In this document: in pieces, positions 1-34,859 of the stretch
Layout of the letters: every line of letters starts with the position of its first letter
Position numbering within the stretch: position 1 is the stretch's first letter
Assembly: GCA_018896645.1 (NCBI GenBank)
Contig: JAHIMF010000056.1
Span: forward strand, 1 to 34,859
From: Patescibacteria group bacterium
Lineage (GTDB): Bacteria; Patescibacteriota; Patescibacteriia; UBA2591; JABMQE01
DNA length: 34,859 nucleotides
Direction: 5' to 3'
Position numbers and translations under genes: made by a program
The notes under the pieces: generated by a model
The model's input: only the letters and a program-made list of their open reading frames with translations
Told to the model about the DNA's origin: nothing
Database searches by the model: none

Positions 1-125
1 AAAGCAAAAAAGCATTAAAGCATTAAAGCATTAAAACAAAAAAGCATTAAAGCATTAAAGCAAAAAAGCATTAAAGCAATTTGCTTTAATGCTCTCGTGC
101 TCTCGTGCTCTCGTGCTTTAATGAT
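1..125. repeat. GCATTAAAGC word-repeat spacer
   Basis: This AT-rich spacer is built from overlapping copies of a roughly 10-nt word (AAAGCATTAA), then three copies of GCTCTCGT. Positions 69-93 form a perfect hairpin with 11-bp arms. The same word recurs at 1258-1350, 1976-2040, 5110-5158 and 7855-7945. The spacer lies downstream of pilT, which ends at 133, so it may also act in termination. The unit is too short and irregular for CRISPR. Confidence 0.75.
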
Positions 126-132
126 AACATCT

Positions 133-1194
133 CTACTTCAAATCACCAGGTTGAACCATATGAACCTGGGCAGTTGTTCTATCAATCAATCCCTCGTCAT
201 ACAACCTCTTTATATCATTATCCATGGTAACCATGCCCTGTTCTGCGCCTGTCTGGATAACGGTTCTAATCTGGGCAATCTTATTTTCTCTGATTAAATT
301 AGCCACTGCCGAATTATTAATCATAATTTCTCTGGCCGCTATCCGGCCGCTGCCAATCCGGGCTAATAGTTGTTGAGAAATCACCCCCCTTAAGCTCATT
401 GAAAGTTGAAGCCTGATTTGTTCTTGCTGATACGGCGGAAAAACATCAATAATCCGATCTACTGTTTGAGCCGCATTTTGGGTATGCAGGGTGGCCAAAA
501 TTAAATGGCCAGTTTCTGCTAAAGTTAAGGTAGCGGCTATGGTTTCTAAATCGCGCATCTCACCAATCATAATGACGTTAGGGTCTTGTCTAACAACATG
601 CTTCAAAGCTTCGGCAAAAGAACGCATATCCCTGCCCAACCCCCGCTGACCAATCATGCTTTTTTGGGAAGTAAAGACAAATTCTATCGGATCTTCCAAA
701 GTAACGATATGGCAAGTGCGCTCATTATTAATTTGGTTAACCATTGCTGCTAGAGTAGTTGACTTTCCACAGCCAGTAGGACCGGTTACCAATACTAGGC
801 CCTGACGCAACTTCGCCAGGTCGTAAACTTTATCGGGCATTAAAATATCCTCCATAGTAGGTACCCGGCGAGAAATAATCCTGGCAGCTAAACCTAAATT
901 GCCCCTTTCCCAATAAATATTGACTCGATATCTGCTTAAATCGGAAACATCATAGGCAAGATCTAATTCTAGATCTTTTGTTAATTTACTCTTTTCGTCA
1001 GGCGTTAAAAGACTAAAGACCAGTTCTTCCAGGGCTCCAACTGTTAAAATTCTTTCATCTTTAATTGGTTTTAATTCGCCATCAATTCTTAAAATCGGAT
1101 GATGACCAACCATCAAATGAAGGTCCGAAGCCCGTTTTTTGACCGCCACCTCAAATAAATCCCTCATCCTGGCATGGATTTTAGTGCTAGGCAT
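133..1194 (-). CDS. pilT: PilT-type twitching motility ATPase
   Basis: This 353-residue protein is a secretion-superfamily AAA ATPase that would power retraction of a type IV pilus at the inner face of the membrane. The N-terminal PAS-like part (SDLHLMVGHHP) is followed by Walker A GPTGCGKST at residues 138-146, the Walker B/Asp-box segment IGEMRDLETI and the His-box segment TGHLILATLHT. Length and motifs match PilT rather than PilB, because no long N-terminal extension is present. The start at 1194 is preceded by a promoter-like sequence at 1229-1258. No other pilus gene lies in this window, so the motor stands alone here. PilT versus a PilU-like paralogue cannot be separated by eye. Confidence 0.93.
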   Translation of the reverse strand: MPSTKIHARMRDLFEVAVKKRASDLHLMVGHHPILRIDGELKPIKDERILTVGALEELVFSLLTPDEKSKLTKDLELDLAYDVSDLSRYRVNIYWERGNLGLAARIISRRVPTMEDILMPDKVYDLAKLRQGLVLVTGPTGCGKSTTLAAMVNQINNERTCHIVTLEDPIEFVFTSQKSMIGQRGLGRDMRSFAEALKHVVRQDPNVIMIGEMRDLETIAATLTLAETGHLILATLHTQNAAQTVDRIIDVFPPYQQEQIRLQLSMSLRGVISQQLLARIGSGRIAAREIMINNSAVANLIRENKIAQIRTVIQTGAEQGMVTMDNDIKRLYDEGLIDRTTAQVHMVQPGDLK

Positions 1195-1228
1195 TTTGTT
1201 TGTTTAAAAAATTAAGAATTCTGTTTTA

Positions 1229-1258
1229 ATTATACATCCCTCCTGCATAAAAGCACAA
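1229..1258 (-). promoter_or_regulatory. pilT promoter (extended -10)
   Basis: On the minus strand a TTGTGC -35 box is followed after 18 nt by TATAAT preceded by TG, an extended -10. It lies 35 nt upstream of the pilT start codon. The -35 box is weak, and the call rests mainly on the perfect -10. Confidence 0.6.
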
Positions 1259-1350
1259 GGGCATTAAAACATTAAAGCACGAGAGCATTAAAGCAAATTG
1301 CTTTAATGCTTTTTTGTTTTTTTGCTTTCATGTTTTAATGTTTTAATATT
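1258..1350. repeat. GCATTAAAGC word-repeat spacer
   Basis: This is a second copy of the GCATTAAAGC/GCTTTAATGC word family, lying between the divergent pilT and toxin genes. It includes a 25-nt perfect palindrome and T-rich tracts. Its right end (TTTTAATGTTTTAAT and following) is repeated at 1990-2052 on the far side of the toxin/antitoxin pair. Confidence 0.75.
1285..1315 (+). terminator. Terminator-like hairpin before the toxin promoter
   Basis: A perfect palindrome at 1285-1309 (arms GCATTAAAGCAA) is followed directly by six T residues. The stem is AT-rich, so its strength is uncertain. Its position just upstream of the toxin promoter would insulate that gene from plus-strand read-through. 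Confidence 0.45.
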
Positions 1351-1365
1351 CAAAAAGTTGTCCAC

Positions 1366-1393
1366 TTGACAAATGTATAACGCAGTATATACA
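1366..1393 (+). promoter_or_regulatory. Promoter of the BrnT-like toxin operon
   Basis: TTGACA at 1366-1371 is followed after 16 nt by TATACA at 1388-1393. The predicted transcription start near 1400 is only a few bases before the ATG at 1403, so the mRNA would be almost leaderless. This also argues against the upstream in-frame ATG at 1373, which lies inside the promoter spacer. Confidence 0.65.
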
Positions 1394-1402
1394 ATTAAAA
1401 TA

Positions 1403-1699
1403 ATGAAGCTATTCACTAAACTAATTCAATTTCAGTGGGATAAAGGTAACCTTGATAAAAATTTTCATAAACATGGCATTACTAACACTGAATGTGAAGA
1501 AATCTTTTTTGACGATAAAAGAAAAATCTCAAAAGACATTTTTCATTCTAACAAAGAACCGAGGTATATTCTTCTGGGACAAACTAAAGTTAAAAGATTA
1601 TTATATACTGTTTTTACTATTCGTAATAATAAAATTAGGATAATCTCTTCGCGAGATATTAATAAAAAGGAAAGGAAGCTATATGAAAAAACAATTTAA
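1403..1699 (+). CDS. brnT: BrnT-like (DUF497) toxin
   Basis: A 98-residue protein with the hallmarks of the BrnT ribonuclease-toxin family: an FQWDKGN start block, NFHKHGIT (the family's N..KHG motif), an acidic EEIFFDD segment, and a C-terminal RIISSRDINKKERKLYE matching the family's I.SAR...+.E+..Y pattern. BrnT toxins cleave RNA and are neutralised by a co-expressed ribbon-helix-helix antitoxin. The downstream gene overlaps by 17 nt and encodes such a protein, in the usual toxin-first order. I chose the ATG at 1403 because the promoter covers the earlier one. The family call is firm; activity is inferred. Confidence 0.82.
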   Translation: MKLFTKLIQFQWDKGNLDKNFHKHGITNTECEEIFFDDKRKISKDIFHSNKEPRYILLGQTKVKRLLYTVFTIRNNKIRIISSRDINKKERKLYEKTI

Positions 1700-1943
1700 A
1701 GTACCAAAATTTAAAAATGAAGCTAAAGAAAGGGAATTTTGGAGCAAGGTTGACTTAGCTGCATATTTTGATAAAGAGGATTTTGAGCCTGTTTCATTTC
1801 CTAATCTCAAACCGACCACTCGTTCCATCTCTTTGCGTTTACCAGAGTTTGTTATTAATCGCGCTAAAGAAAAAGCTAATGAGATTAATGTGCCTTATCA
1901 ATCATTAATGAAGAAATATATTATGGAAGGGTTAATTGATTGA
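1683..1943 (+). CDS. CopG/BrnA-like ribbon-helix-helix antitoxin
   Basis: An 86-residue protein whose C-terminal half (TRSISLRLPEFVINRAKEKA, then the second helix ending MKKYIMEGL) is a CopG-type ribbon-helix-helix DNA-binding fold. The lysine- and aspartate-rich N-terminal part (EREFWSKVDLAAYFDKEDF) resembles the toxin-binding arm of BrnA/CopG antitoxins. It starts inside the end of the toxin gene behind an AAGGAAG ribosome site, so the two are translationally coupled. It probably binds the toxin and represses the shared promoter. Confidence 0.82.
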   Translation: MKKQFKVPKFKNEAKEREFWSKVDLAAYFDKEDFEPVSFPNLKPTTRSISLRLPEFVINRAKEKANEINVPYQSLMKKYIMEGLID

Positions 1944-1975
1944 TGCAACAAATCCACAGATATTAAGATCTTGGC

Positions 1976-2040
1976 ATAAGAACATTAAAATGATTGCTTT
2001 AATGTTTTAATGCTTTTATGATTTAATGTCCAAAAAGTTA
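1976..2040. repeat. Word-repeat spacer, direct copy of the upstream flank
   Basis: AT-rich hairpin words (ATTGCTTTAATG, TTTTAATGC) lead into CAAAAAGTTATCCACTTGAC. This last part matches 1351-1370 with a single change and ends in the same promoter -35 box. The toxin/antitoxin pair is therefore bracketed by direct repeats. Confidence 0.75.
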
Positions 2041-2045
2041 TCCAC

Positions 2046-2073
2046 TTGACAAGATTTTCTTAAAGTTTAAAAT
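2046..2073 (+). promoter_or_regulatory. Promoter of the cobalamin-riboswitch transcript
   Basis: TTGACA at 2046-2051 is followed after 16 nt by TAAAAT at 2068-2073. The predicted start near 2081 precedes the riboswitch aptamer by about 35 nt. The -35 region is a near copy of the toxin promoter at 1366. Confidence 0.6.
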
Positions 2074-2115
2074 AAAGAAAGAAAGTGATATTTTAAAATT
2101 GAATTTAAAAATTAT

Positions 2116-2295
2116 AGTGTTTAGGAAATCCGGTGCCCCGCCAATGAAGCGGAAATTCCGGAACTATCGCGTAACTGTGATTTTGAGCAAAGCTCAAAAT
2201 CACCCCGAGCGAAGCCCCCGAGAAGGGGCGAAGTCGAGGGGTGATAAAAATGCTTTGAAAATACTTTGCTTAAATAAGTCAGAATACTAAACATT
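2116..2295 (+). promoter_or_regulatory. Cobalamin riboswitch aptamer
   Basis: The RNA shows the B12-box landmarks in order. A 5' closing strand AGTGTTTAG (2116-2124) pairs with CTAAACATT (2287-2295). Between them are GGAAATCCGGTG (2124-2135), the B12-box-like ATCGCGTAACTGTGA (2166-2180) and the 3' signature AAGTCAGAATAC (2276-2287). Cobalamin riboswitches bind adenosyl- or hydroxocobalamin and shut off B12 uptake or synthesis genes. Between the conserved blocks sit two strong extra hairpins, at 2178-2202 and 2201-2243. The downstream gene encodes a transcobalamin-like protein, which fits the assignment independently. Confidence 0.85.
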
Positions 2296-2363
2296 ATAAA
2301 TTTATTGTTCATTCTTCGCGCGTTACGAAGAAGGGTATTTTTGTTTGTTCTATCCTTCAAGGC

Positions 2364-2388
2364 GCGTGGAGATTTCCACGCTTTTTTT
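2364..2388 (+). terminator. Attenuator terminator of the cobalamin riboswitch
   Basis: GCGTGGA at 2364-2370 and TCCACGC at 2375-2381 form a 7-bp stem with a 4-nt loop, followed by seven T residues. It lies between the aptamer and the start codon at 2485, the usual place for a transcription-termination switch. A further hairpin at 2312-2332 (TTCTTCG/CGAAGAA) may take part in the alternative fold. Confidence 0.82.
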
Positions 2389-2484
2389 ATTTATCCAGCA
2401 CCAGAACCCTCAGTACAGGGTTTACTGACCCTTGCTTTTTCTAAAATTAGTGCTAAAATAAATTATTCATTAACTAACAAGCTT

Positions 2485-4311
2485 ATGACAAGAAAAACCA
2501 CTATTTTATCTTTTGTTATTTCCCTGGTTATTTTAAGCGGCCTGGGCTTTATTTTTAATTCCCAAGCCGCGCCGGAAATAAACCAAGCCGCAGTTGATTA
2601 TCTTAAAACCAAAGATAACAGCGCTTGGAAAACCATGGCTCTAGTTGCGGCTGGCGAAACAGGCCTGACTGGTAATCACCTAAAAGATATATCCTCAAAC
2701 AATGCCATTGATTACTGCGCTCCGACTTTAGCCATCACTGCCTTGGGTGAAAATCCTCGGACCTACCCCAACCAAGATTACGTGGTTAAGCTTAAATCTT
2801 TTTGGGATGGCGCTCAACTTGGCGATGCTTCAACTTTGAACGATGACATCTTTGGGCTTTTAGCTCTTATTTCTAGCGGCGAAGCAACTGCTGAACCTAT
2901 AATAACCGGGATTAAAGAATTTCTTATAGCCACCCAAAATTCTAATGGCGGCTGGGGGTTTTCTGTTGGCGGCGATTCGGATACTAATATGACAGCCATG
3001 GCCATTATGGCTTTAGTGGAGGCCGGATTAGCTCCTTCTGACTTGCCAATTACCAAAGCAGTGGCTTATCTTGTGTCTTCACAAAATGATGACGGGGGCT
3101 TTCCTTGGAGTCCGGCTTCTCCTTGGGGCACGGACTCTGACGCTTCTTCTGACGCTTGGGTAATTAGCGCTATTTATGCTCTTGGGCAGAATCCTGGGGA
3201 TTGGATTAAAAATGATCATAATCCGATTGAACATCTTAAATCTTTGCAAGCAGCCCAAGGATATTTTGAATATCAAACCGGCACGGGCGAAGATGCGTTT
3301 AGTCCTGTTACTACCAGCTATGCAGTTATTGCCCTGGCCGGCAAATCATATCCTGTAAACAAAATCACCTACACGCCCAGCGAAACTTTTGATTTAAGAA
3401 TTGAAGGCCAAAGTTCAACTATCTGCAGTGGACGGTTTCCTGGTCCGACTGCCCTTAATATTGTTGAAAATGCCAGTGAAATTTGCGGATTTACTTATGA
3501 AATTAAAGCTACTGACTATGGTCCGTACTTAAAGAAAATCAATGATGAGGAAGCCGGCGGTCTAATGGGCTGGCTTTACTTTGTTAATTGCACTTCGCCG
3601 CTGGTAGGTGCAGCTGACTATATTTTGCAACAAGCTGACGAAGTCCTTTGGTATTTTGGCGAATGGGGCTGGCCTCCTCTAAAGATTGGGGTTTCTGCCG
3701 AAGAAGCCGCGTCTGGCGGAACCATAGAAGCTATTGTAGAATATTATGATACAGAGTGGCATCCGCTTGAAAATACTACTGTGAAAGCCGGAAATCATGA
3801 ATTCACCACTGATGCCAGCGGCAGTACTTCTGTCTCTTTAGCTGATGGCTATTATAATCTTTATGCTGAAAAAGCGGCTTTCGTCCGCAGTAATAAAATT
3901 AGGGTAAAATTTGGCGAGCCAACCAGCGATGAAGTCAGTCTCCAGGTTAATATCATTGAGGGTGAAAAACCTGGCACCGGACTTGGACCAGGGCTCGGGC
4001 CCGACGAAATATCTTTTTTGGTAGAACCAGAAGAAATAATTTTCGGTGACTTGGCGCCCGGTCAAAGCGCCAGCCAGAATGTAACCATTACCAACACCGG
4101 CGCTGTTGATTTATATCTGGAAGGCATTGTTTCGGGTGGAGATATTTTTCAGGATAACCTTACCTTAAATGATACTGCTTGGGAAAACTGGGGAACCAAT
4201 ATCGCCGCCAGCAATCAAAAAGAAACTGCGGTGCAACTGAATATCCCCGGAAATTATTCGGTCTACGGCGAACAAACCGGCAATTTGACTTTTTGGGGGA
4301 TTACGGAATAG
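2485..4311 (+). CDS. Exported transcobalamin-like protein (barrel repeats plus DUF4430-like domain)
   Basis: A 608-residue protein with a signal peptide (residues about 1-28, ending near NSQAA). Residues about 35-290 contain prenyltransferase/squalene-oxidase-type repeats (for example GGWGFSVGGDSDT and DDGGFPWSP), which form an alpha/alpha barrel. Residues about 300-400 (AGGLMGWLYFVN, WYFGEWGWPPL) resemble DUF4430, the beta domain of transcobalamin and intrinsic factor. A carboxypeptidase-regulatory-like segment, a Gly/Pro linker and a C-terminal beta-sandwich (ITNTGAVDLYLEG) follow. The cobalamin riboswitch upstream supports a role in capturing B12 at the surface. I see no C-terminal membrane anchor. 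An in-frame extension to 2305 is rejected because it would translate the terminator. Ligand binding is inferred. Confidence 0.75.
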   Translation: MTRKTTILSFVISLVILSGLGFIFNSQAAPEINQAAVDYLKTKDNSAWKTMALVAAGETGLTGNHLKDISSNNAIDYCAPTLAITALGENPRTYPNQDYVVKLKSFWDGAQLGDASTLNDDIFGLLALISSGEATAEPIITGIKEFLIATQNSNGGWGFSVGGDSDTNMTAMAIMALVEAGLAPSDLPITKAVAYLVSSQNDDGGFPWSPASPWGTDSDASSDAWVISAIYALGQNPGDWIKNDHNPIEHLKSLQAAQGYFEYQTGTGEDAFSPVTTSYAVIALAGKSYPVNKITYTPSETFDLRIEGQSSTICSGRFPGPTALNIVENASEICGFTYEIKATDYGPYLKKINDEEAGGLMGWLYFVNCTSPLVGAADYILQQADEVLWYFGEWGWPPLKIGVSAEEAASGGTIEAIVEYYDTEWHPLENTTVKAGNHEFTTDASGSTSVSLADGYYNLYAEKAAFVRSNKIRVKFGEPTSDEVSLQVNIIEGEKPGTGLGPGLGPDEISFLVEPEEIIFGDLAPGQSASQNVTITNTGAVDLYLEGIVSGGDIFQDNLTLNDTAWENWGTNIAASNQKETAVQLNIPGNYSVYGEQTGNLTFWGITE

Positions 4312-4478
4312 TCACTGGTCACTAGTCACTCGCAACTGGGACTAATTTTTCGACGACTAACCCAATCAAATCAATTTGATTTTAACCTTGTTGTCCTTCT
4401 AAAATAAATAAGTCTGGTTTATTATTGGATGTAATTTAACTCTTCCCTAGTGACCAGTTACCAGTGACTAATGACTAA
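4312..4478. repeat. Spacer of AGTGACCAGT-type words
   Basis: The spacer begins with TCACTGGTCACTAGTCACT and ends with TAGTGACCAGTTACCAGTGA, so its two ends are inverted copies of one word set and could form a long hairpin. A related piece lies at 31543-31572. No gene or RNA is seen in it. Confidence 0.6.
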
Positions 4479-4483
4479 AATCA

Positions 4484-5005
4484 ATGTCCAAAAAAATATC
4501 ACTCCTCACAATCACAATATTCTTATTAACCACGACTATTGCCCAGGCCGTGGGTGTTAGCGCTGTCCCCTCAAAACTTAAAGTTGACGCAGCTGCTAAC
4601 GAAATCTCAAGTGCCCATCTCACTATCAAAAATCCTTCAAACAAAGTCAGTATTTATGATGTTTATGCTGATGACTATCAAACCTGGATAAAAATACAAC
4701 CAATGAGCTTTACCTTGGAAGCTGGCGAAATAAAAAAAGTGACTCTTTCGATTAAGCCGCCTCAAGCAGGAGTTTTCTCTACTAACATCTCTGTCGTGGC
4801 CAAGCCGCTTTCAACTAGAGAATTTCAGGCAAACTCGGGGATTAAAATTCCTATCCAAATCAGTGTGCTAGAAAACAGGCAGAAAAAAAACTGGCTGACA
4901 ATGACCAATGCTTTGTATGTGATTGATATTCTACTTGGGTTTATATTATTGATGACTTTTGTAACCAGGCGAAGACGCTCAAAAGGAATGACATCGCGAG
5001 CTTAG
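4484..5005 (+). CDS. Exported Ig-like protein with C-terminal membrane anchor
   Basis: A 173-residue protein. Residues 1-22 are a signal peptide (ISLLTITIFLLTTTIAQA). Residues about 25-130 form an Ig-like/ASH-type beta-sandwich (SAHLTIKNPSNKVSIYDVY). One transmembrane helix (ALYVIDILLGFILLMTFV) is followed by a short cytoplasmic RRRRSKG tail. The beta domain resembles the C-terminal sandwich of the preceding transcobalamin-like protein. With a terminator after it, the two genes may form one surface locus, although 172 nt separate them. No enzymatic motif is visible and the exact function is unknown. Confidence 0.65.
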   Translation: MSKKISLLTITIFLLTTTIAQAVGVSAVPSKLKVDAAANEISSAHLTIKNPSNKVSIYDVYADDYQTWIKIQPMSFTLEAGEIKKVTLSIKPPQAGVFSTNISVVAKPLSTREFQANSGIKIPIQISVLENRQKKNWLTMTNALYVIDILLGFILLMTFVTRRRRSKGMTSRA

Positions 5006-5032
5006 CGAACGATGTTATATTGATTATAAAAT

Positions 5033-5065
5033 AAAAACGCTTGGCAAAATTGTCAGGCGTTTTTC
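5033..5065 (+). terminator. Intrinsic terminator
   Basis: AAAACGC-TTGGCA pairs with TGTCAG-GCGTTTT around an AAAT loop, giving a stem of about 13 bp including one G-T pair and A-T ends, followed by a T run. It closes the plus-strand surface-protein locus. The A-rich left side means it could also act on the minus strand. Confidence 0.8.
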
Positions 5066-5109
5066 TTGTGTAACAATAATAAAGCTCCCTACATTCGCTT
5101 CGTCAGTCC

Positions 5110-5158
5110 GACTTGCTCTGATGCTTTTATGCTTTAATGCTCTCGTGCTTTAATGGGT
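5110..5158. repeat. GCTTTAATGC word repeat
   Basis: GCTTTTATGCTTTAATGC, CTCTCGTGC and TTTAATGGG words repeat the pattern seen at the window start. They fill the short space between convergent genes. No gene is seen. Confidence 0.65.
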
Positions 5159-5884
5159 TTAAATTTCTTCTTCAAATTTCTCATCCTCGGTCTTTTTTGG
5201 TCCTCTTAATCTAACAATCACAACCAGCACTGCCAAAACAAAAGCCATAACAATCCCAACAGTCTTAAGCGTTGATGCCCGGCCCAAATTCATTCGAATA
5301 AGAGCCCGACTAGTGTCTATTACCTGTTGGGCACCCCAGATCTCCTCTTGCCCTATTTTTATGACATACATCCCTGTCTGGCCCCTTTCATCAAAAACCG
5401 CCAGAAAGTAAGGTCTATTTTTTACAAAATCAATCTCACTTCTTGTTCTAATAGCATAAGAGGTTAGGGTAAATTTATCTTTAAAAATCTCCTCGTACTT
5501 TGCTTGGGCGCCCTCAAGAATAACCGCCCGGCTGCCTTCGGGAATTAAAAAGGGAAGCGGTGCCTTGTTTTCAATAAAATTCGGACCAATAATAATAAGC
5601 GAGGGCCTAAAATCTTTATATTTCTCCTTTAACGGCACCAGGACTTCTATCGGCAGGGTGATATCTTTGGGAAACGTGAATTTATAAAAATCAGGAACAC
5701 CTGGTTCTTCCACCTGGCCATAAATCATTGTTCTATGCCGGGGCTCGGCAATTTCTTGCGCTTGCTCAATAGAGTTAATTTCTTCTTGCTTGAAAATACT
5801 CTCGCGGGCAAAAGTGAGGCAAGGAATAAGAGAAAATGACAGAATTATTAAAATGATTTTGATATGTATTCTTTTCATAAGCAT
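5159..5884 (-). CDS. Exported single-pass membrane protein of unknown function
   Basis: A 241-residue protein with a signal peptide (IKIILIILSFSLIPCLTFA), an extracytoplasmic beta-rich region of about 170 residues, and a C-terminal transmembrane helix (VGIVMAFVLAVLVVIV, about residues 208-226) followed by a charged cytoplasmic tail ending in EKFEEEI. The segment GQVEEPGVPDFYKFTF resembles pre-peptidase C-terminal beta domains, but this is weak. The start could be Met1 or Met3 at 5878. It lies downstream of the 538-residue membrane protein on the same strand, so the two may be co-transcribed. I do not recognise the family. Confidence 0.65.
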   Translation of the reverse strand: MLMKRIHIKIILIILSFSLIPCLTFARESIFKQEEINSIEQAQEIAEPRHRTMIYGQVEEPGVPDFYKFTFPKDITLPIEVLVPLKEKYKDFRPSLIIIGPNFIENKAPLPFLIPEGSRAVILEGAQAKYEEIFKDKFTLTSYAIRTRSEIDFVKNRPYFLAVFDERGQTGMYVIKIGQEEIWGAQQVIDTSRALIRMNLGRASTLKTVGIVMAFVLAVLVVIVRLRGPKKTEDEKFEEEI

Positions 5885-5889
5885 AAAAA

Positions 5890-6070
5890 AATTTCTAATT
5901 CACCTAATTCACCTAATTTCTAATAAAAGATCAAATCTCTAATTTTTTCGGCCAGAGGCCGACCAGCCTTTGGCTGGAATTTTGACCTTAGGAATTTTAT
6001 TAGGTGAATTAGAAATTAGACAATTAGGTGAATTTTCACAATGGTGAATTAGAAATTAGAAATTTTTTAC
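5890..6070. repeat. Spacer of AATTAGGTGAATTAG words
   Basis: The words AATTAGGTGAATT and AGAAATTAG occur several times in both orientations, so the two ends can pair around the twin-hairpin element at 5948-5977. No gene is seen. Confidence 0.7.
5948..5977. repeat. Twin-hairpin element, copy 1
   Basis: A 30-nt unit of two adjacent hairpins: TCGGCC-AGA-GGCCGA and CCAGCC-TTT-GGCTGG. Close copies lie at 8673-8702 (intergenic) and at 11224-11253, inside metK. Stem bases are kept while the 3-nt loops vary, as expected if structure is maintained or copied. Confidence 0.85.
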
Positions 6071-6072
6071 AA

Positions 6073-7689
6073 TCACCGTATCTCCTCCTTCTTCTCCTTG
6101 ATAAAATAGCGCCACTGTTCTAAAAATTCTACAAACATCAAAAACGGCGTATCGATTAAAAGATTAAAGACTACGGTTACGATATTATATTTTTTCCAAC
6201 GCATCGAAAGCCACTTGCCGGCCTGAATAATCGGCAAAGACAGAGGATCAATAATAATATGAAAAAGTCGATCTTTTGCTTCGGTAACATGCAACTCTCG
6301 GGCCCGCTGCCTGATCTGGGTTCCGGTAAAAGCGATTAAAGATGTAAAAATAATCAATAGCAGATAAGAAAGCGGCGGGAATTCCAACACATACATAACC
6401 CCGATGAAGGCGCCGAAACAAATACAAAAACTGACAAGATAAAGAAAGCCAATTATTATTTTGGAGGCAAGGTTGCGGCTTCGAGGATAAATTTCTATCT
6501 CGTAAACATATCTTTTAGTGCTCTCATAAACTATTTTTTGAACCTCGGCCATCACCAGCCGAAAATTACCTTTCTTGGGCGGTCTAATGGTCACTACTAT
6601 GAGAAACATCAAAAATGTCGGACCAGCAACATCAATAATAGCCGCTAATGAATTAATGTGCCCCATTACATATTTGGTAAAAGGAATCTCCAAAGCATAA
6701 AGGGAAAATACATTAGTGGTAAAAATAGATAAAGTGCTGTAAGTAGCCGCTCTGGAGAGTCTTGATTTTAAAGTCTTGAGCCTGTGGATATAAACTTTTT
6801 TAATCAAACCCACCAACCCTTCCAGGCTCGAGATATTCTCTTCGGTTCCCAGAGGATCCCCCGAAAGCACATCACCCACAAGTAGAAAGGGAGCATCATA
6901 TCTTTCGCAAACTTTATAAAACTTACCGGCCAGGGGGTGGGAAAATTCTTTTTCAATACCTCTCCAAATCACATAAATGTTCTTGGCAATCTCCGCGAGT
7001 TCTTCAGCGGAAAGGTTCGCCCAGTTAAAATAATAATGCCTTAGCAGGTTGTAGGTAATCAATGGGGAATCCAGCTTTAAAAGAGCCTGATGAACCGCAA
7101 TATAAATTTGAATATTTTTCTTTCTCTCGCTCATTTCTTTAAAACGCGCGCCTGCTTTTTTGCCGATTCTAATCCGTTCTCGCATCACCAAATACATATA
7201 CTCTATCAAGGCATTAGCCCGGCCATAAGAAGCCGGGTCTAATATCTCTTCAATCTCACAAGCAGCCACCCCTAAAAAATAAGTGTAAAGCTCGGACTTG
7301 GTTTTAGCCTTGGGCGCCTGGGGCGAGTGCATTAAAACATAAGTATACTTATCAAGTATTTTTTGAACATCTTTAATTTTTGATTGCTCGATGGTGTTAT
7401 TGGGAAAATGGCCGCCCCGGATCAACTCCAAAACAAAAGGCTCCGCAATGTTATTATTATGTTTCTTTAAAAATAATCGCCGCTTTAAAATTCTTTCTAT
7501 GGCTATCCGCCGCATCAAGTGCTTTTCCCGCCAATCCACCACCCTTCTTATTCCCTCATAAAAAACCTCTACTCTGCTAGCCACCTCATCAACATGAATC
7601 GTCGCTACCCCAGTCTTTGGCTGGGATAACTTGTGGCAATCTTGATATTTTTGAATGAGTTTTTTAGTAGCTGGAGAAAGATTAGGCAT
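6073..7689 (-). CDS. Polytopic membrane protein of unknown function
   Basis: A 538-residue protein. The N-terminal 300 residues are soluble, helix-rich and charged. About five hydrophobic segments follow: near 318-338 (STLSIFTTNVFSLYALEIPF), 349-369 (AAIIDVAGPTFLMFLIVV), 411-437, 441-457 and 508-525. The stretch NSLAAIIDVAGPTFLMF may be the best family signature. I do not recognise a named family or catalytic motif. It lies about 190 nt upstream of the 241-residue exported protein, on the same strand. Confidence 0.65.
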   Translation of the reverse strand: MPNLSPATKKLIQKYQDCHKLSQPKTGVATIHVDEVASRVEVFYEGIRRVVDWREKHLMRRIAIERILKRRLFLKKHNNNIAEPFVLELIRGGHFPNNTIEQSKIKDVQKILDKYTYVLMHSPQAPKAKTKSELYTYFLGVAACEIEEILDPASYGRANALIEYMYLVMRERIRIGKKAGARFKEMSERKKNIQIYIAVHQALLKLDSPLITYNLLRHYYFNWANLSAEELAEIAKNIYVIWRGIEKEFSHPLAGKFYKVCERYDAPFLLVGDVLSGDPLGTEENISSLEGLVGLIKKVYIHRLKTLKSRLSRAATYSTLSIFTTNVFSLYALEIPFTKYVMGHINSLAAIIDVAGPTFLMFLIVVTIRPPKKGNFRLVMAEVQKIVYESTKRYVYEIEIYPRSRNLASKIIIGFLYLVSFCICFGAFIGVMYVLEFPPLSYLLLIIFTSLIAFTGTQIRQRARELHVTEAKDRLFHIIIDPLSLPIIQAGKWLSMRWKKYNIVTVVFNLLIDTPFLMFVEFLEQWRYFIKEKKEEIR

Positions 7690-7854
7690 GTTTTTACATC
7701 AATAAAAAATTTATAAAAATAAACAATAATTACTTCTTCTATTATATTGAATATTTCAGAATAGCACAAACGGACAAATAAAGCAACGGGCGAAAAAAGC
7801 TTTTTCTTTCTTAATAATTGGTGTATACTTATTATAGATATAGCGCTGGAACAT

Positions 7855-7945
7855 AAAAACGCGAGAGCAAGAGAACATAAAAACACAAGAACATTAAAAC
7901 ATTAAAACAATTTGCTTTCTTGCTTTAATGTTTTAATGCTTATAA
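7855..7945. repeat. ACATTAAAAC/GCTTTAATG word-repeat hairpin
   Basis: The words AACATTAAAACATTAAAAC and CTTTAATGTTTTAATGC face each other around CAATTTGCTTTCTTG and form a long AT-rich hairpin. The right arm also supplies a TATAAT at 7940-7945 (weak -35 TTGCTT, 15-nt spacing), 19 nt before the next start codon, so the repeat may double as a promoter. Confidence 0.65.
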
Positions 7946-7964
7946 TTTTTAAACTCTTAAATCC

Positions 7965-8219
7965 ATGGACGAGCAACTCATCGGAACCGTCACCCATTAT
8001 TTTGGCAAAATCGGTGTTTGCGCAATCAAACTCACCAACGAATTGGCCGTGGGTGACAAAATCCATATTAAGGGAAATACCACTGAATTCATCCAGGAGG
8101 TAAATTCTATCCAGGTTGAACATGAAGTAACAGAAAAAGCCGGCAAGGATGAAGAAATCGGCATCAAGGTAAACGAAAAAGTGCATGAAGGGGATGAGGT
8201 GTATAAGGTGATTGAATAA
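7965..8219 (+). CDS. EF-Tu domain 2-like small protein
   Basis: An 84-residue protein consisting of a single translation-factor beta-barrel: IGTVTHYFGKIGVCAIKLTN, LAVGDKIHIKGNTTEF, and an EIGIKVNEKVHEGDEVYKV ending. This is the domain 2 pattern of EF-Tu and IF2 without any GTPase domain. Stand-alone proteins of this type are annotated in several bacteria as elongation-factor-like. Their function is not established, and no partner gene is visible next to it. Confidence 0.78.
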   Translation: MDEQLIGTVTHYFGKIGVCAIKLTNELAVGDKIHIKGNTTEFIQEVNSIQVEHEVTEKAGKDEEIGIKVNEKVHEGDEVYKVIE

Positions 8220-8261
8220 TTTGCTGAAAAAGATGAGGAATACCAACGAGAATAAGGACTC

Positions 8262-8365
8262 GCTTTGGTTATTGTTTCATTGCTACATTGTTAAATTGCT
8301 AAATTGTTATCACTAACTCGCATTGTCAATTTAACCTGTAGCAATATAACAATGCTTATTTTGTG
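8262..8365. repeat. ATTGCTAAATTGTT word-repeat spacer
   Basis: Words such as ATTGCTACATTGTTAAATTG and AATTTAACCTGTAGCAAT face each other around CACTAACTCGCATTG and could fold into one long hairpin. No gene is seen. Confidence 0.6.
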
Positions 8366-8415
8366 ATTTTCAGATCTCTTTTTGTTTGTTATATATTAAC
8401 AATTAATAACGAACC

Positions 8416-8634
8416 ATGCCAAGTGATTTCATCTTCAACCAAACTCTAGAGGCAATCAAGGCTATGCCTGAGTATTTAGAAATTGGAAACGACGAACAAA
8501 AATATTATGAACTGGTGGACATAGTCTTGGAAGAATGGGAGGACACGGGCCAATTGCCTGATGATTATGATACTGAAGGACTGCGCAATAAACTCCGGAT
8601 GGAATGGAGAGATATAGAGCAGGAACAGCCGTAA
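8416..8634 (+). CDS. Small acidic protein of unknown function
   Basis: A 72-residue, strongly acidic protein (many Glu and Asp; segments DIVLEEWEDTG and DYDTEGLRNKLRMEWRDIEQ) with no signal peptide or membrane helix. It looks helical. A possible promoter (TTGTTT and TAATAA spaced 16 nt) ends just before the ATG, matching the short-leader pattern seen elsewhere in the window. The family is not recognised. Confidence 0.55.
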   Translation: MPSDFIFNQTLEAIKAMPEYLEIGNDEQKYYELVDIVLEEWEDTGQLPDDYDTEGLRNKLRMEWRDIEQEQP

Positions 8635-8644
8635 TTTATCTGCA

Positions 8645-8822
8645 ATTTTATTAATAACCAAGATACAAGAAATCAGCCAAAGGCTGGCCAGCCTTTGGCT
8701 GGCAAGAAACAAGAAACAAATAAGATACAAACAAATCCCAAATTTTAAATCTTAAACAGTTTGTAATTTGTATCTTGAAGTTTTTTTTGTTATTTGTATC
8801 TTGTGTCCTTGTATCTTGATAA
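8645..8822. repeat. AAGATACAAGAAAC word-repeat spacer
   Basis: Words of the type AAGATACAAG and CTTGTATCTTG occur in both orientations at the two ends, around a twin-hairpin element at 8673-8702. The spacer can fold into a long hairpin. No gene is seen. Confidence 0.65.
8673..8702. repeat. Twin-hairpin element, copy 2
   Basis: TCAGCC-AAA-GGCTGG and CCAGCC-TTT-GGCTGG stand side by side in 30 nt. They match the elements at 5948 and 11224 in architecture and in most stem bases. Confidence 0.85.
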
Positions 8823-8827
8823 AAATT

Positions 8828-10567
8828 ATGTGGAGGAAAAATAAAATAAAAATTATACAAATTATAGCCGGTGCCCTAGTACTCTCGTTTTTTTTATTCC
8901 CTGCAATTTCTAAAGCAAGCTCTTCTGAAAAAATAGAAGCCTTTAATGTTGATATCCATATTAACCAGGATTCCAGTATTACCGTGATTGAAAACATCTT
9001 CTACGACTTTGGAACAAATAGTCACTATGGAATCTATAGGAATATTCCTTTGCAATACAAAAGGCAGGGCGGAAATTATAATCTTCGCCTAAAGGTTATT
9101 TCTGTAAAAGACGAGGCCGGTGAAATGTATCGGTACAAAACGCAACGATTAGGCAGAGATCTCCAAATTAAAATCGGTGATCCCGACTCTCTGGTTTCTG
9201 GCCTGCGGCTTTATAAAATAATATACCGGGTGGAGCGGGCTTTAAATTATTTCCAGGCGCATGATGAACTCTATTGGAATGTTACTGGCAACGACTGGGA
9301 TGTTCCAGTTGAACAGGCTGCGGCTCAGGTCGGTTTGCCTGGTTATGTTAGTCCAAAAAAACTGCAACATGCCTGTTATACTGGCTATTTTGCAGCAGTA
9401 GACCAAAACTGTTTCTCTCAAATTATAACTGGCGGAGTGGTGAAATTTGGTTTAACCCAACCTCTTGGCTCGGCGCAAGGCCTGACTTTAGTCTTTGGCT
9501 TTCCTAAGGGAGTGGTGATTGAGCCAGACACCAGTAAAAAAATTCTCTGGTTCTTGCAAGACAATTGGTTCGTATTTTTACCATTTATCATATTATTTAT
9601 TCTCACTGGCCTTTGGTACGAACTCGGCCGCGATCCCCGCGGCAGAGGAACCATTATCCCGCGCTATGGCCCGCCAGATAATTTAACCGCTGGCGAAGTG
9701 GGGACTATAATTGATGAAAAATTCAATCCCCGAGATATTTCTGCCGCCATTATTGGTTTGGCGGTTCGGGGTTATTTAAAAATCCAAGAAATCAAAATAA
9801 AAAGACTGCTTTTTGAAAAAACTGATTGGGAATTAATAAGACTAAAAAACAAAGACATGCTTGCCGAAACATATGAGAGAAAAATTCTAACGGGAATATT
9901 TGGTGAACAAGATAAAAGAACTTTGGGGACCCTAAAAAATAGTTTCTATGCTCACCTGCCAAAAATAAAAAAAAGCCTTTATCGTTCTTTGGCCAGAAAA
10001 AGATATTTCCCCACCAGTCCTGATAAAGTTAGGTTGACTTATTTTATCATCGGTCTGATTGTAATCGCCCTAGCCTTTCTTTTGGTTGCCATAAACCAGA
10101 ATATCTACACTGGAATATCGATTAGTATCTCTGGAGTATTGATAATCATATTTGCCAGCTTTATGCCCCGAAAGACCAAAAAGGGAGTCCTGGCCCACGA
10201 ACACATCCTGGGATTTAAAAAATATTTGGAAATTGCCGAAAAAGACAGAATGAAATTCCATAATGCGCCGGAAAAACGGCCAGAAACATTTGAAAAATTT
10301 TTGCCTTACGCCATGGCCTTGGGGGTAGAAAAACAATGGGCCCAGCAGTTTAAAAATATCTACACCACTCCCCCGTCTTGGTATAAAGGCGCTTACGCCG
10401 GGCGTTTCTCTAGCATCTACCTTATTAATAACCTTGCTGACTTTTCCAAACAAACCAATCAGGCCCTTGCCGCTAACCGCGGTAGTGCCGGTAGCGGCCG
10501 CTCGGGCTTTGGCGGCGGCGGCTTTTCCGGCGGCGGTTTTGGCGGCGGCGGCGGCGGAAGCTGGTGA
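8828..10567 (+). CDS. DUF2207-family membrane protein
   Basis: A 579-residue protein. It has an N-terminal signal/transmembrane segment (IIAGALVLSFFLFPAISKA). An extracytoplasmic beta domain begins EKIEAFNVDIHINQDSSITV and includes the DUF2207-typical GIYRNIPL. A first membrane helix lies near 243-262 (FVFLPFIILFILTGLWYELG), then a cytoplasmic part with the DUF2207 signature PRYGPPDNLTAGEVGTI, two more helices near 404-440, and a glycine-rich tail (GGGGFSGGGFGGGGGGSW). The DUF2207 family is widespread and its function is unknown. I chose the ATG at 8828. An earlier in-frame ATG at 8768 would put spacer-repeat sequence into the protein. Confidence 0.85.
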   Translation: MWRKNKIKIIQIIAGALVLSFFLFPAISKASSSEKIEAFNVDIHINQDSSITVIENIFYDFGTNSHYGIYRNIPLQYKRQGGNYNLRLKVISVKDEAGEMYRYKTQRLGRDLQIKIGDPDSLVSGLRLYKIIYRVERALNYFQAHDELYWNVTGNDWDVPVEQAAAQVGLPGYVSPKKLQHACYTGYFAAVDQNCFSQIITGGVVKFGLTQPLGSAQGLTLVFGFPKGVVIEPDTSKKILWFLQDNWFVFLPFIILFILTGLWYELGRDPRGRGTIIPRYGPPDNLTAGEVGTIIDEKFNPRDISAAIIGLAVRGYLKIQEIKIKRLLFEKTDWELIRLKNKDMLAETYERKILTGIFGEQDKRTLGTLKNSFYAHLPKIKKSLYRSLARKRYFPTSPDKVRLTYFIIGLIVIALAFLLVAINQNIYTGISISISGVLIIIFASFMPRKTKKGVLAHEHILGFKKYLEIAEKDRMKFHNAPEKRPETFEKFLPYAMALGVEKQWAQQFKNIYTTPPSWYKGAYAGRFSSIYLINNLADFSKQTNQALAANRGSAGSGRSGFGGGGFSGGGFGGGGGGSW

Positions 10568-10577
10568 GGCGAGCCTA

Positions 10578-10652
10578 AAATCCAAAGCCTAAAGTCAAAA
10601 ATATTTTTAACTGAAAACTCAACCTTAGATTTTTGACTTTAGGCTTTAGACT
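10578..10652. repeat. AAAGTCTAAAGCC word-repeat hairpin
   Basis: AAAGCCTAAAGTCAAAAAT and ATTTTTGACTTTAGGCTTT are exact inverted copies about 30 nt apart, so the spacer can form a 19-bp hairpin. Related words occur inside leuS at 27595-27670 and in the spacer at 20025-20066. Confidence 0.8.
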
Positions 10653-10658
10653 TAGTTT

Positions 10659-10814
10659 ATGTTTACCAAAGCTAATCTCTACAAATCTATCTTCTTTGTC
10701 GTCGCCATCAGCACAATATTTTATGTTGGTTTTTATGCTTGGCAAACCGTGCAAGAAGTTAAAACTTTAACTGACGCCCAAACAAACCTTCTTTTAGATA
10801 TCCACAACCAATAA
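10659..10814 (+). CDS. 51-residue single-pass membrane peptide
   Basis: A short open frame encodes MFTKANLYKSIFF, then a hydrophobic helix (FVVAISTIFYVGFYAW) and a polar tail ending LLLDIHNQ. It follows the DUF2207 gene on the same strand, and its stop codon abuts the metK promoter at 10815. No ribosome site is obvious. Clean membrane-helix composition and the fit between neighbours support it, but it could be non-coding. Confidence 0.5.
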   Translation: MFTKANLYKSIFFVVAISTIFYVGFYAWQTVQEVKTLTDAQTNLLLDIHNQ

Positions 10815-10843
10815 TTGACAATGGTTTTTAAAAATAATATAAT
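10815..10843 (+). promoter_or_regulatory. Consensus promoter of the riboswitch-metK transcript
   Basis: TTGACA at 10815-10820 and TATAAT at 10838-10843 are separated by 17 nt, a perfect sigma-70-type match. It lies about 80 nt upstream of the SAM-I aptamer. Confidence 0.88.
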
Positions 10844-10867
10844 AAACTAACAACTAAATATATAACC

Positions 10868-10923
10868 CCTGAACCACATGGGATTCAGGGCAAGCCCTGA
10901 ACCGAGTTTACTCTGGTACAGGG
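10868..10923 (+). repeat. Two palindromes in the metK leader before the aptamer
   Basis: CCCTGAA...TTCAGGG (10868-10890) is followed by CCCTGAACC...GGTACAGGG (10895-10923). Similar CAGTACAGGG/TTTACTG words occur at 2410-2438. They look like a palindromic repeat inserted between promoter and aptamer; the second overlaps the expected 5' strand of P1. Confidence 0.55.
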
Positions 10924-11015
10924 CAAGTTATCAAGAGTGAGTGGAGGCAACTGGGCCTAGGAAACTCCGACAACCACCCCGGTCACAACCGGGGCAGGTG
11001 CCAATTCCAGCCTCT
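10921..11015 (+). promoter_or_regulatory. SAM-I (S-box) riboswitch aptamer
   Basis: The S-box core is readable in order: TTATCAAGAGTGAGTGGAGG, the pseudoknot strand GGGCC, GGAAACTCCGACAACCA, a P3 hairpin (CCCCGG/CCGGGG), and the closing GCAGGTGCCAATTCCAG. SAM-I riboswitches sense S-adenosylmethionine. Here the next gene is metK, so this gives direct feedback control of SAM synthesis. The P1 helix is weak by eye (GGGC with GCCT). Confidence 0.9.
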
Positions 11016-11077
11016 TTAAAAAAGAGGAAAGATAATTGTAATTTTTTACAATGTCTTCCTCTTTTGGAAGATTTTTT
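11011..11077 (+). terminator. SAM-riboswitch expression platform with terminator
   Basis: TCTTCC (11054-11059) and GGAAGA (11066-11071) form a stem followed by six T residues (11072-11077). AAAGAGGAAAGA (11021-11032) can pair instead with TCTTCCTCTTT (11054-11064) as antiterminator, or with CCTCTTT (11011-11017) as a local hairpin. These mutually exclusive pairings are what a transcription attenuator needs. Confidence 0.82.
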
Positions 11078-11091
11078 AGTTTTAAAAACAC

Positions 11092-11180
11092 TTCTACCGA
11101 GCTTTAGCTCAGGGTTCGGCGACTTCAGTCACCAGGTCTCAAGCTAAAGCTTGTTAACCCTGCCCTAAGGGGCGGTAGAA
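11092..11180 (+). promoter_or_regulatory. Second structured leader element, candidate pseudoknot
   Basis: TTCTACCG (11092-11099) pairs with CGGTAGAA (11173-11180) and encloses two crossing helices. AGCTTTAGCT (11100-11109) pairs with AGCTAAAGCT (11142-11151). AGGGTT (11111-11116) pairs with AACCCT (11156-11161). A GCCC-TAAG-GGGC hairpin (11162-11173) follows. The order A-B-A'-B' makes an H-type pseudoknot. The element lies after the attenuator and ends 28 nt before the metK start. It matches no riboswitch class I can name, and it may be repeat-derived. Confidence 0.5.
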
Positions 11181-11208
11181 ATTTAACATTAAAGAAAGGA
11201 AAAACATT

Positions 11209-12282
11209 ATGCCAAACAAAATTTCGGCCGTAGGCCGACCAGCCTCTGGCTGGAAGACCGCGGAGAGCGTGACCGAAGGTCACCCAGACAAGCTCTGCGA
11301 CCAAATCTCTGATGCGTTATTAGACGCATACATCACCCAAGACCCCGAAAGCCGGGTGGCTATGGAAGCTTTTGGCTGCCATGGCGTTATTATGGTCGGC
11401 GGCGAAGTCACCTCCAAGGGCGAGGTTGATGCCGAGGCAATTGCCAAACAAGTTTATAAAGATGTCGGCTATGCTGACACGCCAAAAATTTGGACGCGCA
11501 TTGTTAAACAATCGCCAGACATTGCCCAAGCCGTTGATACTGGCGGCGCTGGCGACCAGGGTATTATGTACGGTTATGCCACCAACGAAACCGAGGAATA
11601 TTTGCCTTTAGGGGTTGTTCTCTCCCACAAGCTAACGCGAGGCCTGGCACAGCTCCGAAAAACCAATCCTGATTTTGCTTGGCTTGGCCCGGATGGAAAA
11701 TCTCAAGTAACACTCAATAATAACAAAATCAAAACAGTTCTTGTATCTACCCAGCATTCAGAGGTCATTAACCAGAGAGAAATCAAACGCCGTTTAACCG
11801 AAATGCTTATCAGGCCTTTGATTGGCGATATCTCTGATGTTGAAATTCTAGTCAATCCAACAGGCAAATTTGTACTGGGCGGCATCCATGCGGATACCGG
11901 GCTCACTGGCAGAAAAATTATGGTTGATACTTACGGCGGCCTGATACCTCAAGGCGGTGGCTGTTTTTCCGGCAAGGACCCCTCTAAAGTTGATAGAAGC
12001 GCGGCTTACATGGCCAGGCACATTGCCAAAAATATTGTTGCTTCTGGCCAGGCTAAGGAATGTTTGGTGAGCTTAGCTTATGCTATCGGCCGGGCCGAAC
12101 CTGTTATGATTGATGTTGATACTTTTAATGAGCAGGATTTAAGCGAATATGTAAAAGAAAAATATGACTTAACACCCAGGGGTATTATTGAGTATCTTGA
12201 TTTACGTAAACCCATTTATCGCGATACTGCCAGCTACGGTCATTTTGGGAATCCGAAGTATAGTTGGGAGAAGATCGTGTAA
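11209..12282 (+). CDS. metK: S-adenosylmethionine synthetase
   Basis: A 357-residue enzyme that makes SAM from methionine and ATP. Family motifs are present: SVTEGHPDKLCDQISDALLD, the ATP-binding GAGDQGIMYGYATNE, STQHSEVI, NPTGKFVLGG and the P-loop-like GGGCFSGKDPSKVDRSA (usually GGGAFSGKDP, so Cys replaces Ala). It is slightly shorter than the usual 380-400. Residues 6-15 (SAVGRPASGW) are encoded exactly by a 30-nt twin-hairpin repeat and have no counterpart in ordinary MetK, where the ESVTEGHPDK block begins within a few residues of Met1. A GAAAGGA ribosome site precedes the ATG. A SAM-I riboswitch controls it. Confidence 0.97.
   Translation: MPNKISAVGRPASGWKTAESVTEGHPDKLCDQISDALLDAYITQDPESRVAMEAFGCHGVIMVGGEVTSKGEVDAEAIAKQVYKDVGYADTPKIWTRIVKQSPDIAQAVDTGGAGDQGIMYGYATNETEEYLPLGVVLSHKLTRGLAQLRKTNPDFAWLGPDGKSQVTLNNNKIKTVLVSTQHSEVINQREIKRRLTEMLIRPLIGDISDVEILVNPTGKFVLGGIHADTGLTGRKIMVDTYGGLIPQGGGCFSGKDPSKVDRSAAYMARHIAKNIVASGQAKECLVSLAYAIGRAEPVMIDVDTFNEQDLSEYVKEKYDLTPRGIIEYLDLRKPIYRDTASYGHFGNPKYSWEKIV
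11224..11253. repeat. Twin-hairpin element inside metK, copy 3
   Basis: TCGGCC-GTA-GGCCGA and CCAGCC-TCT-GGCTGG occupy exactly ten codons near the 5' end of metK. The intergenic copies are at 5948-5977 and 8673-8702. Confidence 0.85.
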
Positions 12283-12462
12283 TGTTTTCATCTGAACATA
12301 TATCCATCTGGCATCTTTTTTTACTGATTTATTGCGCTTCGCTTTTATTAGTTTATTAATAAATTCAATAAATTAATAAATTAATAAATTAATAAATGAA
12401 AATATGAAAGATGAATATATTCAATGTTTTATATTCAAACCGAAGTCTGATAAACCAAGGTC

Positions 12463-12491
12463 TTGATTTCTGGCCCTGTTCATGCTATTCT
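12463..12491 (+). promoter_or_regulatory. Promoter of the YkuK-like gene, leaderless
   Basis: TTGATT at 12463-12468 and TATTCT (preceded by TGC) at 12486-12491 are spaced 17 nt. The ATG at 12498 follows the -10 box by only 6 nt, implying a leaderless or nearly leaderless mRNA. It also supports this start over the in-frame ATG at 12411. Confidence 0.58.
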
Positions 12492-12497
12492 ATCAGC

Positions 12498-12986
12498 ATG
12501 AACAATGACCAATTCCAGAGCCCAAGTAGAGGCAAATTAAATCTTGAAGAGCTAACCCGTGAACTCACTTCATACATCGGTGATGCGCCAAAAATACAGC
12601 ACCGAATTATTATTGGCACTGATTCTGAAGGCAATGGCAGGGTTGAATTTGTGACCGCAATTGTGATTCATCGGGTTGGCCATGGCGGCCGCTATTTTTG
12701 GCAAAAAAGTTACAAAAATAATATTACGGCTCTGCGGCATAAAATTTACGAGGAAACTAATCTCTCTCTTCTTTGGGCCCAAGAACTTCTTAAAAAATTA
12801 AGAGAATCCCGGGGCGAAGATTATCTTGGCGATGACTTGGAAATTCATATTGATGTTGGCGAGGGAGGCGCTACCAGAGATTTAATTAAAGAAGTGGTCG
12901 GTATGGTCAAAGGCAATGGTTTCAACGCTAAAACTAAACCCGAGAGTTTTGGGGCGAGCTCTGTCGCCGACAAGCATGTTAAATGA
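12498..12986 (+). CDS. YkuK-like (DUF458) RNase H-fold protein
   Basis: A 162-residue protein. IIIGTDSEGNGRVEFVTAIV is the first strand of an RNase H-like fold with an acidic residue where the catalytic Asp lies. HIDVGEGGATRDLIKEVVGMV and a C-terminal KPESFGASSVADKHVK match the DUF458 (YkuK) family, which is found in Bacillus and other bacteria and presumed to act on nucleic acid. The reaction is not established. The upstream promoter decides the start at 12498. It shares its strand with the DUF362 gene 85 nt downstream. Confidence 0.75.
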   Translation: MNNDQFQSPSRGKLNLEELTRELTSYIGDAPKIQHRIIIGTDSEGNGRVEFVTAIVIHRVGHGGRYFWQKSYKNNITALRHKIYEETNLSLLWAQELLKKLRESRGEDYLGDDLEIHIDVGEGGATRDLIKEVVGMVKGNGFNAKTKPESFGASSVADKHVK

Positions 12987-13071
12987 GGGGGAAATGACAA
13001 AGCGAGCCGCAGCGAGCTTTGTTATCATGAATAACGAAGCTCACTATCGTTCGCTTCGTCAGCCCACCTTT

Positions 13072-13998
13072 ATGCCCAATCCAAAAGTCTCAATCATCAA
13101 AGGCAATAACCGCTATCAAAATATAGCAGATTCTTTAAATTTAATAAAAAATGAAGTCCAAGAACAAATCCAAGACAAACAAAATATCATCATCAAGCCA
13201 AATTTTCTTTACGATGATAAGCCAAACGCGGCTACTAATGTCCAAGCAGTAAAAGCAACTATTGACTTTGTGCAACAATTCACAAACCAGCAAATCACAA
13301 TTGCCGAAGCCCCATTTTCTGGTACTGTTGAAGGGGCAGTGAAAAATTTTAACTATGATAAAGAACTGGCTGATTATAATATTAAATATCTAGATTTAAA
13401 CGAAGAGCCAACTGAAGATATTGAAGTTCCCGTCACCGAAAATGAATTAGCCAAACTTAAAATTGCAAAACCAATTTTAGAAAGCGACTTCCGAATTTCA
13501 GTTTGCCCGCCGAAAACTCATGATACTGTAATTCTCACCCTGGGTATTAAAAACCTGATTGTCGGCAGTATTATTTCTAAAGATGCTACGCTCGGCCATA
13601 ACTCGCGCGGTGAAATTCACGGCGGTTATTATAAAACCAATAAAATTTTATTTGAACTTTTGAAAATTATTCCGCCAAATCTTACAGTCATTGACGCTTG
13701 GCAAGTTATGGAAGGAGATGGGCCGTCGCATGGGCAAATGGCTGATATGGGATTAGCGCTCGCTTCGCTTGATCCAGCAGCCGTTGATTCAGTAATGGCC
13801 TATCTCATGGGATTTGACCCGGATGATATTGGTTATTTATATTTTGTAGGGGCGGATTGCAATCCGCCCTTGGGAACAAATCAATTAGATAAAATTGAAA
13901 TTATTGGTAATATTGATTTACAATTAGAAAGGAAAAAGTTTGAGCCACATCCGGATTATGAAAGGCAGTTAGGGTGGAGGGATGGATTATCATCCTAA
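13072..13998 (+). CDS. DUF362-family protein with palindrome-encoded insert
   Basis: A 308-residue protein of the DUF362 type: VSIIKGNNRYQNIADSLNLI, IIIKPNFLYDDKPNAATNV, ITIAEAPFSG, CPPKTHDTVILTLGIKNLIVG, a GHNSRGEIHGG loop, and DPAAVDSVMAYLMGFDPDDI. In related proteins DUF362 often accompanies iron-sulfur ferredoxin domains, but no Cys cluster is present here and the function is unknown. Residues 259-268 (VGADCNPPLG) are encoded by a palindrome whose intergenic relative is at 21065-21092. I chose the ATG at 13072; upstream in-frame sequence to 12916 overlaps the YkuK-like gene and repeat words. Confidence 0.8.
   Translation: MPNPKVSIIKGNNRYQNIADSLNLIKNEVQEQIQDKQNIIIKPNFLYDDKPNAATNVQAVKATIDFVQQFTNQQITIAEAPFSGTVEGAVKNFNYDKELADYNIKYLDLNEEPTEDIEVPVTENELAKLKIAKPILESDFRISVCPPKTHDTVILTLGIKNLIVGSIISKDATLGHNSRGEIHGGYYKTNKILFELLKIIPPNLTVIDAWQVMEGDGPSHGQMADMGLALASLDPAAVDSVMAYLMGFDPDDIGYLYFVGADCNPPLGTNQLDKIEIIGNIDLQLERKKFEPHPDYERQLGWRDGLSS
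13846..13872. repeat. GTAGGGG-type palindrome inside the DUF362 gene
   Basis: A perfect 20-nt palindrome at 13850-13869 (half-site GGGCGGATTG) sits within a GTAGGGG...CCCTTG frame. It resembles the 28-nt intergenic palindrome at 21065-21092, which has TTGATTG in place of CGGATTG. It lies in frame within the coding region. Confidence 0.8.
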
Positions 13999-14014
13999 AA
14001 ATCTCTAACATCAC

Positions 14015-15031
14015 TCACCGACCACTGAATTCCAAATCACTCCACAACCAAGCACTATTCATCACTTCTTGACGCATTTTAAAAGTATTACCATGCCGCA
14101 AAAGACCCAAATATGATTGCACTGTTTCTGGCGCATTATGTTCTTTAAGCCGCTGCATCATTCGCTGTTTAGTTGTTGTCCGCAGTACTCGGTGGTGAGG
14201 AAAATGCACCCAGCCTAGAAAATCTATGCCCGAGGCCAGTGTCTGAAGTAGAATTTTTTGTGGATGTAATATCAGATACAATCGTTCCTCTAAAAATCTT
14301 TGCAAAAGAGAAATTTGTAGCCTTAGCCAGTCACGGTCTGACGAAAGAACAACAAAATCATCCGCATATCTGATGTAATATTTTACCTTGAGATGATGCT
14401 TCACAAACTGATCAAATTCATTTAGATAAACATTTGCAAAAAGTTGTGATGTAAGATTACCAAGCGGTAAGCCTTTGTATGGGGCAGTTGTAAAACTCTT
14501 AATGATTTTTTGTAAAAGACGCATGATATCGCGGTCAGGAATATATACCTGCAATATTTTTAAAAGTATTGCCTGGTCAATGCTGGCAAAAAACTTTTGA
14601 GCATCGCATTTTAATACCCAACAAGTTTTAGTATTATTTTGACTGACTTGATAAGCAAACTCACGAAATCGATTGATAGCTTTATGAGTACTCCTACCAA
14701 TCCGGCAAGAAAAAGAGTCAGCAATAAATGTTTTATCAAAAAATGGATAAAGTAAATGATAAACCGCATGATGAACTAAACGGTCGCGGACACTGGCTTT
14801 ATGAATATGTCTTGGTTTGGGGTCACAGATATTAAAAGCTTGATAGCTTCCATGTTCATAGCTATGATTAGCGAGCTCATGATGAAGTAATAAAACATTA
14901 TCCATCAAATCCAAAGAAAACTTCTGAACATCAGGTTTATTCCGCTTGCCCAAGATAAACTCCTGCCAAGCCAACAAAAGGTTCTCAACTGAAATAACGT
15001 CACAATATTTATAAGGTAGCTGAATTTTCAT
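14015..15031 (-). CDS. DGR reverse transcriptase
   Basis: A 338-residue reverse transcriptase. DGR-type motifs are visible: KCDAQKFFASID (first catalytic Asp block), LPLGNLTSQLFANVYLNEFD (the DGR-typical TSQ.FAN.YL block), the active-site YADD at residues 222-225 followed by FVVLSS, and FLGW near the C-terminal thumb. It would copy template-repeat RNA into cDNA with errors opposite adenines, which then replaces the variable repeat. I chose the ATG at 15031 because an AGAGG ribosome site precedes it; an extension to 15097 would run through a nine-G tract. It lies downstream of the template repeat on the same strand. Fully intact. Confidence 0.96.
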   Translation of the reverse strand: MKIQLPYKYCDVISVENLLLAWQEFILGKRNKPDVQKFSLDLMDNVLLLHHELANHSYEHGSYQAFNICDPKPRHIHKASVRDRLVHHAVYHLLYPFFDKTFIADSFSCRIGRSTHKAINRFREFAYQVSQNNTKTCWVLKCDAQKFFASIDQAILLKILQVYIPDRDIMRLLQKIIKSFTTAPYKGLPLGNLTSQLFANVYLNEFDQFVKHHLKVKYYIRYADDFVVLSSDRDWLRLQISLLQRFLEERLYLILHPQKILLQTLASGIDFLGWVHFPHHRVLRTTTKQRMMQRLKEHNAPETVQSYLGLLRHGNTFKMRQEVMNSAWLWSDLEFSGR

Positions 15032-15041
15032 AAATACCTCT

Positions 15042-15434
15042 ATGTCCCCCCCCCAACAAGTGGCGATTAATTTGCCAATTTTACAAAAAACGACCACTGC
15101 CTACAAATTATGGCATAGCTTTCTGCCACATATTCCACGATTATCTAGATATACGTTGGGTGCAAAAATTGACACGCTCTTTGCTGAAATTGTAGAACTT
15201 ATTTTACAAGCAGGATATTCAAGCAGGGACAGAAAGATAGAAACAGTTAACCGAGCTAGCATAAAATTTGACGCTTTAAAATTTTTTTTGCAGGTCGCCT
15301 GGGAGATGAAGGTGTTGGATAATAAAAAATATGCCCAATTATCTATGTTGTTAGCTGAAATCGGCAGAATGTTAGGAGGGTGGTTGAAGGATTTGAAAAA
15401 AGAAACTCCTCCGAACTTAATCAGAGGAGAATGA
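15042..15434 (+). CDS. avd: Avd, DGR accessory four-helix bundle protein
   Basis: A 130-residue protein matching the accessory variability determinant: LPILQKTTTAYKLWHSFLPH, RLSRYTLGAKIDTLFAEIVE, SIKFDALKFFLQVAWEMKV and the signature IGRMLGGWLK. In studied DGRs Avd is a pentameric basic barrel that binds the reverse transcriptase and template RNA. Here it is on the opposite strand from the reverse transcriptase, the template and the target, which is unusual. Nine C residues follow the start codon directly (15046-15054), and only 10 bp separate it from the divergent reverse-transcriptase start. No clear ribosome site precedes the ATG; an alternative GTG lies at 15060. Confidence 0.92.
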   Translation: MSPPQQVAINLPILQKTTTAYKLWHSFLPHIPRLSRYTLGAKIDTLFAEIVELILQAGYSSRDRKIETVNRASIKFDALKFFLQVAWEMKVLDNKKYAQLSMLLAEIGRMLGGWLKDLKKETPPNLIRGE

Positions 15435-15440
15435 AGAGAA

Positions 15441-15575
15441 TTGCGGACGGCGAGGAAACGGTAGTGCTCGTTCCAGCGGTTCCCATACCAGTTCAGGTTC
15501 AGGTTACGCTCGTGAACGTTCTCGTAGAAGCACGCAACGTAGCGATTGCCATTCGGGTGCGTCCAAACAGAGCCG
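15441..15575 (-). repeat. DGR template repeat (TR)
   Basis: These 135 bp match the variable repeat at 15922-16056 except at 19 positions, 16 of which are adenines of the TR coding (minus) strand. Read on that strand it encodes GSVWTHPNGNRYVACFYE and continues with many AAC codons (NLNLNW, GNRWNEHYRFLAVR), the adenine-rich codon choice typical of DGR templates. There is no gene start in frame, so it serves as template RNA. Confidence 0.96.
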
Positions 15576-15808
15576 CCATTTTGTACAAGGCATCATCTAA
15601 ACCACTGCTCCTTGAATGCTCTTAGAGCTGTATTTTATTTGGGGCCATAAATCCACCAATGCCTTGCACCAAGTATCTTCATTTTTAAAAGATTAAGAAA
15701 CACGCGCTAACCAACGACTTATCGTTGACTATTCTGGTAATTTCAAAATCCTAGAATTCGACCGCCTATAGCCGTAACCATAGACTGCATCGTCTACTAT
15801 CCAATTTT
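15441..15808 (-). ncRNA. Putative DGR template RNA with upstream promoter
   Basis: TR RNA must be read from the minus strand. An extended -10 (TGCTAAAAT on the minus strand, 15809-15817) with a weak -35 (TTTTTG) lies just inside the terminator at 15832-15869. The predicted RNA runs from about 15800 through TR and may continue into the antisense of avd and the reverse-transcriptase gene. The region 15600-15800 contains small hairpins (AACGA/TCGTT near 15711-15725, TAGAC/GTCTA near 15781-15796) and no other gene. Confidence 0.45.
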
Positions 15809-15831
15809 ATTTTAGCATAATTTATAAAAAC

Positions 15832-15869
15832 AAAAAAGCCCCATCCGTTATAAAAATGGGGCTGTTTTT
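15832..15869 (-). terminator. Terminator of the DGR target gene
   Basis: AGCCCCAT (15837-15844) and ATGGGGCT (15856-15863) form an 8-bp GC-rich stem. On the minus strand the stem is followed by six T residues, so it ends the target gene transcript. On the plus strand it is followed by GTTTTT, so it may work in both directions. In some DGRs a hairpin downstream of the variable repeat marks the homing site; this one may serve both roles. Confidence 0.85.
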
Positions 15870-15917
15870 CCAAGTGTCCAAGAGCCACCAAACCTCAAGT
15901 GACCAAGGGACCAAGCT

Positions 15918-16526
15918 CTACTTGCGGACGGCGAGGAAACGGTAGTGCCCGCGCCAGCGGCTCCCAAACCAGCGCAGGCGCAGGCGACGCTCGTCGACGC
16001 TCCCGTAGAAGCACGCAACGCAGCGATCGCCATCCGGGTCCGTCCAAACAGAGCCGAGTTCTATAATTGAGAACTCGCGCTGCTTATCTGGATACCTTGC
16101 CCCGAAGGCCAAAAGCTCTGGCAGGGTGGCCGAACGAAGGCCTCGGCGACCGAGCTCTTCGAGTACCTCATCCGTGCTTGCAATACGGTTGAGGTGAACC
16201 AAAACTGTCTCAACCTCTACCTGGCCGCATCCTTTGATTGGAAAATGGTCGGGGTTGATATCACTATTCTTCCAATCGTAATTGCCGGCCGTTATCATCT
16301 GCTCAAGGGAGAGAGCATAATCAACCGTGATGGGAAAAACTTCGCCAGCTTGCCTGACGATAATGTCCGCCATTCTGGCAATGATTTTCTTTCCTTGTGG
16401 AGTGGCTAAACGATGAATGTCTTCGTCCGTGCCACCGCGCTCACGGACAGCGGCATCAAGGGCTGAAAAGATGCTTGTCAGTAAATCAGCCCCCCTGACA
16501 ATTGCGGAAACTTCTTTCTTGGCCAT
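15918..16526 (-). CDS. DGR target (variable) protein
   Basis: A 202-residue protein. Residues 1-110 include a helical N-terminus (ADLLTSIFSALDAAVRERGG) and the segment LEQMITAGNYDWKNSDINPD. Residues about 137-155 (RGLRSATLPELLAFGARYP) precede a C-terminal C-type-lectin-like domain ending RFLAVRK. The last 45 residues are the variable repeat. Relative to the template, Asn became Asp, Arg, Ser or Lys, Tyr became Cys or Phe, and Glu became Gly. Such proteins are thought to bind variable ligands. I see no signal peptide or membrane helix, so it may act in the cytoplasm or be exported in an unknown way. A strong GGAGG ribosome site and promoter precede it. Its codon use is more GC-rich than its neighbours. 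Confidence 0.9.
   Translation of the reverse strand: MAKKEVSAIVRGADLLTSIFSALDAAVRERGGTDEDIHRLATPQGKKIIARMADIIVRQAGEVFPITVDYALSLEQMITAGNYDWKNSDINPDHFPIKGCGQVEVETVLVHLNRIASTDEVLEELGRRGLRSATLPELLAFGARYPDKQREFSIIELGSVWTDPDGDRCVACFYGSVDERRLRLRWFGSRWRGHYRFLAVRK
15922..16056 (-). repeat. DGR variable repeat (VR)
   Basis: This is the 135-bp partner of the template at 15441-15575. The last 29 coding-strand bases and the first 15 are identical to the template. Coding-strand changes at template adenines are mostly A to G or C. Three changes fall at non-adenine sites. Confidence 0.96.
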
Positions 16527-16560
16527 GACGATTCCTCCTTTTATTTTAGTCTGCCCCTCA

Positions 16561-16579
16561 CCCTGATACTTTATCAGGG
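16561..16579 (-). other. Hairpin in the DGR target leader
   Basis: CCCTGATA and TATCAGGG form an 8-bp stem around ACT or similar in the 5' leader of the target mRNA, next to a GC-rich GGGCCCCGGG-type stretch. No T run follows, so it is not a terminator. It may modulate translation of the target. Confidence 0.5.
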
Positions 16580-16618
16580 CCCCGGGCTGACCTTTGGAAA
16601 GATCAAAAATTACCTTTC

Positions 16619-16647
16619 ATTGTATATCAAATTTTAAAAAATGTCAA
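16619..16647 (-). promoter_or_regulatory. Promoter of the DGR target gene
   Basis: On the minus strand TTGACA and TACAAT are spaced 17 nt. The predicted start lies near 16612, giving a leader of about 85 nt with a GGAGG ribosome site 7 nt before the ATG. Confidence 0.82.
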
Positions 16648-16711
16648 GGCCAATAGCACATTTTTAGCACTTTTTCAGCTAAAGTTAGCCAAAAAAATAA
16701 AGGAGTGCCTA

Positions 16712-16739
16712 TTGACTTTTTTTATATTTCTACTATACT
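16712..16739 (+). promoter_or_regulatory. tRNA operon promoter
   Basis: TTGACT and TATACT are spaced 16 nt, and the -10 box ends 21 nt before tRNA-Arg. Confidence 0.8.
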
Positions 16740-16760
16740 TAAGAAAAGATGGATGACCGT

Positions 16761-16837
16761 GCACCCGTAGCTCAACTGGATAGAGTGCCTGGCTTCGGAC
16801 CAGGAGGTTGCAGGTTCAAATCCTGCCGGGTGTACCA
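16761..16837 (+). tRNA. tRNA-Arg (TCG anticodon)
   Basis: A complete cloverleaf. Acceptor GCACCCG pairs with CGGGTGT (one G-T), followed by A and an encoded CCA. The D-arm contains TAGCTCAACTGGATAGAG. The anticodon stem CCTGG/CCAGG holds the loop CTTCGGA (anticodon TCG, reads CGA). The T-arm has GGTTCAAATCC. Confidence 0.96.
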
Positions 16838-16913
16838 CCGCGCATAGCTCAGCTGGTAGAGCAGTTGCCTCTTAAGCAAACGGTCGGGGGTTCAAATCCC
16901 TCTGCGCGGACCA
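16838..16913 (+). tRNA. tRNA-Lys (CTT anticodon)
   Basis: It starts on the base after the previous tRNA. Acceptor CCGCGCA pairs with TGCGCGG, followed by A and encoded CCA. The anticodon loop is CTCTTAA (anticodon CTT, reads AAG). The T-arm is GGGTTCAAATCCC. The outermost anticodon-stem pair looks mismatched (G-A). Confidence 0.95.
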
Positions 16914-16916
16914 AAA

Positions 16917-16946
16917 AATCTCCCTATTATATTCGGGAGATTTTTT
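16917..16946 (+). terminator. tRNA operon terminator
   Basis: AATCTCCC and GGGAGATT form an 8-bp stem, followed by a T run interrupted only by one G. Confidence 0.9.
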
Positions 16947-16964
16947 GTTGATTTTAAAAACAAA

Positions 16965-17027
16965 TAGACAAGGTCAAGGGACCTTGTCTACTCCCCACGG
17001 GTGGATTGGGTCCCTTGACCCAATCCA
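16965..17027. repeat. Pair of palindromes with complementary loops
   Basis: A 26-nt hairpin at 16965-16990 has the stem TAGACAAGGTC and loop AAGG. A second at 17002-17027 has the stem TGGATTGGGTC and loop CCTT. The two loops are complementary, so they could kiss, or the two central GGTC...GACC boxes may be inverted copies of one core. It lies between the tRNA terminator and the end of the HU gene. Confidence 0.8.
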
Positions 17028-17064
17028 ATATTATAAAAAGCTCACCAACACCTATCCGCACCCT

Positions 17065-17352
17065 TTACTCTCCTCTATTCTTCAAAGTGTCCTTTAGGGT
17101 CTTGCCGGCTTTAAACTTTGGCACTAGTATCTCTGGCATCTGAATTTTCTCGCTGGGATTTTGAGGATTCACGCCAGTCCGAGCATGCCGCACCCTGGCT
17201 TCAAAAGTACCAAAACCAGTCAAAGACACTTTGTCACCGTTTTTCATGGCTTTAATAACAGTGCCCAAAAAAACCTCAACTGCTTGTTCAGCCGCTTTTT
17301 TGGAAATACCAACTTTATCAGCTATACGTTCGGCGAGTTGGAATTTGTTCAT
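17065..17352 (-). CDS. hup: HU-family DNA-binding protein
   Basis: A 95-residue histone-like protein. MNKFQLAERIADKVGISKKAAEQAV is the helical dimerisation half. VSLTGFGTFEARVRHARTGVNPQNP is the signature with the Arg- and Pro-containing DNA-binding arm. The end VPKFKAGKTLKDTL fits HU. It binds and bends DNA in the nucleoid; HU rather than IHF is the default for a single small copy. Confidence 0.95.
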   Translation of the reverse strand: MNKFQLAERIADKVGISKKAAEQAVEVFLGTVIKAMKNGDKVSLTGFGTFEARVRHARTGVNPQNPSEKIQMPEILVPKFKAGKTLKDTLKNRGE

Positions 17353-17419
17353 ATAAGCTCTGCATTAAAAATTCTTAATATTATGTTAATAAATTTTTTA
17401 TCAGTATCCTAACTTTAAA

Positions 17420-17510
17420 CCCACTATGTCATTGTCTTATTGTTCCATTGCTTCACTGTTAATACGAATTAGAAAAGACGATGAAACAATAGCCCGCTTC
17501 TTAATTTACT
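17420..17510. repeat. ATTGTTCCATTGC word-repeat spacer
   Basis: Words such as CATTGTCTTATTGTTCCATT and GATGAAACAATAG face each other around AATACGAATTAG. It is a weaker example of the spacer hairpins. No gene is seen. Confidence 0.45.
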
Positions 17511-17537
17511 CTGACTTTAAATAGAGAATAACAAACT

Positions 17538-19067
17538 CTATCTGGCATACTCTTCAATCCTGTTCTCCCGAATCACCGTCACTTTAATCTCACCGGGATA
17601 TTTTAGCTCTTGCTCAATCTTTCCGGCAATTTCTTTGGCTAATTTCACGGCTTTCAAATCATCAATTTCTTGGGGGGATACAAATACCCGAATTTCCCGG
17701 CCAGCCTGAATAGCATAAACTTTTTCCACTCCTTCAAACGACTTAGCCACATCTTCCAGCTCTTCCAATCGCTGTAAATATTGCTCATAAGTATCTTTTC
17801 TGGCGCCTGGCCTAGCTCCGGAAATAGCATCAGCTACTTTAACAATCACCGCTTCCAAAGTTGGCGGCATATCTTCGTGATGAGTAGCGATAGGAATAAC
17901 CACAGCCTCGGGCAGGCCAAATTTCTCCGCTAAATCTTTGCCGATCTCCGGATGCGTACCCTGAACCTCGTGATCCACAGCCTTGCCTAAGTCGTGCAAA
18001 AAACCCGCCTTCTTCGCAGTGGCCACATCAGCACCAAGTTCAGAAGCTAACAATGCGGAAAGGTGGGCCACTTCAATCGAATGCTGCAATACATTTTGGC
18101 CATAGCTGGTGCGATATTTAAGCCGACCAATGAGTTGAATTAGTTTGGGATCCAACCCGGCGATACCAACCGCATAAACCGCTTCCTCGCCGGATTTTTT
18201 AATATCAAGAGCTAATTCTTTTTTCACTTGCTCGATGGTTTCTTCAATCCTGGTCGGCTGAATTCGGCCATCTAAAATTAGTTTTTCTAAGGCCCGCTTG
18301 GCTAAGTGACGGCGCAATAAACTAAAGCCGGAAATCACAATTACTTCCGGGGTATCATCAACAACAATTTCGGTGCCGGTTAATTGCTCGATGGTTTTAA
18401 TGTTTCTGCCTTCCCGACCAATAATTCGCCCCTTCATCTCATCAGAAGGCAGGCTAACTGTAGTGGTAGTGGTTTCGGTTGTATGAGCAGCAGCCACTCG
18501 TTCAATCGCCATGCTCACTAATTTCTTGGCTTCTTTTTCCCATTCCTCACTGCCAACGGTTTCCAGCTTTTTAACTCTCTGAACAATATCACCTTTAACT
18601 TCCTGCTCAACATTTTCTAAAAGCACTTTTTTTGCTTCTTCCCGGGAAAGTTGGGCAATTATTTCTATTTTTTCAAGCTGCTCCTCTTTAATTCTTTCTA
18701 TCTCTTTTTTAATCGCCTCGATTCTTTGAGCCTTATCGTATAGCTTTTGCCGGCGATCCTCAAATTCTAAAAGCTTCTGATCAAACAATGACTCCCGTTT
18801 CTCAAGCCGTTTCTGAATCCCTAAAAGTTCTTGGCGACGTTTGGCTTCTTCTTGTTTCCCGTCCTCTAAAATTTGTAATGCTTTTTCTTTAGCTTGGTAT
18901 AAAAGTTCTTTTTGTTTTTGCTTGGCAGCATCTAAGGTTTCTTTGGCTTTTTTCTCAACCGAACCGGCTTGTTTATAACCAATACTCCGACGAAGCAAAT
19001 AGCCAAAGGCAACACCAGAAGGAATAGCGGCTGCCACTAAGATTATCCAGACTAAATCTACTACCAT
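17538..19067 (-). CDS. rny: Ribonuclease Y
   Basis: A 509-residue membrane-anchored endoribonuclease that starts mRNA decay. An N-terminal transmembrane helix (LVWIILVAAAIPSGVAFGYL) is followed by a long charged coiled coil (about 35-200), a KH RNA-binding domain (GRIIGREGRNIKTIEQLTG), and an HD metal-dependent catalytic domain (LQHSIEVAHLSALLA, FLHDLGKAVDHE). A C-terminal region ends IKVTVIRENRIEEYAR. The length is close to the usual 510-520. A promoter with a long leader lies at 19263-19291. Confidence 0.97.
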   Translation of the reverse strand: MVVDLVWIILVAAAIPSGVAFGYLLRRSIGYKQAGSVEKKAKETLDAAKQKQKELLYQAKEKALQILEDGKQEEAKRRQELLGIQKRLEKRESLFDQKLLEFEDRRQKLYDKAQRIEAIKKEIERIKEEQLEKIEIIAQLSREEAKKVLLENVEQEVKGDIVQRVKKLETVGSEEWEKEAKKLVSMAIERVAAAHTTETTTTTVSLPSDEMKGRIIGREGRNIKTIEQLTGTEIVVDDTPEVIVISGFSLLRRHLAKRALEKLILDGRIQPTRIEETIEQVKKELALDIKKSGEEAVYAVGIAGLDPKLIQLIGRLKYRTSYGQNVLQHSIEVAHLSALLASELGADVATAKKAGFLHDLGKAVDHEVQGTHPEIGKDLAEKFGLPEAVVIPIATHHEDMPPTLEAVIVKVADAISGARPGARKDTYEQYLQRLEELEDVAKSFEGVEKVYAIQAGREIRVFVSPQEIDDLKAVKLAKEIAGKIEQELKYPGEIKVTVIRENRIEEYAR

Positions 19068-19262
19068 AAAATTTCCTCTATTCCAAAAGAAGAAAATCAG
19101 AAATCTCTAAGGAATGCATAACAAAAAACTTTAAGCAAAATATCAAATTCTCGGCCTAAATCAGATTTAGTGTTTATAGATTTACTATTATCTATTTTGT
19201 TATACATTATGATTTTCTATCTCAAGAATTATTAATAATTGATAATTTATTGACCTAAATTT

Positions 19263-19291
19263 ATAATAGCATAAGTGCTAAAATTAGGCAA
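19263..19291 (-). promoter_or_regulatory. rny promoter
   Basis: On the minus strand TTGCCT and TATTAT (preceded by TGC) are spaced 17 nt, just after the clpP stop. The leader to rny would be about 190 nt. Apart from AT-rich TTATTAATAATT words I see no gene in it. Confidence 0.58.
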
Positions 19292-19296
19292 GGTGT

Positions 19297-19872
19297 CTAC
19301 TTAATTATCCTATCCACCAATCCATACTTCTTGGCCTCGTCCGCAGTCATGTAATAATCCCTGTCAGTATCCTTTTCAATCTTAGATAAAGGCTGGCCAG
19401 TATGATGCACTAAAATCTGATCCAAACGATCGCGAATTTTCAAAATATGTTCCGCCCGAATTTTAATGTCAGAAGCTTGGCCTTCGGCTCCACCCATAAC
19501 CTGGTGAAGCAAAATCTCGGCATTGGGCAAAACAAAACGTTTGCCTTTTTGACCGGCAGAAAGAAGGACTGCGCCCATCGAGCCGGCCAAACCAACACAG
19601 ATTGTAGACACATCACACTTTACATATTGCATAGTATCGTAAATTGCCAAACCGGCAGTTACCGAACCGCCAGGTGAATTGATATAAAGTTTGATATCTT
19701 TTTTTGAATCCTCACTTTCCAAAAACAATAGCTGGGCAATAACCGTATTGGCCACCACGTCATTAATTACATCACCTAAAAAAATAATTCGTTCTTTAAG
19801 CAAACGGGAATAAATGTCATAAGCGCGCTCGCCATGAGTTGATTTTTCAATAACTGTTGGTATTAAGTGCAT
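19297..19872 (-). CDS. clpP: ATP-dependent Clp protease proteolytic subunit
   Basis: A 191-residue serine protease that forms a double heptamer with a Clp/Hsp100 unfoldase. The catalytic triad is visible as Ser98 ([11 protein letters not shown]), His123 (ILLHQVMGG) and Asp172 (TDRDYYM). The motifs [20 protein letters not shown] and [12 protein letters not shown] are canonical. I chose the ATG at 19872, giving the N-terminus [20 protein letters not shown] expected for ClpP; in-frame sequence to 19959 is repeat spacer. Confidence 0.97.
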
Positions 19873-19875
19873 AAT

Positions 19876-20068
19876 TTTTAAGTTAAAAGTTAAAAGTCTA
19901 AAATTTAATAAAAATACAAGAATAAAATAATAAAATAATATCCGCCAGAGACGGATCAACCCCTGGTTGATAAAAATTCATCTCGTCCCGTTTATTTTTA
20001 TATTTTTATATTCTTGTATTATTTTATTTTTGGTTTTTGACCCAACTTTGGACTTTAAATTTTAGACT
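19876..20068. repeat. Long inverted-repeat spacer with twin hairpin
   Basis: AAAAGTCTAAAATTTAA and AATACAAGAATAAAATAATA on the left face TATTCTTGTATTATTTTATT and TTTAAATTTTAGACTT on the right, making a roughly 190-nt hairpin. At its centre, 19940-19971, are two adjacent hairpins: ATCCG/CGGAT and ATCAACC-CCT-GGTTGAT. No gene is seen. Confidence 0.7.
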
Positions 20069-20073
20069 TCAGA

Positions 20074-21051
20074 CTACACAATCTCCCACCCCCCTGCCGT
20101 TTCCAAAAGTTGACCGTTAATCCGGAATCCCGCCGCTTTCGCATGCCCTCCGCCTCCCATTAGTTTAGCAAATTTTGAAACATCAATAAAGTCCTGGTTG
20201 GTTCTTAAACTGCCTTTAATTTCTTTGTTTTCCAGCTCTTCTAAAATGAGGGTGATGGCGCTGTCGGAAAATTTACTTAGAAAATTAGCAACACCCTCCA
20301 GACCCTTTTTATCAATCCCGCACTCGGCTAAATCTTTTTGAGTAATGACTGTCCAAGCTAAGTCAAAATCAGAAATTTTTTGCAAACGCAAGAAAATCCG
20401 ACTCCAAAGTTTTAGAACATCAATAGATTTATTTTGTAAAATATATTTGTTAATTTCTCTAATCTGGGCTCCTCGAGCAACCAGTCGAGCGGCAATCGCC
20501 AAACTTTCAGAGTTGGTGGCCGGATTTGAAAAATTTCCCGTGTCTGTTAAAAGTCCGACCAAAAGGCAAGTAGCCATATTCCGACTAATGCTTATTTGTG
20601 ATTTTGTAAAAAATTGATACAGCAGGGCAGTGGTTGAAGCTTTGTCGGCATCAACTAGATTATAGTCGCCAAATTGAGTATTAGTAATATGATGATCAAT
20701 GTTGACAATGGGCGTTTTGGTGTTGGCTAAAAATTCTGGCAGGCCAGTCTGCTCTATATCTCCGCAATCAAGTGTAATAATTAAATCATGGCCAGAGTTA
20801 GTCTGGGTTTTAAAACCCAGCCCAATCTCCCCAATTATCAATTCCTCAAATTTCGATAAAAAACGAAAAAAATCAGCTGGACTGTCTTGACAAAAAAGTG
20901 CATAGCCCTTCTTTGCGGTCTCCAAAAAATGAGCCAGGCTTAAAGCCGCGCCCAAGGTGTCGCCATCAGGATTCCGGTGACAAACCAAAAGAATTTTTGA
21001 GGCCTTGTCAATGGAGTTTTTAATTTTATCAATGATAACTTGATTTTCCAT
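20074..21051 (-). CDS. nrnA: DHH-family phosphoesterase, NrnA-like nanoRNase
   Basis: A 325-residue DHH/DHHA1 protein. Metal-binding motifs are visible: NPDGD (27-31), DCGD (95-98), DHH (119-121) and LLTDTGNF, plus the substrate-binding GGGGH (299-303, GGGGHAKAAGF). NrnA proteins degrade 2-5-nt RNAs and dephosphorylate pAp. Residues 76-85 (IGLGFKTQTN) are encoded by a 30-nt palindrome also found in the gene at 32655-34181. I chose the ATG at 21051; upstream in-frame sequence is the intergenic palindrome at 21065-21092. It follows rbfA, a common neighbour order after infB. Confidence 0.9.
   Translation of the reverse strand: MENQVIIDKIKNSIDKASKILLVCHRNPDGDTLGAALSLAHFLETAKKGYALFCQDSPADFFRFLSKFEELIIGEIGLGFKTQTNSGHDLIITLDCGDIEQTGLPEFLANTKTPIVNIDHHITNTQFGDYNLVDADKASTTALLYQFFTKSQISISRNMATCLLVGLLTDTGNFSNPATNSESLAIAARLVARGAQIREINKYILQNKSIDVLKLWSRIFLRLQKISDFDLAWTVITQKDLAECGIDKKGLEGVANFLSKFSDSAITLILEELENKEIKGSLRTNQDFIDVSKFAKLMGGGGHAKAAGFRINGQLLETAGGWEIV
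20797..20826. repeat. GLGFKTQ palindrome inside nrnA
   Basis: The perfect core CTGGGTTTTAAAACCCAG lies at 20803-20820 within a 30-nt unit with near-symmetric arms. The second copy is at 33273-33302. It occupies exactly ten codons (76-85). Confidence 0.85.
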
Positions 21052-21064
21052 AAAATTATCGTTA

Positions 21065-21092
21065 GTAGGGGTTGATTGCAATCAACCCCTAC
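21065..21092. repeat. 28-nt perfect palindrome between rbfA and nrnA
   Basis: The half-site GTAGGGGTTGATTG and its exact reverse complement make a 28-nt perfect palindrome. The TAG stop codon of rbfA is supplied by its edge. A relative lies inside the DUF362 gene at 13846-13872. Confidence 0.9.
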
Positions 21093-21421
21093 GACAACTC
21101 TCCAAGCAACTTATCCATCTTCCCCGCCTTTTCTTCGGTTGTATCCAAATCAAATCTAAGCTTGGGCAAAGGCTTCATCACCAGTCTTCCGTGTAAAATC
21201 CTTTGAAGATTTTTTGCGTTCCCGTATAATACTTTCAAAACTGCCTGACTCTTGTCAATTGGCAGAACGCTAATCCAAACCCTTGCCTCTCGCAAATCAC
21301 GAGTGGTTTCCACTTGGATAATGGTTACCAGCACGCCTTCCGGCCATTCTAATTCTTCAAGGAATATTTTTCCCAGTTCTTGTTTGATTAAAGAATTAAC
21401 TTGTGGAATCCTCTTAGTCAT
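21089..21421 (-). CDS. rbfA: Ribosome-binding factor A
   Basis: A 110-residue KH-fold protein needed for 30S maturation and 16S processing. MTKRIPQVNSLIKQELGKIF, WPEGVLVTIIQVETTRDLRE, ARVWISVLP and the C-terminal LPKLRFDLDTTEEKAGKMDKLL are typical. I chose the ATG at 21421; in-frame sequence to 21529 overlaps the HD gene and is not RbfA-like. The stop codon lies in the palindrome at 21065-21092, so the C-terminus may have been altered by that element. Confidence 0.93.
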   Translation of the reverse strand: MTKRIPQVNSLIKQELGKIFLEELEWPEGVLVTIIQVETTRDLREARVWISVLPIDKSQAVLKVLYGNAKNLQRILHGRLVMKPLPKLRFDLDTTEEKAGKMDKLLGELS

Positions 21422-21456
21422 AAATATGATACGAAAAAATACGAAAAATTTAAAAC

Positions 21457-22128
21457 CTATAACTCTCCATAAATCTCTTTTTCTAGTCTTTCTAAAAAAT
21501 CTTTTAAAAATGTGATTCTTTCCCTGCAAATCTTTTTCGCTTGTTCTGTGTGTAATTTATCTATCAAAAATTTCCATTTTGTTTCAAACTCTATTTGTGG
21601 ACTATGTTTGGTTTTATCTTGTATCCTTCCATTAATCTTTCCGCCAAGATTATCTTGAATATATTCCTTGATGTCCACTTTTTGATATATCTTTGCGTCA
21701 TTTCTGCCGACCCAAACAAATGAACGAGCAAGACCAATGGCTCCCACAACGTCTAATTTATCAGCATCAAATAGTATTTTAGCCTCTTCCGTCTTTGGCT
21801 CACTTCCTGTCCTATATCTATGAGAAACGATACAGTCTTGAATGTGTTTTATTCTATTCCCCGAAAATTCTAATTCTTGTAAAATTGGGACTGCCATTTC
21901 TGAACTTAATATCGCATGATCAGTATTGCCAGAGGGGTCATCATCTTCCTTAACTCTTGCAATGTCATGCAATAAAGCCGCTGCCTTTAATACATCCAAA
22001 TCAATATCTTGATTTTTTGCCAGGCGCAAGCAAAGATTATAAACTCTCATGATATGGTCTATATCATGAGCAGAGCAAGAAAGCTCTTTTTTAACAATTT
22101 CTTTAATTTTTTGAAATTTTTGATCCAT
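21457..22128 (-). CDS. HD-domain phosphohydrolase
   Basis: A 223-residue protein with an HD metal-binding core: SAHDIDHIMRVYNLCLRLA, ALLHDIARVKEDDDP, the downstream SHRYRTGSEP and LFDADKLDVVGAIGLARS. This arrangement is that of YedJ-like HD hydrolases of unknown substrate, probably nucleotides. It lies between murI and rbfA on the same strand, an unusual insertion into the infB-rbfA region. It is more AT-rich than its neighbours. Confidence 0.85.
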   Translation of the reverse strand: MDQKFQKIKEIVKKELSCSAHDIDHIMRVYNLCLRLAKNQDIDLDVLKAAALLHDIARVKEDDDPSGNTDHAILSSEMAVPILQELEFSGNRIKHIQDCIVSHRYRTGSEPKTEEAKILFDADKLDVVGAIGLARSFVWVGRNDAKIYQKVDIKEYIQDNLGGKINGRIQDKTKHSPQIEFETKWKFLIDKLHTEQAKKICRERITFLKDFLERLEKEIYGEL

Positions 22129-22163
22129 TTTACAAAACTAAAGCTTAATATCCAAATGATGTT

Positions 22164-22994
22164 TTATCCTAACTTCGCTCTTTTTGGCAGAATTCTTTTT
22201 CCAAAGAATTTGCTGCCTAAAATCTGAAATTTATCAGTCAAATCAGTAGTGAAAAACTCTGCGCCGGCATTCCTGCTAATCTCATCATCTAACTCTTTGT
22301 GCCTTTGTAAATAGTCTTTAAGTTTGTCAGCTACCACCGCTCCTTCACTGACAAGGTTTATGCCCGGTCCGACAATCTTCCTAATCTTGTCCTCTAATAT
22401 GCCATAATGCGTGCAACCCAGAATCAAAGTGTCAATGTTTTTTCTAAGCAACGGAGAAAGATAGTTGCGAATAGCTAATTCGGTTACCCCGGAGTTTTCT
22501 TCGCCGTTCTCTACTAGGGGCGCGAGCAAAGGGCAGGCCTCTTGAAAAACCTCTATTTGGGGATTAAGCTTTTTCACCTCTTTTTCAAAGGCCTTTGATC
22601 TGACAGTACTCTCGGTAGCGATAACACCTATACAGTTATTATTAGTTCTTACGACTGCTGATTCTGCCGCCGGGACAATCACTCCTAAAACCCTCCTGTT
22701 TGGATAGTTTTTTGGCAAGTATTCCCTTTGGATTTTACGAAGAGCCTCGCTTGAAGCAGTATTGCAAGCCAAGATTATTAATTGACAATTTCTTTTGAAA
22801 AGAAACCCTACCGCTTCTTCGGTAAAATTGCGTATTACCTCCTGCGAACGCGCGCCATATGGCGTTCTTGCCGTATCGCCCAAATAAATATAATCATACT
22901 CTGGCAATCCTTTAATTATTTCTTTCAAGATATTTAATCCGCCGAAGCCAGAATCAAAAATTCCTATTGGATTTCTTATATTCTCTTTTCTCAT
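22164..22994 (-). CDS. murI: Glutamate racemase
   Basis: A 276-residue enzyme that makes D-glutamate for peptidoglycan. GIFDSGFGGLNILKEI, YLGDTARTPYGARS, LACNTASSEALR (first catalytic Cys) and TLILGCTHYGIL (second catalytic Cys and His) are all present. The length is normal. The start lies 9 nt after the infB stop, so the two are probably co-transcribed and coupled. It also implies that this organism makes or remodels its own cell wall. Confidence 0.95.
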   Translation of the reverse strand: MRKENIRNPIGIFDSGFGGLNILKEIIKGLPEYDYIYLGDTARTPYGARSQEVIRNFTEEAVGFLFKRNCQLIILACNTASSEALRKIQREYLPKNYPNRRVLGVIVPAAESAVVRTNNNCIGVIATESTVRSKAFEKEVKKLNPQIEVFQEACPLLAPLVENGEENSGVTELAIRNYLSPLLRKNIDTLILGCTHYGILEDKIRKIVGPGINLVSEGAVVADKLKDYLQRHKELDDEISRNAGAEFFTTDLTDKFQILGSKFFGKRILPKRAKLG

Positions 22995-23003
22995 ATTCGC
23001 ATA

Positions 23004-25040
23004 TTATTTTAACGTCTTTACCCTCTCCTCAATCCTATAAACCTCCAACAAATCGCCCACCTCGACTTTTGTCTTACTCTCAAACTTTATTCCACACTCT
23101 TTTCCGGACTTGGCCTCGGTCACTTCTTGTTTATTGCTCTGCAGTTCTTTGATACTGCCGCTACCCAAAACTTGTCCCTCTCTCACCACATCTGCCAGAA
23201 CATATTTAACAATTTTCCCCTTAGTAACCCGACCCCCAACTATCATAAAACTCGGCTCTTCTCTAAACACTTCTAAAATTTTAAGCTCGCCCAAATCTAT
23301 TCTAACCCGCTCCGGCGTAAGCAAGGTTTCCAAATTCTTTTTAATATCATCTAAAAGTTCATAAATAACCTTATAAACCTTAAGGGCAACTTTTTTCTCT
23401 TGGGCTAAAATTTCCACTCCGGGATTGACACCAACATTAAAGCCGATAACTAAGGCTTTGCTGTTTTCCGAAGATGATTCTGCTTGTAAAATATCCGGCT
23501 CGGTAATATTACCCAATCCTCTTTTAACAATAGCTACATTCACTTCCTCATACTTCGCTTGCTCGATAGACTCGACTATAGCTTCCAGAGAACCCAATTT
23601 GTCGGCCCTTAACACCAGGTTTAGATTGTTAATCTCGGAATCTTCGGCTGGCTGTTCTTTATCAACGGTCTGATGAACCGCTCTGGCGCCCTGATTCCTG
23701 TCTACGCTCCCCTGCTTAATTTTCTGTTTTAAAAACTTTTTATCAGCAACCACTTCTAAAATATCACCAACTTGAGGAGTAGTTTTTAATCCCAAAACTT
23801 CAACCGGCATAGAAGGAACGGCTGTCTTTACCGGCTTCTTTTGAAAATCACGCAAAGCTTTAATGGTGCCGTATGATTTGCCGGCGATTACCGCATCACC
23901 CAAGCGCAGAGTTCCTGTATGAATTAATATGGTGGCCACCGGTCCTTCATTTTTATCCAGACGAGTTTCAATCACCGTACCTACGGCTTCGCGCTTGGGA
24001 TCAGCTTTTAGTTTTTCTTTTTCCATGTCGGCAATCAAAAGAATCATTTCCATAAGCTCCTCTAATCCTTGCTTAGTGGTAGCAGAGACTGGCACACAAA
24101 TTGTTTTTCCGCCCCAATCCTCCGGGGACAAATTGATTTCTGATAATTCTTTTTTAACTCTATCAATATCAGCTTCTTCTTTATCTATCTTATTAATCGC
24201 CACTATAAATGGCAGGTTCTCCCCCTGGACTACTTTTATAGACTCCAATGTCTGGGGCCGAACTCCGTCATCAGCCGCTACGACTAAAATCGCAATGTCA
24301 GCCGCCACGCCGCCTCGAGCCCGCATCGCTTTAAAAGCTTCATGTCCGGGAGTATCAATAAAGGTAATAGTGCGCCCTTGCGCACTGTTCACCTGATAAG
24401 CCCCAATATGCTGGGTAATTGCGCCCGCTTCTTTTCCAGCAACATTAGTCTTTCGGATAGCATCTAAGAGCGAGGTCTTGCCATGGTCAACATGGCCCAT
24501 CACCACTACTACCGGCGGCCTTGTTTCTTGGGACTCTTTCTTGTCCTGTTTTAAAAGTTTCTCGAGTTTATCTTGGGCTGTTTTCCCGCTTGTCACCTCG
24601 GTCTCTTCGTCCCCGCCCCTTTCTACAGCAATCCCCAAATCATCAGCAATAATTGCCGCGGTTTCAAAATCAATTGATTCGTTAATTGTGGCCATAAAAC
24701 CGTTTTTCATCAGTTCAATAATAACCTTGCTCACCGGCAATCCTATTTTCTCGGCCAAATCATGAACAATAATGGCTTCTGGGATATGAACTACTTTTTT
24801 AGCGCTCTCTTCAGCAACCTCCTTGGCGCCCTCGCCCACTTCCACCCGCCTAATATCCTCGCGTTCTTTTTTGGCTTTTTCCAGACGTTTATTTTGATTC
24901 CAAGCCTCTGCGATTTTATCTATCAAACCATCATCCACCTTTATCGCCCGCATTCCAATATCAAAACCAAGCTCCGGAAGTTTTTCCCGCAGCTCTTGGG
25001 TTGGGATTTTTAGTTGTCGAGCGAGCTCGGTGATGTTCAT
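23004..25040 (-). CDS. infB: Translation initiation factor IF-2
   Basis: A 678-residue GTPase that places initiator tRNA on the 30S subunit. It begins MNITELARQLKIPTQELREK (IF2N), followed by a second IF2N-like segment (about 65-130). The G domain starts with VMGHVDHGKTSLLDAI (about 185-200) and has FIDTPGHEAF and NKIDK. Then come domain II (GTVIETRLDKNEGPVATILI) and the C-terminal domains (KVYKVIYELLDDIKK). The long basic linker of larger IF-2 proteins is absent, consistent with a reduced genome. Confidence 0.97.
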   Translation of the reverse strand: MNITELARQLKIPTQELREKLPELGFDIGMRAIKVDDGLIDKIAEAWNQNKRLEKAKKEREDIRRVEVGEGAKEVAEESAKKVVHIPEAIIVHDLAEKIGLPVSKVIIELMKNGFMATINESIDFETAAIIADDLGIAVERGGDEETEVTSGKTAQDKLEKLLKQDKKESQETRPPVVVVMGHVDHGKTSLLDAIRKTNVAGKEAGAITQHIGAYQVNSAQGRTITFIDTPGHEAFKAMRARGGVAADIAILVVAADDGVRPQTLESIKVVQGENLPFIVAINKIDKEEADIDRVKKELSEINLSPEDWGGKTICVPVSATTKQGLEELMEMILLIADMEKEKLKADPKREAVGTVIETRLDKNEGPVATILIHTGTLRLGDAVIAGKSYGTIKALRDFQKKPVKTAVPSMPVEVLGLKTTPQVGDILEVVADKKFLKQKIKQGSVDRNQGARAVHQTVDKEQPAEDSEINNLNLVLRADKLGSLEAIVESIEQAKYEEVNVAIVKRGLGNITEPDILQAESSSENSKALVIGFNVGVNPGVEILAQEKKVALKVYKVIYELLDDIKKNLETLLTPERVRIDLGELKILEVFREEPSFMIVGGRVTKGKIVKYVLADVVREGQVLGSGSIKELQSNKQEVTEAKSGKECGIKFESKTKVEVGDLLEVYRIEERVKTLK

Positions 25041-25084
25041 GCTGATCTATTGTAAAGTTTATCTATTTAAAATTATTTAACTCG

Positions 25085-25205
25085 TGGCAAATCGTTGTAA
25101 CTTAATAGTAATACGGTGGTAATACGGTTGTAACTCTCGCGTAATACAATTGTTATTTTTGAATGAATTACCATTGTATTACAACTGTATTACGCGAGGT
25201 TGAGC
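25085..25205. repeat. GTAATACAATTG word-repeat hairpin
   Basis: CTCGCGTAATAC (25135-25146) and GTATTACGCGAG (25187-25198) are exact inverted copies. GTAATACAAT-type words repeat four or more times in both orientations. The spacer between rsmA and infB (25041-25280) holds this and nothing gene-like. Confidence 0.75.
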
Positions 25206-25280
25206 GAAGCGAAATCGAGCTGTTTACAATTGAGTTGCTGCGACTACTCATCTTACATCAACCTTATAATTAAGTCAATT

Positions 25281-26123
25281 CTAAATTAATTTTACCAATC
25301 TGATCCAATGCTCCATCCCCAAATCCTGCGCTCTGATTTTCTTGTCCAGTCCGGCTTTCTCTAACATCTGCTCAATCTTATCATTACTAACCTTCAGGCC
25401 AGTGGCTAAATTATTTTTAAGCATTTTCCTTCTGCTGGAAAAACCAATCCGCACAATTTGAAAAAACCTTTTCTCGTCAAAGTCTTTGCCAACCAAATTA
25501 TCCCTATGTTTCCCTATTTTTCCAATCTTCACGATTGCGGCATCCACTTCGGGCTTGGGCCAGAATGATGTTCGAGGCACTATCTTGGTTAATACGGGCT
25601 GCGCATAAAATTGGACTGACACCGAAAGCAAGCTCATTTCGCCGGCTTTAGCGCATATCCGCTCGGCCACTTCTTTTTGAACCACAAGCACCAGCTGTTT
25701 TGGGCGCGGAGACTGCGTCAATCGCTGGCGTATAAAGTGAGATGTTATGTTATATGGAAGATTAGATACTATTTTATACTCCAAATCCTTAATTTCCAGA
25801 TCAAACAAATCCATTCGCAAAATATCATCTTTTACTATCTTGACATTATGCCTCTCCGCAAACGCCTGGTTTAAAATCGAAACAAATTTTTTATCTATCT
25901 CTACGGCTAGAACCTTACCCGCATTTTTAGCAAGTTCTTTGGTAATCGCCCCAAAACCCGGACCAACTTCCAGCACAACATCTTCTGGCTGTAAGTCAGC
26001 CGCCTTAATAATGGTCTGAACCGCATCATTATCAATTAAAAAATTCTGGCCGTGTTGGCGGGAAGGTTTAATGTGGTGTTTTTTACAAAGACTCCGGACT
26101 ATGTTAGTATCTGCTAAATTCAC
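25281..26123 (-). CDS. rsmA: 16S rRNA A1518/A1519 dimethyltransferase
   Basis: A 280-residue SAM-dependent methyltransferase (KsgA). Motifs: SRQHGQNFLIDNDAVQTII, VVLEVGPGFGAITKELA (SAM site), DDILRMDL, the catalytic SNLPYNITSHFI, and WPKPEVDAAIV. A short extra loop (IGKIGKHRDN) follows this last motif. The start is GTG at 26123 with no clear ribosome site. The C-terminal RNA-binding part is complete. Confidence 0.95.
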   Translation of the reverse strand: MNLADTNIVRSLCKKHHIKPSRQHGQNFLIDNDAVQTIIKAADLQPEDVVLEVGPGFGAITKELAKNAGKVLAVEIDKKFVSILNQAFAERHNVKIVKDDILRMDLFDLEIKDLEYKIVSNLPYNITSHFIRQRLTQSPRPKQLVLVVQKEVAERICAKAGEMSLLSVSVQFYAQPVLTKIVPRTSFWPKPEVDAAIVKIGKIGKHRDNLVGKDFDEKRFFQIVRIGFSSRRKMLKNNLATGLKVSNDKIEQMLEKAGLDKKIRAQDLGMEHWIRLVKLI

Positions 26124-26149
26124 GAAGGGGAAGGAAATTAGCGAATTAG

Positions 26150-26252
26150 AACTAAATTACAAGTTAATAGAGTTAATATAATTGTTAATAAAGCTAATAA
26201 CTTGTTGTCGGGTCTATTAACCCTATTAACTTTATTAACAATTTATTAACTA
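26150..26252. repeat. GTTAATAAAG word-repeat hairpin
   Basis: TTGTTAATAAAG and CTTTATTAACAA are exact inverted copies, with further GTTAATA and TATTAAC words around them. It fills the spacer between tsaC and rsmA. No gene is seen. Confidence 0.7.
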
Positions 26253-26328
26253 CGGCTACTTTAAGATGATAAGTGAACCACACTCAGTGTGATAAAAATG
26301 AAAATATAATGAATAACAAAATTCAAAA

Positions 26329-26970
26329 TCACCGGTACTTTAACTTAACCGGGCCACTACGCAAAACCTCAACCACACTATTTTTAATTCTAATAATTGT
26401 AGATGGCTTGACCTGGGCCAGTCTGCCGGCATCTAAAATTAAATCCGGTTTTTCTTGGCTTGTTTCTAACTGTTGGATTACATCTTCTGCGCAATAGCAT
26501 TCGCTTTTACCAGAAATATTAGCAGAAGTAGAAACAATCGGATTGTTTACACCTCGAGAAAGGCCTCGCGCGATTTTATTACTGCTGACTCTAATGGCAA
26601 TGTCATCATAATTTTTTAAAAAGCCATATCCCGACTTCTTGGCTCTCTCGCGCATAGCCCTTTTAACTTTTAAAATTAAAGTAACCGGACCGGGCCAGAA
26701 CCGTTTTGCAAAATCCAAGGCTTTTTGATTAAAGCTAACCATCTTTTTCGCCGTTGAAAGGCTGGCTGCAATCACTGGCAATAAAAAACTCGCCCGGCGA
26801 TGTTTAATTTTATAAATCCGCTTTACCGCTTTTTCCGATAAAAAATCCCCTCCCAAAGCATAACAGGTTTCTGTTGGATAAACAATAACCCCGCCGGCTT
26901 TTAAAATCTTGACGGCTTTATCAAGTTCTTTGGAAGTGAATTTTTTTTGATTGATTTTTTGGATTTGCAT
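26329..26970 (-). CDS. tsaC: Threonylcarbamoyl-AMP synthase (TsaC/Sua5 family)
   Basis: A 213-residue YrdC-fold protein that makes threonylcarbamoyl-AMP for t6A37 of ANN-reading tRNAs. VKILKAGGVIVYPTETCYAL, KRIYKIKHR, FWPGPVTLIL, AIRVSSNKIARGLSR and VSTSANISGKSE are the family motifs. It is a single-domain TsaC length, without the extra Sua5 domain. Confidence 0.93.
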   Translation of the reverse strand: MQIQKINQKKFTSKELDKAVKILKAGGVIVYPTETCYALGGDFLSEKAVKRIYKIKHRRASFLLPVIAASLSTAKKMVSFNQKALDFAKRFWPGPVTLILKVKRAMRERAKKSGYGFLKNYDDIAIRVSSNKIARGLSRGVNNPIVSTSANISGKSECYCAEDVIQQLETSQEKPDLILDAGRLAQVKPSTIIRIKNSVVEVLRSGPVKLKYR

Positions 26971-26979
26971 ATTTGAAAA

Positions 26980-27062
26980 ATAAGGAAATAAAGAAATAAG
27001 AAAAAGAGGAACGAATCATTACCTTTATTTCTCTATTCCTTTATTTCTTAGTTTCTTTTCCA
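26980..27062. repeat. AAATAAGGAAATAAAG word-repeat hairpin
   Basis: AAATAAGGAAATAAAGAAAT on the left and ATTCCTTTATTTCTTAG on the right form a hairpin around GAGGAACGAATCATT. It lies between leuS and tsaC. No gene is seen. Confidence 0.65.
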
Positions 27063-27064
27063 TT

Positions 27065-29971
27065 TTAAACCACAATGTTCAATAACTTACCTCTGACAAA
27101 GATGACTTTCCGAACTTCTTTATCGTTTGTCCATTTTTGAATCTTTGGACTTCTTTTGGCGACTTTAACTGCTTCTACTTCATTAATATCAGCCGCTACT
27201 TTTATTTTATCCCGCACTTTGCCATTGACCTGAATAACCAGTTCAATCTCTTCTTCTTTAATTAGTTTTGCATCATATTTTGGCCAAGGCTGTTTAAAGA
27301 TACTTTCTTTGTTGCCCAGGCCTTCCCATAATTCTTCACTTATGTGGGGTGCAAATAGTGAGAGTAGAATAATTAATAATTGATAATTGACCACTCGGCC
27401 GCGGATTCGACTTGAGCTCACCGAAAGTTGAGCTCGTGGCCGAACGGTAATTGATAATTTCTCCTGCTTAAGAAACTCATTTGTCAAAATCATGAGAGCA
27501 GAAACAGCAGTATTAAATCTAAAATTTTCAATGTCTTCTGTAACTTTTTTGATGGTCTTGTGAACCAATCTTGTTAATTCATCATTTTTAACTTTTGACT
27601 CGACTTTAGATTTTTGACTCGACTTTAGATTTTTGACTTTTGACTTTAGACTTGTCTGGCTTTTAACTTTAGATTGCAACCCCCATACTTTATCTAAGAA
27701 ACGTTTAACCCCAATCATATTCTCCGTGCTCCAGGGAATCGCTTCGCCAAACGGTCCCATAAACATTTCGTACAAGCGCAAAGTATCAGCCCCGTATTTT
27801 TTAATTAGTTCATCAGGGTTTGTAACATTGCCCCGAGACTTAGACATTTTTTGGCTGTCTTCGGCCAAAACCATACCATGAGAGCGGCGAGCCGCGTAGG
27901 GTTCGCTGGTTGGCACAACGCCAATATCATACAAAAATTTATTCCAAAAACGAGAATATAAAAGATGAAGAGTTGTATGCTCCATGCCGCCATTATATAA
28001 ATCAACCGGCATCCAGTGTTTTAATTTTTTCGGGTCGGCTAAGGCTTTGCTGTTGTTGGGATCAATATAGCGCAAGAAATACCAGGAAGAGCCGGCCCAA
28101 TTAGGCATCGTATCAGTCTCCCGCTTGGCTGGCCCGCCGCATTTGGGGCATTTGGTATTGACCCAGTCAGCCATCGCCGCCAATGGCGACTCGCCAGTGT
28201 CAGTGGGCTCGTAGTTCTTAACTTCCGGCAACTCAACCGGTAAATCTTTTTCCGGCACTGGAACTTCACCGCCGTTAGGTGCTGAGCTTGCCGAAGCACA
28301 TTTTTTACAATGAATAATCGGAATGGGTTCGCCCCAATAATGCTGGCGCGAAAATACCCAATCGCGGAGTTTATAATTGACAGCCTTTTTGCCTGCGCCT
28401 TCTTTCTCTATCCACTTAGTAATTTCAGTGATGCATTTTTTAACTGACATACTATTAAATTGATCTGAATTTATCATTACGCCCTCCTTAACGTCGGTAT
28501 TGCAAACCAAATCATGATAGAAGCCACAATTCCAAAGCATCCGAGTTAAATTGTAACAATCTTTAACTCCATCATAAAACTTTTTGCATTTTTTTAACGC
28601 CCCTTCTTCATCTTTTATATCTTTCACTTCTATAACTTCACCATCACCAAATATGAAAATGTATCTAGAACCAATAATTTCACACCAATAATCCTTTTTT
28701 AAATTTTTCTTAACGATCTCAATATACTTATCTATATTCTTGGAACTCAAGTTTACATAATAGCCATCCTTTTTATCTTTGTGATAATCAAACTTTTTAA
28801 GTTGATCTTTAATATCATTTTCAAATGAGCCTTCCATGAAATAACTTTTCATTTTGTCTTTTGGCAGGATGACATTTATAATGGGTAACTTGAACTTTAA
28901 GGCAAACTCAAAATCCCTTTCATCATGCGCCGGGACCGCCATAATCGCGCCAGTGCCATAACCCGTCAAAACATAATCAGCCACCCAAATTGGAATCTCT
29001 TTATTGTTGGCTGGATTAATGGCTTTGACGCCTTTGAGCTCTACGCCAGTTTTTTCTTTGGCTAAGTCGGTGCGCTCTAAGTCTGATTTCCTTTTTGAAA
29101 TTTCAATATATTTTTCAACTTCTTTCCAATTGGTGATTTGGGGTTTTCCGCCCAAGGCGGATAGTTTTTGGATAAGCTCATGTTCGGGCGCGAGAACCAT
29201 AAAGGTCGCGCCAAATAATGTGTCGGGGCGGGTGGTGAAGACTTCTATCTGAAATCCTGAATCTGAAATCTTGAATTTTACACTTGCTCCCTCGCTTCTC
29301 CCAATCCAATTCACTTGTTGAGTTTTGATCTTATCCAAATAATCCACTGTATCTAAATCTTTTATCAACCTTTCCGCGTATTTGGTAATAGCGAGCATCC
29401 ATTGTTTTATTTGCCGTTTCTCGGTTTGGGCGCCGCAACGTTCACATTTGCCGTTGATCACTTCTTCATTGGCCAGACCAATTTTGCACGATGGGCACCA
29501 GTTAATGGGCATTTCCCGGCGATAAGCCAAGCCTTTTTTATAAAGCTGCAAAAATATCCATTGAGTCCACTTGTAGTAATTTGGATCCGTAGTGTTAATC
29601 TCCCTGGACCAATCAAAGGAGAGACCAACAGATTTAATCTGTTTTTTGAAAATAGTAATATTTTCCTTGGTAATTTCAGCTGGCTGACGTTTCATTTTGA
29701 TAGCATAGTTTTCTGTCGGCAAACCAAAAGCATCCCAACCCATAGGGAACAAAACATTAAAACCCGACATTCGCTTGTAACGCGCCACTGCATCCAAAGC
29801 GCTGTAGCTCCGCAAATGGCCAACATGCAACCCAGCGCCAGAAGGATAAGGAAACTCTACCAAAACATAAAATTTCGGCTTTTTAGTTAAGTCTTTGGCT
29901 TGATATAAATCCTGCTTCTCCCACCTCTTTTGCCACTTTTGTTCAATTTGCTGATGATCATAATCATCCAT
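27065..29971 (-). CDS. leuS: Leucyl-tRNA synthetase with several inserts
   Basis: A 968-residue class I synthetase charging tRNA-Leu. Motifs: GLHVGHLRSYSALDAVARYK (HIGH-like, about residue 48), MGWDAFGLPTENYA, the zinc ribbon CPSCKIG...CERCG, the editing-domain GTGAIMAVPAHDERDFEFA, WVFSRQHYWGEPIPIIHC, and KMSKS (about residue 709) followed by RGNVTNPDEL. Four segments are unusual. Codons at about 28500-28865 add some 120 residues inside the editing domain. ASASSAPNGGE interrupts the second zinc ribbon (28270-28300). A lysine/serine repeat is encoded by word repeats (27595-27670). A 57-nt palindrome lies at 27391-27447. The reading frame stays open throughout. Confidence 0.96.
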   Translation of the reverse strand: MDDYDHQQIEQKWQKRWEKQDLYQAKDLTKKPKFYVLVEFPYPSGAGLHVGHLRSYSALDAVARYKRMSGFNVLFPMGWDAFGLPTENYAIKMKRQPAEITKENITIFKKQIKSVGLSFDWSREINTTDPNYYKWTQWIFLQLYKKGLAYRREMPINWCPSCKIGLANEEVINGKCERCGAQTEKRQIKQWMLAITKYAERLIKDLDTVDYLDKIKTQQVNWIGRSEGASVKFKISDSGFQIEVFTTRPDTLFGATFMVLAPEHELIQKLSALGGKPQITNWKEVEKYIEISKRKSDLERTDLAKEKTGVELKGVKAINPANNKEIPIWVADYVLTGYGTGAIMAVPAHDERDFEFALKFKLPIINVILPKDKMKSYFMEGSFENDIKDQLKKFDYHKDKKDGYYVNLSSKNIDKYIEIVKKNLKKDYWCEIIGSRYIFIFGDGEVIEVKDIKDEEGALKKCKKFYDGVKDCYNLTRMLWNCGFYHDLVCNTDVKEGVMINSDQFNSMSVKKCITEITKWIEKEGAGKKAVNYKLRDWVFSRQHYWGEPIPIIHCKKCASASSAPNGGEVPVPEKDLPVELPEVKNYEPTDTGESPLAAMADWVNTKCPKCGGPAKRETDTMPNWAGSSWYFLRYIDPNNSKALADPKKLKHWMPVDLYNGGMEHTTLHLLYSRFWNKFLYDIGVVPTSEPYAARRSHGMVLAEDSQKMSKSRGNVTNPDELIKKYGADTLRLYEMFMGPFGEAIPWSTENMIGVKRFLDKVWGLQSKVKSQTSLKSKVKNLKSSQKSKVESKVKNDELTRLVHKTIKKVTEDIENFRFNTAVSALMILTNEFLKQEKLSITVRPRAQLSVSSSRIRGRVVNYQLLIILLSLFAPHISEELWEGLGNKESIFKQPWPKYDAKLIKEEEIELVIQVNGKVRDKIKVAADINEVEAVKVAKRSPKIQKWTNDKEVRKVIFVRGKLLNIVV
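27391..27447. repeat. 57-nt palindromic insert inside leuS
   Basis: CGGCC...TTGAGCTCA and TTGAGCTC...GGCCG arms form a hairpin. The element adds residues of the type TVRPRAQLSVSSSRIRGRVV. The same 11-mer AATTGATAATT flanks it at 27379-27389 and 27449-27459, like a target duplication. Confidence 0.8.
27595..27670. repeat. GACTTTAGATTTTTGAC word repeat inside leuS
   Basis: Direct copies of GACTCGACTTTAGATTTTT and TTGACTTTAGACTTG encode SKVKSQTSLKSKVKNLKSSQ and the residues after it. The same word builds the intergenic hairpin at 10578-10652 and part of that at 20025-20066. Confidence 0.75.
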
Positions 29972-30111
29972 ATTTTTATTGAATTTATTTGTTTATTAAT
30001 TTATTAACTATTTATTAACTTCTATTAACCCTCATGGCCAAAATGTAAAACTATAAAAAACCACAACTATATTCCCATGTTCTGCCCCTATCTTACCACA
30101 TTTCACCCATC
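29972..30111. repeat. AT-rich spacer with TATTTATTAAC words
   Basis: Short TTTATTAA and TTAACTATTTATTAAC words lie between divergent leuS and the CHAP gene. No gene is seen in 29972-30230 apart from the promoter at 30112. Confidence 0.45.
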
Positions 30112-30139
30112 TTGACAACCTCTCTTGATATGCTATCAT
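30112..30139 (+). promoter_or_regulatory. Promoter of the LysM/CHAP gene
   Basis: TTGACA at 30112-30117 is followed after 16 nt by TATCAT preceded by TGC (extended -10). The leader to the start at 30231 would be about 85 nt. Confidence 0.72.
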
Positions 30140-30230
30140 CATAATAGCTAGGGAATTTTAAGCTTTAATTAAGGTCTTTATCTTACCCCGCAAACCAGTA
30201 AAAAATTATCATCACCATCAAAAAATTCTC

Positions 30231-31544
30231 GTGAAGATCACCCTTTTCTTGATTCGGCTTCTGATAAGAAGCGCCAGGGTTCTTAAGGGCGGGGGTGGAA
30301 TTCTTTTTTTAATTTTGGGCAAATCCCTTGGGTTAATTAAAATTCTTTTTAATAAAACTCTGTTTGTTTGGAGCTATAAAACTTACAAAATAATTCAAAA
30401 AAAAATTGGTTCTCCGGAAAAACCTCTTGCTGTTCCAGGGAAACATCCGCTCGCCAAACTAATGGCCAGAAAAGAATTGGTTCATATAACTGTCATCATT
30501 CTTGCTCTGCTCGTGGCCACCAATAATCTCTGGGCCCAGGAAAAAATTGATATTGAAGGAGGAGCGGCCAGTAGTGTCATTTTTGACTTACTCTCTACTA
30601 GCGATGGGGAGGTAATCATTGAGGAGGGCGCGCCCACCACGGTCAATACCCCAGCCGCCTACCTGCCCCAAAGCAGTGCGGTAAGCGCCCTGCCCCAAAT
30701 GGAGCCCCAGACCAAAGAATCCCAAGAAGCAGAAGCCAGCCGTCCGCTCGCCACCAGCGAGGGCACGGGTGCTTTGATGCAACCTGCGATTACGGCAACA
30801 GTGGAAACCCCGCGCAAACGAACAGAAATTATTGCCTATGTTGTGCAGGAAGGAGATACTATTAGCGGAATTGCCAAAAAATTTGGCATCAGCGTTAACA
30901 CAATACTTTGGGAAAACGGGCTTTCGGCCTATTCCTTAATCAGGCCTGGTCAAGAGATTTCTGTCTTACCAGTCTCTGGACTCACCCACGAAGTTAAGCG
31001 CAATGAAACTTTAGGGGCAATCGCTAAAAAATATCAAGCAAATGAAGAAGATGTTATTAATGAAAATAAGTTAGCTGATGCCTCCCAGATTAAAGCGGGG
31101 CAAATCTTGATTGTGCCTAACGGTAAAATGCCGCCCCCGCCCCAGCCAACTTACAGCTATACCCAGAAAAATACCTTGCTTTCAAAAATTTTTTCCTCCC
31201 CGCCGGACAGCCCGATAACCGATCCCATGGCCGGCCAAGGCCACCGGTTCCCCTGGGGGCAATGCACTTGGTATGTGGCCCAAAAGCGCTATGTGCCTTG
31301 GAGAGGCGATGCTAAAAATTGGATAGCTAATGCTCGCAATATGGGTTATAAAATTGGCAGTACCCCGGTACTTGGAGCAATAATTGCCACTAAAGAAAAC
31401 TGGTATTGGGGCCATGTTGGTTATGTAGAAGCGGTTGGTCCGGGTACTGTAACTTTTTCCGAAATGAATTACAAGGGCGTTGGCGTGTACAGTAAACGGA
31501 CTTTGAGCCAAAATGATTCTAAGATTATCGGATATATTTATTAG
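30231..31544 (+). CDS. Membrane-anchored LysM/CHAP peptidoglycan hydrolase
   Basis: A 437-residue protein with a GTG start. An N-terminal basic hydrophobic region and a transmembrane helix (VHITVIILALLVATNNLWA, about 83-101) are followed by a low-complexity Ser/Glu/Pro linker. Two LysM domains then lie at about 200-246 (YVVQEGDTISGIAKKFGIS) and 252-298 (HEVKRNETLGAIAKKYQ). A C-terminal CHAP amidase/endopeptidase domain has Cys345 (PWGQCTWYVA) and His395 (WGHVGYVEAV). It would bind glycan strands and cut peptide stems during growth or division. The first Met-type codon with room for the long N-terminus is at 30231; the exact start is uncertain. Confidence 0.9.
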   Translation: MKITLFLIRLLIRSARVLKGGGGILFLILGKSLGLIKILFNKTLFVWSYKTYKIIQKKIGSPEKPLAVPGKHPLAKLMARKELVHITVIILALLVATNNLWAQEKIDIEGGAASSVIFDLLSTSDGEVIIEEGAPTTVNTPAAYLPQSSAVSALPQMEPQTKESQEAEASRPLATSEGTGALMQPAITATVETPRKRTEIIAYVVQEGDTISGIAKKFGISVNTILWENGLSAYSLIRPGQEISVLPVSGLTHEVKRNETLGAIAKKYQANEEDVINENKLADASQIKAGQILIVPNGKMPPPPQPTYSYTQKNTLLSKIFSSPPDSPITDPMAGQGHRFPWGQCTWYVAQKRYVPWRGDAKNWIANARNMGYKIGSTPVLGAIIATKENWYWGHVGYVEAVGPGTVTFSEMNYKGVGVYSKRTLSQNDSKIIGYIY

Positions 31545-31603
31545 TCACTTGCAACTGGTCGCTGGCCACTAGGGAAAATATTACCACGCTTTAGCGTGTA
31601 ATT

Positions 31604-31631
31604 AAAAAAATCCACTTTCCGTGGATTTTTT
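31604..31631. terminator. Bidirectional terminator
   Basis: AAAAAATCCAC-TTTCC-GTGGATTTTTT forms a stem with A and T runs on its two sides. It ends the CHAP gene on the plus strand and the DksA-like gene on the minus strand. A small CACGC/GCGTG hairpin precedes it at 31585-31598. Confidence 0.88.
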
Positions 31632-31673
31632 AAATTGTTTATAAATATGACTCTGGCTATAAACAGTCAGATA

Positions 31674-32033
31674 TTATTTGTCAAAACTATTCTTCTTGCA
31701 CTCAACGCAAACAGTGGCGGCTGGAAAAATTTTCAACCGCTTTTCATTAATCTTCTTGCCGCATTGCTCGCAAATCCCGTACTTACCCTGCTTCAACCGT
31801 TCTAAAGCTCTTTCTACGGCTTTCAAGCCCTTTTCTATGTTACCTTCCAAGGAAACCTTGTCGCTTAAAGTTCTAACTTCAAGAGCGTTCTCATCATCCT
31901 TGCTGCCAAAATCAGTAAATCTAATCCTTAGGCGACGTTTACCTCTTTGGGCCAATTTATTGATTTCTTGGTCTAAACGCTCTTTTTCTTCAAGAAGTTG
32001 CTTTTTTATTGTATTGAGAAATTTTTTAGCCAT
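31674..32033 (-). CDS. DksA/TraR-type C4 zinc-finger protein
   Basis: A 119-residue protein. An N-terminal coiled coil (FLNTIKKQLLEEKERLDQEI) is followed by a C-terminal C4 zinc finger with Cys88, Cys91, Cys109 and Cys112 (GICEQCGKKINEKRLKIFPA). DksA-type proteins bind in the RNA polymerase secondary channel and work with ppGpp. The coiled-coil tip here carries NALEVRTLSDKVSLEGNIE rather than the DxxDxA of true DksA, so polymerase regulation is plausible but unproven. Confidence 0.85.
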   Translation of the reverse strand: MAKKFLNTIKKQLLEEKERLDQEINKLAQRGKRRLRIRFTDFGSKDDENALEVRTLSDKVSLEGNIEKGLKAVERALERLKQGKYGICEQCGKKINEKRLKIFPAATVCVECKKNSFDK

Positions 32034-32057
32034 ATATTTATGACACTATAAATAATC

Positions 32058-32080
32058 AAAAGAGGGCGCTAGAACGCCCC
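32058..32080 (-). terminator. Terminator on the minus strand
   Basis: On the minus strand GGGCG and CGCCC flank TTCTAG and are followed by TCTTTT. It lies 18 nt after the stop of the small basic frame at 32098-32241. Confidence 0.7.
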
Positions 32081-32097
32081 CTAATATGTTTACACAG

Positions 32098-32241
32098 TTA
32101 GTATTGAGGCTCTAGCGCCCTGTAAGGTCGAATTTTCCTTTTGCATTCCTCTTTAGAAAAGAAGAATCGCAAAAACTTTGAAAGTTCAACCTTCTTGGCG
32201 CTTTTTCGTCTTGCCTTGAGAAAAAGCTGCTTTTTTGCCAT
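32098..32241 (-). CDS. Possible 47-residue basic protein
   Basis: ATG at 32241 opens a Lys/Arg-rich frame (MAKKQLFLKARRKSAKKVEL, then SKFLRFFF and a C-terminal RPYRALEPQY). A promoter-like pair (TTGCAA, 18 nt, TACAAT at 32283-32312), an AGGAG site 14 nt upstream and a terminator 18 nt downstream support it. The frame continues upstream to 32355 without an ATG. Composition suggests RNA binding, but I recognise no ribosomal protein or other family. It may not be coding. Confidence 0.38.
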   Translation of the reverse strand: MAKKQLFLKARRKSAKKVELSKFLRFFFSKEECKRKIRPYRALEPQY

Positions 32242-32282
32242 CCTTGTTGGTATAACTCCTATTTTTCTCTTTGTGGAAAGAA

Positions 32283-32312
32283 ATTGTACCTTTTTGTTTT
32301 TTGTTTTTGCAA
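32283..32312 (-). promoter_or_regulatory. Promoter-like pair for the small basic frame
   Basis: On the minus strand TTGCAA and TACAAT are spaced 18 nt across an A-rich spacer. The predicted start near 32276 gives a leader of about 35 nt. Confidence 0.5.
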
Positions 32313-32432
32313 GCCCCCGAGCGAGTCGAGGGGTTATTTTGTGGGTCCTGGGCAAGGGTCAGGCCCGATACGGAGTAGCAAATAAGCCTGCTTTAATAAA
32401 GCAGAAAAAATGTTTCTCTAGAAACTAATTCC

Positions 32433-32463
32433 AGAGAAGCATTTTCTCTGCTTCTCTTTTTTT
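32433..32463 (+). terminator. Strong plus-strand terminator without an obvious gene
   Basis: AGAGAAGC and GCTTCTCT form an 8-bp stem around a 9-nt loop, followed by seven T residues. No plus-strand gene precedes it between 31632 and here, so it may end an unrecognised RNA (see the motif at 32356-32380). Confidence 0.7.
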
Positions 32464-32490
32464 AAGGTACATGTTTTCTTTCCTATTTTA

Positions 32491-32519
32491 ATTATATCAT
32501 GCCCGAGATAGCTTGTCAA
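32491..32519 (-). promoter_or_regulatory. Perfect-consensus promoter on the minus strand
   Basis: TTGACA and TATAAT are spaced exactly 17 nt on the minus strand. The transcript would start near 32484 and run through the hairpin-rich region toward 32241. The 413 nt at 32242-32654 hold this promoter, several hairpins and no clear gene. Confidence 0.75.
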
Positions 32520-32564
32520 GCCTCTCCTGTGGAAAACTGTATTTTACACTAACTTTAGCTAAAA

Positions 32565-32605
32565 ACATGATAATTAATAATTGATAATTAATAATTAGAT
32601 AAAGT
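32565..32605. repeat. AATTGATAATT word repeat
   Basis: TGATAATTAATAATTGATAA and its continuation are made of the 11-mer AATTGATAATT and its relatives. The same word flanks the leuS palindrome and ends the window at 34840-34859. Confidence 0.65.
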
Positions 32606-32654
32606 AAGTTATATTTTTTTAACTCAACTTATAAACATTTTATCCACACTAAAC

Positions 32655-34181
32655 TCAATACACGCAAATCTTTTGATTTGTACCTAATATCTGTCTCACA
32701 CCATATTCTTTTTTAACTTCAGCACCTAAATTAATATATAAAAAATCAGATGATTGGATTTTTAAGTCCGGTTGATTAAAACAGTCGTTTATTAGGGCTA
32801 AAAAATCCCAATATTTTTGATCCTGTTCAATTTTCTGTTTCAGGAAATTTAAAGAATTACTAAAAACAATCTTATCTTCAAAAAAACCATAAGCAAATTC
32901 AAAGTTGATTTGTTCTGATTTTAAATATTTTAACTTAAAATTAGCCAAATTTTCAGTTTCAAAATGAAAAATCAAAGGATTAGCCACTATTTCGACTATT
33001 TCTGTGTTATCCGGAAGAAAAGTTTTTTGCTCCTGGGGCAGCTGAAAAGCCATAATTTTCTTAGCAATCTCTTCTATTTTCTTGATTTCAGAAGAATTTT
33101 CGCTAAGATTGGAGGAGTTTCTTAATACCAAAAGGTAGTCTTGGGTCTTAAAATCAAAAGATTTTCCTGCTGACCTGCTGATAATCAGGCCTTGGGTACT
33201 GATCAGGGCTAAGATATCTTGGAAAAAATCAAAATTATACAACTTTTCCCATTGGATTCTAAAAGTATCAAAGTTAGGCTGGGTTTTAAAACCCAGCCCA
33301 ACTAAATTATTTGAAAATAACGCCAAATCAGTATCTGGAGTAATGAATCTTAACCAAGAATCCAAATCAAGCTCATTTTTATCTGCTTTGGGCAACCCAT
33401 GGCGAATCAAAGGGGTATCAATTGTAAAAACTACCTTTGCTGGGTCTGCTTGGGCTTCTAAACCCTTGATCTCGCCAAATATGCCTGCAAATTGGCCTAA
33501 AAAGCTATTTTCTGCCAAAGGATTAAAATAAAGCTTTAAAAATGATTTATCAAAAAAATCTTTTAAAAAACCATTGGGAAATACGAAGTCAATTCGCGGA
33601 TCCATAATTTCTTCAAGAGCCTTATTATTGGAGGAAAGGATTAAATAACCATTATGAGTGGCCTGATACAGCTTATTTTCCACTAATTTTGGCCCTGATT
33701 CACTTATACCCCCCAAGCTCTCCAAATTTTTATTTGTTTTTCCCAAAATCACTATTTCTGGCTCATTATCAACATCTATACCCACAATGGAAATCTCCTC
33801 CTCAAATAAAGATAAAGTTTTACTTAGTCCTTGATTATCCCCTGCTAATCTTTTGTCTATCTCGTTAAAAAACCAACTAAACAAATTTTTTCGGGCTAAA
33901 TCAGTATTAATCCATCCTTGAAATCCTTTACCTGCCCGAGTTTTGGCGCTAAAATCCAAATTGGCGTAAAAAAGTACTTGTTTAGGAATTTTAGCTTCTG
34001 CTGGCTCTTCTTGCTGGTATTGCAATAATATCTTAACCCCAAAAAACCCCAAACCTACAATGATTATTAACCCCAAACATAAAAACAGCCAAAAAGCAGT
34101 TTTGTTTGATTTTTTTGGCTGTTTTGTTGTTATTTTTTCTTGTATCTCTGTAAAATTTGAGCGAAAAGTATCAGGGTTCAT
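32655..34181 (-). CDS. Single-pass membrane protein, DUF3352-like
   Basis: A 508-residue protein with a cytoplasmic N-terminus of about 28 residues and one transmembrane helix (TAFWLFLCLGLIIIVGLGFF, about 28-48). A large extracytoplasmic region contains two similar halves with NKALEEI- and NSLNFLKQKI-type segments (a DUF3352-like layout, low certainty). Residues encoded at 33273-33302 (VGLGFKTQPN) come from the same 30-nt palindrome as in nrnA. The start at 34181 overlaps the end of hepT by 11 nt, so it is probably translated from the toxin-antitoxin mRNA. Function unknown. Confidence 0.7.
   Translation of the reverse strand: MNPDTFRSNFTEIQEKITTKQPKKSNKTAFWLFLCLGLIIIVGLGFFGVKILLQYQQEEPAEAKIPKQVLFYANLDFSAKTRAGKGFQGWINTDLARKNLFSWFFNEIDKRLAGDNQGLSKTLSLFEEEISIVGIDVDNEPEIVILGKTNKNLESLGGISESGPKLVENKLYQATHNGYLILSSNNKALEEIMDPRIDFVFPNGFLKDFFDKSFLKLYFNPLAENSFLGQFAGIFGEIKGLEAQADPAKVVFTIDTPLIRHGLPKADKNELDLDSWLRFITPDTDLALFSNNLVGLGFKTQPNFDTFRIQWEKLYNFDFFQDILALISTQGLIISRSAGKSFDFKTQDYLLVLRNSSNLSENSSEIKKIEEIAKKIMAFQLPQEQKTFLPDNTEIVEIVANPLIFHFETENLANFKLKYLKSEQINFEFAYGFFEDKIVFSNSLNFLKQKIEQDQKYWDFLALINDCFNQPDLKIQSSDFLYINLGAEVKKEYGVRQILGTNQKICVY
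33273..33302. repeat. GLGFKTQ palindrome inside the membrane-protein gene
   Basis: The core CTGGGTTTTAAAACCCAG with GTTAGG/CCCAAC arms makes a near-perfect 30-nt palindrome, ten codons in frame. The partner is at 20797-20826. Confidence 0.88.
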
Positions 34182-34518
34182 TTTCTTGTTCTAATATCTT
34201 CAAAATTTCTTTCTTCAAAATAGGTAAATCTTCTTCCACTGTTTCCCATACCCTTTCCAAATTAATCTCAAAATACTCATGAATAAGGATATTTCTCATC
34301 CCGACAATGTCTTTCCATGGAATCTGGTGATATTTCTTTCTAAATTCTTGAGGAATATTATTTACTGCTTCACCGATAACTTCTATCCTTTTCATCACAG
34401 AATCTTGAGCTTTATCGTCTCGTAAAAAGTCTTTTTTGGCCATTCTATTAGTATATTTCTCAATTTTTTCAATACTTTCCTTGATATCCTCAATAAATAT
34501 TTTTACTTCTTTTTTCAT
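34171..34518 (-). CDS. hepT: HepT-type (DUF86) toxin
   Basis: A 115-residue all-helical protein with the HEPN signature RX4HXY: Arg75, His80 and Tyr82 in GMRNILIHEYF. HepT is an RNase toxin that its partner MntA inactivates by adding AMP units to the Tyr of this motif. The gene starts within the end of mntA (4-nt overlap), the usual coupling. Confidence 0.93.
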   Translation of the reverse strand: MKKEVKIFIEDIKESIEKIEKYTNRMAKKDFLRDDKAQDSVMKRIEVIGEAVNNIPQEFRKKYHQIPWKDIVGMRNILIHEYFEINLERVWETVEEDLPILKKEILKILEQENEP

Positions 34519-34796
34519 AATATTGCGATTTGTTCTTTTAAAATCCTATCTTTCAAAAGAGGATGGATTGTGGAATATTCAACAAGATCAACTTCACTGC
34601 CTAATCCTTCTTCTAGATCTATTTTTAACCTAGATAAACCTAATAAACTCATCTTTGGTGGTGCTTTGATTAAAAAATCAATATCACTGGATTTCTTGTT
34701 ATCGCCCCGGGCATAGGAACCAAAAACAGCGGCCTTGGTTATACCTTGGCGCTTGAAGATGGGGAGGGCTTTAGTTTTGATAAATTTGATGGTCAT
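34515..34796 (-). CDS. mntA: MntA-type minimal nucleotidyltransferase antitoxin
   Basis: A 93-residue nucleotidyltransferase with the GSX10DXD motif intact: Ser27, Asp38 and Asp40 in FGSYARGDNKKSSDIDFLI, and a third acidic residue in GSEVDLVEY. It would AMPylate HepT and so neutralise it. The order MntA-HepT is standard. The promoter at 34805-34833 ends 8 nt before the start codon. Confidence 0.93.
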   Translation of the reverse strand: MTIKFIKTKALPIFKRQGITKAAVFGSYARGDNKKSSDIDFLIKAPPKMSLLGLSRLKIDLEEGLGSEVDLVEYSTIHPLLKDRILKEQIAIL

Positions 34797-34804
34797 GGTT
34801 TTAT

Positions 34805-34833
34805 TTTAGGGGATTTTAATGTTTCTTGCAAGT
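34805..34833 (-). promoter_or_regulatory. mntA-hepT operon promoter, leaderless
   Basis: On the minus strand TTGCAA and TAAAAT are spaced 17 nt. The -10 box lies 8 nt before the mntA ATG, so the mRNA would have almost no leader and no ribosome site. Confidence 0.65.
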
Positions 34834-34859
34834 TTTAAGTGATAATTGATAATTGATAA

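Follow-up and report, generated by a model that had tools for sequence, protein, structure and literature searches.

How a diversity-generating retroelement (DGR) makes its template RNA and brings it to its reverse transcriptase (RT) is a question raised by a cassette in the window, the 34,859-nt stretch of Patescibacteria DNA analysed here, in which the gene of the accessory protein Avd runs against all other parts. The first-pass annotation had described a complete DGR, and this was borne out: an RT, Avd, a 135-bp template repeat (TR) and a target gene with the variable repeat (VR) as its last 45 codons are present (Table 1), and the RT, avd and target reading frames are open and intact. The RT contains YADD, GLPLGNLTSQLFAN and GNLTSQ, i.e. 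the YxDD and SQ motifs of a DGR-type RT, and the closest solved structure for its family is the BPP-1 DGR RT, bRT (PDB 8ub7, E = 1.7e-65). Its likely start is the ATG at 15031 and not the GTG at 15097, use of which would give a longer ORF, because AGAGG lies ~6 nt upstream of the ATG. Avd scores 82.1 bits with NF033474 (curated cut-off 80) and also matches PF22296 (bAvd, 2.7e-18). NF033474 gave matches at 11 places in the genome (G000), including C46:10650–10928 on the minus strand, most of them weaker than the Avd of the cassette; the extra matches are probably stand-alone four-helix-bundle proteins without a neighbouring DGR. The RTs of L061, G048, G054, G058 and G095 carry an in-frame insertion at a single site between query residues ~183 and 186, which in L061 is about 30 aa long and repeat-like. 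Beyond the target gene, a tRNA pair (16761–16910) lies ahead of two near-perfect short palindromic hairpins at 16965–17030 (gacaaggtc-aag-ggaccttgtc region and ggattgggtc-cctt-gacccaatcc).

Table 1. Features of the DGR cassette, in order of position within the window.
Feature	Position	Strand	Basis or remark
DGR reverse transcriptase, 338 aa	14015–15031	−	RVT_1 (6e-22), YADD and TSQLFAN, RT tree
avd	15042–15434	+	RT, TR and target are on the other strand; last part overlaps the predicted TR RNA at its 3' end
3' hairpin CTCCTCTGATTAAGTTCGGAGGAG (15429–15406), then TTTCTTTTTT	15396–15429	−	Terminator-like; within the last avd codons, other strand
Long-range helix, 3' strand, CAATTCTCTTCATT	15430–15443	−	TR end plus flank
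Template repeat (TR)	15441–15575	−	Alignment to VR
Leader domain B, three-way junction	15576–15688	−	12-bp closing stem ends just before TR
Long-range helix, 5' strand	about 15684–15669	−	Inside leader domain B
Leader domain A, two hairpins with similar loops	15704–15788	−	Covariation
Extended −10 box TGC-TAAAAT (TGCTAAAAT)	15817–15809	−	Promoter-like start of TR RNA
Terminator-like hairpin after target	15837–15863	−	U-rich on both strands; between target mRNA and TR RNA
Tandem CTTnG array	15870–15917	−	Just 3' of VR; spacing 7–8 nt
Target protein, 202 aa	15918–16526	−	C-terminal C-type-lectin-like domain ending in VR; AF2 and Foldseek
Variable repeat (VR)	15922–16056	−	Alignment to TR
Target promoter, sigma-70-like, TTGACA-17-TACAAT	16619–16647	−	

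TR and VR align without gaps over 135 bp with 19 mismatches, mostly at adenines as expected for a DGR: the earlier count of 16 differences at TR adenines was reproduced (11 A>G, 4 A>C, 1 A>T), which, with 29 A in the 135-nt TR, gives a hypergeometric p-value of 2.1e-10. Of the remaining three differences (C>G, T>C and C>G), two lie side by side. The same pattern was seen across 120 related cassettes (1,997 A-site changes versus 78 others), supporting the past adenine-specific mutagenic homing that had been proposed. Adenine sites in the VRs of these 120 loci were replaced by G in 59%, T in 23% and C in 18% of the substitutions, and the VR of the window is more G/C-biased than those of its relatives (15 of 16 A-site changes to G or C). 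RT identity above 80% was found only among L044, L180 and L200, which look like different species; their VRs differ mostly at TR-adenine sites, which is a comparison between species and not population data. Further VRs, for which a search by matching TR had been suggested, were not found in the 1.33-Mb genome, nor was a second target homologue; the sole other DNA match in this genome is a 38-nt AT-rich sequence outside TR and VR. The single VR, the G/C bias of the substitutions and the three non-adenine differences would fit a decayed or silent DGR, in which old TR/VR differences persist in a cassette that is no longer active, but with RT, Avd, target and VR open, the catalytic motifs of the RT intact and the leader RNA model R1 (described below) matching over its full length at 112 bits, we regard such decay as quite unlikely. 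Judged by its sequence, the cassette is an intact, chromosomal DGR of Patescibacteria type, for which we infer DGR activity.

Although right about completeness, the first-pass annotation had overlooked that avd is antisense, that a conserved structured RNA surrounds TR and that cassettes with this layout make up a clade. The minus strand carries target, TR and RT, while avd, located between the latter two, is encoded on the plus strand, giving the order TR-(avd antisense)-RT and not the one-strand order avd-TR-RT of the BPP-1 type. Cassettes gathered from Patescibacteria genomes and named genome contigs yielded 159 non-redundant RT+avd pairs, and in 145 of these, nearly all from Patescibacteria, avd is antisense to and upstream of the RT. 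TR was located on the RT strand in 124 of the 145 loci, with a median distance of 15.5 bp between its 3' end and the avd stop codon, and was not found in the other 21. In a contrast set of 80 viral DGR loci, by comparison, avd is on the RT strand in 67, and the order is avd-TR-RT in 64/64 loci with TR in place. In the RT tree, the antisense-avd type forms one side of a single branch (support 100/100), versus a mean of 23.6 changes after shuffling, with a bootstrap that is not fully settled. By RT sequence, the antisense-avd arrangement defines one RT clade, the Patescibacteria type. An antisense-avd cassette is also present in a MAG labelled Planctomycetota (L138); misbinning is likely, because its RT falls inside the Patescibacteria clade. 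Six Patescibacteria DGRs (L065, L070, L081, L082, L106 and L116) belong to other RT clades and have avd downstream or TR opposite to the RT; the R1 leader is absent from these loci.

VR and TR are a nearly fixed distance apart in the relatives, mostly 300–390 nt, and the intervening DNA is conserved. Covariation of the leader 5' of TR was assessed in two alignments of 49 relatives, with counts inflated by the kinship of the sequences. The 21 pairs of domain B were 96.0% paired, compared with 75.2% after shuffling and 30–53% when the partners were slid, with a covariation score of 0.744 versus 0.315 shuffled, and the 19 pairs of domain A were 96.2% paired versus 68.8% shuffled. Extended −10 boxes (TGnTATAAT-like) were most frequent between −150 and −130 nt relative to the ACTTGG anchor, as seen for 35 of the 49 relatives. 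A covariance model of the leader, R1, matched the window over its full length with 112.3 bits and is single-copy in that genome (R1 E-values are rough, coming from a short calibration). A search of 100 loci, overlapping the training set in the window and L115 plus a few other copies of training genomes, returned 62 matches, and in 52/52 loci with a known TR the match lies on the TR strand and ends −18 to +23 nt from the first base of TR. Within the phylum, 67 of 380 genomes contained R1; where an Avd was among the matches listed, it lay on the opposite strand 122–211 nt downstream in 67/67 cases, while 17 further R1 matches had no Avd among the matches listed. The 80 viral loci gave four R1 matches, all in antisense-avd cassettes, and none in canonical viral DGR loci; half of the viral loci with antisense avd (4/8) had no match, and in more divergent clade members a strong R1 match or the 3' hairpin described below is missing.

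The leader RNA belongs to no Rfam family at threshold: no match near TR was obtained at the gathering threshold in 33 relatives or at E = 1 in 10 more. The RT-16 RNA (RF03019) gave a full-length match at 15578–15705 on the minus strand, directly 5' of TR, and both share AUAAAAUACAGC and a stem at that place; scoring 26.3 bits where the gathering score is 50, the match is sub-threshold and suggestive. RT-16 was rejected as the named identity of the leader, as it is below threshold and was found in none of 287 genomes of the phylum. RT-16-like patterns in viral contigs were attributed to chance, because no RT lies near any of the 54 places.

On the other side of TR, the hairpin directly following it had a mean z of −3.8 over the 124 loci, with 77% below −2 versus about 5% elsewhere, and the canonical viral set showed no such signal 3' of TR. 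In 106 of the 124 loci the hairpin with its U-rich tail overlaps the end of the avd coding region; in the window, the U-tract corresponds to Lys-Lys-Glu codons of avd on the opposite strand (15396–15404). A conserved G often interrupts the U-tract (TTTTGTTTT), and in a terminator scan of the single window the hairpin was barely above chance, so it may be a protein-binding element and not a terminator. The start of the RT lies 365 nt beyond it. A conserved spacer (Sp) further 3' of TR was considered and rejected, as no fold signal was detected beyond about 50 nt in local 50-nt windows over the 124 loci; in place of the structured 3' spacer of the BPP-1 type there is only the short hairpin directly 3' of TR. 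This bears on the possibility of an ordinary BPP-1-like DGR with avd merely inverted, a ~140-nt 3' Sp on the antisense avd strand and a 5' leader that is only regulatory. Its RT and Avd are indeed related to the BPP-1 proteins, and with TR preceding the RT in the same orientation, a transcript could run from TR into the RT; yet that absence of fold signal on the antisense-avd strand, the strong covariation of the 5' leader and the hairpin with a U-tract directly after TR all speak against it, and we consider this organization unlikely.

The two sides of TR are also connected by base pairing between AAAAUGAAGnnACUUGG in the leader and GCAAnnnCUUCAUUU, the end of TR with its flank. Cognate duplexes averaged −8.83 kcal/mol versus −7.46 kcal/mol for permuted ones (sd 0.26; 0/5000), and a scan of both sides gave a signal solely at this position (z −4.7 and −6.0). 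Compensated changes were found in L136, L125, L171, L142 and L056, and an unconstrained fold of the window RNA includes the same long-range helix. A conserved 5' structure situated between target and RT could instead regulate the target or RT mRNA in cis and not belong to a mutagenic template RNA, in keeping with the many leaders that are riboregulators. We find this highly improbable, given that R1 ends at the first base of TR in every locus with a known TR, that the leader pairs with the TR 3' end and that a conserved terminator-like hairpin parts the leader from the target.

This last hairpin matches a peak of conserved folding that the relatives show roughly 300 nt ahead of TR on its 5' side, and in the window it follows VR at a distance of about 60 nt, after the CTTnG array. 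VR ends one base ahead of the target stop codon, and the C-terminus that it encodes models as a C-type-lectin-like domain: the AF2 model of the target has a pLDDT of 85, and its best Foldseek matches are C-type lectins (probability up to 0.97, best E 0.036). CTTnG units follow VR in 112 loci at 3.12 per 60 nt, versus 0.43 in the background and 0.67 after canonical viral VRs. Perfect inverted repeats of at least 6 bp were found just after VR in 26/103 loci, versus 6/103 after shuffling. Mini-hairpins within the array were considered and rejected, the flanks being without clear complementarity. By analogy with BPP-1, which requires a DNA hairpin just after VR (PMC3240598), the CTTnG array is probably a target element taking the role of that hairpin.

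We consider it very probable that the cassette is a chromosomal Patescibacteria-type DGR in which TR is part of its own ~400-nt structured RNA, RT and Avd engage this RNA via its 5' domain and the cDNA replaces VR. The genes, the mutational footprint and the conserved RNA with its pairing can be read directly from the sequences, and from these we infer production of the RNA. TR would be transcribed from its own promoter on the minus strand, from about 15802 to 15396, as an RNA consisting of two hairpins, a three-way junction, TR, a long-range helix clamping the TR ends and a terminator hairpin. RT and Avd would bind it via the 5' domain, which would take over the recruiting job of the BPP-1 3' spacer. 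Reverse transcription would begin at the 3' edge of TR and halt at the 12-bp stem that ends at the first base of TR, adenines would be miscopied, and the cDNA would substitute for the VR of the lectin-like target. A candidate primer is the near-invariant leader A of ACUUGG (~15674), which is predicted to lie in an internal loop and to be brought opposite the TR 3' end by the long-range helix, analogous to the internal spacer adenine that serves as priming site in BPP-1 (PMC12875486); this assignment is speculative, and we put it forward with low confidence. Either the avd mRNA or the TR RNA could be regulated by their antisense overlap.

The cassette resembles the BPP-1 DGR (8ub7 series) in its RT, Avd, TR/VR pair, adenine mutagenesis and C-type-lectin-like variable domain at the target C-terminus. 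BPP-1 itself has avd, TR, Sp and brt on one strand, a structured spacer 3' of TR and a DNA hairpin after VR (PMC12875486, PMC3240598), whereas in the window avd is antisense, the structured domain precedes TR on the 5' side and has a promoter-like box to itself, a short 3' hairpin lies in the antisense avd end, a long-range helix joins leader and 3' side, and a CTTnG array follows VR. Being a DGR, the cassette is of a kind that is already known. Paul et al. 2017 and Wu et al. 2018 reportedly provide catalogues of CPR DGRs, the latter also with cassette architectures; an inverted avd may already be listed in these CPR/DPANN surveys, and to our knowledge neither reports a conserved TR leader RNA. 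Our literature search, which did not extend to Paul 2017, Wu 2018, Weinberg 2017 and Handa 2025, retrieved no report of an avd in antisense orientation or of a leader 5' of TR. DGRs are known to occur abundantly in CPR bacteria (PMC8144416), and by its traits (cellular, Patescibacteria, targets without recognised domains) the lineage described here is probably the same as DGR clade 2 of Roux et al. 2021 (PMC8144416); the searched text of that paper mentions none of avd, orientation, RNA structure or the term non-coding.

What is known of how DGRs work comes in large part from a single phage system, and a large Patescibacteria-type clade with another template RNA and another gene order tells which parts of the mechanism are essential. 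R1 provides a detector for antisense-avd cassettes, and the TR RNA a compact, separate template RNA. Because editing in the BPP-1 system rose 35-fold when the TR RNA was expressed under a strong promoter of its own (PMC12875486), a natural design with a separate TR RNA would be directly useful for targeted hypermutation. For patescibacterial DGRs in general, we lean, by a little, towards a separately transcribed, guide-like TR RNA with an RT/Avd-recruiting domain at its 5' side, a leader adenosine set opposite the TR 3' end by a helix that clamps TR, and an end within antisense avd. If true, such an autonomous guide-like TR RNA would represent a second scheme by which DGR mutagenesis is organised and primed.
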